DNA of 64,000 nt from contig JAIDTI010000004.1 of assembly GCA_029060755.1 (NCBI GenBank), forward strand, positions 1 through 64,000, written 5' to 3'. Within the stretch, counting starts at the first letter, position 1, and each line of letters begins with the position of its first letter. The DNA is from Ruminococcus sp. GTDB lineage: Bacteria > Bacillota > Clostridia > Oscillospirales > Ruminococcaceae. Both the position numbers and the translations under genes were made by a program. The notes under the pieces are model-generated. The model made no database searches. It saw nothing but the letters and a program-made list of their open reading frames with translations, and was not told the origin of the DNA. Shown one piece after another: positions 1 to 64,000 of the stretch.

Positions 1-2519
1 CCACCTTTTTCACCGCCCCCTGCGCTGTCACCGCCCGAGTCGCCGCAGCTTGAGCAGCTTCCACCAGTATCACCGCCCCATGAGCTTCCACCAGTATCAC
101 CGCCCCATGAGCTTCCACCAGTATCACCGCCCCATGAGTTACCGCCAGTATCGCCGCCCCATGAATTACCGCTACTGTTGTCATTGTTGTTTGAAGTTGA
201 GCCACCGCTTGTTGAAACTACAGCACCATAATGACTTCCGTTGCATATAGGAGAATTTGTGGATTTCCAGTAGCCTGTAACACCTTTCGGACAATATTCA
301 CCTGCGCACATACCTGTAACAGAGCAGGTCGGCATTGATATAACTGATTCAACAGGGTCGAAGTCAGCAGGAGTATCAGTGTACATTGTATCAGCATAAG
401 TGCCGATAATGTTTTTCCATGTTGTACAAGCGTGGAAATTTGATGGAAGTGAAAGGTCACTACGATACTGTTCATATCCGACAGTAACACCGCTTGCAAA
501 ATCTCTTGTAAGACCAACAAATACAGAGTCGTACCAGTCTTCAGTAGTACCTGTTTTTCCTGCAACAACTTTATAACTAAGACGTGCAGTAGTACCTGTA
601 CCATTTTCAACAACATTTTTAAGCAGTCTGTTCATAACCCATGCAGTATCTTCAGAAACAGCAGGCTGACCATTATTTGTGTTGTCAACTAATATATTGT
701 GGTTAGCGTCTTCAATTTTTGAAATTATATGCGCTTTGTGATATGTTCCATAGCCTTCGTTTGTAGTTCCGCTTCCGTAAGGCAGATAAGCATTTACAAG
801 ATTCTGCAAAGTTACACCGTATGTCAGACCGCCAAGAGCAAGAGGAGCAAGGTTTTTGTCATTTACAATGCCGTCGCCGTAGAGGTCAAGACCAAGTTTT
901 TCGGTTGAAAATTCGTATACGGATTCAGGAGAAAGATTCTGACAAAGTTGAGCAGGAACTGTATTAAATGATTGTTGCAGATAGTAGTAAATCGGGTGAT
1001 ATGCACCGTCACCGGCTGCACGTCCATAGTTGAAAGGCCATGGATTTCCGGCATCGTCCTTTACATCAGGGAGCGGACTGTTTCTGTAGAGACTTCCCCA
1101 GTGAATCATATCTGTTTCAAGAGCAAGTCCGTAAGTTGAAATAGGCTTTATCGTAGAACCAATCTGACGTTTGTCATGTGCAGCATAGTTTGTAACAAGC
1201 GAATGTGTCTTTTCACCCCATTGTCCTACAGTTGCCATAACAGAGCCGTCATATCTTAATGCAGTGAAAGCAACGTGCGGAAGTACTTCGTCTGTTTCTC
1301 CATCGTTGTCAATATCTACCCATCTTTTTACCCAGTTTGCATCAAGCAAATTATTTATATCAAGAAATTTTTCCTCAACATAATCCTGCATCTGTCTGTC
1401 GATAGTGGAATATATTCTGTAACCGCCTTTGTTGATACGCTGTAAAGCCTTTTCTTCGTCAATATTATACAGTTCTTTTATATATTCAATAGCTTCCCAC
1501 ATCATAGCATCAACTTCCCATGAATAAGCTTTCTGTTCAGTCTCCATTGCCTCAAGGTCAACTTCAGGGTGCAGTTTTTTGTATTCAGCATCATCTGTGA
1601 AAACTATTTTTGTATTGATATATTCCTGATATTCGTCATAAGTGATAGCACCATTCTTATACATCTGCCAGAGTACATCTTCCTGACGCATCTTGTTATT
1701 TGCTTTACCGTCAATAAGTTCTCTGCCCTGTTCGTCTGTTCCATTATCAGCCCAAGGATAATAATAGTTCGGATCTTTTGGAATTGCCGCAAGTACAGCT
1801 GCTTCAGGTACAGTCAAATCTTCAACATTTTTACCAAAATATTTTGTAGATGCAAGTTGTATTCCGTTTATAGGACCGCCGAATCCGATAAAATTAAGGT
1901 ATTCCTCCAGAATTTCATCTTTGGAGTAAGTTTTTTCCAACTGCATAGCAGCAAAAATTTCACGTATTTTCTGTTGCGGACTTCTGTCACCTGATGCACC
2001 TGTCAGATTCTTGATAAGCTGTTGAGTGATTGTAGAACCGCCCTGCTCTGTGTTGTAGAAATGCAGAAACAGGTTAAGAAATGCGGAGAAAGTACGTTTG
2101 TAGTCTACACCGTCATGCTGATAGAAACGCTCGTCCTCTGTACAGGTGAAAGCATCTCTTGTTGACTGTGAGATTTTGTCGATTGATACGGGAACACGCT
2201 GAACGTCTGTTTTCATACGTTGTAGAACAATCAGTTCTTCTTCTCCGTCCTCATTGATTTCTGTTCCATAGAAATAGGTATCACTTCCCGACTCAAGTTC
2301 TGTAAGCGTGATACTTGTTGCTTCTTCCATAAAGCTTATAACATATATTGTAAGTGCAGTTGAAACAATCGTTCCTGTTATTACAATAACAAGAAACAGT
2401 GAAAGAAGCGTTGTGATGATAACTGCAAAGAGTTTCTGAAAAAATATAAGCAGTCTGCTTTTTTTCTTCTTTTTCTTCGGGGCATCATCAATTCTGTTAT
2501 TTTGATTTGAGTTAGCCAT
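1..2519 (-). CDS. Penicillin-binding protein 1A-type transglycosylase/transpeptidase (C-terminus runs off the window start)
   Basis: Continuous minus-strand reading frame from ATG at 2519 (MANSNQNNRIDDAPKKKKKKSRLLIFFQKL...), with GT51 motifs (EDERFYQHDGVDYKRT, GGSTITQQLIKN) and transpeptidase motifs (IGSTIKP, KTGTT). Absent from the ORF track because no stop lies inside the window. Confidence 0.93.
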   Translation of the reverse strand, partial: MANSNQNNRIDDAPKKKKKKSRLLIFFQKLFAVIITTLLSLFLVIVITGTIVSTALTIYVISFMEEATSITLTELESGSDTYFYGTEINEDGEEELIVLQRMKTDVQRVPVSIDKISQSTRDAFTCTEDERFYQHDGVDYKRTFSAFLNLFLHFYNTEQGGSTITQQLIKNLTGASGDRSPQQKIREIFAAMQLEKTYSKDEILEEYLNFIGFGGPINGIQLASTKYFGKNVEDLTVPEAAVLAAIPKDPNYYYPWADNGTDEQGRELIDGKANNKMRQEDVLWQMYKNGAITYDEYQEYINTKIVFTDDAEYKKLHPEVDLEAMETEQKAYSWEVDAMMWEAIEYIKELYNIDEEKALQRINKGGYRIYSTIDRQMQDYVEEKFLDINNLLDANWVKRWVDIDNDGETDEVLPHVAFTALRYDGSVMATVGQWGEKTHSLVTNYAAHDKRQIGSTIKPISTYGLALETDMIHWGSLYRNSPLPDVKDDAGNPWPFNYGRAAGDGAYHPIYYYLQQSFNTVPAQLCQNLSPESVYEFSTEKLGLDLYGDGIVNDKNLAPLALGGLTYGVTLQNLVNAYLPYGSGTTNEGYGTYHKAHIISKIEDANHNILVDNTNNGQPAVSEDTAWVMNRLLKNVVENGTGTTARLSYKVVAGKTGTTEDWYDSVFVGLTRDFASGVTVGYEQYRSDLSLPSNFHACTTWKNIIGTYADTMYTDTPADFDPVESVISMPTCSVTGMCAGEYCPKGVTGYWKSTNSPICNGSHYGAVVSTSGGSTSNNNDNSSGNSWGGDTGGNSWGGDTGGSSWGGDTGGSSWGGDTGGSCSSCGDSGGDSAGGGEKG
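61..168. repeat. Four 27-bp tandem repeats coding for [N/S]SWGGDTGG in the PBP C-terminal tail
   Basis: Units at 61-87, 88-114, 115-141 and 142-168. The first two are identical (ccaccagtatcaccgccccatgagctt); the others diverge by a few bases. Confidence 0.95.
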
Positions 2520-2681
2520 TTTATATTACAGCCTTTCCTTTCTGTTGTGATTATGTACAATATATTATACCATACAATTTCAGATTTGTTAATAGTTTGT
2601 CCGAAAAAAATTTCAGATTTGTATAATTTAGCAAAAACAGGTGATAATATTTACAGTAAATTCAGTAAAGGAGTGATAATT

Positions 2682-3020
2682 ATGACAGGTTCACTTGACA
2701 AAAGAATCTATCTCATAATCATGACAGCGTTGACAGTATCAGGGTTTATTGTTATCTGCACATTCGGGCAGTCGCTTCACCGTCAGAAACTGATGGCGAA
2801 AATTTCAGAAACACCACCTGAACTTCCTGTGGCAGAATGTATTGTAAAGGAATACAATGGCAGAATAGGAGTATTCAAGGGCAACAGCACAATACCTTAC
2901 AGAGTTATTGATTATGATTTTTCGCTCCTTTCAGATTATGACAAAGAACAACTGACAGAGGGTATTTTAATTGAATCTGATTTTGAATTGCAGAAACTTA
3001 TTGAAGATATAGCAACTTAG
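2682..3020 (+). CDS. Conserved hypothetical protein with an N-terminal TM segment (BofC C-terminal-like?)
   Basis: ORF start revised to ATG 2682, preceded by aaaggag; TM helix then YNGRIGVF...LSDYDKEQLTEGI...LIEDIAT. Family call is inference. Confidence 0.6.
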   Translation: MTGSLDKRIYLIIMTALTVSGFIVICTFGQSLHRQKLMAKISETPPELPVAECIVKEYNGRIGVFKGNSTIPYRVIDYDFSLLSDYDKEQLTEGILIESDFELQKLIEDIAT

Positions 3021-3022
3021 TT

Positions 3023-3607
3023 TTATTTTCTGCTTTTTTTCTTTTTGCGGACGGAAAATCCAAAGTCGCCAAGTTTTCGTCCAAGTGCAAAATATTCTCC
3101 GTGAGCATATGCAGAAAGTCCGCATTGTTGCAGATTGAGCTTGCCTTTGCTGTCTATGTATTTTTCATCAACATCAATACCAATAATTTCAGCAAGAAAC
3201 ATTGTATGACTGCCAAGAAGTCTGCTTTCTGTAACTTTACATTCAAGACTTATGGGACATTCCTCAATAATCGGAGCTGATAATTTTGTTGACGGAACGG
3301 CATGAAATCCACAGGCAGTAAATTTGTCAATATCCTTACCGCTTTTAACTCCGCAGAAATCAGTCTCCTTAATCATTGCGGAGGTAGTGAGATTGATTAC
3401 AAATTCGCCCGATTTCATTATAATATCATGCGAAAATCTTTCGGGGCGTACTGATATATAGGTCATGGGCGGACGTGTACAGACTATACCCGTCCAGCCT
3501 ATTGTCAGAACGTTTGGTTTATCAGGTGTTCCGCAGGTTACAAGTGTAGCGGGAACAGGTGCAAGCAATGCACTACCTTTCCAGAATTGCTTTGACATAA
3601 AAATCAC
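3023..3607 (-). CDS. Flavin reductase family protein (FMN-binding split barrel)
   Basis: 194 aa; pattern VTCGTPDKPNVLTIGWTGIVCTRPPMTYISVRPERFSHDII typical of flavin reductase-like proteins. Confidence 0.85.
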   Translation of the reverse strand: MIFMSKQFWKGSALLAPVPATLVTCGTPDKPNVLTIGWTGIVCTRPPMTYISVRPERFSHDIIMKSGEFVINLTTSAMIKETDFCGVKSGKDIDKFTACGFHAVPSTKLSAPIIEECPISLECKVTESRLLGSHTMFLAEIIGIDVDEKYIDSKGKLNLQQCGLSAYAHGEYFALGRKLGDFGFSVRKKKKSRK

Positions 3608-3701
3608 TCCTTATATATATTATATCATCAAATAAGAAATATTTCAACAAAATAAGCATGAAAAAATCAGACAGATTATGACATTTTTTTCAGAAAAAGT
3701 A

Positions 3702-3710
3702 TGTTATAAT
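3702..3710 (+). promoter_or_regulatory. Candidate extended -10 promoter element of the spoIIA operon
   Basis: tgtTATAAT, about 30 bp upstream of the spoIIAA ATG; no convincing -35. Confidence 0.35.
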
Positions 3711-3739
3711 GTGGCTATCAAAAGGACGGAGGCAAAAAA

Positions 3740-4045
3740 ATGAAGATAAATATAAAATCAGAGAACGGTACAGCAATAGCAGTTCTAAGCGGTGAAATCG
3801 ACCACCATACTGCAAAGATGCTTCGTTCAGAACTTGACAAGTTCGTTATTACTATGCAGCCTGATGTGCTTGCAATTGATTTCAGTGGTATAACATTCAT
3901 GGACAGTTCGGGAATAGGGCTTATCATAGGCAGATATAAGCTTGTCAAAGAATGTGGCGGACAACTTGAAATACGCAGTCCGCAGCCTTATATCAGGCGA
4001 ATGATGGTACTTTCAGGTGTGGAACGAATTGTAAAAATAATATAA
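3740..4045 (+). CDS. spoIIAA: Anti-sigma F factor antagonist SpoIIAA
   Basis: STAS-domain protein with FMDSSGIGLIIGRYK motif, followed by spoIIAB and sigF. Confidence 0.95.
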   Translation: MKINIKSENGTAIAVLSGEIDHHTAKMLRSELDKFVITMQPDVLAIDFSGITFMDSSGIGLIIGRYKLVKECGGQLEIRSPQPYIRRMMVLSGVERIVKII

Positions 4046-4057
4046 TGAGGTGCAGAA

Positions 4058-4495
4058 ATGGAAATATTGAACGAAATAAAATTTACAGTACCGTCTTTAT
4101 CGGTCAACGAAAGTACGGCAAGGGCGGTTGTATCGTCATTTATTGTACAGGCAGACCCGACAGTTGAGGAACTTTCAGATATACGAACAGCCGTTTCAGA
4201 GGCGGTCACGAATTGTATTGTACATGGCTACAGAAATTCGCAGGGGAATATTGAAATAGTTGTGCGGATTATGCCGAATCGTGAAATATACATAAAAATC
4301 AAAGACAACGGCTGCGGAATTGCAGATGTTCAGCAGGCTATGCAGCCACTTTTCACGACAGCTCCGGAGGAGGAGCGTTCGGGACTTGGCTTTTCCGTTA
4401 TGGAATCATTCATGGACAGGCTTACAGTAAAAAGCAGAGTAAACAAGGGTACAACAGTTACAATGCGAAAGAAGTTGAGCATACATGGCAGTTGA
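4058..4495 (+). CDS. spoIIAB: Anti-sigma F factor SpoIIAB
   Basis: GHKL ATPase/kinase signatures (AVSEAVTNCIVHGY, IKDNGCGIAD, RSGLGFSVMESFMD); operon context. Confidence 0.95.
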   Translation: MEILNEIKFTVPSLSVNESTARAVVSSFIVQADPTVEELSDIRTAVSEAVTNCIVHGYRNSQGNIEIVVRIMPNREIYIKIKDNGCGIADVQQAMQPLFTTAPEEERSGLGFSVMESFMDRLTVKSRVNKGTTVTMRKKLSIHGS

Positions 4496-5138
4496 AGTTA
4501 AACAGCCTCTGGCAGAGGAAAATCTCGGACTTGTACATCTGTGTGCAAACCGTTTCAGAGGTCGTGGAATTGAATATGAGGACTTATATTCCGCTGGTTG
4601 TCTCGGACTTCTTAAAGCTGTCAAGGCTTTTGATTCGAGCAGGGGAGTTAAGTTTTCCACTTATGCTGTACCTGTTATTCTGGGTGAAATAAAACGTCTG
4701 TTCCGTGACGGTGGAAGTGTTCATGTAAGCAGAAGTCTGAAAGATTTATCAATAAAACTGCAAAAAATCTGTTCGGACTTTGTACAGCATAATGGTAGAG
4801 AGCCTGCAATAAGTGAACTTGCGGAGATAACAGGGGAAACAGAATCGGATATATCAGAGGCTTTGTGTGCGTCACAGCCGTTGCTGTCGCTTACTGCGTC
4901 AGATGATGAAAGTCAACTTGATATACCTGTTGAGGCACCTGACGAAACAATAATTGACATACTTGCATTACGTCAGCTTATGCAGGAGTTATCAGATGAG
5001 GACAGAACATTGCTTGAACTGCGGTATTTCAAGAGTTTCACGCAGTCAAAAACAGCGCAGATACTTGGCATAACGCAAGTGCAGGTATCACGGCGGGAAA
5101 AGAAACTTCTTTTATATATGCGTGAACAGCTTTCATGA
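4485..5138 (+). CDS. sigF: RNA polymerase sporulation sigma factor SigF
   Basis: Sigma-70 regions 2-4 (EYEDLYSAGCLGLLKAVKAFD, GITQVQVSRREKKLL); third gene of the spoIIA operon. Confidence 0.95.
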   Translation: MAVEVKQPLAEENLGLVHLCANRFRGRGIEYEDLYSAGCLGLLKAVKAFDSSRGVKFSTYAVPVILGEIKRLFRDGGSVHVSRSLKDLSIKLQKICSDFVQHNGREPAISELAEITGETESDISEALCASQPLLSLTASDDESQLDIPVEAPDETIIDILALRQLMQELSDEDRTLLELRYFKSFTQSKTAQILGITQVQVSRREKKLLLYMREQLS

Positions 5139-6236
5139 TTAACTGAAAATAAGGTGTTCTATCACTGAATTTGACATAAGAAAGCCTTTTTCGGTGAGAG
5201 AAATATTTCCGCCGTTGTATTTTATATACCCTGCTTTTATAAGCGGGGGGATTTTTTTTTCTATACTTTTTCTGTGCGATTCCACGTCACTAATATTTAG
5301 ACCTTCAGCAAGTCTTAAACGTAGCATAGCAAATTCTTCAAATCCACACGGTGAATGATCTGTAATCACGACAGGCTGGACAGGAGAGTCAATAAATGCC
5401 TGCAAATCGGATTCAACTGCAAATCTCTTTCCTTTATAGCATGAGTGGGCAGATGCGCCGATTCCGATATAATCAAGACATTTCCAGTATCGGCAGTTGT
5501 GACGACTTTCAAATCCTGCTTTTGAAAAATTGGATACTTCATATTGCAGAAAGCCTTTTTTATTGAGCATATCAGTCATTTGCAAGTATAAATCAGCAGT
5601 TTTATCATCATCAGGTATAATATCAAGTATTTCCTTGCGGTTGAACGGCGTATTCTCCTCAATTTTCAGTATATATGCGGAAATGTGCTGAATCTGGATA
5701 TCAGTTAAAGCATTTATCGAATACGCAAGACTATCAGCGGATTGATTTGGCAGGGCTATCATCAAATCACACGAAATATTCTTAAATCCTGCATCTATGG
5801 CATCATTTACAGCTTTTCCTGCACGTTCCGATGTGTGAGTGCGTCCAAGAAATTTCAGTTCGTCGTTATTCATGGACTGCACACCTATAGAAAGTCTGTT
5901 TATGCCTGATTTTCGGAGATTATACAGCTTTTCGGGTGTAAGCGTGTTCGGGTTTGCCTCAATAGTAATTTCCGCATCTTCTGACAAGTCAAAGCATTTT
6001 CTTATCTCATCTATAAAAGCCGTAATCTGTTCAGCTGTAAGAAGTGTCGGAGTACCGCCACCGAAATATACTGTATCAACAAGAGCGTTTTTGTCTGCAT
6101 AGTGCCTTATATTCCGCAGAACAGCCTGACAATAACAATCCGCCTGCATTTTATTGTAGCAGACGGAGTAAAAGTCGCAGTAACTGCATTTTTTTCCGCA
6201 GAACGGCACATGAATATATATTCCAAGTGTATTCAT
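5139..6236 (-). CDS. hemW: Radical SAM heme chaperone / coproporphyrinogen III oxidase-like HemW
   Basis: IHVPFCGKKCSYCDFYS radical-SAM motif, YFGGGTPT. Confidence 0.93.
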   Translation of the reverse strand: MNTLGIYIHVPFCGKKCSYCDFYSVCYNKMQADCYCQAVLRNIRHYADKNALVDTVYFGGGTPTLLTAEQITAFIDEIRKCFDLSEDAEITIEANPNTLTPEKLYNLRKSGINRLSIGVQSMNNDELKFLGRTHTSERAGKAVNDAIDAGFKNISCDLMIALPNQSADSLAYSINALTDIQIQHISAYILKIEENTPFNRKEILDIIPDDDKTADLYLQMTDMLNKKGFLQYEVSNFSKAGFESRHNCRYWKCLDYIGIGASAHSCYKGKRFAVESDLQAFIDSPVQPVVITDHSPCGFEEFAMLRLRLAEGLNISDVESHRKSIEKKIPPLIKAGYIKYNGGNISLTEKGFLMSNSVIEHLIFS

Positions 6237-6589
6237 TTTACAGGCTCAATGCGGATTGCAGGGGCAAGCTTAAAGAAAAATGCGTTGACAATTTTCGGAA
6301 CTATAAGTGTTGAAAGAATTATTCCCATATTTATGAATACTTCATTTACTAAAATCCATTCGTATTCCGTTGCTTCTGTTTTTGGTGCAAAAAGATACAC
6401 AATAACAACGCAGATAAACGCAATAACGCAGTAAACAGCATTGAAAATTGTAGCCCCTTTACCGTTCACACATTTTCTTCCACATTCCATACAGACCTTG
6501 CCTTTTGAATTGAGCTGACCTGCAAAAGCCTTTTTTATCGGATTAAATGATTTCTTGCCACAATGCGGACAATTATATATACTGCTCAT
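6233..6589 (-). CDS. Zinc-ribbon two-TM membrane protein of unknown function
   Basis: CPHC...CMEC zinc ribbon followed by two hydrophobic helices; overlaps the hemW start by 4 bp. Confidence 0.65.
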   Translation of the reverse strand: MSSIYNCPHCGKKSFNPIKKAFAGQLNSKGKVCMECGRKCVNGKGATIFNAVYCVIAFICVVIVYLFAPKTEATEYEWILVNEVFINMGIILSTLIVPKIVNAFFFKLAPAIRIEPVK

Positions 6590-6744
6590 TGGATAATCTC
6601 CTTTTCTTTAAGTTCGGGAAGTAATTCACAAAGCGGAATTTCTTTCAGTTCATTTTTTATAGTCCTTGTCTTGCGTACTTTTTTCAGCTTGTCAACGGGC
6701 ATATACATTTTACGCATTTTCAGCTTTTTCAATCTTTTTCGCAT
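6586..6744 (-). CDS. Small basic protein (52 aa), hypothetical
   Basis: ATG 6744 to TGA 6586 (MRKRLKKLKMRKMYMPVDKLKKVRKTRTIKNELKEIPLCELLPELKEKEIIQ); ATGA overlap with the next gene start; below the ORF-track size cutoff. Confidence 0.5.
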   Translation of the reverse strand: MRKRLKKLKMRKMYMPVDKLKKVRKTRTIKNELKEIPLCELLPELKEKEIIQ

Positions 6745-6768
6745 AGTATCACCTTACAAATCTTCCTG

Positions 6769-7080
6769 CTATTTTCTTTTCAGTATTATATCATCAGGAA
6801 AAAGCTCAATATTTTCGTCTTCTAAATCCTGAATGGATTCAGATTCGTTATCACACATAATTCTATAACTTGCAAAACAGTTTTCCTTAAAAGGCAGACG
6901 GAGAAAATCAAACTGTCCTGCATCTTCAATGCTGTTTTTTTCAAGCATATTCAGCCATTTCAATGCCTTATCAATGGATTTAAGATTTGCAAGATTTCTG
7001 TTTCTGTAAGTGTCCTGCTTTTGCAGTTTGTCTACAATTTCTTTTCTTTCAGCAGTCAGTGCATCTATAGCATACTTCAT
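6769..7080 (-). CDS. Hypothetical protein (103 aa)
   Basis: Intact ORF co-oriented between lepA and hemW; no recognised motif. Confidence 0.6.
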   Translation of the reverse strand: MKYAIDALTAERKEIVDKLQKQDTYRNRNLANLKSIDKALKWLNMLEKNSIEDAGQFDFLRLPFKENCFASYRIMCDNESESIQDLEDENIELFPDDIILKRK

Positions 7081-7092
7081 GAAAAATCACCA

Positions 7093-8895
7093 TTAGCTGT
7101 CAAGTTTAAGAACACTCATGAATGCTTCCTGCGGAACTTCAACAGTGCCAAGCTGTCTCATACGCTTTTTGCCCTCTTTCTGCTTTTCAAGCAGTTTTTT
7201 CTTACGTGTGATGTCACCGCCATAGCATTTTGCAAGAACGTCTTTACGCATAGCCTTTACTGTTTCACGTGCAATAATCTTTCCGCCAATAGCTGCCTGA
7301 ATCGGTACTTCAAAAAGCTGACGTGGGATATTCTCCTTGAGTTTTTCGGCAATTTTTCTTGCTCTTGCATAAGCCTTGTCCGTGTGTATTATAAATGACA
7401 GAGCGTCTACAATATCACCATTCAGAAGTATATCAAGTTTTACAAGTTTGGACGGAGTATAACCAAGCATTTCATAATCAAAGCTTGCATAGCCTTTTGT
7501 GCGTGATTTGAGAACGTCAAAAAAGTCATATACAATCTCATTCAAGGGCAGTTCATAGTGCAACTCAACACGTGTATCATCAAGATATTTCATGTCTTTG
7601 AAAATGCCACGTCTGTCCTGACAGAGTTCCATAATATTTCCGACATAATCAGACGGAGACAGAATACTTGCTTTAACCATTGGTTCTTCTGCTGTCTGAA
7701 TAAGTGCAGGGTCAGGATAATTTGTCGGGTTGTCAATATACTGCACCTCTCCGTTAGTCATTGTTACCTTATATATAACAGACGGAGCAGTTGTAATCAA
7801 ATCAAGATTATATTCACGTTCAAGTCGCTCCTGTATTATTTCCATGTGCAGAAGTCCAAGAAATCCACAACGGAAACCGAAACCAAGTGCAACAGATGTT
7901 TCAGGCTCAAATGACAATGAAGCATCATTTAACTGCAATTTTTCAAGTGCTTCACGCAAATCGCCGTATTTTGCACCGTCAGCAGGATAAATGCCCGAAA
8001 ATACCATAGGATTTACTTTTCTGTAACCCTCCAATGGCTCGTCACACGGGAAATCATTGTTTGTTACAGTATCTCCGACCTGCGTATCACCAATACTTTT
8101 AATAGATGCTGAAATATAGCCTACTTCGCCGGCTTCCAGTGAGCCATTGTTTACAAGTGATGTAGCATTCATGAATCCTGCTTCTACAACGGTAAATACT
8201 GCACCTGTTGCCATTAATCGGATATTGTCGCCGACTTTTACAGTTCCCTCTTTTACACGGACATATATTATAACACCTTTATATGAATCATAGTAGCTGT
8301 CAAAAATCAGTGCTTTGAGTGGCTTATTGACATCACCGACAGGAGCGGGAATATCAGTTACAATTTTTTCAAGTACTTCCTCAATATTAGTACCCATTTT
8401 TGCGGATATTCTTGGTGCGTCCATTGCAGGAATACCGATAACATTTTCAACTTCATTGCATACACGTTCAGGGTCAGCAGACGGCAGGTCAATTTTGTTT
8501 ACAACAGGTACAATCTCCAAATCGTTTTCAATTGCAAGATAAGTATTTGCAAGTGTCTGTGCCTCTATACCCTGCGAAGCATCAACAACAAGTATTGCAC
8601 CCTCGCAGGCAACAAGTGAGCGTGATACCTCATAGTTGAAGTCAACGTGTCCGGGAGTATCAATCAGGTTGAAAATATAGTCTTCTCCGTCTTTAGCCGT
8701 ATATTTCAGACGGACTGCACGTGCTTTTATTGTTATGCCACGTTCACGCTCAATATCCATATTATCAAGCAACTGGTCTTCCATGTCACGTACTGCAACA
8801 GTTTCCGTTTTTTCAAGAATACGGTCGGCAAGTGTCGATTTGCCGTGGTCTATATGTGCAACAATACAGAAGTTTCTGATTTTATTATTCGCCAA
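7093..8895 (-). CDS. lepA: Elongation factor 4 (LepA)
   Basis: [34 protein letters not shown]; full-length 600 aa. Confidence 0.98.
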
Positions 8896-8998
8896 AGTAA
8901 ATTCCTCATTTCAATATGGTATATACATCATTATATCAGAAAAAAAATATTTTGTAAAGCAAAAAATAATAGTTTTATAAAAAATTCAGAAAAAAGAC

Positions 8999-9026
8999 TT
9001 GAAATTTTCTGAAAATGTGATATAAT
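8999..9026 (+). promoter_or_regulatory. Putative sigma-A promoter of ackA
   Basis: TTGAAA - 16 bp - TATAAT upstream of the ackA ATG (9066). Confidence 0.6.
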
Positions 9027-9065
9027 ATACAGTGGTAAAATTTTTTGAAAGGAAGTTATAAACCA

Positions 9066-10265
9066 ATGATTATTTTAGTTGTAAATGCAGGAAGCTCATC
9101 ACTCAAATATCAGCTTATCGATATGAAAAACGAAAGCGTTATTGCAAAGGGCAACTGCGACAGAATCGGAATTGACGGTCATATCGCTCACAAGACTGCT
9201 GACGGCAGAGAACTTAATGAGAACTGCTCATTCCCGACTCACACAGAGGCATTTATGAAACTTGTTGAGACACTTACAACAGGTGATGCAAAAGTTATTG
9301 ACAGTATGGACGAAATTTCCGCTGTAGGTCACAGAATTGTGCAGGGTGCTGATATTTTTGATAAGTCCGTACTTGTTACAGATGAGATTATTGACAAGAT
9401 TGACGAACTCCGTGAGCTTGCACCAGTACATAACCATGCACACGCACTTGCTCTCCGTGCCTGTAAGAGTGTAATTCCTGCAAATGTTCCGCAGGTAGCT
9501 GTATTTGATACAGCCTTCCATCAGACAATGCCACCAAAGGCTTATATGTTCGGTCTTCCTTATGAAGATTATGAAACACTTCATGTAAGAAAATACGGTT
9601 TTCACGGTACATCACACAGATTTGTTTCTGCTGCACTTGCTGATGCTATGGGCAAGGACGTAAAAGACTTAAAGATTGTTTCATGTCATCTTGGAAATGG
9701 TTCATCAATTACAGCAGTAGACGGCGGAAAGTCTGTTGATACTTCTATGGGCTTCACTCCTCTTGACGGTGTTGTAATGGGTACACGTTCAGGTGCTGTT
9801 GACCCGTCCGCTGTTACATTTGTAGCAGATAAGCACGGTTTTTCACCTGCACAGATGAGCGACTACATGAATAAAAAATCAGGTTTTCTTGGTGTTTCAG
9901 GTGTCGGCTCTGATAACCGTGATATTGAAGCAGCAGCACACGAGGGTAATGAAAGAGCAAAGCTTGTTACAGATATGCTTGTATATGAAATCAAGAAATA
10001 TATCGGTTCATATGCAGCAGCAATGAATGGTCTTGATGCTGTTCTTTTCACAGGCGGTATCGGTGAAAATGCTTTTGATGTAAGAGAACAGGTTTGCGAG
10101 AACATGGAATTTTTCGGAATCAAGCTTGATAAGGAAGTCAATCACGGTTTAAGAGGAAAACTCCAGAAGATTTCCGCAGCTGATTCAAAAGTTGAAGTAT
10201 GGATTGTACCAACAAATGAGGAACTTCTTATCGCAAGAGATACACTTGCACTTATTTCAAAATAA
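9066..10265 (+). CDS. ackA: Acetate kinase
   Basis: MIILVVNAGSSSLKYQLIDM, FDTAFHQTMP, LVFTGGIGEN-type motif; start moved to ATG 9066. Confidence 0.97.
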   Translation: MIILVVNAGSSSLKYQLIDMKNESVIAKGNCDRIGIDGHIAHKTADGRELNENCSFPTHTEAFMKLVETLTTGDAKVIDSMDEISAVGHRIVQGADIFDKSVLVTDEIIDKIDELRELAPVHNHAHALALRACKSVIPANVPQVAVFDTAFHQTMPPKAYMFGLPYEDYETLHVRKYGFHGTSHRFVSAALADAMGKDVKDLKIVSCHLGNGSSITAVDGGKSVDTSMGFTPLDGVVMGTRSGAVDPSAVTFVADKHGFSPAQMSDYMNKKSGFLGVSGVGSDNRDIEAAAHEGNERAKLVTDMLVYEIKKYIGSYAAAMNGLDAVLFTGGIGENAFDVREQVCENMEFFGIKLDKEVNHGLRGKLQKISAADSKVEVWIVPTNEELLIARDTLALISK

Positions 10266-10304
10266 AAAATAAGTCCGTCAATCAGTGGCGGACTTTTATT
10301 TTTT
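10263..10304. terminator. Intrinsic terminator hairpin between ackA and the convergent P-type ATPase gene
   Basis: AAGTCCG (10271-10277) / CGGACTT (10289-10295) stem, A-rich 5' side and T-rich 3' side. Confidence 0.75.
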
Positions 10305-12651
10305 CTGTTATTATTGTTAAATATCTTAATGTCGGTTCAGCTATTATTGAAAAATTGATGCAGAGAAGTATACACTGTATTGACATACCCGAAACACTGA
10401 AAAATCTGCTTAAAAAAATCATGCTGAATGTGAGGAGAAGTCCACATATAAGCCATATTGCCAGTTTTATGCTGTTCATAGGTTTGCTTATGCGTAAAAG
10501 TGCCATCATTCCAACAACGCTTAATAATATTGTTGAGGCTGTGGAAATATCCTCCTGACTTGAATTGAATATGTTTCCGAAAATTATCATAAAAGTAACT
10601 ATTATTGCATCTGTAAGACCCGCAGGGAGTGCCTTTAGCAGAATATTTGACATGAAATTTCCCTTGATTAAATCACAGTTCGGAATCTGTGAAAGACATA
10701 ATCCGGGTAAGCCGATTGTAAAAACGCTGACAAGTGATATGTGTGCAGGCTTGAGAGGGTATGTTATTCCGCAGAAAATAGAGACAAGTGACATAATCAG
10801 CGAAAAAATGTTCTTTACAAGAAAAAGACTGCCTGAACGTTCAAGGTTATTTACAGTTTGTCTGCCCTCCATTACAACATCAGGCATTTTTGCAAAGTCC
10901 GATTCAAGAAGTACAAGCTGTGATACCTGCGCCGCCGCTTCACTTCCCGAAGCCATAGCAACTGAACAATCAGCAGATTTCAGTGCAAGTACGTCATTTA
11001 CTCCGTCACCAGTCATGGCTACAGTATGCCCTGATTTTTTTAATGCACGGACGATTTTGCGTTTCTGTTCAGGTGTAACTCTGCCGAATACAGTATAATT
11101 ATTGACGGCATTTTCAATTGCTTCATCTGTTTTAAGAGTTGATGCGTCTACATAGTCACCAGCATCAGCAATTTCAGCCTGTTTTGCTATTTGTGAAACA
11201 GTAAGCGGATTATCTCCCGATATTACTTTTATCTGCACACCCTGTTCCGCAAAAAATCTGAATGTTTCGGGTGCATTTGCTCTTATAGGATTTGTAATAA
11301 GCACAAAGCATAACAGTTCTGTTTCTGCCGTGAGTTCTTTTCCGTCGGGATTTCCTGAATATCTGCAAAAAGCAAGTACCCTCATACCCTTACTGCTGTT
11401 TTCGGAAATAATATCACTGTATGCGGAAATATTGTTTTTCAGTACAAATTCTGATGCACCAAGAACATATGCACCTGATTCAAGTGTGGTACTGCTGTAT
11501 TTGAAATCGGACGAAAAGCCTGTGTATGATTTTATTTTCTGTCCTGTTGGCTTGTGGAAGTAGTTTTTCATGGCAATCATAGTTGCATTGTCAGCCGACT
11601 GCGCAACTGTAAAATCACTTATAAGCGAAATAAGTTCATCTTCGGAAAGTCCGGCAACAGGAATGATGCTGTTGACACTCATTTTGCTTTCGGTTATAGT
11701 TCCTGTTTTGTCTACACAAAGTACATCTGCTCTTGCAAGTGTTTCGATACATTTCATATCATGCACAAGTACCTTATTATTAGCAAGTCTCATTGTGCTT
11801 ACAACAAGTGTTGTACTTGCAAGCAGAAAAAGTCCTTCGGGAATCATACCTAATACAGCTGCAACCATAGCCTGAATACTACTGCTTATGTCGTTCATTT
11901 CAAGAAAATGCTGTTGACAGAAAAGAAGTATGCCTATCGGGATAATCATAACTCCTGCAATTTTCACGATTTTATTAAGTGAGCGTATCATTTCTGAACG
12001 TTCACCTTTTTTCTGCTTTTTGGCTTGTGATGTCAGCTTTGATATATACGATTCTGCACCTACTTTTTCAAGTCTTGCACGGCATGACCCCGATACAACA
12101 AAACTTCCTGACATCAGGCTGTCTCCTGAACTCTTGTATATTTCGTCCGATTCGCCTGTGAGCAGTGACTCATTTACAGCTATATTTCCGTCAATTACAA
12201 CAGCATCTGCACTTATCTGATTTCCTGCACGGAATATTGCTATATCATCAAGCACAATATCTTTTGACGGCAATGACATCTCTTTTCCGTCACGTATAAC
12301 AGTTGTTTCGGGTGCGTTCATCATTGTGAGCTTGTCCAATACTTTTTTTGAGCGTAATTCCTGAATAATGCCTATAAGAGTATTTGCTATGATAATCGGC
12401 ATGAACGTCACATCTCTGTAAGTTCCTGCATATATGATAAGTCCTGCCAGAACTGTAAAAATGAAATTGAAATAGGTAAATGTATTTTCTGCAATTATTT
12501 CCCATAATGATTTTGACGGAGGTTCAACAGGAATATTGCTCAGCCCTGCCAGTCTGCGTTCTTTTGCCTGTACAGAAGTAAGACCCTTGTCTGCATCTGC
12601 ATTTATCCTTTCGGGCGGTTTTACTATAGTTATCTTTTTCACGATTTTCAC
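10282..12651 (-). CDS. Cation-translocating P-type (E1-E2) ATPase
   Basis: LTGES, DKTGTIT, MTGDGVNDVLALKSAD motifs; no N-terminal HMA domain, so not a typical CPx heavy-metal pump. Confidence 0.92.
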   Translation of the reverse strand: MKIVKKITIVKPPERINADADKGLTSVQAKERRLAGLSNIPVEPPSKSLWEIIAENTFTYFNFIFTVLAGLIIYAGTYRDVTFMPIIIANTLIGIIQELRSKKVLDKLTMMNAPETTVIRDGKEMSLPSKDIVLDDIAIFRAGNQISADAVVIDGNIAVNESLLTGESDEIYKSSGDSLMSGSFVVSGSCRARLEKVGAESYISKLTSQAKKQKKGERSEMIRSLNKIVKIAGVMIIPIGILLFCQQHFLEMNDISSSIQAMVAAVLGMIPEGLFLLASTTLVVSTMRLANNKVLVHDMKCIETLARADVLCVDKTGTITESKMSVNSIIPVAGLSEDELISLISDFTVAQSADNATMIAMKNYFHKPTGQKIKSYTGFSSDFKYSSTTLESGAYVLGASEFVLKNNISAYSDIISENSSKGMRVLAFCRYSGNPDGKELTAETELLCFVLITNPIRANAPETFRFFAEQGVQIKVISGDNPLTVSQIAKQAEIADAGDYVDASTLKTDEAIENAVNNYTVFGRVTPEQKRKIVRALKKSGHTVAMTGDGVNDVLALKSADCSVAMASGSEAAAQVSQLVLLESDFAKMPDVVMEGRQTVNNLERSGSLFLVKNIFSLIMSLVSIFCGITYPLKPAHISLVSVFTIGLPGLCLSQIPNCDLIKGNFMSNILLKALPAGLTDAIIVTFMIIFGNIFNSSQEDISTASTILLSVVGMMALLRISKPMNSIKLAIWLICGLLLTFSMIFLSRFFSVSGMSIQCILLCINFSIIAEPTLRYLTIITEKIKVRH

Positions 12652-12692
12652 CTCTTAATTGTTATTATAGCACATTAATATATAAAATACAA

Positions 12693-12722
12693 TTGACAAC
12701 CTATAAAAATATATGTTATAAT
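12693..12722 (+). promoter_or_regulatory. Putative sigma-A promoter upstream of maf
   Basis: TTGACA - 18 bp - TATAAT with extended -10 (tgtTATAAT). Confidence 0.6.
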
Positions 12723-12758
12723 ATATTTGTGACAAACTAATGAAAGAGATGTGATATT

Positions 12759-13316
12759 ATGCTTATACTTGCATCTGCATCACCTCGCAGACGTGAACTT
12801 ATGAAACTGATTACTGATGATTTTACTGCTGTTTCTCTTGATGTTGATGAAACTGTCCCCGAAAACTGCAATTGTCATGTATCGGAGTATCTCGCTGTAC
12901 TCAAAGCTGAAAAAGGTGCTGAGTTATACCCTGATAGTATAGTAATCGGCTGTGATACCGTTGTCGAAATCGGCAGAAAAGTTCTCGGCAAGCCAAAAAA
13001 TGCTGATGAGTGCAGAGAGTTTCTGAAGATGCTTTCAGGCAAGACCCATGATGTTACAACGTCCTGCTGTATTATGAGTTGCAGAAATAAGGTTACTTTT
13101 TCAAAAACAACTGCTGTCACGTTCAGAAATCTGAAAGATGATGATATAGAATGGTACATATCAACTGGTGAGCCTTTTGATAAGGCAGGTGGTTACGGTA
13201 TACAAGGCAAAGGGTCTCTGCTTATTGAAAAAATAAACGGTGATTATTTTAATGTTGTCGGACTTCCTGTTTCAGAACTCAATCAGCAGTTAAAAAATTT
13301 TATTAAGGAGATATAA
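12759..13316 (+). CDS. maf: Maf family nucleotide pyrophosphatase
   Basis: LILASASPRRRELM, GCDTVVEIGRKVLGKP, GGYGIQGKG. Confidence 0.95.
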   Translation: MLILASASPRRRELMKLITDDFTAVSLDVDETVPENCNCHVSEYLAVLKAEKGAELYPDSIVIGCDTVVEIGRKVLGKPKNADECREFLKMLSGKTHDVTTSCCIMSCRNKVTFSKTTAVTFRNLKDDDIEWYISTGEPFDKAGGYGIQGKGSLLIEKINGDYFNVVGLPVSELNQQLKNFIKEI

Positions 13317-13319
13317 ATT

Positions 13320-14579
13320 ATGAACACTACAGCTTTTCACAATGCGGATATACTTATCCCGAATGAATCAATCGACATGAACAAATGGAGCGTTATTGCT
13401 TGCGACCAGTATACAAGTGAGCCTGAATATTGGAACAATGTAGAAAGTATTACAGACGGTTTTCCGTCAACATTAAGTCTTATTCTGCCTGAAATTTATC
13501 TTGAAAATGATGATGTAGCAAGCAGAATAGAAAACATTCATTCTGCTATGGAAAAATATATCAGTGACGGCATTTTTACAGAGTACAAAAATTCTATGGT
13601 ATATGTTGAGAGAATGCAGAGCAACGGAATTGTCCGCAAAGGTCTTATCGGTGCAATTGATTTGGAGCAGTATGACTTCTCAAAGGGCAGTACTTCACAA
13701 GTCCGTGCAACAGAAGCAACAGTTATTGAGCGTATTCCGCCACGTATCAAAGTTAGACAAAATGCACCTCTTGAACTTCCGCATATAATGATACTTATTG
13801 ACGACCCCGATAATACTGTTATAGAATCCGTCAACAAGTCAGAAATGCAGAAATTGTACGATACAGAACTTATGATGAATGGTGGAAGTATAAGCGGTTA
13901 TCTTGTCGGAGAAAAGGAGCAGGAACGCATTGACAAGGCTTTATCATCACTTGCTGACCCTGATACATTCAATAAAAAATATGGTCTTACTGATAAACCC
14001 GTACTTCTCTATGCTATGGGTGACGGCAATCATTCGCTTGCAACTGCAAAAGAGTTCTATGAACAGCTTAAAAAGTCCAATCCCGACAAGGATTTTTCAA
14101 ATCACCCTGCACGCTATGCACTTGCTGAAATAGTCAATCTTCATAGTGATGCACTTAAATTTGAAGCTATTTATCGTCTTGTCTATGATGTAGACTGTGA
14201 CAAGCTTATATCAGGTGTTACAGAATCTCTTGCACTTTCAGAAGATGTTGCAGAGCAGTGGGTTGAAATCGTATGCAACGGTGAATCAAAGAAACTCTAT
14301 ATCCACAATACAAGTTCAAATCTTTCAGTCGGCTCACTTCAGAACTATCTTGACGGCTATATCAAGGAAAACGGCGGTAAAATCGACTATATTCATGGTA
14401 TCGACAATGTAAAGGCACTTGCTGAAAAACACAATGGCATAGCATTTATTCTGCCTGATATGGACAAGTCACAGCTTTTCCCGACTGTTATCATGGACGG
14501 TGCATTGCCACGCAAGACTTTTTCTATGGGTCATGCTGATGACAAGAGATTTTATATTGAAGCAAGAGGTATAAAATGA
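13320..14579 (+). CDS. DUF1015 family protein
   Basis: CDQYTSEPEYW, MGDGNHSLATAKEFYE, ARYALAEIVNLHSDAL. Confidence 0.88.
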   Translation: MNTTAFHNADILIPNESIDMNKWSVIACDQYTSEPEYWNNVESITDGFPSTLSLILPEIYLENDDVASRIENIHSAMEKYISDGIFTEYKNSMVYVERMQSNGIVRKGLIGAIDLEQYDFSKGSTSQVRATEATVIERIPPRIKVRQNAPLELPHIMILIDDPDNTVIESVNKSEMQKLYDTELMMNGGSISGYLVGEKEQERIDKALSSLADPDTFNKKYGLTDKPVLLYAMGDGNHSLATAKEFYEQLKKSNPDKDFSNHPARYALAEIVNLHSDALKFEAIYRLVYDVDCDKLISGVTESLALSEDVAEQWVEIVCNGESKKLYIHNTSSNLSVGSLQNYLDGYIKENGGKIDYIHGIDNVKALAEKHNGIAFILPDMDKSQLFPTVIMDGALPRKTFSMGHADDKRFYIEARGIK

Positions 14580-15133
14580 AATTTCACTATTCAGGCAAAT
14601 TCAACGGTGACGAAAATAGTCTCCCACAGCGTGAACACCCGACAGGCTATGTACAATTCAAAGAAGCTGAAAATATAAAAGAATTCGCTATTGTTATGAA
14701 TATAATGGCAATGGTTATAACCTTTATTCTTTTGTTTATGGTCAGCTATATAGCAAAAGAAAGAACAAGTCTGACTGGAATTTTCCTTGCACTTGTTTCT
14801 TTAGTACCGCACGAATTTTTACACGCACTTTGTTTTAAAGAAGATGTTTATATGTACACCAATTTAAAGCAGGGTATGCTGTTTGTTGTTGGTACTGAGG
14901 ATATGAGCAAGGCACGCTTTATTATGATGGGTCTTTGTCCTAATATAGTTTTCGGCTTTATACCGTTTATATTATTCCTGATTTTCCCTAATCTTACAGT
15001 TTTAGGTACTCTTGGAGCTTTAGCAATCGGTATGGGTGCAGGCGATTATTACAATGTATTCAATGCACTTACGCAAGTTCCGAAAGATGCAAAAATTTAT
15101 ATGTCAGGCTTTCACAGCTACTGGTACAAATAA
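14576..15133 (+). CDS. DUF3267-family integral membrane metalloprotease-like protein
   Basis: Multiple TM segments with LVPHEFLHALCF (HExxH-like); 4-bp overlap with the preceding gene. Confidence 0.75.
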   Translation: MKFHYSGKFNGDENSLPQREHPTGYVQFKEAENIKEFAIVMNIMAMVITFILLFMVSYIAKERTSLTGIFLALVSLVPHEFLHALCFKEDVYMYTNLKQGMLFVVGTEDMSKARFIMMGLCPNIVFGFIPFILFLIFPNLTVLGTLGALAIGMGAGDYYNVFNALTQVPKDAKIYMSGFHSYWYK

Positions 15134-15138
15134 CAGAA

Positions 15139-15161
15139 ACACCGTCCGTTATGGGCGGTGT
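15139..15161 (+). other. 9-bp stem inverted repeat in intergenic DNA
   Basis: ACACCGTCC-gttat-GGGCGGTGT (one G-U); not followed by a T tract, just upstream of the patatin RBS. Confidence 0.6.
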
Positions 15162-15183
15162 CTGTATTAAGGAGGTTTTTTAT

Positions 15184-16032
15184 ATGAAATATGGTCTTGT
15201 TATGGAGGGCGGCGCAATGCGTGGGCTGTTCTCCGCTGGTGTGACGGATGTTCTCATGGAAAACGGCATCACTTTTGACGGCGCAGTCGGAGTTTCAGCA
15301 GGTGCTTGCTTTGGCTGTAACTACAAATCAGGACAGAACGGACGGGCAATACGCTATAATCTCCGATTTTACAAAGACAAACGCTATTGTAGTGTACATT
15401 CACTCATCACTACTGGTAATATGTTCGGGGCGGAGTTCTGCTATCACACACTTCCTGATGAAATTGATATTTTTGACAGAGAAGCTTTCAGCAGGAATCC
15501 TATGGAATTTTATGTAGTCGCTACTGATATTGAAACAGGCAGGGCTGTTTATCATAAAATTAAAAATATGAACTATAATGAGCTTGAATGGATAAGAGCA
15601 TCAGCTTCTATGCCATTAGCATCAAGAATTGTCAGTATTGACGGTAAAAAAATGCTTGACGGAGGTATCGCTGATTCAATTCCGCTCCGATTTATGCAGG
15701 CTATGGGCTATGAAAAGAATGTTGTTATACTTACTCAACCACGTGATTACGTCAAATCACAAAACAAAATGCTGAAACTTGTGAAAGCAAAGTACAGAAG
15801 ATACCCTGAATTTATAAAGACTTTTGAAAATCGTCCGAAAATGTATAATAGTCAGCTTAAATATATAAGCAAATCGGAGCAGGAGGGCAGAACACTTGTT
15901 ATTGCTCCACCCGAAAAACTCCCGATTGGTCATGTGTCACATGATTACGACCGTTTACTTGAAGTTTACAGAATCGGCAGAAACACTGCAAACAGTATGA
16001 TTGATGATATATTGAAATTTTTAAATATATGA
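15184..16032 (+). CDS. Patatin-like phospholipase family protein
   Basis: GLVMEGGAMRGLFSAGV, GVSAGACFG (GxSxG), LDGGIADSIP; start revised to ATG 15184 after aaggagg. Confidence 0.92.
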   Translation: MKYGLVMEGGAMRGLFSAGVTDVLMENGITFDGAVGVSAGACFGCNYKSGQNGRAIRYNLRFYKDKRYCSVHSLITTGNMFGAEFCYHTLPDEIDIFDREAFSRNPMEFYVVATDIETGRAVYHKIKNMNYNELEWIRASASMPLASRIVSIDGKKMLDGGIADSIPLRFMQAMGYEKNVVILTQPRDYVKSQNKMLKLVKAKYRRYPEFIKTFENRPKMYNSQLKYISKSEQEGRTLVIAPPEKLPIGHVSHDYDRLLEVYRIGRNTANSMIDDILKFLNI

Positions 16033-16047
16033 AAGTTGGTAATAATT

Positions 16048-16820
16048 ATGAAAATAAATGTTATGACATGGAATACTGGTTTATATCCAAATAAAACACG
16101 GTTTGATGAAATTATTGGATATATCAATAATTTTCTTTGGTTAAATAAAAATGAAAATGCTATTGCATTTATTCAGGAGATGCCATCTTCTGGAGAGTGG
16201 GAAAAAAAATTTAATCCAATACCGCCATTAGCTAACTTCTACCCATGTAATAAAAAAAATATGATGAATACAATACTTTTTTACAATATGAATGCAAAGA
16301 TAGTGCCTGATAGAACGTTTGAGAATACAGAAGACAATGAATACTTTACAGACAGAAACATTGCCGTTACATGTTATGACAAGAAGTTTCTTGCTGTTCA
16401 TATTCACACCCCAACAGAAAAAAATATATTGGTACATCCCTAGAAAAACAAGATATTAATATGACCGAACTGACAAATTGGTTGCCTAAAACTGTTGAAG
16501 AATTAGATATTGATGTTATTCTTGGTGATTTCAATGCAGGCGACTACACAAAACCTGATAGAAATTTCGCAGAAAGCAGGGAAACATTTAGGGTTATGGT
16601 AGACAAATTATCTCCCTATTATGTGAATATGTGCAATCTTCCTACACGTATTGACCCAAAAACTGCTACAAAATCCTGTATAGACCATGTATTTGTCAAA
16701 ACTGAACTTGCAACCTCTGTTTCTAACCTGATTGTGCATTATGAGGTCGAATACTCCGACCATTATCCGATTACTTTCAGTATTGAGATACCCGATAAAT
16801 CAGACAGCAACACTCTTTGA
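16048..16820 (+). pseudogene. Endonuclease/exonuclease/phosphatase family gene, frameshifted at an A7 tract
   Basis: N-terminal part 16048-16443 (MKINVMTWNTGLYP...IQEMPSSGEW...HIHTPTEKN) and C-terminal part in the -1 frame (IGTSLEKQDINMTELTNW...DVILGDFNAGD...SCIDHVFV...YSDHYPITFSIE) together form one EEP domain; junction at gAAAAAAAt 16417-16425. Confidence 0.8.
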
Positions 16821-19040
16821 AAAGCGGATTTTTCCGTCAGATGCTTCTATTTTGACAGTATCACCGCTATGAACACATGAATTTATAATCATCTTTGCAA
16901 GTTCGTTTTCGATTAATTCAGTTACACGCCTTTTAATAGGTCTTGCGCCGTATCGGTCAGTTTCCTTTGCTTGTGCGACAGTTTCTATGATGTCATTTCC
17001 ATAGACTAATTCAATACCAAGAGATTTTGCCCTTAACCGCAGATTTTCAAGTGCCTTTGCACTTATTTTCATAAGGTCACTTTTTTCAAGATTGTGAAAA
17101 ACAATGATTTCATCAATTCTTCCTGTAAATTCAGGTGTAAAGTGCATTTTTACTGCATCAAGCACCTGTTTTTCATCTGTACTTGCATTTTCGTTAAATC
17201 CAAGTGAGCTTTTACTGCCAGCACCGATATTTGAAGTCATTATTATAATGCAGTTGCGGAAGCTTATTTTCCTCATGCCTGAATCTGTCAGTATGCCATA
17301 ATCAAGAATCTGTAGCATTATATTAAGCACATCTGCATCAGCTTTTTCTATTTCATCAAAAAGTACAAGCGAATACGGGTTGCGTCTGATTTTTTCACAT
17401 AAACTGCTGTTTTTATCGTCATATCCGACATATCCCGGAGCAGTACCGATAATTTTCGCAACGGAGTTTTTCTCCATATATTCAGACATATCAACACGAA
17501 TGATATTTTTTTCAGAGCCGAACAGACATTCTGCCAAAGCTTTTGCAAGTTCAGTTTTGCCAACTCCTGAACTGCCGACAAATAAAAATGATGCGGACGG
17601 TTTGTCACTGTCTTTCAAGCCCGATTTTGCACGGCATACTGCATTTGTGACTTTTTTGACAGCATAGTCATGACCGATTATCCGTTCAGAAAGATTTTTT
17701 TCAAGAAAATTCAGCTGTATTGAATCCTCTGCCGATATTTTATTCATTGGTATTCCAGTTTTCATGGATACAACCGTCATTATATCCTCTGCGGTGACTT
17801 TTTTCAAGCCTGAACGGTGACGTATTTTTGCACAGGCGCAGGCTTCGTCAAGTACATCTATCGCTTTATCAGGCAGAAATCTGTCTGATATATAGCGTAC
17901 AGCCATATTTACAGACAAATCTATAATATTGTCAGGGATTTCAACATTATGATATTTTTCATATCTTGTTTTCAGTCCTTTGATGATTTCAGTACAGCTT
18001 TTGAAATCAGGCTCATTAATCTGAACAGGCTGAAAACGTCTTTCAAGTGCGGAATCCTTTTCAATAGTTTTGCTGTATTCGTCAAATGTTGTTGCACCTA
18101 TGATTTGCAGTTCACCTCTTGCAAGCATTGGTTTCATAATATTTGCGGCATCTATTGCACCCTCTGCTGCTCCCGCACCGACTATAGTATGAATTTCGTC
18201 AATGAACAGAATTATATTTCCGGCATTTATTGCTTCATCAATACAGGCTTTTACACGTTCCTCAAAATCACCCCTGTATTTTGCACCCGAAAGCAGTGCA
18301 GTGAAATCAAGTGAAAAGATAAACTTGTTTTTCAGCGAATCGGGAACAAGATTACGCACAAAAAGTTCTGCTACACCCTCAACAATAGCCGTTTTTCCAA
18401 CTCCTGCTTCACCTATAAGACAAGGGTTATTCTTGTTTCGTCTTGCAAGAATCTGCAAAACTCTTTCCACTTCTCTTATTCTGCCAATAAGAGGGTCATT
18501 TTTTTTGATAAGAGAAATATCTGTGATATTTTTTCCGTAGCGGAACAGATTAGGAAAATGTGAGATTTTCGGCTTGACTGCTTCATATAGTTCCTCACAG
18601 ACTGACGAAGATTCTGTCATTTCAAGTCCTGAACATATTCCCATTATATCTCCATCTGCTTTCTGTAGAATCGTATAGGCACTGCATGACATATTCTGAA
18701 TGATTGCTGTCAGAATATGTTCGGGAGAAGACAGCTTTTTTCCGTCTTTCTGTGCAATATTGCAGGCGTTTTCAAGAATCTTTTTTGCTGCATTTGTAAA
18801 GTAGCGGTAATTCAGCATAGACGGTTTGCCTACTCCGACAAGATTTACTATTTCTTTAAGCAAATCATCATAGGCAATGCCGTTTTCAATCAGAATTTCA
18901 GACGCATCTGAAGTTCCGTCGTTTGCAATTGAAAGAAGCAGATGTTCGCTTCCGACATAAGTGTGACCCATTTCAGATGCAAGATTAATAGCCCCCTCTA
19001 TTATCTCAACGGATTTTTTTGTGAATTTTTCTTTATTCAT
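16800..19040 (-). CDS. ClpC/ClpA-type AAA+ ATPase with Clp_N domain
   Basis: Two Walker A modules ([27 protein letters not shown]), N-terminal Clp repeats ([14 protein letters not shown]). Confidence 0.92.
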
Positions 19041-19130
19041 AATAGTTCCCTCCTGTTTTATTCTGCACTACTATATTATGCCACCTATTCTATGCGATAA
19101 CAGTCGAAAACAATAATTGCTGAAAAAAAT

Positions 19131-19159
19131 TTGTAACACTTTTTCTGCTATGGCATAAT
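19131..19159 (+). promoter_or_regulatory. Putative promoter of the small Cys-rich protein gene
   Basis: TTGTAA - 17 bp - CATAAT; followed by a 7-bp hairpin GAAACGC(19169-19175)/GCGTTTC(19184-19190). Confidence 0.5.
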
Positions 19160-19218
19160 ATGTAGTATGAAACGCAGACAAAAGCGTTTCAAATACATCT
19201 TAAAAGGAGATATTTATT

Positions 19219-19365
19219 ATGTGTAATTGTTTTGAGGGAAATAGCTGTATGTGGATTATTCTTCTTATCCTCATTTTCATCATTTTCTGCGGCTGTAACG
19301 GTCAGAACGACAACAACGGCTGCGGCTGTGGCTGCGGAAACAACAACGGCGGTTGTGGCTGCTGA
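19219..19365 (+). CDS. Small Cys/Gly/Asn-rich membrane protein, 48 aa
   Basis: MCNCFEGNSCMWIILLILIFIIFCGCNGQNDNNGCGCGCGNNNGGCGC, with aaaggaga RBS; below the ORF-track cutoff. Confidence 0.7.
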   Translation: MCNCFEGNSCMWIILLILIFIIFCGCNGQNDNNGCGCGCGNNNGGCGC

Positions 19366-19382
19366 TTATTGTTAAAAAGAAA

Positions 19383-19417
19383 AAGCTGTCGGACTTAAAA
19401 ATCCGACAGTTTTTTTG
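19383..19417. terminator. Intrinsic (probably bidirectional) terminator
   Basis: CTGTCGGA (19386-19393) / TCCGACAG (19402-19409) stem followed by T7. Confidence 0.85.
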
Positions 19418-20692
19418 TTATAAAATTTCTATTATATTATCGTCTTTATCAGTCAGTACAGCATCAGTATTATTTACAACACATTCTTTTGTAACATGAA
19501 CTTTTGCAATATTTTTATCAGAAGGCACAAGATACATAGGCTTCATGAATATTGATTCAAGAATAGAACGCAGTCCTCTTGCACCTGTTTTCTGTGAAAT
19601 AGCCTTTTTTGCGATTTCAATAAGTGCATCGTCATCAATTTCAAGCTCAATATCATCATATTCAAACAGTTTTTTGTATTGCTTGATAAGAGCATTTTTT
19701 GGCTTTGTGAGAATCTGTACAAGAGATTCTTCATTAAGTTCATCTAAAACGGAAATAACAGGAAGTCTGCCAATAAATTCAGGAACCATACCGAATTTAA
19801 CAAGGTCTTTCGGGACAACTTCTTTGAAAATATTGCGGTTTTCGTCATCAGCCGATTTGAGTTCACCACCGAAACCGATAGAAGATTTACTGTTTACACG
19901 CTTTTTTATCTGTGCTTCAAGTCCGTCAAAAGCACCACCGCATATAAAGAGGATATTTTTTGTATCAATCTGCAATGTTTCCTGATTAGGGTGTTTTCTG
20001 CCACCCTGCGGAGGAACATTTGAAACAGTACCCTCAATAATTTTAAGAAGTGCCTGCTGTACACCCTCACCGCTTACATCACGTGTGAGAGAAGTATTTT
20101 CTGATTTTCTTGCTATCTTGTCAATTTCATCAATGTAAATGATACCTTTTTCGGCTTCTTTTATGTCATAGTCAGCCGCCTGAATAAGACGTAGCAGAAC
20201 ATTTTCAACGTCATCACCAACATATCCTGCTTCTGTTATTGTAGTAGCATCAGCTATTGCAAAAGGAACATTGAGAATTTTTGCAAGAGTCTGTGCAAGA
20301 AATGTTTTTCCGACACCTGTAGGTCCTAAAAGTAAAACGTTACTTTTCTGAAGTTCAACGCCGTCGTCCGATTTTGTCTGATTATGACTCATTATACGTT
20401 TATAGTGATTATAAACGGCAACAGCAAGAGAGATTTTAGCTTCGTCCTGTCCGATTACATAATCATCAAGAAATTTCTTAATTTCAACAGGCTTAAGCAG
20501 ATTCATAGAATCCGGATTTTTGCTTTTTGGTGCTGACGCTTTTTTCTGTGCCTTTGTATATGCAGGACCGAAAAGCATTTCATAGCAGTATATTACACAT
20601 TCGTCGCATATATTTGCACTTCCTGCTGAAAACATACTGTTTGTATTGCTTTCGCTTTTGCCACAAAAATTACATGATTTAATTCCAGCCAT
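19418..20692 (-). CDS. clpX: ATP-dependent Clp protease ATP-binding subunit ClpX
   Basis: C4 zinc finger ([10 protein letters not shown]...ICDECV), [39 protein letters not shown]. Confidence 0.97.
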
Positions 20693-20706
20693 AATAATGA
20701 AAAAAC

Positions 20707-21294
20707 CTACCTTTTCTCGATAACCTTATCAATAAGACCATATTCAAGAGCCTGTTGAGCAGTCATATAATTGTCACGTTCTGTATCAATTTCAACCTGT
20801 TCAACCGGTTTGCCGGTATTTTTAGCAAGAAGTTCATTCATTTTCTGACGTGTTCTGACAAGATGGTCTGAATGAATCTTTATATCAGTACACTGTCCGC
20901 CTAAACCACCTGAAATAAGAGGCTGATGAATCATAATCTCACTGTTAGGAAGTGCAAAGCGTTTTCCTTTTGCACCAGCCGCAAGCAGAAATGCTCCCAT
21001 TGAAGCAGCCATACCTATACATATAGTTGATACATCACACTTTATATACTGCATAGTATCATAAATAGCCATACCGTCAGTGATAGAACCGCCTGGACTG
21101 TTTATATAAAGTGAAATGTCCTTGTCTGAATCCTGACTTTCAAGGAAAAGAAGTTGTGCAACAACAACACTTGATGTAGCAGAGTTCACCTGGTCAGAAA
21201 GCATAATTATTCTGTCGTTCAGCAAACGGGAAAAAATATCATAAGACCTTTCTCCACGGCTTGTCTGTTCAACAACATAAGGTATAAAGCTCAT
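20707..21294 (-). CDS. clpP: ATP-dependent Clp protease proteolytic subunit ClpP
   Basis: [46 protein letters not shown]. Confidence 0.98.
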
Positions 21295-21383
21295 AAATTC
21301 ATCGCCCTTTCTTTTTTATGTGTTTATTTATTACGGTTTCTGTTCATATAATATGAGACAGAAACCGCATTTATATCTTATTT

Positions 21384-22700
21384 TTATTCTGCTGATTCTT
21401 CTGTAGTTTCAGCTACAGCATCACTTACAACAGCAGTATCTTTTACTATTTCAACAGCTTTCTGTACTTTCAAATCCTCTGTAAAGTCTGCCATTGAGAT
21501 AAATCTCTTAACCATTTCAACGTCCATTTTATTTGCTTCTGCAATAGGAGCAAGGTTTTCATTGATTTCATCTTCTGAAATTTCAATGTTTTCAAGTTCA
21601 GCAATTTTTTCAAGTGCAAGTCTGAGTTTAACTTCACCTTCTGCACGTTCTCTGTAAGTATCTCTGATAGAATCAACGTCCATGCCTGTATACTGGCAAT
21701 AGAGATTGAGACTCATGCCATTCTGCTGGAGCTGCTGTTCAAATGAGTTCATGATAGAATCAATTCTCTGCTCATACATACAATTCGGAATAGGTGAGTT
21801 GACTTTTTCAATAACAGCTTCAAGAACAGCATTTTCAAATGCAGAATCAGCCTGTTTTGCAGCAGCATCTTCAAGCTTTGTCTTGATGTCGTTTCTGTAT
21901 TCCTCAACAGTTTCAAACTCTGTAGCATCTTTGATAAGGTCGTCATCTATTTCAGGAAGTTCCTCAAAGCTGATAGCTTTAAGCTTTGTTTTGAATGTAG
22001 CGTCTTTTCCTGCATATTCTTCCATCTGATAATTTTCAGGGAAAGTAACATTTATGTCAAATTCATCGCCGATATTGTGACCGACAATCTGGTCTTCAAA
22101 GCCAGGAATAAACTGACCGCTGCCCAATTTAAGCGGGTGGTCTTCACCTTTACCGCCCTCAAATGCTTCATCACCAAAGAAACCTTCAAAATCAATGATA
22201 ACTTCGTCATTAAGCTGTGCAGGTCTGTCCTCAACTGAAACGATACGTGCATTTTTCTTTCTGATTATTTCAATCTGTTCATTAACGTCCTCATCTGTTA
22301 TTTCCTTAACCTGCTTCGGAGCTGTGATGCCCTTGTAATCTGAAATTTCGATTACAGGTTTTGTAATGCAGATAGCTTTAAGCTCAACGCCGTTTTCCTT
22401 GTCTGCTGAAATAACCTCTACATTTGGTCTGTCAACAAGATTGAGATTCTGCTCCTGAACAGCTGCACCAAGTTCATCACCAAGAAGTGAATTGATAGCA
22501 CCCTCATAGAATACATTTTCACCGAATGTTCTTTCAGCAAGCTTTCTCGGAACTTTGCCCTTTCTGAATCCTTTAAGCTGGATATTTTTCTTCTGACGCT
22601 GATACTCCTTTTCAACAGCAGTTTCAAAAGTTACTGCATCAATAGTAATAACAAGTTCAGTTGTGTTTACATCTGTTTTTGTTGATGATTTTAAACTCAT
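21384..22700 (-). CDS. tig: Trigger factor
   Basis: MSLKSSTKTDVNTTELVITIDAVTFETAVEKEYQRQKKNIQLKGFRKGKVPRKLAE; FKBP region; start moved to ATG 22700 after ggagg. Confidence 0.96.
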   Translation of the reverse strand: MSLKSSTKTDVNTTELVITIDAVTFETAVEKEYQRQKKNIQLKGFRKGKVPRKLAERTFGENVFYEGAINSLLGDELGAAVQEQNLNLVDRPNVEVISADKENGVELKAICITKPVIEISDYKGITAPKQVKEITDEDVNEQIEIIRKKNARIVSVEDRPAQLNDEVIIDFEGFFGDEAFEGGKGEDHPLKLGSGQFIPGFEDQIVGHNIGDEFDINVTFPENYQMEEYAGKDATFKTKLKAISFEELPEIDDDLIKDATEFETVEEYRNDIKTKLEDAAAKQADSAFENAVLEAVIEKVNSPIPNCMYEQRIDSIMNSFEQQLQQNGMSLNLYCQYTGMDVDSIRDTYRERAEGEVKLRLALEKIAELENIEISEDEINENLAPIAEANKMDVEMVKRFISMADFTEDLKVQKAVEIVKDTAVVSDAVAETTEESAE

Positions 22701-22815
22701 TGGTTTTTCCTCCATTATTTTTTGGTACATCTTAGAAATTAAGATACTGGAATATTATACCACATTTTAAAAAAAATTTCTACAATATTTTACGACTTCT
22801 ATATTTCTTATAAAA

Positions 22816-23508
22816 TTATAATACTTTTTCAGGAGAAAAATGTATATAATCACCTGAAATGAGATGAAAATTTATATCATCATAAGTATTTGTGATACAA
22901 AGTTCATGTGCCGAACGTCCGTGAACGTGTCCATAGTAACATTCTTTAATTTTATAGCGATATAGTATATCCAGTATATCATAATTGAAATTGTTTGCAA
23001 ATATAGGCGGATAGTGCATGAATACAAGTGGTTCAAGTCCTGCGCTGACTGCTGATTTTATAGATGTTTCAAGTCGCTGGACTTCTCTTTTAAGGACTTT
23101 TTCGTCCTGAATTTCATCGGGCATATTAACCCAGCCACGAGTACCGCAAATCCCATATTTGCCATAAGCATAATGATTGTTATGCAGAATTTTTATAGTG
23201 TCAAATCCCTCTGTCGAAAGAAAATCCTCCATTTTTTTCTTAGTTCCCCACCAATAATCGTGGTTGCCTTTCAGGATTATTTTTTTTCCAGTAAGCTGAT
23301 TTATAAATCTGAAATCAGGTACTGCCTGTTGCATGGACATTCCCCACGAAATATCACCCGCAAGCACGACAGTATCTTCTTCCTTTACCTTTTCAAGCCA
23401 GTTTTTTTCAATTTTTTCCTGATAATTTTCCCAGCCTGCAAAAATGCTCATAGTCTTTTCAGGATTGCTGAAACATAAATGCAAGTCTCCGATAACATAC
23501 AGATTCAT
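22816..23508 (-). CDS. Metallophosphoesterase
   Basis: VIGDLHLCF, LAGDISWGM, LKGNHDYWWGT, YGHVHG. Confidence 0.93.
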   Translation of the reverse strand: MNLYVIGDLHLCFSNPEKTMSIFAGWENYQEKIEKNWLEKVKEEDTVVLAGDISWGMSMQQAVPDFRFINQLTGKKIILKGNHDYWWGTKKKMEDFLSTEGFDTIKILHNNHYAYGKYGICGTRGWVNMPDEIQDEKVLKREVQRLETSIKSAVSAGLEPLVFMHYPPIFANNFNYDILDILYRYKIKECYYGHVHGRSAHELCITNTYDDINFHLISGDYIHFSPEKVL

Positions 23509-25001
23509 CAGATTCTGAGAGTTTTCAGGACATATGCTTTCTGTTCTGACTTGTCAATTACATCATTGAAACGTTCAGGCTTGTTCTTGAGGTCGGCAAG
23601 CGCAGACGGTACGGGAATATCAGAGAGTTCTGCAATTCTGTCAACCTTTGCATATTCGTCAATATCTGATTGGCTGTTTTCAAGTGCTTCAAGAACTGCC
23701 GCACTGAATTTGTACGGACTTGCTGTTGATGCAATGATAGTCTTTGTGCTGTCGCCTGTTGCCTCTTTGTAGTCGTTGTATACTTTTACTGCAACGGCTG
23801 TATGTGTATCACAAGTATATGAATATTTTTCATAGATGTTGTGGATTGTAGCCTTTGTCTGTTCGTCATCACAGAATCCGCCGAAAAATTCCTCTTTAAG
23901 CTGTGCTTTTACGTCGTCACTTACTTCATATCTGCCGTCAGATGCAAGCTTGCCAAACCATTCGTTTATGACAGCATCATTTTTGCCTGTCATGATATAG
24001 ATAAGTCTTTCAAGATTGCTTGAAATGAGAATATCCATAGACGGAGAAACAGTTGCATAAAACTGACGGTTTCTGTCATAAATGCCTGTATTTATGAAGT
24101 CTGTGAGAACATTGTTTATATTTGATGCACATATCAGCTTATTGACTGGAACACCCATTTTTTTAGCATAGTAAGCCGCAAGGATATTTCCGAAATTTCC
24201 TGTAGGTACAACAATATTAATCTTGTCGCCAAGTTCAATTTCACCGTCTTTTACAAGTTCTGCATAAGATGATACATAATACACAATCTGCGGAACAAGT
24301 CTGCCCCAGTTTATTGAGTTTGCACTTGAAAACATCATGCCTTTTGAGTTAAGGGCAGATTTTACATTATTGTCTGTGAAAATAGCTTTTACACCGTTCT
24401 GACAGTCATCAAAGTTGCCTTTGATTGCACATACACCGACGTTTTCGCCCTCCTGTGTTTTCATCTGACGTTTCTGCATAGGACTTACGCCGTCTTCCGG
24501 ATAAAATACAAGAATTGATGTACCTTCAACATCTTTGAATCCCTCTAAAGCAGCTTTGCCTGTATCACCTGATGTTGCAACAAGAATCACAATTTTCTTG
24601 TCAAGATTAATTTTCTTTGCAGATGTTGTGAGGAAATACGGCAGAATCTGTAAAGCCATATCTTTAAATGCACAAGTCGGACCATGCCATAATTCAAGCA
24701 TATATGTACCGTCAAAAAGATGTGCAATTTCTGTAATGCTTTCTGTTTCAAAATTCTTTGTCGAATAAGCATTATCTGTACAGTAATGGATTTCAGCTTC
24801 TGAAAAATCAGTGAGATACTTTGAGAAAACAAAAGCAGCTCTGTCAGCGTATTTCATATCGCCGACTGCCTTTATTTCATCAAGAGTAATTGCAGGAATC
24901 TCCTCCGGAACGAAAAGTCCGCCCTCTGCTGAAATTCCTTGAGTAATAGCCTCTGCACTGCTTACTTTTACTCCGCTGTTTCGTGTACTGTTGTAAAACA
25001 T
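23508..25001 (-). CDS. thrC: Threonine synthase
   Basis: MFYNSTRNSGVKVSSAEAITQGISAEGGLFVPEE, HGPTCAFKDMALQ, ATSGDTGKAALEGF. Confidence 0.96.
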   Translation of the reverse strand: MFYNSTRNSGVKVSSAEAITQGISAEGGLFVPEEIPAITLDEIKAVGDMKYADRAAFVFSKYLTDFSEAEIHYCTDNAYSTKNFETESITEIAHLFDGTYMLELWHGPTCAFKDMALQILPYFLTTSAKKINLDKKIVILVATSGDTGKAALEGFKDVEGTSILVFYPEDGVSPMQKRQMKTQEGENVGVCAIKGNFDDCQNGVKAIFTDNNVKSALNSKGMMFSSANSINWGRLVPQIVYYVSSYAELVKDGEIELGDKINIVVPTGNFGNILAAYYAKKMGVPVNKLICASNINNVLTDFINTGIYDRNRQFYATVSPSMDILISSNLERLIYIMTGKNDAVINEWFGKLASDGRYEVSDDVKAQLKEEFFGGFCDDEQTKATIHNIYEKYSYTCDTHTAVAVKVYNDYKEATGDSTKTIIASTASPYKFSAAVLEALENSQSDIDEYAKVDRIAELSDIPVPSALADLKNKPERFNDVIDKSEQKAYVLKTLRI

Positions 25002-25014
25002 TCAAATCACCCTT

Positions 25015-25389
25015 TTAATAATTATAGCCTGTGGTATCATAGGCATTTTTTATATAATCAATGCTCTGAACATTTCCGTTGATTATTATAACCTCTGCAA
25101 TATCAAATCGTGGCTGTAAATCAACAGGATATTTAGAGCAATAATCGCTTGCTGTTTTTATAATAAGATGCTGTTTTCTTGCATTTACGGAATCAAATCC
25201 GCTTGAAATACTGTTCGGATTACGTGTTTTCACTTCCACAAAAGCAATATAGTCTGAATTTGTAGCAATTATATCAATTTCACCGCCTTTTATGCGGTAA
25301 TTTCTTGCAATAATAGTATATCCCTTTTCAACAAGGTACTTGCATACGCTGTTTTCACCAATATTGCCGATTTCTGTACTATTCATCAT
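25015..25389 (-). CDS. YraN family (UPF0102) nuclease-like protein
   Basis: GENSVCKYLVEKGYTIIARNYRIKGGEIDIIATNSDYIAFVEVKTR. Confidence 0.93.
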   Translation of the reverse strand: MMNSTEIGNIGENSVCKYLVEKGYTIIARNYRIKGGEIDIIATNSDYIAFVEVKTRNPNSISSGFDSVNARKQHLIIKTASDYCSKYPVDLQPRFDIAEVIIINGNVQSIDYIKNAYDTTGYNY

Positions 25390-26005
25390 CTTTCAGAATT
25401 TTTTTGAGGAAAGTTTTTCTGTGAATATCGCTTGCACCGTGTTTCAGTATCATTTCACGGTGTAATTCAGTACCATAGCCCTTGTGCTTTTCAAAACAGT
25501 ATTCGGGATATTTTTCCGCAATTTTTTTCATATATCTGTCACGTGAAACTTTTGCAAGAACAGATGCCGCCGCTATAGATGCGGATTTAGCATCACCCTT
25601 TACAATGTATTGTGCAGGAATATCAAGTTCAGGCAGTTTGTTTCCGTCCACAAGTGCATAGTCGGGCTTTATTTTAAGTCCTTCTACCGCACGTTTCATT
25701 GCAAGAAGTGTTGACTGTAAAATATTTATTCTGTCAATTTCCTCAACAGTGGCAACAGCAACGCAGTAAGCATCAGCCTTTTTGATTATTTCATCATAAA
25801 GCTTTTCTCGTCTTGATTCAGAAATTTTTTTGCTGTCATTCAGATAGTCTATAAGAATACTGTCATTCAATACAACAGCAGCAGCATACACATCACCGGC
25901 AAGAGGTCCTCTGCCTGCCTCGTCAACTCCGCATATAACAGGGTATGTCTTGCGGATATTGCTGTCATATTCAAAAATTTCCTTGTGTAGAATAATTCTT
26001 GCCAT
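25379..26005 (-). CDS. rnhB: Ribonuclease HII
   Basis: CGVDEAGRGPLAGDVYAAAVVL, DSKKISESRREKLY, YALVDGNKLP. Confidence 0.96.
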   Translation of the reverse strand: MARIILHKEIFEYDSNIRKTYPVICGVDEAGRGPLAGDVYAAAVVLNDSILIDYLNDSKKISESRREKLYDEIIKKADAYCVAVATVEEIDRINILQSTLLAMKRAVEGLKIKPDYALVDGNKLPELDIPAQYIVKGDAKSASIAAASVLAKVSRDRYMKKIAEKYPEYCFEKHKGYGTELHREMILKHGASDIHRKTFLKKILKDDE

Positions 26006-26007
26006 AT

Positions 26008-26883
26008 TTACTCCTTTGGCGGAAATTCAAGTGTAATTTGTCCAAGTTTTCCGCTTCTGAACTCGTCAAGAACTGTTATTGCAGTTCTTTCAGTATTGAC
26101 TTCACCGCCTGAAATTATCATGCCACGCTTTCTGCCGACTTTTTCAAGTAAATCAATACCGCTGATATTTTCGTCAAATTCAATTTTATATCGTGCTTTC
26201 AGTGATTCGGGATAATTTTCAGCAAGAAAACTCAAAAGTTTCATTGCAAGAGTTTCAATATCAACAACATCATCTTTTATTGCACCAGTAAATGCAAGTC
26301 TTATTGCGACTGCCTGATTGTCGAACTTATGCCAGAGAACTCCGGGCATATCAAGCATTTCTGTATTGTCTTTCAGCTTCACCCATTGTTTTACTCTTGT
26401 AACTCCGGGTCGGTCCTCAACTTTTGCACGTTTACCGCCAGCAAGACGGTTAATAAGTGAGCTTTTGCCGACATTCGGAATACCAAGAATCATAAGTCTT
26501 ATCGGTGTACCTGCTGTACCGTTCCGCTGACGTTTATCAATTAAATCTTTTAACACGGTTGATTTGATTACAGGGATAAGCTTGTTAAGATTTTTTCCTG
26601 ATTTGCAGTCAACAGCAAGAGCAGTTATATTTTTCTTTTTGAAATAGTTTATCCAGAAAGAAGTTGCATTGCTGTCGGCAAGGTCGCATTTATTCATAAG
26701 AATAATTTTCGGCTTCGATGATGTAAGGCTGTCAATATCGGGATTTCTGCTACTTAGCGGAGTTCTTGCATCAATTATTTCCACAACGGCATCAACAAGT
26801 TTTAAATTGGCTGAAATAGCACGTTTTGTTTTTGCCATATGACCTGGAAACCATTGTATTGGTTTCATATCATCATTATCCAT
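26008..26883 (-). CDS. rbgA: Ribosome biogenesis GTPase YlqF/RbgA
   Basis: QWFPGHMAKTKRAI, circularly permuted G motifs NKCDLAD, GIPNVGKSSLINRL, DMPGVLW. Confidence 0.95.
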   Translation of the reverse strand: MDNDDMKPIQWFPGHMAKTKRAISANLKLVDAVVEIIDARTPLSSRNPDIDSLTSSKPKIILMNKCDLADSNATSFWINYFKKKNITALAVDCKSGKNLNKLIPVIKSTVLKDLIDKRQRNGTAGTPIRLMILGIPNVGKSSLINRLAGGKRAKVEDRPGVTRVKQWVKLKDNTEMLDMPGVLWHKFDNQAVAIRLAFTGAIKDDVVDIETLAMKLLSFLAENYPESLKARYKIEFDENISGIDLLEKVGRKRGMIISGGEVNTERTAITVLDEFRSGKLGQITLEFPPKE

Positions 26884-26894
26884 AAAATCCCTCC

Positions 26895-27467
26895 TTATCC
26901 GATTTTTCCGATTTTATTTAGTGGTGATATTCTGAAAATAACTTCACCGATTATATTTTCTGTCGGTATAAATCCGATTTCAGCAGAACGGCTGTCCTTT
27001 GAAACCGAACGGTAATCACCCATAACAAATACATATCCCTGCGGAACTTTTACGGGATAATCAAAAGCACCCTCGTCCGTGTGAGTAAGTCCTAATTTGA
27101 GGTAATCCTCAAAAATGCGCTTGTCATCAACATATACAGCACCGCTTCCAAAATCTATATCTATAGTTTGTCCGCCTGTTGCGATAATTCTTTTAACAAT
27201 AGTTTCGTGTATGCCGTCTTTTATTTCAAGTGAATTGTTGTCATTCAGTGTTACGCTGTTTTCTGCACGTATAACGACAATATCACCCTGTTTCAGATTG
27301 TTGCATATAATTCCTGCAATGATTTTATCGCCTGATTTCAGCGTATCACGCATAGAATCGCCGTTTACTGTGAAAATTCTGAAAATATATGTTGAAATCA
27401 TAAGCATGACAAAGAAAGATATAATCAGAACTTCAAAAAAATCAGCAAATTTTCTTAACCTTTCCAT
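26895..27467 (-). CDS. Signal peptidase I (second tandem copy)
   Basis: NGDSMRDTL (Ser), IVKRIIATGGQTIDI (Lys), FVMGDYRSVSKDSR. Confidence 0.9.
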   Translation of the reverse strand: MERLRKFADFFEVLIISFFVMLMISTYIFRIFTVNGDSMRDTLKSGDKIIAGIICNNLKQGDIVVIRAENSVTLNDNNSLEIKDGIHETIVKRIIATGGQTIDIDFGSGAVYVDDKRIFEDYLKLGLTHTDEGAFDYPVKVPQGYVFVMGDYRSVSKDSRSAEIGFIPTENIIGEVIFRISPLNKIGKIG

Positions 27468-28153
27468 GAATCAGTCAGGATTCTGAACTCATTAAGCGGA
27501 TAGTATTTTACAAGTGCTTTGCCGTAAATCTGGTCTTTCTTTATAAGTCCTACACTTCTTGCACGGCTGTCAGTTGAATGATTTCTGTTATCACCCATTA
27601 CAAAATAATAGCCGTCCGGAACTGTTATAGGGTACTGACCTGTAAAAGCACCATCACTTAAATCAGCGGTAGAATCAGGCTCATTTATATAAGGTTCGTT
27701 CAGCATTTCGTCGTCCACATATACATGACCGTCTCTGATGTCGATAGTTTGACCGCCTACAGCAATAACTCTCTTGATGATACATTCATTTATAGCGGAA
27801 CTTTCAGGAATATAGGCATTTCCAGAACTGTCAAGCAGATAGTTTTCCATTTTGTCAATAACAAGAATATCGCCATATTTCACATCAAAAAATACTGTTG
27901 ACATAAAAATTTTATCTGTATCTTCATCTTTTGCCGTTGAGTTAAGAGTAGGCAGCATAGAATGACCGACAATATTTACAGGGTGAAGAACATAAGTAAA
28001 AATAAGTACAACAACAAAAATTGTGGCAATAGTTGACTCCGCAATATCAATAATATCTTTTACAACATTTCCCTTTTTTTTGATATTTTCTTTCGTATTC
28101 TGTTCATTTACTTCATTTTCAGTATTTTCAATGATTTCTTCGTTGTTTTCCAT
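27455..28153 (-). CDS. lepB: Signal peptidase I (first tandem copy)
   Basis: GHSMLPTL (Ser), CIIKRVIAVGGQTIDI (Lys), FVMGDNRNHSTDSR. Confidence 0.94.
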   Translation of the reverse strand: MENNEEIIENTENEVNEQNTKENIKKKGNVVKDIIDIAESTIATIFVVVLIFTYVLHPVNIVGHSMLPTLNSTAKDEDTDKIFMSTVFFDVKYGDILVIDKMENYLLDSSGNAYIPESSAINECIIKRVIAVGGQTIDIRDGHVYVDDEMLNEPYINEPDSTADLSDGAFTGQYPITVPDGYYFVMGDNRNHSTDSRARSVGLIKKDQIYGKALVKYYPLNEFRILTDSWKG

Positions 28154-28185
28154 AGTATCTCCTTGAAACCGATATTTTTAATAGC

Positions 28186-28208
28186 AAAAAAGGGACTTTA
28201 AGAGTCCC
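28186..28208 (-). terminator. Intrinsic terminator downstream of rplS
   Basis: On the minus strand GGGACT-cttaa-AGTCCC followed by TTTTTT. Confidence 0.85.
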
Positions 28209-28265
28209 ATGAGTTGAGATGAACAAGCCGGCGGAAATGCCGACAAGTTCAATCTGTGTCGCATC

Positions 28266-28610
28266 TTAGCGAATCTGCTCTTTAACCTTTGCAGCTTTAC
28301 CAACTCTGTCTCTGAGGTAGTAGAGTTTAGCTCTGCGGACTTTACCGTATCTTACAACTTCTACCTTGTCAACAACAGGTGAATGAAGTGGGAAAACTCT
28401 TTCAACGCCACAGCCATGAGCAACACGTCTTACAGTGAAAGTTTCGCTGATTCCACCGTGCTTCTTAGCGATAACAGTGCCTTCAAAAATCTGAATACGG
28501 CTCTTTTCGCCTTCTTTAATGCGTACGTGTACCTTTACAGTGTCACCAACGTTGAACTGTGGTACGTTTTCTTTCATGCTTGATTCGCTGATTAATTTAA
28601 GTGCGTCCAT
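28266..28610 (-). CDS. rplS: 50S ribosomal protein L19
   Basis: [60 protein letters not shown]. Confidence 0.98.
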
Positions 28611-28621
28611 TTTTTAATTCC

Positions 28622-28745
28622 TCCTAAAATTTCCGAACATTCTTACCAAAAATGCAGACCGTTTCAGCATAGCGTTGCAAAGGCAGAGGACTGTTCTGTA
28701 TTAATGTCTTTCGGCATTAACCCTCATCTGTAAAATGCAGACGGA
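28622..28745 (-). promoter_or_regulatory. Structured 5' leader of rplS (possible L19 autoregulatory leader)
   Basis: Non-coding region with local hairpin taatg-ccgaaaga-catta and an 11-bp direct repeat (aaaatgcagac on the + strand) flanking it. Confidence 0.35.
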
Positions 28746-28796
28746 TTTCAAATGCTTTTATATCATACCATACTTTTCAAAAAAAATCAAGTGTTT

Positions 28797-29459
28797 TCAG
28801 AAAAATTTTTCATTATTTTCACATAAAATTGCTTTTCGTATGATTTTTACAGTTTCAAACGGTGTCTGACATATATTTTTTAGTGAATCTATGAATAAAT
28901 TCGGGTTGTAGTTTGTCTGAGTACCTGCGGGCAGACGGATAATCATATCAACCGAATTTTCTTTGAGTTCGCATGATACTATTTCAAGGTCGGGCATTAT
29001 ATCAACTGTTTTAATGCCCTTTTTAGTTTTCTTTTCAATCAGGATTTCAGGCATGGCAAGAAGTTCCATAAGTGCATCATATACTTCTGCTATATCTTCT
29101 GAAACAAGTGAGAAGCTGTATTCTGCTTTTGTTATTGCAGTAATTTTCTTTACCTGCTCCGCTACTGATATTATACGCATACCCTCTGGCATAACAGCAT
29201 TAAGCTTGTCCTTTATTTCATTGAATGACATATTGTCATCGGTTATATTGAAGTCCATAATCTCGCACGAACTTTCAAATCCCAAAGAAAGTGCAAGTGC
29301 AAAGCTGTAGTATGGGTGCGGATTGAAACCCTCTGTATACCATACAGGCAGTTTTGAGCGTCTGAAAGTTCTTAGCATACAGCGGTTGAGGTCAAGATGT
29401 GAAATATATTTAGCTCTGCCTGTTTTTTCAAAAACTGCTCTTAATCGTAACAAAAACAA
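28797..29459 (-). CDS. TIGR03936 family radical SAM-associated protein (DUF2344)
   Basis: RAVFEKTGRAKYISHLDLNRCMLRTFRRSKLPVWYTEGFNPHP. Confidence 0.92.
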   Translation of the reverse strand: MFLLRLRAVFEKTGRAKYISHLDLNRCMLRTFRRSKLPVWYTEGFNPHPYYSFALALSLGFESSCEIMDFNITDDNMSFNEIKDKLNAVMPEGMRIISVAEQVKKITAITKAEYSFSLVSEDIAEVYDALMELLAMPEILIEKKTKKGIKTVDIMPDLEIVSCELKENSVDMIIRLPAGTQTNYNPNLFIDSLKNICQTPFETVKIIRKAILCENNEKFF

Positions 29460-31291
29460 TCCCTCCCTGTAGCTTTATTTACTCCACAACCTGAACATCT
29501 CATACGGCAGTTAGGTGTTGTGACTGATTTGTGAGCTGTCTTATTCTCACGGATAAAAAATTCTTTTGTAACAAGATAATCAAGATGTTCCCACGGCAGA
29601 ATCTCATCATATTCAAAACGTCTGTTTGCATAAAATGCGGGGTCAACACCACATTCAGCAAAAGCTTCAAGCCATGTATCGAACTTGTAATGTTCACTCC
29701 AGCTGTCAAATTTACAGCCTTTTTTCCACGCTGTATATATTACATTGCACAATCTTCTGTCACCTTTTGCAAGAACAGCCTCCAATAAGCTTACGTTTGA
29801 ATCATGATAGCTTACCTTGATTTTCTTAGTTTTTACAGAATCAAGCAGAAGTTTTTGTTTGCGTTCAATTTCTTCTTTTGTGTCCTGCGGTTCAAACTGA
29901 AACGGTGTGAACGGCTTCGGAACGAATGTTGCACAACTTACAGAAATCTGCACGCCTTTACCTTTTGGACGATTTTCAATGCTGTAGAATAAGTCTACAA
30001 TACGTTGTGCAAGTTCTGCGATACCGATAATATCTTCATCTGTTTCAGTCGGCAGTCCCATCATGAAATACAGCTTTACAGTACTGTAACCGCCCTCAAA
30101 TGCAATTTTGCAGGTGTTCATGATTTCTTCTTCAGTTACATTTTTATTTATAACGTCTCTCAATCGTTGAGTACCGCCCTCTGCGGCAAAAGTGAGACCG
30201 CTTTTACGTATTTTCTTGATTTTTTCAAGCAAGGATTCTGAAAAATTGTCCACACGCAATGACGGTAAAGAAAGATTGACTTTTTCTTTTTCGGTATAAC
30301 TGATTAACTCCGTCAGCATTTCGTCTATTCTTGAGTGATCGCTTGTGCTTAATGATGCAAGTGAAACTTCGTCATATCCAGTATTTTCGCAAAGGCACTT
30401 TGTTTCACTGCATATAGTTTCGGGCGATTTTTCACGGAACGGGCGGTAAATAAATCCAGCCTGACAGAATCTGCAACCACGTATACAGCCACGCAATACT
30501 TCAACAGAAATTCTGTCGTGGACTATCTCTGTAAACGGTACAACAAAATTTTCGGGATAGTATACTTTATCAAAATCCTTGATGATACGCTTTTTTATCT
30601 TTTTTGGTGCATTTTCAAGCACTTCCATTTTATCAATAGTACCATTTTCTTTGTAACTGAACTTATAAAACTGTGGAACGTATATTCCCTCAATCTGCGA
30701 TGCACGCTTTAAAAATTCAATTCTGTCTGCACCCTGTTTTTTCATTTCATTATATAAGTCCATGAGTTCAAGATTTACTTCTTCACCCTCACCAAGTATA
30801 AACAAATCAAAGAAATCGGCAAGCGGTTCAGGATTGCACACACAAGGACCTCCTGCAACAACTATCTGTGTGAGTTCAGGTGTTCTGTCCTTTGCAAAAA
30901 TGGGAATACCAGCCAAGTCAAGCATATTCAGAACAGTTGTGTATGAAAGTTCGTACTGCATGGTAAATCCTATAAAATCGAAATCTCTGATAGGGTCAAG
31001 AGATTCAAGCGCATAAAGCGGTATATCGTTTTTACGCATTATTTCTTCAAAATCAGGTGACGGAGCGAAACAGCGTTCACACCAGTAATTTTTGCGCTCA
31101 TTTTTCAGTGAATACAGTATCTTCATGCCAAGATGCGACATTCCTATATCGTAGGTATCGGGGAAACAAAATGCAAAGCGGACATCAACTTCAGACTTGT
31201 CCTTTATGACACTTCCCACTTCACCGCCTATGTATCGTGACGGCTTCTGCACATCAAGCAGATGTTTTTCTATTTTTTCTCTTAAATTCAT
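29441..31291 (-). CDS. TIGR03960 family B12-binding-domain radical SAM protein
   Basis: RYIGGEVGSVIKD, CFPDTYDIGMSHLG, VLRGCIRGCRFCQAGFIYRPFREKSPE. Confidence 0.93.
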   Translation of the reverse strand: MNLREKIEKHLLDVQKPSRYIGGEVGSVIKDKSEVDVRFAFCFPDTYDIGMSHLGMKILYSLKNERKNYWCERCFAPSPDFEEIMRKNDIPLYALESLDPIRDFDFIGFTMQYELSYTTVLNMLDLAGIPIFAKDRTPELTQIVVAGGPCVCNPEPLADFFDLFILGEGEEVNLELMDLYNEMKKQGADRIEFLKRASQIEGIYVPQFYKFSYKENGTIDKMEVLENAPKKIKKRIIKDFDKVYYPENFVVPFTEIVHDRISVEVLRGCIRGCRFCQAGFIYRPFREKSPETICSETKCLCENTGYDEVSLASLSTSDHSRIDEMLTELISYTEKEKVNLSLPSLRVDNFSESLLEKIKKIRKSGLTFAAEGGTQRLRDVINKNVTEEEIMNTCKIAFEGGYSTVKLYFMMGLPTETDEDIIGIAELAQRIVDLFYSIENRPKGKGVQISVSCATFVPKPFTPFQFEPQDTKEEIERKQKLLLDSVKTKKIKVSYHDSNVSLLEAVLAKGDRRLCNVIYTAWKKGCKFDSWSEHYKFDTWLEAFAECGVDPAFYANRRFEYDEILPWEHLDYLVTKEFFIRENKTAHKSVTTPNCRMRCSGCGVNKATGRDCFCYD

Positions 31292-31680
31292 TTAATACTC
31301 TCCTCACTGAAAGTTTTTGGCAGAAAATCGGACAAATTATGAACACCGTCTGCAAGAATAATACTGAAATCGCTGTTGCAGAACTCACTCATAACTTGCA
31401 GACAAGCACCGCACGGAACGCACGGTTCAGAGAAGTCATTGGTTGAACTTCCTGCAACTGCTATAGCTGTAAATTCAGTGAATCCCTCTGAAACAGCCTT
31501 GAATATAGCTGTACGCTCTGCACATATAGTCATGGAATATGACGCATTTTCAATGTTACAGCCTGTAAATACTTGTCCGTCAGCTGTCAGGAGTGATGCA
31601 CCGACATAAAATCCCGAATATTTACAGTAAGCATTTTCTGCGGATTTTACGGCAATATTGAATAATTCATCATAATTCAT
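31288..31680 (-). CDS. cdd: Cytidine deaminase
   Basis: YCKYSGFYVGASLLTADGQVFTGCNIENASYSMTICAERTAI, PCGACLQVMSEF. Confidence 0.95.
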   Translation of the reverse strand: MNYDELFNIAVKSAENAYCKYSGFYVGASLLTADGQVFTGCNIENASYSMTICAERTAIFKAVSEGFTEFTAIAVAGSSTNDFSEPCVPCGACLQVMSEFCNSDFSIILADGVHNLSDFLPKTFSEESIK

Positions 31681-31880
31681 GATTTTTCACCTATTTTACG
31701 CTTTTTGCCGTCAGGTGTCATGATATACGTATTCTGCAACTGTGCTTTGAGGTTGCCTGTTACAGACTGTCTGTATTCGTTGCGCAACTGTGTCTGTTCG
31801 GCTTTTTCCTCATTTGTCAAGCCGACAGATTTTGATTTTTTTGCAAGCTCATTTATTCTGTCAAGTTTTTTCTGATTCAT
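31677..31880 (-). CDS. DUF896 (YnzC-like) protein
   Basis: RINELAKKSKSVGLTNEEKAEQTQLRNEYRQSVTGNLKAQL. Confidence 0.93.
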   Translation of the reverse strand: MNQKKLDRINELAKKSKSVGLTNEEKAEQTQLRNEYRQSVTGNLKAQLQNTYIMTPDGKKRKIGEKS

Positions 31881-31953
31881 TTTAAAATACCACCTTTATT
31901 ATATTATTTAAGATACTTTATGTATGAATTATACAACAATATTATGATAAAAG

Positions 31954-32538
31954 TCAGGGAAATATATAACGGCACATATAAATCGTTATTGCAATCATTC
32001 CGGTTTCAAGGATTATGGAAGCAATAATGAGTGCAATTGCAGGTATAAAATCATGTTTTTCCACACAGGAATTTTTAAGATTTTCTGCATCATATAAAAT
32101 AGGCACTTTGTCACAGTCGATTTTATATTTTTCAAGAGAATCGGTTATGCACTCATATTTTCTGCGGTCAACCCAGTATACAATAACACTTCCACGTCTG
32201 GCAGTACGTCTTATAAAAGTACCATAAGTGCGGATACCTTTTTTATGAAGTCTGATTACACGGTATAACTCACTTGCTGACATATATGTCAGCACTGAAA
32301 TTATAAGATTGAAAAGTACAAGCACGCCTATTGCAAAACCATTGTCCGCCCCGAAAATCCATATACAGACAAGAAGTACAGCAATTATTGTAAAAACAAA
32401 TAAAAATATTCCGCAAAGAATCTTACAAGCAATTTTTCTTGTGGATTTGTTTATCAGCAGACATACAAATACTGCTCCCCAGAACATAAATATCCCGTAT
32501 TCGTCAAGTATATCCCATATATTCATTTTAAGAAACAT
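31954..32538 (-). CDS. Hypothetical membrane protein (4 predicted TM segments)
   Basis: 194 aa, hydrophobic helices at both ends flanking a soluble core; no recognised family. Confidence 0.65.
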   Translation of the reverse strand: MFLKMNIWDILDEYGIFMFWGAVFVCLLINKSTRKIACKILCGIFLFVFTIIAVLLVCIWIFGADNGFAIGVLVLFNLIISVLTYMSASELYRVIRLHKKGIRTYGTFIRRTARRGSVIVYWVDRRKYECITDSLEKYKIDCDKVPILYDAENLKNSCVEKHDFIPAIALIIASIILETGMIAITIYMCRYIFP

Positions 32539-32613
32539 ATAAATCCCCCAGTTTCCCCATTTTCATTATATTATACACCATATTAATAAGTTTGTCAACT
32601 TTTAGGTAAAGAC

Positions 32614-32642
32614 TTTACAAAAAAATTTTTTTCTGATATAAT
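32614..32642 (+). promoter_or_regulatory. Putative sigma-A promoter upstream of tmcAL
   Basis: TTTACA - 17 bp - TATAAT. Confidence 0.55.
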
Positions 32643-32704
32643 AATTTGTATAGATAATTAAAAATTTACTGAAAGTATTGCATTTTTGGCAAAGAGGGAG
32701 TAAA

Positions 32705-33853
32705 ATGAAAATCAATGGTATTGTATGCGAATATAATCCGTTTCATAACGGACACTCATATCATATTTCAGAAACAAGAAAAAACGGTGCAACCCATATT
32801 ATAGCTGTTATGAGTGGAAATTTCGTTCAGCGTGGAGATGTTGCAGTGCTTGATAAATTCACCCGTGCGGAACTTGCTGTCAAGAGCGGGGTTGATTTAG
32901 TTGTTGAATTGCCTGTTGCATACTGCTTGTCATCAGCGGAGATTTTTGCAAGAGGTGCTGTTTATCTGCTTGACAGTTTAGGAGTTGTTGACGAAATATC
33001 ATTCGGCAGTGAGTGCGGAAATATTGACAGACTTGTTTTTGCAATGAATAAAGCTGATGAAGTTGCAGAATCTAAAGTTATGCGTGAACTCATGGGAGCA
33101 GGCATGACTTATCCACGTGCATTGAGTACCGTACTTGATGTGGAAACAGCCGAACTTATTGCAGAGCCTAATAATATTCTTGCTGTTGAATATCTTAAAG
33201 CATTGAAATATTTCAATTCTGCAATAAAGCCATTTACTGTGAAACGTGCAGGGGCTTCACATGACAGCATGAATATTTCCGACGGATTTGCAAGTGCATC
33301 ATATATAAGGGAGAATATTGAGTCAGCAGATAATTTTGTCCCTGAAATATGGGCAGATGCGCTGAAAAATGATATAGCACTGCTGAAAAGACTTGAAAGA
33401 CTGATTCTATATAAAGTACGCACTGTTTCTGATGAGGAATTATCAGTCGTAAATGACATATCGGGCGGACTTGTTCAGCGTATATACGGCAATAATTCGG
33501 CTTCACTTGAAAATATGCTTGAATCGGTAAAGACAAAGTGCTTTACTATGGCAAGAATAAAACGTGTACTGCTTTCTATGCTTATCGGCATAACAAAGAA
33601 TGATGCTACAATATTACCGCCTTATGTCAGGGTACTTGCGTTCAATGAAAAAGGCAGGGAAATACTTGCACTTACAAAAAAATCAAAGAAAATACCAATC
33701 GGAACATCTCTTGCAAAGCTTGGCAGATTAAATGCAGATGCTCAAAGATATGCTGAAATTGAATCAACAGCAACTGATATATATTCGCTTGCTTTTGAAA
33801 ATATATTACAGGCAAATACAGACTATACAAGAAAGATTAAGGAGACAAAATGA
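32705..33853 (+). CDS. tmcAL: Nucleotidyltransferase / tRNA(Met) cytidine acetate ligase-like (TmcAL)
   Basis: GIVCEYNPFHNGHSYHI, VMSGNFVQRGDVAVLDKFTRAELAV, FGSECGNI; start at ATG 32705. Confidence 0.92.
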   Translation: MKINGIVCEYNPFHNGHSYHISETRKNGATHIIAVMSGNFVQRGDVAVLDKFTRAELAVKSGVDLVVELPVAYCLSSAEIFARGAVYLLDSLGVVDEISFGSECGNIDRLVFAMNKADEVAESKVMRELMGAGMTYPRALSTVLDVETAELIAEPNNILAVEYLKALKYFNSAIKPFTVKRAGASHDSMNISDGFASASYIRENIESADNFVPEIWADALKNDIALLKRLERLILYKVRTVSDEELSVVNDISGGLVQRIYGNNSASLENMLESVKTKCFTMARIKRVLLSMLIGITKNDATILPPYVRVLAFNEKGREILALTKKSKKIPIGTSLAKLGRLNADAQRYAEIESTATDIYSLAFENILQANTDYTRKIKETK

Positions 33854-34815
33854 GAAAGATAATTTTATTCATATCATGTATTATGATTACGGTTATGTTT
33901 ACATCATGTGGCAGGACAATTCGTCTTACGGGAGAAAATATTATCACAAAGGCACAGGCAGAGTATCAGGAAACGACCGTTCCGACTACTGTTGCAACTG
34001 TTACAACAGTGCCTGCGACTGAACCTGTAACAGAGGGAAAGCCACAGCATCTGAATGTAAATACAAAGATGCCGAAAGATTACAAACTACCTGAATCATG
34101 CATTATAGAGGGATTTGAAACAGTAATGCAAGAGCCTGAACTTCCGACAGGGTGTGAGATTACAGCACTTGCACAGACAATCAATTTCTATGGATTTGAT
34201 ATTGATAAGGTTGAGCTTTGCGATGTATTTATGCCGGTTGATTATGACGGCTATTATACTATGGACGATGTGTATCTTGGTGACCCGCACTCAACAAATG
34301 GTTTCGGCTGTAATGCGCCAGTTATCACTAATACAGCAAATGATTACTTTGATTATATCGGTTCTGACTGGTATGCAAAAAATCTTTCGGGAATCTCTCT
34401 TGACGAAGTTTTCTATCAGATTGAAAAGGGCAGACCCGTTGTTATATGGACGACTATAGACCAGAGAGAAACTCATGCTGTTTTTGAGTTCAGACTTGGC
34501 TGCGGAGAGGATTTTTATTTCAATCCGTATCAGCATTGTGTAACGATATACGGATATGACAAAAAAAGAGGAATAGTGAACATAGCCGACCCACTGAAAG
34601 GCAATGTTGAATATGATATGGACAGATTTTCACGTATATATGAAGTTATGGAGAAACAGGCTGTTGTGTTAATCGGCAATGAGGAATCAAAAGGAAAAGT
34701 ATACACATCAAAGAAAGAACAGAAAAAATGGCTTGAAAAAAATCGTCCGAAAGAGGAAGACACAACAACGGCATCTTCTACAACAAAAACAACTTCAACA
34801 GGTAAATCAACATGA
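33850..34815 (+). CDS. Secreted C39-family peptidase-like lipoprotein
   Basis: Lipobox FTSCG; LPTGCEITALAQTINFYG, RPVVIWTTI, HCVTIYGYDKKRGIVNIADPLKG; Thr/Ser-rich C-terminus. Confidence 0.88.
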   Translation: MRKIILFISCIMITVMFTSCGRTIRLTGENIITKAQAEYQETTVPTTVATVTTVPATEPVTEGKPQHLNVNTKMPKDYKLPESCIIEGFETVMQEPELPTGCEITALAQTINFYGFDIDKVELCDVFMPVDYDGYYTMDDVYLGDPHSTNGFGCNAPVITNTANDYFDYIGSDWYAKNLSGISLDEVFYQIEKGRPVVIWTTIDQRETHAVFEFRLGCGEDFYFNPYQHCVTIYGYDKKRGIVNIADPLKGNVEYDMDRFSRIYEVMEKQAVVLIGNEESKGKVYTSKKEQKKWLEKNRPKEEDTTTASSTTKTTSTGKST

Positions 34816-35462
34816 TAAAGTCTGTAATTTTTGATTTGGACGGCACTCTGATTGACTCAATGCAGGTGTGGTATAAAGTAGATAAACAGTTTTTGATTGA
34901 AAATGGCATAGAAAATCCACCGCCTGAAATATCGGAGCAGGTGAAAAAGATGACTATTTTTCAGTCGTCACAGCTTTTCATTGATAAATTTAATCTGAAA
35001 TGTACGCAGGAATATGTGATAAACAGGATAGAAGAACTTGTGCGGATTGAATATGCGGAGAGAATACCTCTGAAACCGTTTGTACATGAAACTCTGGACA
35101 TTCTTGACAGCATGAATATACCGTACTGTATCGCTACAGCTACATACAAATCGCTTGCACAAGCCGTTCTGAAAAGATGCGGAATTATCGAACGTTTCAG
35201 GTTTATATTGACAGATGTTGAATATCCAAACGGAAAAAATTTTCCTGATATATTTCTTGGTGCTTGTGAACGTTTTGGTACAAAACCGCATGAAACACTT
35301 GTTGTGGAAGATTCACTGCACTGTATAGAGACAGCAAAAAAAGTCGGATTTCCTGTTGTTGCTGTATATGACAAGGCTTCTGAAATTGACAGAAAAGAAA
35401 TAGAAAATACAGCAGATTATTATTTTGAATCAATAGATAAGATAAAGGATTTGATTAAATGA
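34812..35462 (+). CDS. HAD family hydrolase (phosphoglucomutase-like)
   Basis: VIFDLDGTLIDSMQVW, VVEDSLHCIETAKKVGFPVVAV. Confidence 0.92.
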   Translation: MIKSVIFDLDGTLIDSMQVWYKVDKQFLIENGIENPPPEISEQVKKMTIFQSSQLFIDKFNLKCTQEYVINRIEELVRIEYAERIPLKPFVHETLDILDSMNIPYCIATATYKSLAQAVLKRCGIIERFRFILTDVEYPNGKNFPDIFLGACERFGTKPHETLVVEDSLHCIETAKKVGFPVVAVYDKASEIDRKEIENTADYYFESIDKIKDLIK

Positions 35463-36532
35463 GTAAAGTAATGGTTGGAATGAGCGGAGGCGTAGACAGT
35501 TCGGTTTGCGCATTGTTACTGCATGAGCAGGGCTATGATGTGACTGGTGTAACGCTGAAAATGTTTGGTGATGATGATATTGTTCAGGCAGAAAAAGAGG
35601 GTAAGACCTGCTGTGCTTTGAATGATGTTCTTGATGCAAGGAGTGTTGCATATAAGCTGGGATTTGAACATCTCACTTTCAATTTTAAGGACTGTTTCCG
35701 TGAAAAAGTTATGAAACAGTTTGTAGAAAGCTATATATCGGGAAAAACACCTAATCCGTGTATCGAATGCAACAGGCACATCAAGTTTGATAAAATGCTC
35801 CGCAGGGCGTTTGAACTGGGTTACGACTATATAGCAACAGGTCACTACGCTGTTGTTGAGTACGACGAAAAAAGCGGTCGATACCTGCTTAAACGTTCAG
35901 CAGACAGAACAAAAGACCAGACTTATGTGCTGTATTCTCTCACGCAAGAACAGCTTGCACATATTATTTTTCCTCTTGGCAATCTTTCAAAATCAGAAGT
36001 ACGACAGCTTGCGGAAAAATATGCACTTGTCAATGCAGATAAGCCAGATAGTCAGGATATATGCTTTGTACCTGACGGCAATTATGTTGAATTTATAAAG
36101 AAGTTTGCGGAATACGAACAGACAGAGGGAAATTTTATTGATACAGGCGGAAAAATTCTTGGTACACACAAAGGTATCATCAATTATACTATCGGTCAGC
36201 GGAAAGGTCTTGGAATTGCACTTGGCAAGCCTGCATATGTTGTAAGCAAGGATATATCGGCAAATACAGTTACTCTTGGTGACGAACAGGAACTCTATAC
36301 AAGTACTCTTACTGCTACAGATGTAAATTTAATATCAGTTGAGAAAATTACAGAGCCTATGCGTATCACCGCAAAAACACGCTACACACAAAAGGAAACA
36401 CCTGCAACACTATCATACAATAACGGAGTATATACGGTTGATTTTGATGTACCGCAAAGAGCCATTACAAGCGGTCAGGCTGTTGTATTCTATGACGGCG
36501 ATACAGTTATCGGCGGAGGAACTATTGTTTGA
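35459..36532 (+). CDS. mnmA: tRNA 2-thiouridine(34) synthase MnmA
   Basis: VMVGMSGGVDSSVCALLLHEQGYDVTGVTLKM, TPNPCIECNRHIKF, PDSQDICFVPDGNY. Confidence 0.97.
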   Translation: MSKVMVGMSGGVDSSVCALLLHEQGYDVTGVTLKMFGDDDIVQAEKEGKTCCALNDVLDARSVAYKLGFEHLTFNFKDCFREKVMKQFVESYISGKTPNPCIECNRHIKFDKMLRRAFELGYDYIATGHYAVVEYDEKSGRYLLKRSADRTKDQTYVLYSLTQEQLAHIIFPLGNLSKSEVRQLAEKYALVNADKPDSQDICFVPDGNYVEFIKKFAEYEQTEGNFIDTGGKILGTHKGIINYTIGQRKGLGIALGKPAYVVSKDISANTVTLGDEQELYTSTLTATDVNLISVEKITEPMRITAKTRYTQKETPATLSYNNGVYTVDFDVPQRAITSGQAVVFYDGDTVIGGGTIV

Positions 36533-36533
36533 T

Positions 36534-37250
36534 ATGGAATACAAATACGAAAAACTGACAGATGAAATATATATATGCGCATCTGTTGAACACCGTTTCG
36601 GCACAGATGCTTTTTTGCTTGCTTATTTTTCAAAGTACAGACAGAAAGACAAAGTGTGTGATTTAGGTACAGGGTGCGGAATAATTCCGCTTATAATGCA
36701 GAAAAACCGTCCTCCGCAGATTATATATGCGGTAGATATTCAGGAAAATGCTGTTGAACAGCTTAAATTTGGCATAGAAAAAAGCGAAGTATCAGGCATT
36801 GTGCCAATATGTGCTGATTTGAGGGAACTATGGCAGGACGCACCAGTCGGACAGCTTGACCTTGTAACCTGTAATCCGCCTTATTTTGTTGAAACAGCAG
36901 GTTTTCAGAGTGCATTGACTGCACAAAGAATAGCACGCCATGAGGTTATGTGCAATATAAATGATGTATGCAGGACGGCTGAAAAACTTCTTAAATTTGG
37001 TGGAAGATTATGTATATGCAATCGTCCTGAACGTTTGAGCGATGTTATATATGCTATGAAAAGCAATAATATTGAGCCGAAAAGAATACGTTTTGTATCA
37101 AAGAATCCTGCTGAATCACCATGGCTGTTTCTGATTGAGGGGAAAAAAGGTTCGAAACCGTTCATGCAGATTGAACCACAATTATATGTGCGTGACGGTG
37201 AGGGCTTCACGGACGAATTACAGCAAATATACAATACAGGAAAGGAATAG
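36534..37250 (+). CDS. tRNA1(Val) (adenine-N6)-methyltransferase-like SAM methyltransferase
   Basis: HRFGTDAFLLAYF, VCDLGTGCGIIPL, DLVTCNPPYF (NPPY); start at ATG 36534. Confidence 0.9.
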   Translation: MEYKYEKLTDEIYICASVEHRFGTDAFLLAYFSKYRQKDKVCDLGTGCGIIPLIMQKNRPPQIIYAVDIQENAVEQLKFGIEKSEVSGIVPICADLRELWQDAPVGQLDLVTCNPPYFVETAGFQSALTAQRIARHEVMCNINDVCRTAEKLLKFGGRLCICNRPERLSDVIYAMKSNNIEPKRIRFVSKNPAESPWLFLIEGKKGSKPFMQIEPQLYVRDGEGFTDELQQIYNTGKE

Positions 37251-37256
37251 TCAGAT

Positions 37257-38363
37257 ATGTTATCATCAGGTTCTTTCGAAATTATAATATGGATATTGAT
37301 ACTGCTTTATCCCTTTGTGCTGACATTTGCGAATGTATCAAAATTTTTCGTTAAAACAAAACTTCCTGAAATTGCACTTGATATTTTTGGTTGTTTTGCT
37401 GGTCTTTTTATGGTGTTTATGCTATGTGGGGCTATTAATATAACAGATGCTGACTATGACACGGCAGTATATCCGTTTGAACTTCATTCACCATTGAACA
37501 GTGAATATGGTGTTATAGTTTGGATTATAATTTTTATGGGTTATCTTGGTTTGCTGATTCTTGGACTATTTAAGCCCGAAAAACTGTCACCGATTGTTTC
37601 AGCAGTATCAATCGGATTTACTCTGCTTGGTATAATGACAGGTGGACTGATTTATATTCAGCTTGCAAATTTGTCGGAATTTGGGTGGACTTATCTTTTT
37701 TTGCTGTTGTACTATGTAAATGTAATACTTCTTGCTGTAAGGCGAATAAGATTCCACATAAAAGAACACGTCAGGCTTGTCAATGAGCGTGATACGGTTT
37801 TCCGTACATCTTTCGGAGCATGGCTGTATAAAGTTATGTCAAAGGTTTCGTCAATGACCCTGTTCTGCTTTGCACTTGTTTTTCCGATAGCGGTAATATT
37901 TGAGATACTGTTTATTATATGCGGACAAGGTGCTGACGGCTTTATAAAGGCATTTACAATGACTGCTGACTGGACTTTTTCAGTAAAAGTGCCACCGCCA
38001 CCGCTTGAGTATGAGGGACATTATCTCTGCACAGTTGCATCAGGCGGACACAAAAAATTAGTAAAGCCGTTGAGACTTGGTATACGTCATGGCGATAAGA
38101 TTATTGTAAACAGACAATTACTTACAGCAAACGCATTTGAAGATTTGATAATGGAGAAAATGCCGAAATTCCACAAATTCATAAGGGGAGTATATGACAA
38201 ATACGGTTATCCGATTTCAAAGCACATAACAACACCGTTCCGTGCGGATATTGTCTATATAGTCATGAAACCTCTGGAATGGCTGTTTTTGTTTGTTCTG
38301 TACCTTTGCGATACTCACCCCGAAAACAGAATAGCGGTGCAGTATTCGGAATATAAGAAATGA
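37257..38363 (+). CDS. Multi-pass membrane protein (DUF6688-like)
   Basis: TM-rich N-terminus; C-terminal PPPPLEYEGHYLCTVASGGHKKLVKPLRLGIRHGDKIIVNRQLL. Confidence 0.65.
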   Translation: MLSSGSFEIIIWILILLYPFVLTFANVSKFFVKTKLPEIALDIFGCFAGLFMVFMLCGAINITDADYDTAVYPFELHSPLNSEYGVIVWIIIFMGYLGLLILGLFKPEKLSPIVSAVSIGFTLLGIMTGGLIYIQLANLSEFGWTYLFLLLYYVNVILLAVRRIRFHIKEHVRLVNERDTVFRTSFGAWLYKVMSKVSSMTLFCFALVFPIAVIFEILFIICGQGADGFIKAFTMTADWTFSVKVPPPPLEYEGHYLCTVASGGHKKLVKPLRLGIRHGDKIIVNRQLLTANAFEDLIMEKMPKFHKFIRGVYDKYGYPISKHITTPFRADIVYIVMKPLEWLFLFVLYLCDTHPENRIAVQYSEYKK

Positions 38364-39196
38364 GGAAGAAAATGGGTATACTTTATATAATCGGTACACC
38401 GATAGGCAATTTAGAGGATATTACACTTCGTCAGCTTAGAATGTTTGAGGAAGTAGACTTTATTTGTGCGGAAGATACAAGGGTTACAGTTAAAATCCTC
38501 AATCATTACGAAATAAAAAAAGAACTTGTGAGCTTTCATGAGCATAGTTCCCATGCAGATGCACAACGTATAATAGACAGAATATTATCGGGTGAAAATG
38601 CTGGAATAGTAACAGATGCAGGTATGCCGTGCATCTCCGACCCGGGCGAAGTTCTTGTGCGTATGTGTGCGGAGAATAATATAGAAGTGCAAGCTGTTCC
38701 TGGTCCGACGGCAGTAACAACAGCTGTTGCATTATCGGGAATGAGCGTAAAGCGTTTCACTTTTGAGGGATTCATTCCTGTTCCGAAAAAAGAACGTGCA
38801 GAACGTCTTGAACTTCTGCGTAATGAAACAGCGGTAATGGTTTTCTATGAAGCACCGCACAAACTGAAAAATACTCTTGCTGATTTAGCTGAATTTTTTG
38901 GAGCAGACAGAAAAATTTCAGTCTGCCGTGAACTCACAAAGATTCATGAACAGGTTATCCGCATGACATTAGGTGAATCAGTTGAGTATTACAATACAAA
39001 CGAGCCAAGAGGGGAGTTTGTGCTTGTAGTTGAGGGCAGGAGTGCGGAGAATACAGGCAAGCCTACACTTCAACAGGCAATGGAGCAGGTAAATAAGCTT
39101 ATAGAAATGGGAGAAAAGCCGACAGACGCTTGTAAAGCTGTTGCAAAGGAAACAGGATTCAGAAAAAGTGAACTCTATTCAGCATTGCAAAATTGA
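38360..39196 (+). CDS. rsmI: 16S rRNA (cytidine(1402)-2'-O)-methyltransferase RsmI
   Basis: LYIIGTPIGNLEDITLRQLRML-like, CAEDTRVT, DAGMPCISDPG, PGPTAVTTAVALSG; start may be 38372. Confidence 0.95.
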   Translation: MRKKMGILYIIGTPIGNLEDITLRQLRMFEEVDFICAEDTRVTVKILNHYEIKKELVSFHEHSSHADAQRIIDRILSGENAGIVTDAGMPCISDPGEVLVRMCAENNIEVQAVPGPTAVTTAVALSGMSVKRFTFEGFIPVPKKERAERLELLRNETAVMVFYEAPHKLKNTLADLAEFFGADRKISVCRELTKIHEQVIRMTLGESVEYYNTNEPRGEFVLVVEGRSAENTGKPTLQQAMEQVNKLIEMGEKPTDACKAVAKETGFRKSELYSALQN

Positions 39197-39223
39197 CAAT
39201 TTTGTGAAAATACACAAAAACTA

Positions 39224-39252
39224 TTGCATTATCATAAAAATTATGCTATAAT
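39224..39252 (+). promoter_or_regulatory. Putative sigma-A promoter upstream of the PHP gene
   Basis: TTGCAT - 17 bp - TATAAT. Confidence 0.6.
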
Positions 39253-39319
39253 TAATCAGGGATTTTTTATTCTCACCTGAATATAATTTAAAGTAATAAT
39301 TTTTAGTGAGGTTATAGTT

Positions 39320-40147
39320 ATGATAGATTTACATTGTCACACAACATTTTCAGACGGCTCTCTTGGTATAGAGGACATCATTTTACAGGCAAAGCGTACA
39401 GGCATTGAGTGGATTTCAATTACAGACCACGACACAACAGCATCATTTTCACGTGCGGATATTCTCGGAAAGCGTGAGGGTGTTAAGATTATGCACGGAA
39501 TTGAACTTTCTGCATGGGACAAGGCAAGAGGTGCAAAAGTACATATCTTGTGCTATGCACCGCAGAAGCCTAACCGCCTTGAAATTCTCTGCATGAAATC
39601 ATGTGAGATACGCAAGGAATGTTCAAAAGAGATGATTGCAAAAGTTATGGAAAAATTTCCGATAACGCTTGAAAGCATACTCAAATACACAACAGCATCA
39701 AAAAGTATATTCAAACAGCATATCATGAGGGCATTGATAAATTATGGTTATGCACTTGAATTTTACGGCGAACTTGACCACGAATTATTTAATCGTAAGA
39801 ACGGCAGTTGTTATGTTGAAAGAGAGTATCCTGATGTAAATCAGGTTATCGACCTTATACACGTTGCACAGGGCGTTGCTGTAATGGCTCACCCTGCACA
39901 ATACGACAATATAGAACTTCTGGAAGAACTTGCAAAGGCTGGACGAATTGACGGTGTGGAAATCGGACACTATTCAGCCGACGAAAATTATCGTCGTGAA
40001 CTCAATGCAATCGCCGACAGATATGAACTTATAAAAACAGGCGGTTCGGATTTCCACGGATTATACAATGCCGTACCGACACACTTAGGAAGCGAAACAA
40101 CAACAAAAGAAAATCTTGATAGAATTTTAAAGGCAGTGAAAAAGTGA
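39320..40147 (+). CDS. PHP domain-containing phosphoesterase
   Basis: MIDLHCHTTFSDGSLGIEDIILQA, SITDHDTTASF, GIELSAWD, GGSDFHG. Confidence 0.93.
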   Translation: MIDLHCHTTFSDGSLGIEDIILQAKRTGIEWISITDHDTTASFSRADILGKREGVKIMHGIELSAWDKARGAKVHILCYAPQKPNRLEILCMKSCEIRKECSKEMIAKVMEKFPITLESILKYTTASKSIFKQHIMRALINYGYALEFYGELDHELFNRKNGSCYVEREYPDVNQVIDLIHVAQGVAVMAHPAQYDNIELLEELAKAGRIDGVEIGHYSADENYRRELNAIADRYELIKTGGSDFHGLYNAVPTHLGSETTTKENLDRILKAVKK

Positions 40148-40908
40148 AATCAAAAAAAATGACGTTTATATTATTTTTAATATTTTTAACAATGCTTATA
40201 TTTTTCTTTCTTCCGTTGCAGTTCGGAATAGTCAATATAGGCAATATTACAGGAACATTAATAAGTGGATTATTTGCAGTTGTATTTCTTTTTCCGAATA
40301 AGAGCAGAGAACTTATACAGCATCTCTGCTCAACTTCGTACGGAAAGACTGTTTTTGCAGTTGCAGGGGGATTATTTGCAATTTGTCTGCTTATTGCAAT
40401 AGTGATAAGCGGATTCATGATAAAGGAAATGAACGACAAACCGAAAACAGATACTACAGTTGTAGTATTAGGCTGTCAGGTGAGAGGAACAGACCCAAGT
40501 CTTATGCTTCGTCGTCGACTTAATACAGCTTATGACTATCTGACGGAGCATGAGAACATAAAAGTTATTGTATCAGGCGGACAAGGTGAGGACGAAGCAA
40601 TCAGCGAAGCAAAATGTATGTATGATTATCTTGTTTCAAAAGGTATTTCGTCTGACAGAATATATATAGAGGACAAGTCTGTCAATACAAGTGAAAATAT
40701 TGCTTTTTCAAAGCAGATAATCGAAAAGGAAAATTTATGCCCTGATATAACAATAGTGACGGACGGCTTTCATCAGCTCCGTGCAGATATGTTTGCAAAG
40801 GAGCAGGGTATAAAATCGTACAATCTATCAGCAAAGACACCATTTTATCTTGTGCCTACTTACTGGGTGCGTGAATGGTTCGGAATAATCTATTATACAA
40901 TTTTTTAG
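40144..40908 (+). CDS. YdcF family (DUF218, ElyC/SanA-like) membrane protein
   Basis: TTVVVLGCQVRGTDPSLMLRRRLNTAYDYL, VIVSGGQGEDEAISEAKCM, NTSENIAFS. Confidence 0.92.
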   Translation: MKSKKMTFILFLIFLTMLIFFFLPLQFGIVNIGNITGTLISGLFAVVFLFPNKSRELIQHLCSTSYGKTVFAVAGGLFAICLLIAIVISGFMIKEMNDKPKTDTTVVVLGCQVRGTDPSLMLRRRLNTAYDYLTEHENIKVIVSGGQGEDEAISEAKCMYDYLVSKGISSDRIYIEDKSVNTSENIAFSKQIIEKENLCPDITIVTDGFHQLRADMFAKEQGIKSYNLSAKTPFYLVPTYWVREWFGIIYYTIF

Positions 40909-40918
40909 GAGAAAATCT

Positions 40919-43003
40919 ATGTTAAAAGAATCACTATCAATAATTCTTGCACTTGCTTCAGGAATTATTCCAACAGATAAAAGTGCATCATTCAGCAGTA
41001 ACTTTTCGTTGTCTACGCCTGTTTTCCGACAGAGTGTGGACGGTACAACGCAACAGCTCCCGACAATAAGCCCACTGAAAGAATACGTCAATATAAAGGG
41101 CAGTTCAGATAATCTTCCCGAAAAATTTGATTTGCGTGATATGGGTAAAATGTCACCCATACGCAATCAGACGGGCTATGGTACTTGCTGGGTTCATTCA
41201 GCTGTTGCAAGTGCAGAGACAAGTATAATCGACAGCAAGCCTGATATAGATTTATCGGAGTTCCATACAGCTTATTACGTGTATTCAGGTGATGAACAGG
41301 TTACACTTCCTTTTGATAGTGTAAACTCTCTGCTCAATCATGGCGGTACAAACTACGCTGTTACAAATTTGTGGTCGCAGTGGCTTGGTCCTGTATTTGA
41401 AAAGCGTCTGCGATATGGTGATGAAGCATTTTTTGAAGATGACAATAATGTGGCAATGATGAAATACAAATCCGACTATCATCTGAAAAATACATATACA
41501 TTTGACTATAATAAGGAAAGAACGAATTTTAATGAGGTTAACAGCCTTGTCAAGCAGTTTGTCCGCAATGGTCAGGCGGTTGATGTTTCATTCTATTCAA
41601 ATCAGGAGAAGTGCTACAGTTCAGAATATAAATCCACCAACAGCAAAAAGAAAGCAAAGTTTGCTAATCATTCAGTAGTAATTGCAGGCTGGGACGATAA
41701 TTATTCCGCTGAAAATTTCATAGTAAAGCCTGAACACAATGGCGCATGGCTTGTAAAGAACAGCTGGGGAGAAGGTTTCGGAGATGACGGCTATATGTGG
41801 ATTTCCTATGATGATACATCATTGTGTGAATTTGCCGTTTATGAGCTGGAGAATTCAGATAAATATCTGTTCAACTATTATCATGACACATTTGTTGCTT
41901 TGCAGTCGCTTTCTGCTGATGATTCAGACGTAAACAACGGCTCATATATGGCAAATGTATTTCATAATTATTACGATGAAACACAGATTGAAGCAGTTTC
42001 TACTTATATTAGTGTACCCGATACGGATTATGAGATAACAGTATACACAAATCTTACTGATGTATCAAATCCAACTTCGGGAACTCCGTCAGCAGTAACA
42101 AGAGGTCATCAGGAGCTTACCGGCTATTTCACATTGCCTTTAGATAACTATGCTATTGTCGGCGAAGATGAAGATTTTTCCGTTGTGGTGAAATTATACA
42201 GCGAAAACTCACCGTATGTTATTCCAGTTGAAACAAGTCTGAATGTAACAAACGACGAAACAGGAGAAATTGCAAGTTTAGGCAGTTTTACTACATATGA
42301 GGGTATAATGCAGTATACCAATGAAAACGAAAGTTTTTACAGTGCGGACGGTATAGAATGGTATGATGTATACAGAGAAAATTACGTCTATACAGATGAA
42401 GAAGAACAGCTTATGCTTTTAGAGCTTGAGGAAGAACTCTTTGACGGCTTAGAAGAAGATGACACAGAAGAATTGTTAAACGCTGAAATGGCAATGGAAT
42501 TATATAAAGAACTGTTTGAATCAGGTACAGTGGCAATAACTATGGGAAATATTTCTCTTAAAGCTATCGGAAATCCTGTTGGATATGTGGATTTTTCACA
42601 CGATTCAGGCGTTGTCCCCGACGGTACGGAAATTGAAATATCCGCAAAAAACGGAGAAAAAGTGTATCTTATTCTGAATAATGAACTAATTGAATATACT
42701 GAGCCTATAAAGATTACAGAATATACTGAAATATGTGCAAGCTATAACGAAAAAGCATATTCTATAAGAACGTATATTCCTGAATCCGTTTTTACTGGTT
42801 ATGGTGATGTTGACGGCAACGGCATTGTTGATTCAGCTGATGCTAGTCTTGTTTTGGAAGCTTATGCTTATGCTTCAACAGAAGGATTTGAAATTTTTAA
42901 TGGATTTATTGCCGATTATGCCGACTTCAATCAGGACAATATGACAGATGCCAATGATGCAAGCGGAATACTTGCTCTTTATGCTGAAAATTCCACAAAG
43001 TGA
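40919..43003 (+). CDS. C1 (papain-like) family peptidase with lectin-like region and C-terminal dockerin type I domain
   Basis: LPEKFDLRDMGKMSPIRNQTGYGTCWVHS (Cys), FANHSVVIAGWDD (His), GAWLVKNSWGEGFGDDGYMWISY (Asn); C-terminal GDVDGNGIVDSADASLVLEAYA...DFNQDNMTDANDASGILALYA. Confidence 0.93.
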   Translation: MLKESLSIILALASGIIPTDKSASFSSNFSLSTPVFRQSVDGTTQQLPTISPLKEYVNIKGSSDNLPEKFDLRDMGKMSPIRNQTGYGTCWVHSAVASAETSIIDSKPDIDLSEFHTAYYVYSGDEQVTLPFDSVNSLLNHGGTNYAVTNLWSQWLGPVFEKRLRYGDEAFFEDDNNVAMMKYKSDYHLKNTYTFDYNKERTNFNEVNSLVKQFVRNGQAVDVSFYSNQEKCYSSEYKSTNSKKKAKFANHSVVIAGWDDNYSAENFIVKPEHNGAWLVKNSWGEGFGDDGYMWISYDDTSLCEFAVYELENSDKYLFNYYHDTFVALQSLSADDSDVNNGSYMANVFHNYYDETQIEAVSTYISVPDTDYEITVYTNLTDVSNPTSGTPSAVTRGHQELTGYFTLPLDNYAIVGEDEDFSVVVKLYSENSPYVIPVETSLNVTNDETGEIASLGSFTTYEGIMQYTNENESFYSADGIEWYDVYRENYVYTDEEEQLMLLELEEELFDGLEEDDTEELLNAEMAMELYKELFESGTVAITMGNISLKAIGNPVGYVDFSHDSGVVPDGTEIEISAKNGEKVYLILNNELIEYTEPIKITEYTEICASYNEKAYSIRTYIPESVFTGYGDVDGNGIVDSADASLVLEAYAYASTEGFEIFNGFIADYADFNQDNMTDANDASGILALYAENSTK

Positions 43004-43037
43004 ACAAAAGTACGACATATAATATGCCAAAAAATTG

Positions 43038-43104
43038 TAACGGTTAGTGAATACCAATAAATTTAACAGTGTATATATAGTAAATAAAGTCAAAAATAAC
43101 GTTA
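43038..43104 (+). promoter_or_regulatory. Two TAAC-GTTA inverted-repeat boxes (candidate operators)
   Basis: TAACgGTTA at 43038-43046 and TAACGTTA at 43097-43104, upstream of the ABC operon promoter. Confidence 0.3.
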
Positions 43105-43205
43105 CCAATTTGTAATCTTTTGAAAATATTATGTGAAAAGTAACAAAAAAATATTGTTGAAAGTATACCATACGTCCAAAAAATATTAAAGAATGATTCA
43201 AAGCA

Positions 43206-43234
43206 TTGACTTTATTGAAAAAATATTGTATATT
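43206..43234 (+). promoter_or_regulatory. Putative sigma-A promoter of the sugar ABC operon
   Basis: TTGACT - 17 bp - TATATT, about 245 bp upstream of the first CDS. Confidence 0.65.
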
Positions 43235-43477
43235 GGTATTACAGAAGCAACACGCCTGCATATTTGAAGTTTGAGAAAATTGTTTTTATGATTGCTCAGA
43301 CAACAAGGGCAAGGACAATTGTCATGTATGATTTGAGTTGCATAATTTCAGTCAGTCTCAATTTCAACCATGTTTAACTTGTAAATCTGAGGTAGTTGCT
43401 ATATCATTTATTAACTTTTTTAAAGATATTATGCTTCTGGTTTTAGGCATAATACATATTTTAAGGAGGAAAAACCG

Positions 43478-44992
43478 ATGAACAAATTAAAAAAGACTTT
43501 AGCATTAGTTGCTGCTCTTTCTATGACAGTTACAGCTTTTGCAAGCTGCGGAGATGACCCTTCAAGCAGCACACCATCTTCTTCAACAGCTGAATCTTCA
43601 ACAGCTGAATCTTCAGCAGCTGATTCATCAGATGCTAACAGCGATGAGTCAAGCGAAGAATCTTCACAGGCTCCACAGGAATCAACAGGCGAAGTTGATG
43701 CTTCTGTAGGACAGGGCGGCGACACACTCACAATCGCAGCTTGGAATGCTGATGACGTTCCTTACCTCATTGCACAGTGGAAAGGTATTGACTATTCTTC
43801 AGATGACGCTCGTAAGGCACTCGTTGCTGACCTCGAAGCTGACAAGGTTGACGGCGTTCACTTCATTTCATTCGGTGTTGGCGGTGGTAAAGCTGCTGAA
43901 AACTATGACCAGCTCTTTAAAGACGGCAGTGACCTCGACGTTTACTTCTGCGAAGCTGACTGGGCATTAAAGTACATCAACGATGATACTAAGACAATGG
44001 ACCTTGCTAAACTCGGTCTTGGTGATACAGACTTCTCAAACATCTATGGTTATACAGATACAATCGGTATGTCTGAATCAGGCGTTCGTAAGGGTATTTC
44101 ATGGCAGGCAGCAGCAGGCGGTTTCGCATACAGAGCTGACCTCGCAGAAGAATATCTCGGAGCTAAGACACCTGACGATATGCAGAAAGAAATCGCAGAC
44201 TGGGACAAGTTTGTTGCTGCTGCACAGAAAGTTAGCGAAGCTTCAAGCGGTTCAGTTGCTCTTGCTGACTCACTCGGTGGTCTCTGGCAGGCATATGCTT
44301 GTGGACGTACATCTCCATGGGTTACTAACGGCGTTCTTACAATCGACAGCTTCTGCGAAGACTTTGCTACAACAGCTAAGACTCTTTGGGATTGCAATGG
44401 TGTTTCACACGAAAACCAGTGGGACGACACATGGAAGACAGCAGGTCTTACAGGTAACACAATGGGATACTTCGTATCAACATGGGGCTTCGGTAGCTTC
44501 TTCCTCGATGCTGCTGGCGGCGTAGGCGGAGACCAGTACGGTAAGTGGGCTCTCTGCGAAGGACCAACACCATTCTACTGGGGCGGTACATGGATTGTTG
44601 TTAATCCTGCTACAGATAATGGTAATGAGGCTCGTGAGTTCATCATCTCTGCTACATCTGATGAAGCAGCTATGACAGAATACGCTAAGACAAAGCCTGA
44701 ATATGTAAACAACAAGAAGGTTATGGACGACCTTATCGCTGCTAACACAGTATTCAATGAAGATGTTACAGGCAACTTTGTTGACAACCAGAACATCTAT
44801 GCTTCACTTGCTGACGTTGCTAAGCAGATTGACTTTAATGGTCTTATCACACCTTATGACGCTAAAGTTAAGGAAGACTTCATCACAGCTGTTAAGGAAG
44901 AACTCTGTCAGGGTGGCAAGTCATGGGACGACACAAAGACAAGATTTGAAGATGATGTTCTCGAACACATCACAGACATCACAGTTGAATAA
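43478..44992 (+). CDS. Extracellular sugar-binding lipoprotein of an ABC transporter (CUT1-type)
   Basis: Signal peptide with lipobox FASCG, Ser-rich linker, solute-binding fold; followed by two permeases. Confidence 0.9.
   Translation: MNKLKKTLALVAALSMTVTAFASCGDDPSSSTPSSSTAESSTAESSAADSSDANSDESSEESSQAPQESTGEVDASVGQGGDTLTIAAWNADDVPYLIAQWKGIDYSSDDARKALVADLEADKVDGVHFISFGVGGGKAAENYDQLFKDGSDLDVYFCEADWALKYINDDTKTMDLAKLGLGDTDFSNIYGYTDTIGMSESGVRKGISWQAAAGGFAYRADLAEEYLGAKTPDDMQKEIADWDKFVAAAQKVSEASSGSVALADSLGGLWQAYACGRTSPWVTNGVLTIDSFCEDFATTAKTLWDCNGVSHENQWDDTWKTAGLTGNTMGYFVSTWGFGSFFLDAAGGVGGDQYGKWALCEGPTPFYWGGTWIVVNPATDNGNEAREFIISATSDEAAMTEYAKTKPEYVNNKKVMDDLIAANTVFNEDVTGNFVDNQNIYASLADVAKQIDFNGLITPYDAKVKEDFITAVKEELCQGGKSWDDTKTRFEDDVLEHITDITVE
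43580..43624 (+). repeat. Three 15-bp tandem repeats in the Ser-rich linker (SSTAE)
   Basis: tcttcaacagctgaa at 43580-43594 and 43595-43609; tcttcagcagctgat at 43610-43624. Confidence 0.9.
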
Positions 44993-45103
44993 TTCAACAT
45001 TGGGTTTAGTCAGAACAACTGAAAATATTTATACCTATGGGGTACTTTTGTACTCCATAGGTGTATATTTGTTTATCAATAAAATTCCGAGAGGGTGTGT
45101 GTA

Positions 45104-46156
45104 ATGGCATCAGCTGCACAGAGACGTATTAAATCAATCAGCTATGCGAGATATGGCTACATCTTTATTGTGCCGTTTTTTCTTGTTTATTTCTTTTTCC
45201 AATTATGGCCACTTATAAACACATTTATTGTCAGCTTCCACGGCAACGGTAATGATATAGAACAGTTTGTAGGATTTGACAACTACAAGGTTCTTTTGTT
45301 TGGTGGTGACAGACGTGCAGACGTTATTCACGGTAAATTTGTACGTGCATTAGGCAATACTGTAATTCTTTGGATAGGCAACTTCGTTCCCCAGATTGCT
45401 TTATCACTTTCACTTGCAGTATGGTTTACTGAAGCAAACCTTAAAATTCCGGGTAAGGAATTTTTCAAAATCGTTATGTATCTTCCGAATATTATCACAG
45501 CAGCATCAGTTGCAGTTCTTTTCCTTCAGATTTGTGGTCAGTCAGACACTGTTCCAGGTTCTTTGAATATGCTTTTGAATAAGCTTGGTATCGTTTCAAG
45601 AGATGCCGCATCAGGAAAATATGATGTTATTCAGTTTGTTGAGGGTACAACACAATCACGTATCGTTGTAATGTTTATCCAGACATGGCTCTGGTTCGGT
45701 AATACAATGATTATGCTTATGTCAGGTATTCAGGGTATTAACCCATCACTTTTTGAAGCTGCAAGCATTGACGGTGCTACAGCAGGACAGGTATTCCTCA
45801 AGATTACACTTCCGCTTCTTGCACCTATCATGTCTTACACACTCGTTACATCTATGATTGGTGGTCTTCAGATGTTCGATATTCCTTACCTTTTCCATAC
45901 TGGACAAACGGTAAATGAAGACCTTAAAACAATTGCCGCACTTATTTATGAGTATTTCCATGCTCAGGCAAGTGAAAATAAAATGGGTTATGCAGGTGCT
46001 GCATCTGTTCTTCTTTTCATAATCACTCTTATTCTTGGCTGTATCGCATTCTACATGACACAGGATAAAGATGCCGCAAGAAAGAAGAAGGAAAGAAAAA
46101 AACTTGCTAAACAGCTTAAAATGGAAAGTAAACAGTTTGGAGGTTTTTCAATATGA
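45104..46156 (+). CDS. Sugar ABC transporter permease (MalF/UgpA-like)
   Basis: EAASIDGATAGQVFLKITLPLLAPIMSYTLVTSMIGGLQMFDIPY (EAA motif); start at ATG 45104. Confidence 0.93.
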   Translation: MASAAQRRIKSISYARYGYIFIVPFFLVYFFFQLWPLINTFIVSFHGNGNDIEQFVGFDNYKVLLFGGDRRADVIHGKFVRALGNTVILWIGNFVPQIALSLSLAVWFTEANLKIPGKEFFKIVMYLPNIITAASVAVLFLQICGQSDTVPGSLNMLLNKLGIVSRDAASGKYDVIQFVEGTTQSRIVVMFIQTWLWFGNTMIMLMSGIQGINPSLFEAASIDGATAGQVFLKITLPLLAPIMSYTLVTSMIGGLQMFDIPYLFHTGQTVNEDLKTIAALIYEYFHAQASENKMGYAGAASVLLFIITLILGCIAFYMTQDKDAARKKKERKKLAKQLKMESKQFGGFSI

Positions 46157-47049
46157 GTAAAATGAGTTCAGTTTATGGAGAACCAAAAAACAGTTATTCA
46201 GCACAGCTTAAAACGAAATCAACAATTCTTACAGTTTGGTTTATCTTCCTTACAGTTGTCTGCCTTCTCCCTATTTATATTCTTCTTATAAACTCCACAC
46301 ATTCACATGCAGAAATTGCAACAGGTCTTAAGATGCTTCCTGGCAATCATTTTATGACAAACTTCAAGGAAGTTAACTCAAATGCAGATTTCAAGCTTGC
46401 TTATAATGCTTTTCATGGCTATAAAAACAGTCTTTTTATAACTATCTGCTCAACAGCACTTACTGTTTTCTTCTCAGCACTTACTGCATATGGTATGCAC
46501 GTTTATGATTTCAAGCTTAAAGATATTTCCTACACAGTTGTACTTCTTGTTATGATGATTCCTATGCAGGTAACATCAGCAGGTTTCGTATCTTTCATGG
46601 CAGACCTTCATCTTACAAATACATACTGGCCTCTCATAGTGCCAGCTGTAGCTGCTCCGGCAGTTGTATACTTCATGCGTTCATATATGCAGTCATCATT
46701 CTCACTTGCAATTGTAGAAGCTGCTCGTATTGATGGTTGTAGCGAGTTCAGAACATTTGTTTCTATTGCTATTCCTATGATGAAGCCAGCTATTGCTGTA
46801 CAGGCAATCTTCGCTTTCATTGCATCATGGAACAACTTCTATACACCTAACATGATTCTTATCAGTGTAAAGCTTAAGCAGAAAACACTTCCTATGATGG
46901 TTTCTGCACTTCAGGCTTCTGATAAACTTACAGACTTAGGTGCTATCTACTTCGCTATCGCACTTAGTATCATTCCAATCATTATTGCATATATTTTCCT
47001 TTCAAAGTTCATCATTGCAGGTGTTGCACTTGGTGGTGTAAAGGAATAA
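46153..47049 (+). CDS. Carbohydrate ABC transporter permease (MalG/UgpE-like)
   Basis: VEAARIDGCSEFRTFVSIAIPMMKPAIAVQAIFAFIASWNNF (EAA motif). Confidence 0.93.
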   Translation: MSKMSSVYGEPKNSYSAQLKTKSTILTVWFIFLTVVCLLPIYILLINSTHSHAEIATGLKMLPGNHFMTNFKEVNSNADFKLAYNAFHGYKNSLFITICSTALTVFFSALTAYGMHVYDFKLKDISYTVVLLVMMIPMQVTSAGFVSFMADLHLTNTYWPLIVPAVAAPAVVYFMRSYMQSSFSLAIVEAARIDGCSEFRTFVSIAIPMMKPAIAVQAIFAFIASWNNFYTPNMILISVKLKQKTLPMMVSALQASDKLTDLGAIYFAIALSIIPIIIAYIFLSKFIIAGVALGGVKE

Positions 47050-47061
47050 TTTCACAGATTA

Positions 47062-47090
47062 CAGCGTACTTTGGTACGCTGTTTTTTTTT
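47062..47090 (+). terminator. Intrinsic terminator of the ABC operon
   Basis: CAGCGTAC-tttg-GTACGCTG followed by T9. Confidence 0.93.
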
Positions 47091-47142
47091 GCATAAAATT
47101 CCGTTCTGTTGAATATGATTTAGTGAAAGGGGAGTTTTTTAA

Positions 47143-48048
47143 ATGCAGGAATGTACAAGCTATAGAGTTATTGCAGATTATCTGCCCGAAAAAATAAGAA
47201 ATGCAATGCTGAAAGTCAATCAGAATCAGCAGGAAAAAATCAGCGAAATCAGACTTTTCAGCGGACGAGCCATAGCGTATATTTATCCCGACAGAATTGC
47301 ATATCTTACAACAAACGGCTTGACCGCAAGTTTCAGAAATTCAGCAGTTATTTCTGCTGATTACAATGATATTTCAAGAACTGTTGATTCTTTGACACAT
47401 TATTCAATCCACAGCTGTACACGTGAACTGAAACAGGGATTTTTTGTTCTCAAAAACGGTGTAAGAGTGGGTGTTTCGGGGATTTATTCGTCAAATGGCA
47501 TCATTACAGAAATAACAGGGCTGAATTTTCGTATCGCAAGAAATGTTGTCGGAAGTGCGGAACGGATTTTTGACTTGATTTTTCCTGAAAATGCAGGGGT
47601 ACTTATATGTGGAAATGTAAATTCAGGAAAAACAACTGTTCTGCGTGATTTGTGCCGACTTATCGGAAATCATAAAAAAGTCACTCTTGTGGACGAACGG
47701 AACGAAATTTCATATTTTCATAATGGTGCAGTCTGCAATGATGTAGGAACACTGACAAATATTCTTGTCGGCTGTAAACGTGCTGACGGGATTATTTCGG
47801 CAGTTCGAACACTTTCACCCGATTATATTTTCTGTGACGAAATTTCAACTTATGAAGATGCAGAAGCTATAATGTGCGGTATAGGCTGTGGAGTACGGTT
47901 CTGTGCAACAGTCCACGCAGAAAGTTATGCTGATTTGTTGAAACGTCCTGTTGCAGAAAAAATTATGGGAGTATTCAGATATGCTGTTTTTCTGAAAGGT
48001 GCAGCAAATCCGGGGGAAATTGCTGAAATCAGGAGGATAGAAACATGA
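47143..48048 (+). CDS. spoIIIAA: Stage III sporulation protein AA
   Basis: ATPase with LICGNVNSGKTTVLRDLCRLI, VDERNEI; first of eight-gene operon. Confidence 0.95.
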   Translation: MQECTSYRVIADYLPEKIRNAMLKVNQNQQEKISEIRLFSGRAIAYIYPDRIAYLTTNGLTASFRNSAVISADYNDISRTVDSLTHYSIHSCTRELKQGFFVLKNGVRVGVSGIYSSNGIITEITGLNFRIARNVVGSAERIFDLIFPENAGVLICGNVNSGKTTVLRDLCRLIGNHKKVTLVDERNEISYFHNGAVCNDVGTLTNILVGCKRADGIISAVRTLSPDYIFCDEISTYEDAEAIMCGIGCGVRFCATVHAESYADLLKRPVAEKIMGVFRYAVFLKGAANPGEIAEIRRIET

Positions 48049-48551
48049 TTTTGAGAATGATTTCAGCACTTTCTTTTACTGCTATCGGCGGAATAGTTGG
48101 ATTTTCTATGTCGGACAAGCTGAAAGAATCGTGTATAATCTGTAATGAAATAAACTATCTTTTTCAGCAGACGGCTTTTCTGATTACATACAAGCAAGAT
48201 GATGTTTACACAATATGCCATACTCTTAAAAGAAATCCGGAACTGAAAAAACTTACATTTCTGAAAAATCTCCCCGACACCTATAAAACAGGCGAAAATT
48301 TTCGGGAAATATGGGCAGATGCAGTTGAATCACAAAAAAATATTTGCAGTGAGGAAAAATCATTACTTCTTCATTTTGGCTGTATATTAGGAAAAAGTGA
48401 TGCAGAGGGTCAGGCTGAATCCATTTCCGCTATGCAGAATGAACTGAATCACATAAGAGAAGCACACATGGAAAATCTGCTGAAAAAAGGTCGTTTATAT
48501 AGATGCGTGGGAGTTCTTTTCGGTGTTATGGCAGGAATATTAGTGCTTTAA
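48045..48551 (+). CDS. spoIIIAB: Stage III sporulation protein AB
   Basis: Position and LHFGCILGKSDAEGQ, GRLYRCVGVLFGVMAGILVL. Confidence 0.92.
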   Translation: MILRMISALSFTAIGGIVGFSMSDKLKESCIICNEINYLFQQTAFLITYKQDDVYTICHTLKRNPELKKLTFLKNLPDTYKTGENFREIWADAVESQKNICSEEKSLLLHFGCILGKSDAEGQAESISAMQNELNHIREAHMENLLKKGRLYRCVGVLFGVMAGILVL

Positions 48552-48564
48552 AGGAGTAAAAACA

Positions 48565-48762
48565 ATGGATATTGATTTGATTTTCAAAATTGCAGGAATC
48601 GGAATAATTGTTGCTGTACTTAATCTTGTATTGAAGCGTGCGGAGCGTGAGGAGCAAGCTATGATGACGACACTTGCGGGGTTGATAGTTGTTCTTGTGA
48701 TAATTGTCGAAGAAATAGGCGGACTTTTTGAAACAGTCAAAAGGGTGTTCGGCTTATGGTAG
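48565..48762 (+). CDS. spoIIIAC: Stage III sporulation protein AC
   Basis: 65-aa membrane protein MDIDLIFKIAGIGIIVAVLNLVLKRAEREEQAMMTTLAGLIVVL. Confidence 0.95.
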   Translation: MDIDLIFKIAGIGIIVAVLNLVLKRAEREEQAMMTTLAGLIVVLVIIVEEIGGLFETVKRVFGLW

Positions 48763-49145
48763 ACAGATGTATTTCAACAGCAGTTTTCTGTATATGTTCG
48801 GCAGTTTTAGCGGTGCTTCTCCGTCAGCATTGCCGTGAGCAGTCCATGATGATTGCGCTTGCTGTATGTACGGCTGTTATCGGCGGATTTTTGTCTGTTT
48901 TCAGTTCGGTAATAACAGAAGTGAGCAGTATTTTTTCGCAGGCAGGCATATCTGACAGTTACATTGCACTTATTTTCAAGGCAATGTCAATATGTCTTAT
49001 CACGCAGATAACTTGCGAAATCTGCCGTGACAGCGGAGAGTCTGCAATTGCATCAGCTGCGGAAATATGGGGACGTGGTGCGGTGACTGTTATAAGTCTG
49101 CCACTTGTAAAAGCACTTCTGGAGCAGATTAACGGAATTTTTTAG
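48756..49145 (+). CDS. spoIIIAD: Stage III sporulation protein AD
   Basis: ALIFKAMSICLITQITCEICRDSGESAIASAAEIWGR; operon position. Confidence 0.95.
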   Translation: MVDRCISTAVFCICSAVLAVLLRQHCREQSMMIALAVCTAVIGGFLSVFSSVITEVSSIFSQAGISDSYIALIFKAMSICLITQITCEICRDSGESAIASAAEIWGRGAVTVISLPLVKALLEQINGIF

Positions 49146-49155
49146 GGTGGATTGA

Positions 49156-50247
49156 ATGAAAAAAGCAGTCGTTATTTTTTTTGCAGTTGTTCTTGTTTTT
49201 CTTAATATACCGCTGTTTTCTGCTTATGCGGAAGATTATGCAGAGCCGTTTAGTGAGGTTGCAGAGGAGCTTGACAGTCTTTTTGATGAGTATGATTTAG
49301 GCTTCGGAATAGGCGATATATCAGGACTTTCATTCGGTGAACTTGCTGAACGTCTGAAAAATTCCATGTTGTCACATATAAATGCTCCGATAAAGATTCT
49401 TTGTGCAGTTTTTCTTGTTGTAGTTTTCAGTACTCTTATGAAATCGACAGCAAGCGGTGCGGTATCAAAAAATTCAGCTGATATTTATAATATGGTATGT
49501 GTTATGACTGCTGTTACTGTAATAATTCCGCAGCTTCTCACGGTTTACAGCGAAACACTGAATATTATTGAATTAAGCGGAAGATTCATTCTTGTTTTTG
49601 TACCGATTTTTACGGCAATTTCTGTTGCAAGCGGTGGATTTATTTCTGCCGGAGTTTATCATATAATGATGCTTGGTGCGTCGGAATTTATAGTCAGGCT
49701 GTCGGAGAGTTATCTTCTGCCGATTTTAAGCGTGACAGCGGCACTTGCTGTAACAGGAAGTGTTTTTCCGAACACTTCTCTTGACAGTCTTGTAAATCTT
49801 CTGAAAAAGGCTGTAACATGGGGAATTTCTGTTACAATGTCACTTTTTACAGGCTTTGTAACATTGAAATGCACAATAACTGGAAAAGCAGACGGAGTTA
49901 CAGCAAAGACTACAAAAATGCTTGTTTCGGGATTTGTGCCGATAGTTGGCGGAGCAGTTTCAGATGCCTATGCAACAGTAAAAGGAAGTCTGGAAGTTGT
50001 CAGCGGAACAGTCGGAGCAGCAGGAATAATTGCTGTAGCTATGCTAATACTCCCGAAAATTCTTGAACTGTTTGTATATCGTGCTGTTATGTGGACAGGC
50101 TCTGCTGTAGCTGATATTTTTTCTGCTGATTCAATTTCAAAACTGCTTAAAGGAATTGACAGCGGACTTGCTATAGCACAAAGTATTCTTGTATGTTATG
50201 GCGTTATGTTTATACTCTGTTCGGCAATTATTGTGAAAACTTTTTGA
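49156..50247 (+). CDS. spoIIIAE: Stage III sporulation protein AE
   Basis: Multi-pass protein with VPIFTAISVASGGFISAGVYHIMML, FVPIVGGAVSDAYATVKGSLEVV. Confidence 0.95.
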   Translation: MKKAVVIFFAVVLVFLNIPLFSAYAEDYAEPFSEVAEELDSLFDEYDLGFGIGDISGLSFGELAERLKNSMLSHINAPIKILCAVFLVVVFSTLMKSTASGAVSKNSADIYNMVCVMTAVTVIIPQLLTVYSETLNIIELSGRFILVFVPIFTAISVASGGFISAGVYHIMMLGASEFIVRLSESYLLPILSVTAALAVTGSVFPNTSLDSLVNLLKKAVTWGISVTMSLFTGFVTLKCTITGKADGVTAKTTKMLVSGFVPIVGGAVSDAYATVKGSLEVVSGTVGAAGIIAVAMLILPKILELFVYRAVMWTGSAVADIFSADSISKLLKGIDSGLAIAQSILVCYGVMFILCSAIIVKTF

Positions 50248-50257
50248 GGTGTCGCCT

Positions 50258-50719
50258 ATGGAAAATATCAAATCGGCTGTTATGGCAGTATGTATTGTAT
50301 CAGCAGTAAAGTGTATAATCGGGAATATAGCATCTGCATCTAAACTGAAAAATCAGCTTGAAATGATGATGAAGCTGTTGCTTGCCGTTGTTATGATTTC
50401 ACCTTTTGCAAGCGGTATTTCGTCATTTGAACTGCCTGATATTTCAGATTACAGCTTTTCCGCTTACGACTATTCAGACGACATTTATTCAGAAGCACTT
50501 ATAAAGCAGTCTGCTGAAAATATAGAATCGGTGCTTATAGGTCAGATTACAGCGTCGGGTATATCTTTTGAAAAAATTAAAGTTGAGGTTAATATTTCAG
50601 CAGATTACAGCATATTTATTAATAGGGTGACGGTCACATCAGAGGATTTTGAAGCTGTTGCAGAAATTGTGCGCAACAGTCTCGGAAACGAAACGGAGGT
50701 TGTAAATGAACTTGCTTGA
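50258..50719 (+). CDS. spoIIIAF: Stage III sporulation protein AF
   Basis: Operon position; two TM segments then soluble domain; start likely ATG 50258. Confidence 0.85.
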   Translation: MENIKSAVMAVCIVSAVKCIIGNIASASKLKNQLEMMMKLLLAVVMISPFASGISSFELPDISDYSFSAYDYSDDIYSEALIKQSAENIESVLIGQITASGISFEKIKVEVNISADYSIFINRVTVTSEDFEAVAEIVRNSLGNETEVVNELA

Positions 50720-51215
50720 AAAATTAAAGGAAAAGAAAGCAACTGTCGTTATGATTCTCGGTGTTGTCGGTTTGCTTCTCATTATGATTTCATCTGTTTT
50801 TGCGGACAAGGAGCAACCCGACCATTTGCCGTCCGACAAGTCTGTTTCAGAATCTGCTGATTATGATAATTATCGGCTTGAAACGGAGAAACGACTTGAG
50901 GAATTTCTTGAAAAAATTGAGGGTGCAGGTGATGTTGACGTTTTTCTTACTGTCGGGAGCAGTGAAAGATATGTTTATGCAGAAGAAGAAAAGAAAGTAA
51001 AATCAGATAACAAAACAGAGGAGGAAAATAAATATGTGATATATGGCAGTGAGAAAGAGCCTTTAGTTGAAACGGTCAGAACACCGCAAATAACAGGTGC
51101 GGTTATAGTATGTACGGGGGGAGACAGTCCCGCAGTTGAGGAACGTATTTATAAAGCCGTGTCATCTGCTCTTGGAATATCAACAGGAAAAATATATGTG
51201 ACTAAAATGAAATGA
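50706..51215 (+). CDS. spoIIIAG: Stage III sporulation protein AG
   Basis: TM then RLEEFLEKIEGAGDVDVFLTVGSS, ITGAVIVCTGGDSPAVEERIYKAVSSALGI. Confidence 0.93.
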   Translation: MNLLEKLKEKKATVVMILGVVGLLLIMISSVFADKEQPDHLPSDKSVSESADYDNYRLETEKRLEEFLEKIEGAGDVDVFLTVGSSERYVYAEEEKKVKSDNKTEEENKYVIYGSEKEPLVETVRTPQITGAVIVCTGGDSPAVEERIYKAVSSALGISTGKIYVTKMK

Positions 51216-51226
51216 GGTAATTTTTT

Positions 51227-51808
51227 ATGAAAAAACCAAATGTTATTATCGGAAAAAAACAGATTATAATGACTTGTCTTACACTTATGCTTGCCATTGC
51301 GGTATACATAAATTACGCATCTGCACCGCAGATTAATAAAAAAGGCGATATAATTGAGACGGCTGAAATGGGTGACACTGTAAACTATGGTGAAACGGAA
51401 TTTGTCGGCAATATCAATGAAAGTGCAGAGCCTGTAAATGCTGGCACTGATTCAGCAGACACGGACTATTTTGCACAGGCAAGACTTGATAAAATGAATA
51501 ATCGTGATGAAGCTGTCCAGACTTTACAGACGATTATCGGCGGTGGCGACCTTACAGAAGATGAACTTGTAATAAATGCACTTGATGCTGTTGAAGTTTC
51601 AAAGCTGATTGAAACAGAGGGAACTATTGAATCTCTTGTAAAGGCACAGGGTTTTGACGATTGTGTAGCGTATCTTGATGGCGAAACAGCAAAGGTTGTA
51701 ATCAAGACAAACGGGCTTGACAAGGCACAGGCAGCATCTATAAAAGACATTATTCTGACCGAAGCAAAAGTTTCAGCAGAAAATATAAGAATTTTTGAGG
51801 TAAAGTAG
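51227..51808 (+). CDS. spoIIIAH: Stage III sporulation protein AH
   Basis: TM protein with DYFAQARLDKMNNRDEAVQTLQTII. Confidence 0.93.
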   Translation: MKKPNVIIGKKQIIMTCLTLMLAIAVYINYASAPQINKKGDIIETAEMGDTVNYGETEFVGNINESAEPVNAGTDSADTDYFAQARLDKMNNRDEAVQTLQTIIGGGDLTEDELVINALDAVEVSKLIETEGTIESLVKAQGFDDCVAYLDGETAKVVIKTNGLDKAQAASIKDIILTEAKVSAENIRIFEVK

Positions 51809-51910
51809 TTGAAAAATATTTATATTTTTGGTATAATATAAAAATAGGGATATAATGTATATTCTGTTAAAATATTATACCTGAATCTTCGGCAAAATGG
51901 AGGTTGAAAA

Positions 51911-52246
51911 ATGGACGATGTAAAGAAAACTATTTCAGGCAACATTAAAATATCAGAGGACGTTATTATGACTGTCGCAAAGCTTGCTGCAACTGATGTT
52001 AAAGGTGTAGCAGGTCTTTGCGGTGAAATCAATAAAATGAGTAAGCTCAGAAATAACGGTGCTGTTATAATATCCACGATAGATGATGTTGTAGCAATTG
52101 ATGTGAAAATAAAGGTAAAAAGCGGTGTGAATGTTACTTCTGTAGCACAGGAAGTACAGACTGCTGTAAAAGATAATGTTCAGTCTATGACAGGTGTTGC
52201 TGTTGCAAGAGTGAATGTTATAATAGGTGGAATAGTTTTTAATTAA
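51911..52246 (+). CDS. Asp23/Gls24 family envelope stress response protein
   Basis: GNIKISEDVIMTVAKLAATDVKGVAGL, VNVTSVAQEVQTAVKDNVQSMTGVAVARVNVII. Confidence 0.93.
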   Translation: MDDVKKTISGNIKISEDVIMTVAKLAATDVKGVAGLCGEINKMSKLRNNGAVIISTIDDVVAIDVKIKVKSGVNVTSVAQEVQTAVKDNVQSMTGVAVARVNVIIGGIVFN

Positions 52247-52268
52247 AAAAAGACAGGAGAGGAAAAAA

Positions 52269-52682
52269 ATGTCAAGAATTGAAATAAGAGACAGTGCATT
52301 TAAGCTGATTTTTGAACAGCTTCTAAGAAATGACAATATTCAGGAACTTTATGAAGTTGCAGAGGAAGTTGAGGAAATCAAGCTTAATGACGAAGTAAGA
52401 AAAATGGTTGATGGTACGCTTGAACATTCAGCAGAACTTGATGAAATCATTACAAAATACAGCAAATCAAGAAAGCTTTCGAGAATATCAAAGATAAACC
52501 ATGCAATTTTGAGAATCGCACTTTATGAGTGCCTTTATGACGAAAGAACACCTGATAATGCGGCAATAAGTGAGGCTGTAAACCTTGCAAACACCTACAG
52601 CTATAAGGAAGATGCTAACTTTATCAACGGATTGCTTGGCGCATTTTATCGTGACCGTAACAGTGAGGGTGAAAATGCCTGA
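52269..52682 (+). CDS. nusB: Transcription antitermination factor NusB
   Basis: RIEIRDSAFKLIFEQL, LSRISKINHAILRIALYE, AISEAVNLANTYSYKEDANFINGLLGA. Confidence 0.94.
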   Translation: MSRIEIRDSAFKLIFEQLLRNDNIQELYEVAEEVEEIKLNDEVRKMVDGTLEHSAELDEIITKYSKSRKLSRISKINHAILRIALYECLYDERTPDNAAISEAVNLANTYSYKEDANFINGLLGAFYRDRNSEGENA

Positions 52683-53640
52683 ATTTCTTGGAATTGATAC
52701 AAGCAATTACACAACGTCAGCGGCAGTGTATTTCAGTGACGAAAATAAGATAGTACATTGTAAAAAGTTACTTCCTGTTAAAGAGGGCGAACGTGGCTTG
52801 CGACAGAGTGACGCAGTTTTTCACCATACAAAACAGCTACCCGAAGTTGTCAATGAACTTATTGATAAGACAGGCAGACTTGATTTTTCAGCAATTTCAG
52901 CATCAATACGTCCACGAAATGCGGACGGCTCATATATGCCATGCTTTTTGTGCGGAAGTGAATTTGCGGAGTTATATTCGGCATTGCAGGGTATTCCCAT
53001 GTATGCAACGTCTCACCAGACAGGGCATATTCTGTCTGCACTATATTCAGCGGACAGGCTTGACTATATAAATCAGCCTTTTATTGCATTTCACGTAAGC
53101 GGAGGTACAACGGATTGTTTATTGTGCCAGCCTGATAAGAGGAATATTTTGAATATATCTGAAATAGGTACATCTCTTGATTTGCACGCAGGACAGGCAG
53201 TTGACCGTGTGGGTCTTATGCTTGGACTGAAATTTCCATGTGGTATTGAACTGGAAAAACTTGCCAATAATGCAAGTAGACAGTTTAAAGTCAAGCCCGT
53301 TCTGAAAAACGGTTCTTGCTGTCTATCAGGAGTTGAAAACAAGTGCAAATCCATGCTTGAAAACGGTGAAACAATTGAAAATACAGCGTTATACTGTCTT
53401 GATTTTATAGCGGAGACTGTCATATCAATGACGAATTATGCAGTAAATGAATATGGAAATCTTCCGCTTGTGTTTGCAGGTGGTGTAATGTCGGATAAGC
53501 TGATAAGAGATAAAATTATTTCCCGATATAAAGATGCATCATTTGCAGAGCCTGAATTTTCGTGCGATAATGCGGCTGGAATTGCGATATATGCTTATCT
53601 TAAATATACGGAGGCGGAAAAATGCAGACAGTTACAGTAA
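52675..53640 (+). CDS. TsaD/Kae1-like (peptidase M22) paralog
   Basis: FLGIDTSNYTTSAAVYF, HHTKQLPEVVNELI, SHQTGHILSAL, FHVSGGTTDCLL; start at ATG 52675. Confidence 0.85.
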   Translation: MPEFLGIDTSNYTTSAAVYFSDENKIVHCKKLLPVKEGERGLRQSDAVFHHTKQLPEVVNELIDKTGRLDFSAISASIRPRNADGSYMPCFLCGSEFAELYSALQGIPMYATSHQTGHILSALYSADRLDYINQPFIAFHVSGGTTDCLLCQPDKRNILNISEIGTSLDLHAGQAVDRVGLMLGLKFPCGIELEKLANNASRQFKVKPVLKNGSCCLSGVENKCKSMLENGETIENTALYCLDFIAETVISMTNYAVNEYGNLPLVFAGGVMSDKLIRDKIISRYKDASFAEPEFSCDNAAGIAIYAYLKYTEAEKCRQLQ

Positions 53641-54809
53641 CGCAGATAAACAAGTATATCAGTTCTATAGTAAAAGGCGACAATAAACTGAAAAATATTC
53701 TTATCAGGGGTGAAATCTCAAACTATGTGCATCATAAAAGCGGTCACAGGTATTTTTCACTTAAAGACAGTACAACCGCAATAAAAGCAGTAATGTTTGC
53801 AGGGTGTGCAAATAAGCTTAAATTTCCTTTGCAGGACGGTATGTCTGTTATAGTTTCCGGAAGTATTACTGTATATGAGCGAGACGGCATTTATCAGATT
53901 AATGTGACAGATGTTATTCCCGAAGGTGCTGGCAAGGAGAGTACAGGACTTGAACAGCTCAAGAGAAAGCTTGAATCTGAAGGAATATTTGCACAAGAGC
54001 ATAAAAAGAGTATACCACATATGCCGAAAAAAATTGGTGTAGTTACTTCTCTTACAGGTGCAGCGATACGTGATATTATAAATATCCTGACAAGACGTTA
54101 TCCGCTTTGTGAACTTTATGCTGTAAATACTTTAGTACAAGGGGAAAACGCTCCTGAATCAATATGCAGAGGTATCACAAAGGCTGAAACAGCTGATTGT
54201 GATGTTATAATTGTCGGCAGAGGCGGCGGCTCATCAGAGGATTTGAGTGCATTTAATGCCGAATCAGTTGTAAGAGCAATTTATAACTGTAAAGTACCCG
54301 TTATTTCAGCAGTCGGTCATGAAATTGATTTCACACTTTCAGACTTTGCGGCTGATATGCGTGCGCCCACACCGTCTGCGGCGGCAGAACGTGTTGCGGT
54401 TGATATACAGCAGATAAGAGGTAATATAAATGCTCTTGAAAACCGCATGAAATATGTGATGTCAGGTATTATTGAAAGAAAAAGCAATGCACTTTCTGTA
54501 TTTGATACACGTCTTAATGCTCAGTCTCCTGAAAACAGGCTCAGACTTATGGAGGAAAAACTTGATAATCTGAATAAAATGGCAGAATCAGCGATAAACC
54601 GCTGTATCGACAGAGCAGAATCTCAGTTCAGGGAAAAAATAGGCAGACTTGAAAGTCTCAGTCCGCTGAAAGTAATGTCAAGGGGTTACTCTCTTGTCTA
54701 TAATGGCGAATCTCTTGTAAGAAATTCAGAGGATTTGACAGAGGGCGATACTTTGATTATCAGATTTGACAAAGGCAGTGCAGAAGCAGAAGTAAAAAAA
54801 ATAAGGTGA
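53622..54809 (+). CDS. xseA: Exodeoxyribonuclease VII large subunit
   Basis: TVTQINKYISSIVKGDNKLKNILIRGEISNYVHHKSGHRYFSLKD, GVVTSLTGAAIRDI, GRGGGSSEDLSAFN. Confidence 0.97.
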   Translation: MQTVTVTQINKYISSIVKGDNKLKNILIRGEISNYVHHKSGHRYFSLKDSTTAIKAVMFAGCANKLKFPLQDGMSVIVSGSITVYERDGIYQINVTDVIPEGAGKESTGLEQLKRKLESEGIFAQEHKKSIPHMPKKIGVVTSLTGAAIRDIINILTRRYPLCELYAVNTLVQGENAPESICRGITKAETADCDVIIVGRGGGSSEDLSAFNAESVVRAIYNCKVPVISAVGHEIDFTLSDFAADMRAPTPSAAAERVAVDIQQIRGNINALENRMKYVMSGIIERKSNALSVFDTRLNAQSPENRLRLMEEKLDNLNKMAESAINRCIDRAESQFREKIGRLESLSPLKVMSRGYSLVYNGESLVRNSEDLTEGDTLIIRFDKGSAEAEVKKIR

Positions 54810-54815
54810 TTTATT

Positions 54816-54998
54816 ATGAATGAAAAAGAAACTTTTGAAGAATCAATGAAAAAGCTCAATAATATAGTAAAAGAGCTTGAAAACGGTGATATTCCGCTTG
54901 AAAAGGCAGTGGAATTATACAGCGAAGGCGTAAAGCTTTCTGCTGTATGCAGAAAATATATTGATGAAGCAAAAATAAAAATTACGGAGGTTCAATAA
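54816..54998 (+). CDS. xseB: Exodeoxyribonuclease VII small subunit
   Basis: TFEESMKKLNNIVKELENGDIPLEKAVELYSEGVKL. Confidence 0.96.
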   Translation: MNEKETFEESMKKLNNIVKELENGDIPLEKAVELYSEGVKLSAVCRKYIDEAKIKITEVQ

Positions 54999-55000
54999 TT

Positions 55001-55891
55001 ATGAGTAGTTTTAATGAAAAAATGGCAGAGTATGTTGAATATGTAGAAAGTGAACTCAAAAAATATAACAACTATGCAGAGGAAAACAAACCGCAGGTTA
55101 ATCTTATTGATGCTATGAATTATTCCCTCGAAGCAGGCGGGAAGCGCATAAGACCTGTTCTTGTTTTTGCATTTTGTGAAGCTCTCGGTGCAAAAAAAGA
55201 GATTGCATCTGCACCGGCTTGTGCAATTGAAATGGAACACACGTTCTCACTTATCCATGATGACCTGCCTGCAATGGATAATGATGATTTCCGCAGAGGA
55301 AAGCCGTCATGTCATAAGAAATTTGGTGAAGCTATGGCTATTCTTGCAGGCGACGCTCTTTCTATACTTCCATTTGAAATTATTGCTGATGCTCCTGAAC
55401 TTACCCCCGAACAGAAAGTTATGATTATATCAGTTCTTGCAAATTCTGTCGGCAGAGACGGTATGATTGGCGGTCAGGTGATTGATATGGAAAATGAAAG
55501 CTGTACAGATATTGACGAAGAAAATTTAAGAAATATGTATCGCTGTAAAACAGGACAACTTCTTGCTGTTTCGTGCGTTATGGGTGCAATATGTGCAGAT
55601 GCTTCAAATGAAACTATGAGGGCTGCTGCTGAATACGGTTTCAGACTTGGATTTGCTTTTCAGGTTATTGATGATATTCTTGATGTTACAAGCACAACGG
55701 AAATACTTGGAAAGCCTGTTGGAAGTGACGAAAAACAGCACAAAACTACTTTTGTTACATTATATGGAATTGAAAAGGCAAAAGAACTTGCAGACGAAGC
55801 AACATCACAAGCTATTGAATGGCTCGGAGCTATTGATAATAATGAGTTTCTCGTTGAACTTACAGAGGTTCTTCTTAGACGTATAAAATAA
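55001..55891 (+). CDS. ispA: Polyprenyl synthetase (farnesyl/geranyl diphosphate synthase)
   Basis: GGKRIRPVLVFAFCEALG, HDDLPAMDNDDFRRGKPSCHKKF, FQVIDDILDVT. Confidence 0.94.
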   Translation: MSSFNEKMAEYVEYVESELKKYNNYAEENKPQVNLIDAMNYSLEAGGKRIRPVLVFAFCEALGAKKEIASAPACAIEMEHTFSLIHDDLPAMDNDDFRRGKPSCHKKFGEAMAILAGDALSILPFEIIADAPELTPEQKVMIISVLANSVGRDGMIGGQVIDMENESCTDIDEENLRNMYRCKTGQLLAVSCVMGAICADASNETMRAAAEYGFRLGFAFQVIDDILDVTSTTEILGKPVGSDEKQHKTTFVTLYGIEKAKELADEATSQAIEWLGAIDNNEFLVELTEVLLRRIK

Positions 55892-55926
55892 ACAAGGAGT
55901 GCGGAAAATTACGCTTTATATAGAAA

Positions 55927-57819
55927 ATGAATAAATATTTAGAGAACGGAAACAGAGTTTCACTTTCAGAACTTAATCTTCCAGAAGATTTGAAAAAACT
56001 TTCTGTAAATCAATGCAGATATATTTGTAATGAAATAAGAGGGATTCTTATAAATACTGTTTCAAAAACAGGAGGACATCTTTCGTCAAATCTCGGAGTT
56101 GTTGAGCTTACTCTTGCTATACACCGCATTTTTAATTCTCCTGAAGATAAAATTGTGTGGGACGTTGGTCATCAGGCTTATGTGCATAAAATTCTTACAG
56201 GCAGAGCAGATAAGTTCAGAACATTGCGCAAAGAGAACGGTATTTCGGGATTTCCAAAGCCGAATGAGTCAAAACATGATATATTTATTTCAGGTCACAG
56301 CAGTACATCTCTTTCTGTTGCCTGCGGAATTTCTGAAGCTATGCGCATACAGGGCAAAGACAATTATACTGTTGCTGTTATCGGTGACGGCGCAATGACG
56401 GGCGGTATGGTTTATGAGGCAATGAATAACTGTTCCTATAACAAAAGCAACATGATTGTAATTCTTAATGATAATAATATGTCAATCTCAAAAAGTGTCG
56501 GCTCGCTTGAAAAATATCTTACAACATTGAGAAATTCCGAAAAATATATTGACACAAAAAGAAAAGTTGAAAAAAATCTGAATCAGATACCTGTTGTCGG
56601 AAATAAAGTTGCAAAAGGTGTAAAACAGGTAAAAGATGCAATGAAATCAACCATACTTGAGCGCAATCTCTTTGAAGATATGGGCTTTATCTATCTCGGA
56701 CCAGTTGACGGTCACAATATAAAAGATATTGAGCAGGCTTTGCGACTTGCAAAATCATTTCACAAGCCTGTATTTGTCCACGTCAAGACAGTCAAGGGCA
56801 AAGGCTATCTTCCTGCGGAGAAAAATCCCGGAGAATATCATGGAATTTCAAAATTTGATATTGTAACAGGCAATCCCGAAGTATCGTCAGGGGACAGCTA
56901 TTCTGCGATTTTCGGAAAAGAACTTGTCAGCTTTGCTGAAAAAGATGAGCGTATATGTGCAATTACAGCCGCTATGAAATATGGTACTGGTTTGCAGTAT
57001 TTCGGCAAAAAAATTCCAGAGCGTCTTTATGATGTCGGAATTGCCGAACAGCACGCCGTAACTTTTGCGGGCGGACTTGCTTCAATGGGTCAGATACCTG
57101 TATTTGCTGTATATTCAACATTTCTGCAAAGAGCTTACGACCAGCTTTTACATGATATTGCAATCGGAGGACTTCACCTTGTTCTTGGAATAGACAGAGC
57201 AGGAATCGTCGGGGAGGACGGTGAAACGCATCAGGGAATGTTTGATGTGCCTATGCTTACATCAATTCCGAATACTGTTATATATTCACCATCAAGCTAT
57301 GATGAGCTAAGACTTTGCCTGAAAAAAGCTATATACAGTGAAAATGGTCTTGTTGCCGTGAGATACCCACGAGGTTCAGAGGAAGTGAATTTCAACAGAA
57401 ATTTTATAAGTCTTGACAGTATTTTTATAAAAAATCAGAACAGCGATACGCTTATAATTTCATATGGCAGAATTTTTAACGAAGCATATAAGGCACAAAG
57501 TATTCTGCTTGCGGACGGTATAAACTGCGATTTGTTGAAAATGACAAAAATTTTTCCTGTATCAAATAAACTTATAGATGAAATAAAGGCATATAAGAGA
57601 GTTGTTTTTTTTGAGGAATCAACAAGCAACGGCAGTATTTCCGAAAAAATAGGCTGTATGCTTATGGAATCTGGCTATAAAGGAGATTACAGCCGTGTAT
57701 CTGCAAAAGGATTTATCAGGCAGTCATCTGTTAAATCAGCACTTGAAAAATACGGACTCTGCTGTACGGAAATGGCTGACTATATCTGCATAAGGAGCAT
57801 GGAAAATGGCAAGACTTGA
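55927..57819 (+). CDS. dxs: 1-deoxy-D-xylulose-5-phosphate synthase
   Basis: SKTGGHLSSNLGVVELTLAIH, GDGAMTGGMVYEAMNN, YDVGIAEQHAVTFAGGLA. Confidence 0.97.
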   Translation: MNKYLENGNRVSLSELNLPEDLKKLSVNQCRYICNEIRGILINTVSKTGGHLSSNLGVVELTLAIHRIFNSPEDKIVWDVGHQAYVHKILTGRADKFRTLRKENGISGFPKPNESKHDIFISGHSSTSLSVACGISEAMRIQGKDNYTVAVIGDGAMTGGMVYEAMNNCSYNKSNMIVILNDNNMSISKSVGSLEKYLTTLRNSEKYIDTKRKVEKNLNQIPVVGNKVAKGVKQVKDAMKSTILERNLFEDMGFIYLGPVDGHNIKDIEQALRLAKSFHKPVFVHVKTVKGKGYLPAEKNPGEYHGISKFDIVTGNPEVSSGDSYSAIFGKELVSFAEKDERICAITAAMKYGTGLQYFGKKIPERLYDVGIAEQHAVTFAGGLASMGQIPVFAVYSTFLQRAYDQLLHDIAIGGLHLVLGIDRAGIVGEDGETHQGMFDVPMLTSIPNTVIYSPSSYDELRLCLKKAIYSENGLVAVRYPRGSEEVNFNRNFISLDSIFIKNQNSDTLIISYGRIFNEAYKAQSILLADGINCDLLKMTKIFPVSNKLIDEIKAYKRVVFFEESTSNGSISEKIGCMLMESGYKGDYSRVSAKGFIRQSSVKSALEKYGLCCTEMADYICIRSMENGKT

Positions 57820-58591
57820 TGCAGAACTTGTAGCAAGAGGTATTGCAAGGAGTAGGGAACGTGCAAAAGAGATGATAAAATCAGGCGCAGTTACAGTCAA
57901 CGGAGCGACAGCAAAAAAAGCATCTGATGATGTTTCGGCAGATGATGATATAAAATCATCAGAGCAGGAAAACTATGTCGGACGTGGTGCGCTGAAGCTT
58001 GAAAAGGCTTTCAATGAGTTCAGGCTTGACTTTACGGGCAGAATATGTCTTGATATAGGTGCATCAACAGGCGGTTTCACTGAATTTATGCTGAATCATG
58101 GTGCAGAAAAGGTATATGCTGTTGATGTCGGACATGGACAGCTTGCAGATATTCTGAAAGCTGATAAGCGTGTAGTAAATATGGAAAATACTGACATAAG
58201 AGAAGTAACTATTGACGATTTAGGCGGTGCTGTTGATTTTGTATGTGCTGATGTTTCGTTCATTTCTTTGACTAAAATTATACCGAAAATACATGAACTT
58301 CTCAGCAGAAACGGTCTTGCATCTGTACTTATAAAGCCACAATTTGAGGCTGGAAAAAAAGGTATCGGCAAAAAAGGAGTTGTAAAGGACAGAAAAGTAC
58401 ATGAGCGTGTATTGCATGAAACTGACAGTTTTTTTCGTCTGTCGGGATTTTGTCCGCTTGATTATACGTTTTCACCCATAAAAGGCGGAAACGGCAATAT
58501 TGAATATCTTGTTAAATTAAAAAAATCAACTGAAAATACATCTTTATATGATTTCAGAAAACTTGTTGATGAAGCTTTTGGAAGTTTATAG
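57806..58591 (+). CDS. tlyA: TlyA family rRNA methyltransferase / hemolysin
   Basis: S4-domain N-terminus RLDAELVARGIARSRERAKEMIKSGAVTVNG, CLDIGASTGGFTEFML, VLIKPQFEAGK. Confidence 0.95.
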   Translation: MARLDAELVARGIARSRERAKEMIKSGAVTVNGATAKKASDDVSADDDIKSSEQENYVGRGALKLEKAFNEFRLDFTGRICLDIGASTGGFTEFMLNHGAEKVYAVDVGHGQLADILKADKRVVNMENTDIREVTIDDLGGAVDFVCADVSFISLTKIIPKIHELLSRNGLASVLIKPQFEAGKKGIGKKGVVKDRKVHERVLHETDSFFRLSGFCPLDYTFSPIKGGNGNIEYLVKLKKSTENTSLYDFRKLVDEAFGSL

Positions 58592-58604
58592 GAGTGATAA
58601 ATAA

Positions 58605-59459
58605 ATGAAAGCTGTATTATACCCGAATTTTCAGAAAAAAAATGCTCTTAGCTGTGCAAGAGATGTCTGCGATGTACTTGATAAGTGCGGAATACAGGTG
58701 AGTGTAAGTGCGGAGTATATAAAAGAGTTCGGGGATAAAAACTTTGTTTTGTTTGAGGATATTGACAAGGCTGTAAAAAATTCCGATATAGTCATTGCAA
58801 TTGGCGGAGATGGTACAATTCTCCGCTGTGCAAAATTTCTTATCGGAACAGACGCAAAACTTCTTGGCATAAATACAGGTACTCTTGGATTTATGGCAGG
58901 ACTTGAAGCAGACCAACTTGACAGGCTTAAACAGCTTAAAACAGGTGAGTTTGAAATTTCTGAGCGCATGACAATTGATGTTGTTATTCACGAAAAAGAA
59001 AATAATATTGTGCTTACTGCATTGAATGAGGTTTCTGCACGTTCAGGAAGTTTCAGAATAAGCGATTTTGAGGTATATTCTGACGGCTACCTTGTGGGAA
59101 AATATCGTGCCGACGGCGTACTGTTCAGCACGCCGTCCGGCTCAACAGCTTATGCACTTTCAGCAGGAGGTCCGATTGTTGAGCCTGATTTGGAGTGTAT
59201 TGAGATGACTTTAATATGTCCTCATTCGCTTTTTTCAAGGGCAACTCTTTTTTCTGCTCAACGCAGACTGAAACTGACTGACCGTACAGCAGGTGATGAC
59301 TCAATAGTTATAAGTGTTGACGGTGATGTCAATAAGCGTATCGGTGAGAATGAGTCAATAGAAATAATGCGTGGCAGAAATAATCTTAAATTTGTTAATT
59401 TAATAGGCAACTCATTCCATGAATCATTGTGCAGAAAAATGTGTAAGCCCATAAAATAG
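58605..59459 (+). CDS. nadK: NAD(+) kinase
   Basis: VIAIGGDGTILRCAKFL, GINTGTLGFMAGLE, FSTPSGSTAYALSAGGPIVEP. Confidence 0.96.
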   Translation: MKAVLYPNFQKKNALSCARDVCDVLDKCGIQVSVSAEYIKEFGDKNFVLFEDIDKAVKNSDIVIAIGGDGTILRCAKFLIGTDAKLLGINTGTLGFMAGLEADQLDRLKQLKTGEFEISERMTIDVVIHEKENNIVLTALNEVSARSGSFRISDFEVYSDGYLVGKYRADGVLFSTPSGSTAYALSAGGPIVEPDLECIEMTLICPHSLFSRATLFSAQRRLKLTDRTAGDDSIVISVDGDVNKRIGENESIEIMRGRNNLKFVNLIGNSFHESLCRKMCKPIK

Positions 59460-59473
59460 CAAGGTGAGTATAT

Positions 59474-59929
59474 ATGAAAAATCAGAGACATGAAGCGATA
59501 CTTGAAATTATAGCGGAAAATGCTGTTGCAACACAGGAGATGCTTATTGAAATGCTTGCAAAAAGAGGTATAAGTACAACTCAAGCAACACTTTCCCGTG
59601 ATATTCAACAGCTTTCTCTTGTTAAACAGCGTGACGAAAACGGCACTTACAGATATACAATGCCTGCTGTTGCGATTGCCGAAAAAAGTATTTTTGAGGA
59701 GGCTGTTATTTCTGTCGATTATGCTATGAATATGATTGTATTGAAATGTCGTTCAGGTATGGCACAAGGTACTTGTGTAGCGATAGATTCTGTTCGTCAT
59801 GACGGAATAGTCGGGACTATTGCGGGAGATGATACTATTTTTATTGTTACAAGAAGTGAAACAGATGCAAAAAAACTTGCAAAGAAATTCAGAAATGATA
59901 TTTTCAGCGGAAAGCAGGGAATTATTTAG
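59474..59929 (+). CDS. argR: Arginine repressor family regulator
   Basis: N-terminal wHTH (RHEAILEIIAENAVATQEMLIEMLAKRGISTTQATLSRDIQQLSLVK) and C-terminal GTIAGDDTIFIV. Confidence 0.95.
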   Translation: MKNQRHEAILEIIAENAVATQEMLIEMLAKRGISTTQATLSRDIQQLSLVKQRDENGTYRYTMPAVAIAEKSIFEEAVISVDYAMNMIVLKCRSGMAQGTCVAIDSVRHDGIVGTIAGDDTIFIVTRSETDAKKLAKKFRNDIFSGKQGII

Positions 59930-61590
59930 TGTTAAAAGAGATTTATATTAAAAATCTTGCGGTTATAAAAGAAGCTGTTATACCGCTTACAGATAAATTA
60001 AATATTTTTACAGGTGAAACAGGTGCAGGAAAATCAATTCTCATAAATGGGATAAATGCAGTTCTCGGACAGAGATGCAGTAAAGATATAGTCCGTACAG
60101 GTTGCGACAAGGCAATAATAACAGCTCTCTTTGTAAATCTTTCAGCGGAAGTTACTGCAAAACTTGATGAACTCGGTATTGAGCATGAGAATGACGAAAT
60201 AACAGTAACCCGTGAAATAAGTGCTGACGGCAGAAGTGTTGCAAGAATAAACGGCAGAACATCTTCTGCTTCTTTACTTAAAGAAACAGGCTGTCTCATG
60301 ATAAATATTCATGGTCAGCACGATAATCAGATTCTCATGGACAGCGAAAAACATCTTGATATACTTGACGGATTCGGCGGAGATAGTACACTTCTTGATG
60401 ATTACAGAGTTACTTTCCGTGAATTGCAGAGTACTGCAAGAAAACTTGGTGAACTGAAAAAACTTGAGAAAAACAAGATTGAACGTTCACGCTATCTGAA
60501 TGAAATTATTGAGGACATAGGCGGTCTTGACTTAGAACCTGATGAAGATACTGAACTTGAACAGGAATATAATATTGCAAGAAATTCCGAAAATATGATA
60601 ATAGCAGTAAAAAATGCTGTATCGGCTATAATTGGCGAGGAGACGGCAAATGACATGATTGCAGATGCAGGGGGTGAAATCTCTGCATTTACAGATGATT
60701 CGCCTGAACTTGCTCTATTATCAGAACGACTTTCAGCAGTTGAAATTGAACTTTCTGATATTGCTTCGGAACTTGAAAAAGTTGCAGACAAAGCAGAACT
60801 TGACGGACAGCGACTTGAATACCTTAAAGAACGTATAAGCACAATAAACAAGCTGAAACGGAAATATAATGCCGATTGCAACGAACTTGTGAAGATGTAT
60901 GATGATGCCTGCAATGAGATAAGTAAGATTGAAGTGAGTGACAGCGAAATAAAAAAACTTACTGAAAAGCGTGAAATACTTCTGCATAAGGTTACAGAAC
61001 AGGCAAAGGCTCTTTTTGATTATCGTGAAGAAACTGCTGAAAAATTCGTGAAACGTGTTACAGAGGAACTTGAATTTCTCAATATGTCTGGTGTTATTAT
61101 AGCAGTACGGCATGAAAAAGGCAAGCTGACTGTAAACGGCATGGACACGGTGGAATTTCTTATATCCGCAAACAAAGGTGAAGAACCGAAACCGATTTCA
61201 AAGATTGCATCAGGCGGCGAACTTTCAAGAATTATGCTTGCTCTGAAAAGTGTAATTGCGAACAGGGATAGCATAGATACAATGATTTTTGATGAAATTG
61301 ATACTGGTGTAAGCGGAAAGGCTGCACAGAAAATCGGAATAAAACTGCGTGAAATAAGCAGAGTGAGACAGGTTATATGTGTTACTCATCTGTCACAGAT
61401 TGCAGTTATGGCTGATAATCACCTTATGATTGAGAAAAAAGTTATCAATGACCGCACGGAAACAAGCGTTACACAGCTTGATTTCAGCGGACGTACAGCA
61501 GAAATTGCAAGAATAATGGGCGGAGAGAATCCAAGCAGTCTGATGATTAAAACGGCAGAGGAAGAATTAAGAAAGGCAGAGAGTATATGA
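59929..61590 (+). CDS. recN: DNA repair protein RecN
   Basis: LKEIYIKNLAVIKEAVIPL, GETGAGKSILINGINAVLG, ASGGELSRIMLALKSV, FDEIDTGVSGKAAQKI. Confidence 0.96.
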   Translation: MLKEIYIKNLAVIKEAVIPLTDKLNIFTGETGAGKSILINGINAVLGQRCSKDIVRTGCDKAIITALFVNLSAEVTAKLDELGIEHENDEITVTREISADGRSVARINGRTSSASLLKETGCLMINIHGQHDNQILMDSEKHLDILDGFGGDSTLLDDYRVTFRELQSTARKLGELKKLEKNKIERSRYLNEIIEDIGGLDLEPDEDTELEQEYNIARNSENMIIAVKNAVSAIIGEETANDMIADAGGEISAFTDDSPELALLSERLSAVEIELSDIASELEKVADKAELDGQRLEYLKERISTINKLKRKYNADCNELVKMYDDACNEISKIEVSDSEIKKLTEKREILLHKVTEQAKALFDYREETAEKFVKRVTEELEFLNMSGVIIAVRHEKGKLTVNGMDTVEFLISANKGEEPKPISKIASGGELSRIMLALKSVIANRDSIDTMIFDEIDTGVSGKAAQKIGIKLREISRVRQVICVTHLSQIAVMADNHLMIEKKVINDRTETSVTQLDFSGRTAEIARIMGGENPSSLMIKTAEEELRKAESI

Positions 61591-62129
61591 AAATTTATTC
61601 GACACGTCATGGGCAGACCAACTATAATAAACAGGAACTCATTTTAGGTGTTACCAATGTTCAGCTTAATGACACAGGCGTTTCACAGGCATATCAGCTT
61701 GCGGACGAGATAGAGAAAATTGGTGATATTGATTTTATTGTTGCCTCGCCAATGTACCGTGCAAGTCACACAGCATTGATTATTTCAGAGAAATGCGGAC
61801 TTAAATTTGTTATAGATGACAGGCTTAGGGAATGGGACTATGGCGAATATGAGGGAAAATCACGCTTTACAGAGAATTTTCCTGAAGATAAGCGTGAATT
61901 TGCCGTGAGAATGGGAAAAACAGGCGAATCAGTTTTGCAGGTTGCACACAGAGTGTATTCTTTTCTTGATGAAATAATCGAAAAATACAGCGATAAAAAT
62001 ATTCTGCTTGTAAGTCATGGCGGAATATGCCGTATCATTGAAACATATTTTCATGATATGTCAACAGAAAAATACAGCAACTGGTTTATGGGAAATTGTC
62101 AGCTCATTGAATATGAGGTGACAGAATGA
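61587..62129 (+). CDS. Histidine phosphatase (phosphoglycerate mutase-like) family protein
   Basis: KIYSTRHGQTNYNKQ, VASPMYRASHTALI, LLVSHGGICRII. Confidence 0.93.
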   Translation: MKIYSTRHGQTNYNKQELILGVTNVQLNDTGVSQAYQLADEIEKIGDIDFIVASPMYRASHTALIISEKCGLKFVIDDRLREWDYGEYEGKSRFTENFPEDKREFAVRMGKTGESVLQVAHRVYSFLDEIIEKYSDKNILLVSHGGICRIIETYFHDMSTEKYSNWFMGNCQLIEYEVTE

Positions 62130-64000
62130 GGATTGGTGTTGATTATTATCCTGAACAGTGGGATAAGTCAATGTGGAAAAAAGATGCGGAGTTAATGGCA
62201 CGGACTGGTGTAAAAATTGTGCGTATGGGCGAATTTTCGTGGGCGAGAATTGAGCCAGAGGACGGCAGATTTAATTTTTCATGGCTTGATGAAGTTGTCA
62301 GTATCTTTGCAAAGCATATGATAAAAGTCGTTCTTGGACTGCCTACGAATTGTCCGCCGTTGTGGCTTTATGAAAAATACCCCCAGATAATCAGAACAGG
62401 TATGGACGGAAACAGAGTTCAGCTTGGAATACGCAGTCACAGATGTCTGAACTCACCCATATTCAGAGCGTATGCAAAAAGAATGGCTGATGTTATGGTA
62501 AGTCATTTTGCTATGAATCTTGCTGTTATAGCTTGGCAGATTGATAATGAACTTCGTGCAAATATGTGTGCTTGTGATGTATGCCGAAACAGATTCCGTG
62601 AATGGCTTGTTGAAAAATATGACGACCTGAACGGTATAAACGAAGCTTTCGGCAATGTTGTATGGGGAGGAGAATACAGTAGTATATCGCAGATTCAGCC
62701 TCCGTCTGATTATCCTGACGCATGGCAGAATCCGTCTTTGTGCCTTGAATGGTATCGTTTTACATCTTTCAGTACAGCAGATTTTGTAAATGATATGATG
62801 TGTGTTGTAAAAAAATACTGTCCTAAAATTCCCGTGACAACAAATGCAGGTTTTACTGAATATACTCCGGATTTCTATAAGTTATTTGATATGCTTGATT
62901 TTGTTTCATATAATAACTATCCTCCGGTAAAAATATATGATGATTCTGATTATTATTATTCCCATGCTTTTCATCTTGATTTGATGCGTGGACTTAAAGA
63001 ACAGCATTTCTGGGTTATGGAACAGCTTAGCGGTATAACAGGCGGTTGGACTCCCATGTCATCAAGTCCAAAAGCAGGAATGATTATTGGATATTCTTTG
63101 CAGGCTATTATACATGGTGCTGATACGGTCATGCACTTCCGCTGGCGGACAGCTCTTAAAGGTGCGGAACAGTTCAATCATGGAATACTTGACCATAGCA
63201 ATATACCAAACAGACGCTTTTTTGAATTTTCTGAACTCTGTAAAAAGGCGGAGCAGATTAGCGTGCTTGACAATACGGTTATTCTGTCGGATATAGCTAT
63301 ACTTTATTCTCCTGAATCAGAAAAAGCACTTGAATTTCAGCCACAGACTGAAAATTTCAGCTATATAAATCAGCTTAAAGCTTTTCACTCTGCTTTTACA
63401 CGTTTCGGAGCAAATGTTGATGTTGTTGCACCTGATACGGATTTGACAAGATATAAAATTGTTGTAGCACCATCACTTTTCATAATCAACAGGAAAGAAA
63501 CTGAAAATATATATCGCTATGTAATAAACGGTGGTACACTTGTACTCACAACAAGAAGCGGAGTAAAAGACAGCAGTAACAACTGCATAATGGAAGCTCT
63601 GCCTACTGTTTACAAGGAACTTATCGGGGCAGAAGTATATGAATATAATCCAATCGGAAATGACATATGTGCAATAAAGGATTTTGCAGATAATGAGTTT
63701 ATATGCAGTCATTGGTGCGATAATATGAAGCTTACGACAGCAAAGGCTTATGCTGAATATGTCAGCGGTGAATACTATTCTATGCCTGCAATAACTCTGA
63801 ATAAATACTGCAATGGCTTTGCGTATTATATTGGTACAGTATGCAGGTCTGATTTTTATGAAAATCTTGCATCTAATCTTATGAGGCAGACAAGAATCCC
63901 GAAACTTAAGGACTTGCCTGAAGGTATTGAGGTTACAACACGCACAAACGGTACAGAAGAATATATCTGTTTTTTCAATAATTCTGAAAAGAAAGCATCT
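62126..64000 (+). CDS. GH42 family beta-galactosidase (3' end beyond the window)
   Basis: Open frame from ATG 62126 to window end: MRIGVDYYPEQWDKSMWKKDAELMARTGVKIVRMGEFSWARIEPEDGRFNF, AWQIDNEL, DFVSYNNYP; absent from the ORF track because no stop is in the window. Confidence 0.95.
   Translation, partial: MRIGVDYYPEQWDKSMWKKDAELMARTGVKIVRMGEFSWARIEPEDGRFNFSWLDEVVSIFAKHMIKVVLGLPTNCPPLWLYEKYPQIIRTGMDGNRVQLGIRSHRCLNSPIFRAYAKRMADVMVSHFAMNLAVIAWQIDNELRANMCACDVCRNRFREWLVEKYDDLNGINEAFGNVVWGGEYSSISQIQPPSDYPDAWQNPSLCLEWYRFTSFSTADFVNDMMCVVKKYCPKIPVTTNAGFTEYTPDFYKLFDMLDFVSYNNYPPVKIYDDSDYYYSHAFHLDLMRGLKEQHFWVMEQLSGITGGWTPMSSSPKAGMIIGYSLQAIIHGADTVMHFRWRTALKGAEQFNHGILDHSNIPNRRFFEFSELCKKAEQISVLDNTVILSDIAILYSPESEKALEFQPQTENFSYINQLKAFHSAFTRFGANVDVVAPDTDLTRYKIVVAPSLFIINRKETENIYRYVINGGTLVLTTRSGVKDSSNNCIMEALPTVYKELIGAEVYEYNPIGNDICAIKDFADNEFICSHWCDNMKLTTAKAYAEYVSGEYYSMPAITLNKYCNGFAYYIGTVCRSDFYENLASNLMRQTRIPKLKDLPEGIEVTTRTNGTEEYICFFNNSEKKAS

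Follow-up and report, generated by a model that had tools for sequence, protein, structure and literature searches.

The analysed stretch of Ruminococcus sp. DNA, 64,000 nucleotides long (the window), codes for a 48-amino-acid microprotein that is, with a probability of roughly 0.7, a tiny Cys-rich spore protein of Clostridia, transcribed by the sigma-K RNA polymerase, assembled in the spore envelope and linked through its Cys residues. The microprotein is a member of an undescribed, widespread family of spore-forming gut and environmental Clostridia. Its gene, family, conservation, promoter class and co-occurrence with sporulation were established computationally. Little is known of the spore layers of gut Clostridia, and gene callers easily overlook tiny proteins. 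The family provides a candidate for disulfide- or membrane-based assembly of these layers in a sizeable group of bacteria of the human gut. Together with its recognisable promoter, it also offers a way to mark the sigma-K regulon of spore-formers that are uncultured.

The microprotein and its family

The open reading frame, from the ATG at 19219 to the TGA at 19363-19365, is a real gene whose product is MCNCFEGNSCMWIILLILIFIIFCGCNGQNDNNGCGCGCGNNNGGCGC. The promoter-like bases, hairpin, ribosome-binding site, coding sequence and terminator described in an earlier note on this DNA are all found where it placed them (Table 1). Ten of the 48 residues are Cys (20.8%), one less than the 11 counted before, and CxC spacing occurs among them. 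This is the highest Cys fraction among the 325 ATG-started open reading frames of at least 30 amino acids in the window, the next one reaching 16.7%. The best 17-residue hydropathy stretch (3.06) corresponds to residues 10-26, where a single-sequence AlphaFold model of low confidence (mean pLDDT 52.7) also builds a helix. The short hydrophobic helix (CMWIILLILIFIIFC) follows an amino terminus that contains Cys. Of the single transmembrane segment proposed earlier, one hydrophobic helix is retained; with only about 13-17 hydrophobic residues, its insertion in the membrane is uncertain.

Table 1. Features of the microprotein locus and its neighbours in the window.
Feature	Position	Strand	Basis
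Clp ATPase gene (Clp_N and two AAA domains), divergent neighbour	16800..19040	-	Pfam; NCBIfam ClpA model
-35 element GTAACAC; invariant AC at 19136-19137	19133..19139	+	conserved in genus
-10 element CATAATATG, 16 nt past AC; putative sigma-K type	19154..19162	+	comparison with relatives
5'-terminal mRNA stem-loop (TGAAACGC / GCGTTTCA)	19168..19191	+	fold energy, partial genus conservation
Ribosome-binding site AAGGAG	19204..19209	+	conserved in relatives
Microprotein gene, 48 aa, Cys/Gly/Asn-rich, one hydrophobic helix (residues 10-26)	19219..19365 (including stop)	+	family, pN/pS
Bidirectional terminator, common to microprotein gene and clpX	19380..19415	.	fold energy; also minus-strand terminator call
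clpX, convergent neighbour	19418..20692	-	TIGR00382, 610.7 bits (cut-off 370.75)

The host genome, a Ruminococcus metagenome-assembled genome (MAG), carries a single copy of the gene. A second Ruminococcus MAG encodes an identical peptide, its copy of the gene (L002/L003) differing at four nucleotides, all synonymous. Within the genus, 107 of 125 genomes gave a match with the threshold set at E <= 10; many of the matches span the full length and are much stronger than this limit requires. The genus consensus is MCNSCFEGNNCMWIILLILIFILLFSNCGCG..NDCGNNNGCGCGC, and an alignment of 16 members shows no variation at M1, C2, N3, F5, G7, N8, C10 or at several of the later Cys. The start codon and the Cys pattern, whose absence in relatives the earlier note would have counted against the gene, are kept across the genus together with the ribosome-binding site and the promoter. 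The microprotein is under purifying selection across the genus, with a mean pN/pS of about 0.22 (first 22 codons, 55 sequences).

Profile searches at E <= 0.01 detected the microprotein in 62 of 299 genomes at the level of the taxonomic family (strict profile), 158 of 346 in the order and 145 of 393 in the class. Queries of this kind are short and of low complexity, absence calls are unreliable, the weak class-level matches may include false ones and many of the genomes are MAGs. The proteins range from 28 to 61 amino acids and keep an N/G/C-rich amino terminus, a W, an I/L-rich helix and Cys residues. Most lineages have a flexible Gly/Asn tail with CGC repeats, whose length varies and whose Cys number and spacing change freely between close relatives; the helix region is strongly conserved. 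Several families code for forms of 28-33 residues that have the helix, end in CCCG or similar with a terminal CCC and are devoid of the CGC tail (L090-L095, L099-L103, L115, L119, L135). In some genomes the gene is present as two or three copies in tandem.

When the window protein and seven relatives were compared with Pfam and NCBIfam profiles up to E <= 10, only chance-level hits such as SNARE and TatA came up, and no description of the family was found in the open-access literature. A peptide-pattern search of one genome per GTDB species returned a single near-identical copy, so that profile searches of whole genomes were needed. A YjcZ-like consensus query had no match in plasmids, probably due to low-complexity filtering.

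The hairpin at the start of the transcript has a fold energy of -10.6 kcal/mol (z -5.45 relative to shuffled sequences) and is partly conserved in the genus. Its pair 4 is frequently mismatched, which gives only partial support to a conserved RNA element, and an Rfam search of the whole window gave no match. The transcript start TATGAARCG...CGYTTCAAATAC (window 19168-19191, plus strand) is kept across the genus beyond what the promoter needs. A leader peptide in the 5' untranslated region (MKRRQKRFKYI...) was discarded, its frame being broken in several relatives. The terminator hairpin, followed by T residues, is strong as had been noted before (-17.8 kcal/mol, z -6.1 relative to shuffles) and is shared with the oppositely transcribed clpX.

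Promoter class and link to sporulation

The promoter bases had been read earlier as TTGTAA (19131-19136) and CATAAT (19154-19159) with a 17-nt spacer. These bases are present, but matches of the sigma-70 type occur in the region at chance level (6 found, 5.2 expected). They fit a sigma-K promoter much better, the window copy reading AC-N16-CATAATATG. In C. difficile the -35 element is AC for sigma-K and ATA for sigma-E while their -10 elements are similar (PMC3789822), and B. subtilis sigma-K promoters have a spacing of about 15 +/- 1 between longer elements (PMC517825). The microprotein promoter combines AC at -35 and CATAnnnT at -10 with the spacing of sigma-K regulon promoters and is distinct from the ATA form. 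The upstream block GTAACAC-N13/14-GCATAnTATG hardly varies within the genus, and the window site is the only exact match to the promoter pattern in its genome. Across families the -35 region reads T-G-T-(A/C)-A-C-(A/C).

The upstream regions of 126 loci, dereplicated to 67 by keeping one for the genus and removing similar ones, show the same motif. AC-N15-17-CATA is found in 49 of the 67 (5.2 expected), CATAnnAT in 42 (3.0 expected) and their combination AC-N15-17-CATAnnAT in 38 (0.5 expected); the sigma-E form ATA-N16-CATA occurs in 0 of the 67. When all dinucleotides and spacings preceding CATA were scanned in these regions, AC-N16-CATA ranked first. On the reverse strand AC-N15-17-CATA was found 5 times against 49 on the forward strand, and the longer -10 form once against 38.

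Controls for sigma-E within the same genus were taken from spoIIIAA and sigK, spoIVA being unusable as it closely follows another gene in an apparent operon. The spoIIIAA promoters are of the ATA type by eye inspection, and a simple ATA pattern is found near the start of sigK in 9 of 19 loci; the AC-CATA pattern occurs at sigK in one of the 19, that of the window's own genome. The comparisons across many families strongly support the assignment of the predicted microprotein promoter to the sigma-K, late mother-cell type, and we infer from this class that the gene would be expressed late in sporulation in dependence on sigma-K.

The genus has the two mother-cell sigma genes, distinguished by the recognition helices ISRSYVSR (sigma-K) and GISQSYISR (sigma-E). 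The copy of sigma-K in the window's own genome scores 288.7 bits, just below the cut-off of 298.65, and has the Arg in its recognition helix (ISRSYVSR); other genus members likewise encode sigma-K. The two factors differ in the residue that determines -35 specificity, Arg for sigma-K and Gln for sigma-E (PMC517825), and we read the R/Q difference between the genus helices as this position. In two genomes sigK is split in two parts, as with a skin element: about 8.4 kb separate them in G041 (contig C13, 257478-266628) and about 5.5 kb in G044 (contig C60, 23063-29257). yabG was found in 0 of 40 genus genomes examined, though SpoIVA is present in 122 of 125, and YabG was dropped as a sigma-K control.

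At the level of the class, SpoIVA is encoded by 140 of the 145 genomes that have the microprotein versus 148 of the 248 that do not (table 140/5/148/100; p = 2.5e-18), a p value that overstates independence as the genomes are related, while the direction is clear. Restricting the analysis to strong matches (E <= 1e-5), SpoIVA is found in 50 of 51 genomes, again related ones (p = 1.7e-6). The five genomes with a microprotein match and no SpoIVA are incomplete MAGs or false matches. The 148 SpoIVA-positive genomes without a detected copy imply that the microprotein is not universal or that its short low-complexity profile misses many.

The window itself also carries spoIIIAA, spoIIIAB, spoIIIAE and spoIIIAG (47143-51215, plus strand) and a SigF-like sigma factor of 217 amino acids (4485-5138, plus strand), all below the NCBIfam cut-offs.

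A putative role in the spore envelope

The preferred reading is that the microprotein gene is transcribed by sigma-K RNA polymerase in the mother cell, late, after engulfment, from its own promoter to its own terminator. Localisation and cross-linking would then be as follows. With its short helix as anchor, the protein may insert into a membrane or a hydrophobic layer of the coat around the forespore, or assemble on it, and the amino terminal and tail Cys would form disulfides or bind metal and hold it in place. Such Cys links could help to knit the spore layers and give added cohesion to the coat or exosporium. The microprotein might work like B. subtilis YjcZ supplemented with Cys-rich cross-linking ends. 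A spore or envelope component comparable to YjcZ was one of three roles put forward in the earlier note and is the best supported of them, considering the sigma-K-type promoter, the co-occurrence with SpoIVA and the presence of both sigma-E and sigma-K in the genus.

Like the tiny transmembrane sporulation proteins, the microprotein is of very small size with one hydrophobic helix. Bacillus YjcZ, presumably alike in sequence, shares the small size, the Gly/Asn-rich amino terminus and one short Ile/Leu/Val helix. The microprotein differs from it by the conserved Cys that flank the helix, before and after it, the CGC tail and its presence in Clostridia, and it does not match the curated Pfam and NCBIfam profiles of YjcZ or of the tiny transmembrane sporulation proteins. 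The gene yjcZ, coding for a tiny membrane protein, belongs to the B. subtilis sigma-K regulon (PMC517825). CdeC and CdeM of C. difficile are Cys-rich, sigma-K-regulated exosporium proteins thought to be cross-linked by disulfides (PMC9542656). The microprotein resembles them in Cys content and in its putative promoter class but is set apart by its size, about 5 kDa compared to 44.7 kDa for CdeC and 19.1 kDa for CdeM, and by the absence of a family match. Lacking a profile match, and given the size difference to CdeC and CdeM, it is not filed under YjcZ or CdeC/CdeM. The B. subtilis spore-assembly proteins SpoVM and CmpA, only some tens of residues long, are mother-cell products that function at an early stage, under sigma-E, and are not rich in Cys; CmpA is a ClpXP adaptor for SpoIVA. 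The microprotein is similar to them in its tiny size, while it is Cys-rich, has a promoter of apparent sigma-K type and gives no family match.

Promoter class and co-occurrence tell when the gene would act and not what it does, and they agree also with a real sporulation gene whose function lies outside envelope structure, such as in germination, assembly of the cortex or lysis of the mother cell. This is possible though unlikely, since late mother-cell genes often code for coat or exosporium proteins, which the microprotein resembles in composition, by analogy only.

The Cys content with CxC spacing would also suit a metallothionein-like metal-binding or redox peptide of the mother cell or spore, whose CGC motifs chelate Zn, Cu or Fe. 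Such a function is doubtful: a chelating site is expected to be kept, but close relatives differ freely in how many tail Cys they have and how these are spaced, and in some families the tail is missing altogether. It is retained because the sequence does not separate disulfide from metal roles of the Cys. The variable tail Cys beside a conserved helix region agree less well with a defined metal site than with loose cross-linking. The short forms without the Cys tail mean, for the envelope role favoured here, that tail cross-linking is not the whole function.

The clp neighbourhood

The divergent neighbour had been described as ClpC-like. It has the Clp_N and two AAA domains, its length is ClpA-like and the ClpA model matches it from end to end (residues 9-732 of 746; profile positions 4-733 of 734). 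The layout proposed earlier, with a divergent Clp ATPase gene and a convergent clpX, is common in the genus. The Clp ATPase gene lies within 0.5 kb in 68 of the 71 genus loci read, and convergence with clpX, found in 51 of the 71, is looser than this adjacency. Many of the loci read in the wider family likewise have the Clp ATPase gene on the divergent side. In some genera of the same taxonomic family (L039, L053, L055), as well as in a different family of the same order (L065, L072, L080, L082, L108, L118) the divergent genes are ctsR, mcsA and mcsB, whole or in part, where CtsR and McsB were identified by Pfam and McsA by its UVR motif and neighbours. In still other families the gene adjoins those of 5-formyltetrahydrofolate cyclo-ligase, DJ-1, TypA or others, so that linkage to Clp is common and not required.

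McsA shares with the microprotein a high Cys content and the same gene neighbourhood, and is a partner of the CtsR/ClpC system. It is, however, a soluble zinc-finger protein of about 160-200 amino acids with a UVR motif, encoded separately in the ctsR operons that adjoin the microprotein gene. Beside the Clp ATPase gene of the genus relatives ctsR-mcsA-mcsB are absent within the stretches read. In a simple reading the microprotein gene would have sat beside a ctsR-mcsA-mcsB-clpC operon, of which the Ruminococcus line later lost ctsR-mcsA-mcsB.

The genus layout, and the ctsR-mcsA-mcsB genes found next to the microprotein gene in several further genera and in a different family of the order, are what speaks for a small regulator of the neighbouring Clp ATPases. 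It could act as an adaptor or sensor tethered to the membrane, with Cys that report the redox state. This role, also suggested earlier, is improbable: only the neighbourhood favours it, gene order can persist without function, the family persists away from clp genes, and the microprotein promoter is apparently of the sigma-K type while the conserved block that precedes clpC is different. Somewhat more remote is the idea that the microprotein, specific to sporulation and anchored in the membrane, serves as an adaptor or redox sensor and brings the neighbouring Clp ATPase to the surface of the forespore, where the Cys-rich coat would undergo quality control; if true, this would explain why the gene stays beside clpC or the ctsR operon while it is expressed by sigma-K. 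A secreted or membrane-active peptide, be it a type I toxin or a bacteriocin/RiPP precursor, would suit a short hydrophobic product with a structured 5' untranslated region but is most improbable given the single copy in the host genome, the fixed place in the genus, the lack of adjacent modification or export genes, the sporulation-type promoter and the purifying selection across the genus.

A genus-wide conserved block precedes the Clp ATPase gene (window 19075-19109, minus strand), TTTCGACTGTTATCGCA...GTGGCATAATA. The block contains the imperfect dyad CGACTGTTATCG, seems unlike a CtsR box and may be a binding site for a regulator.
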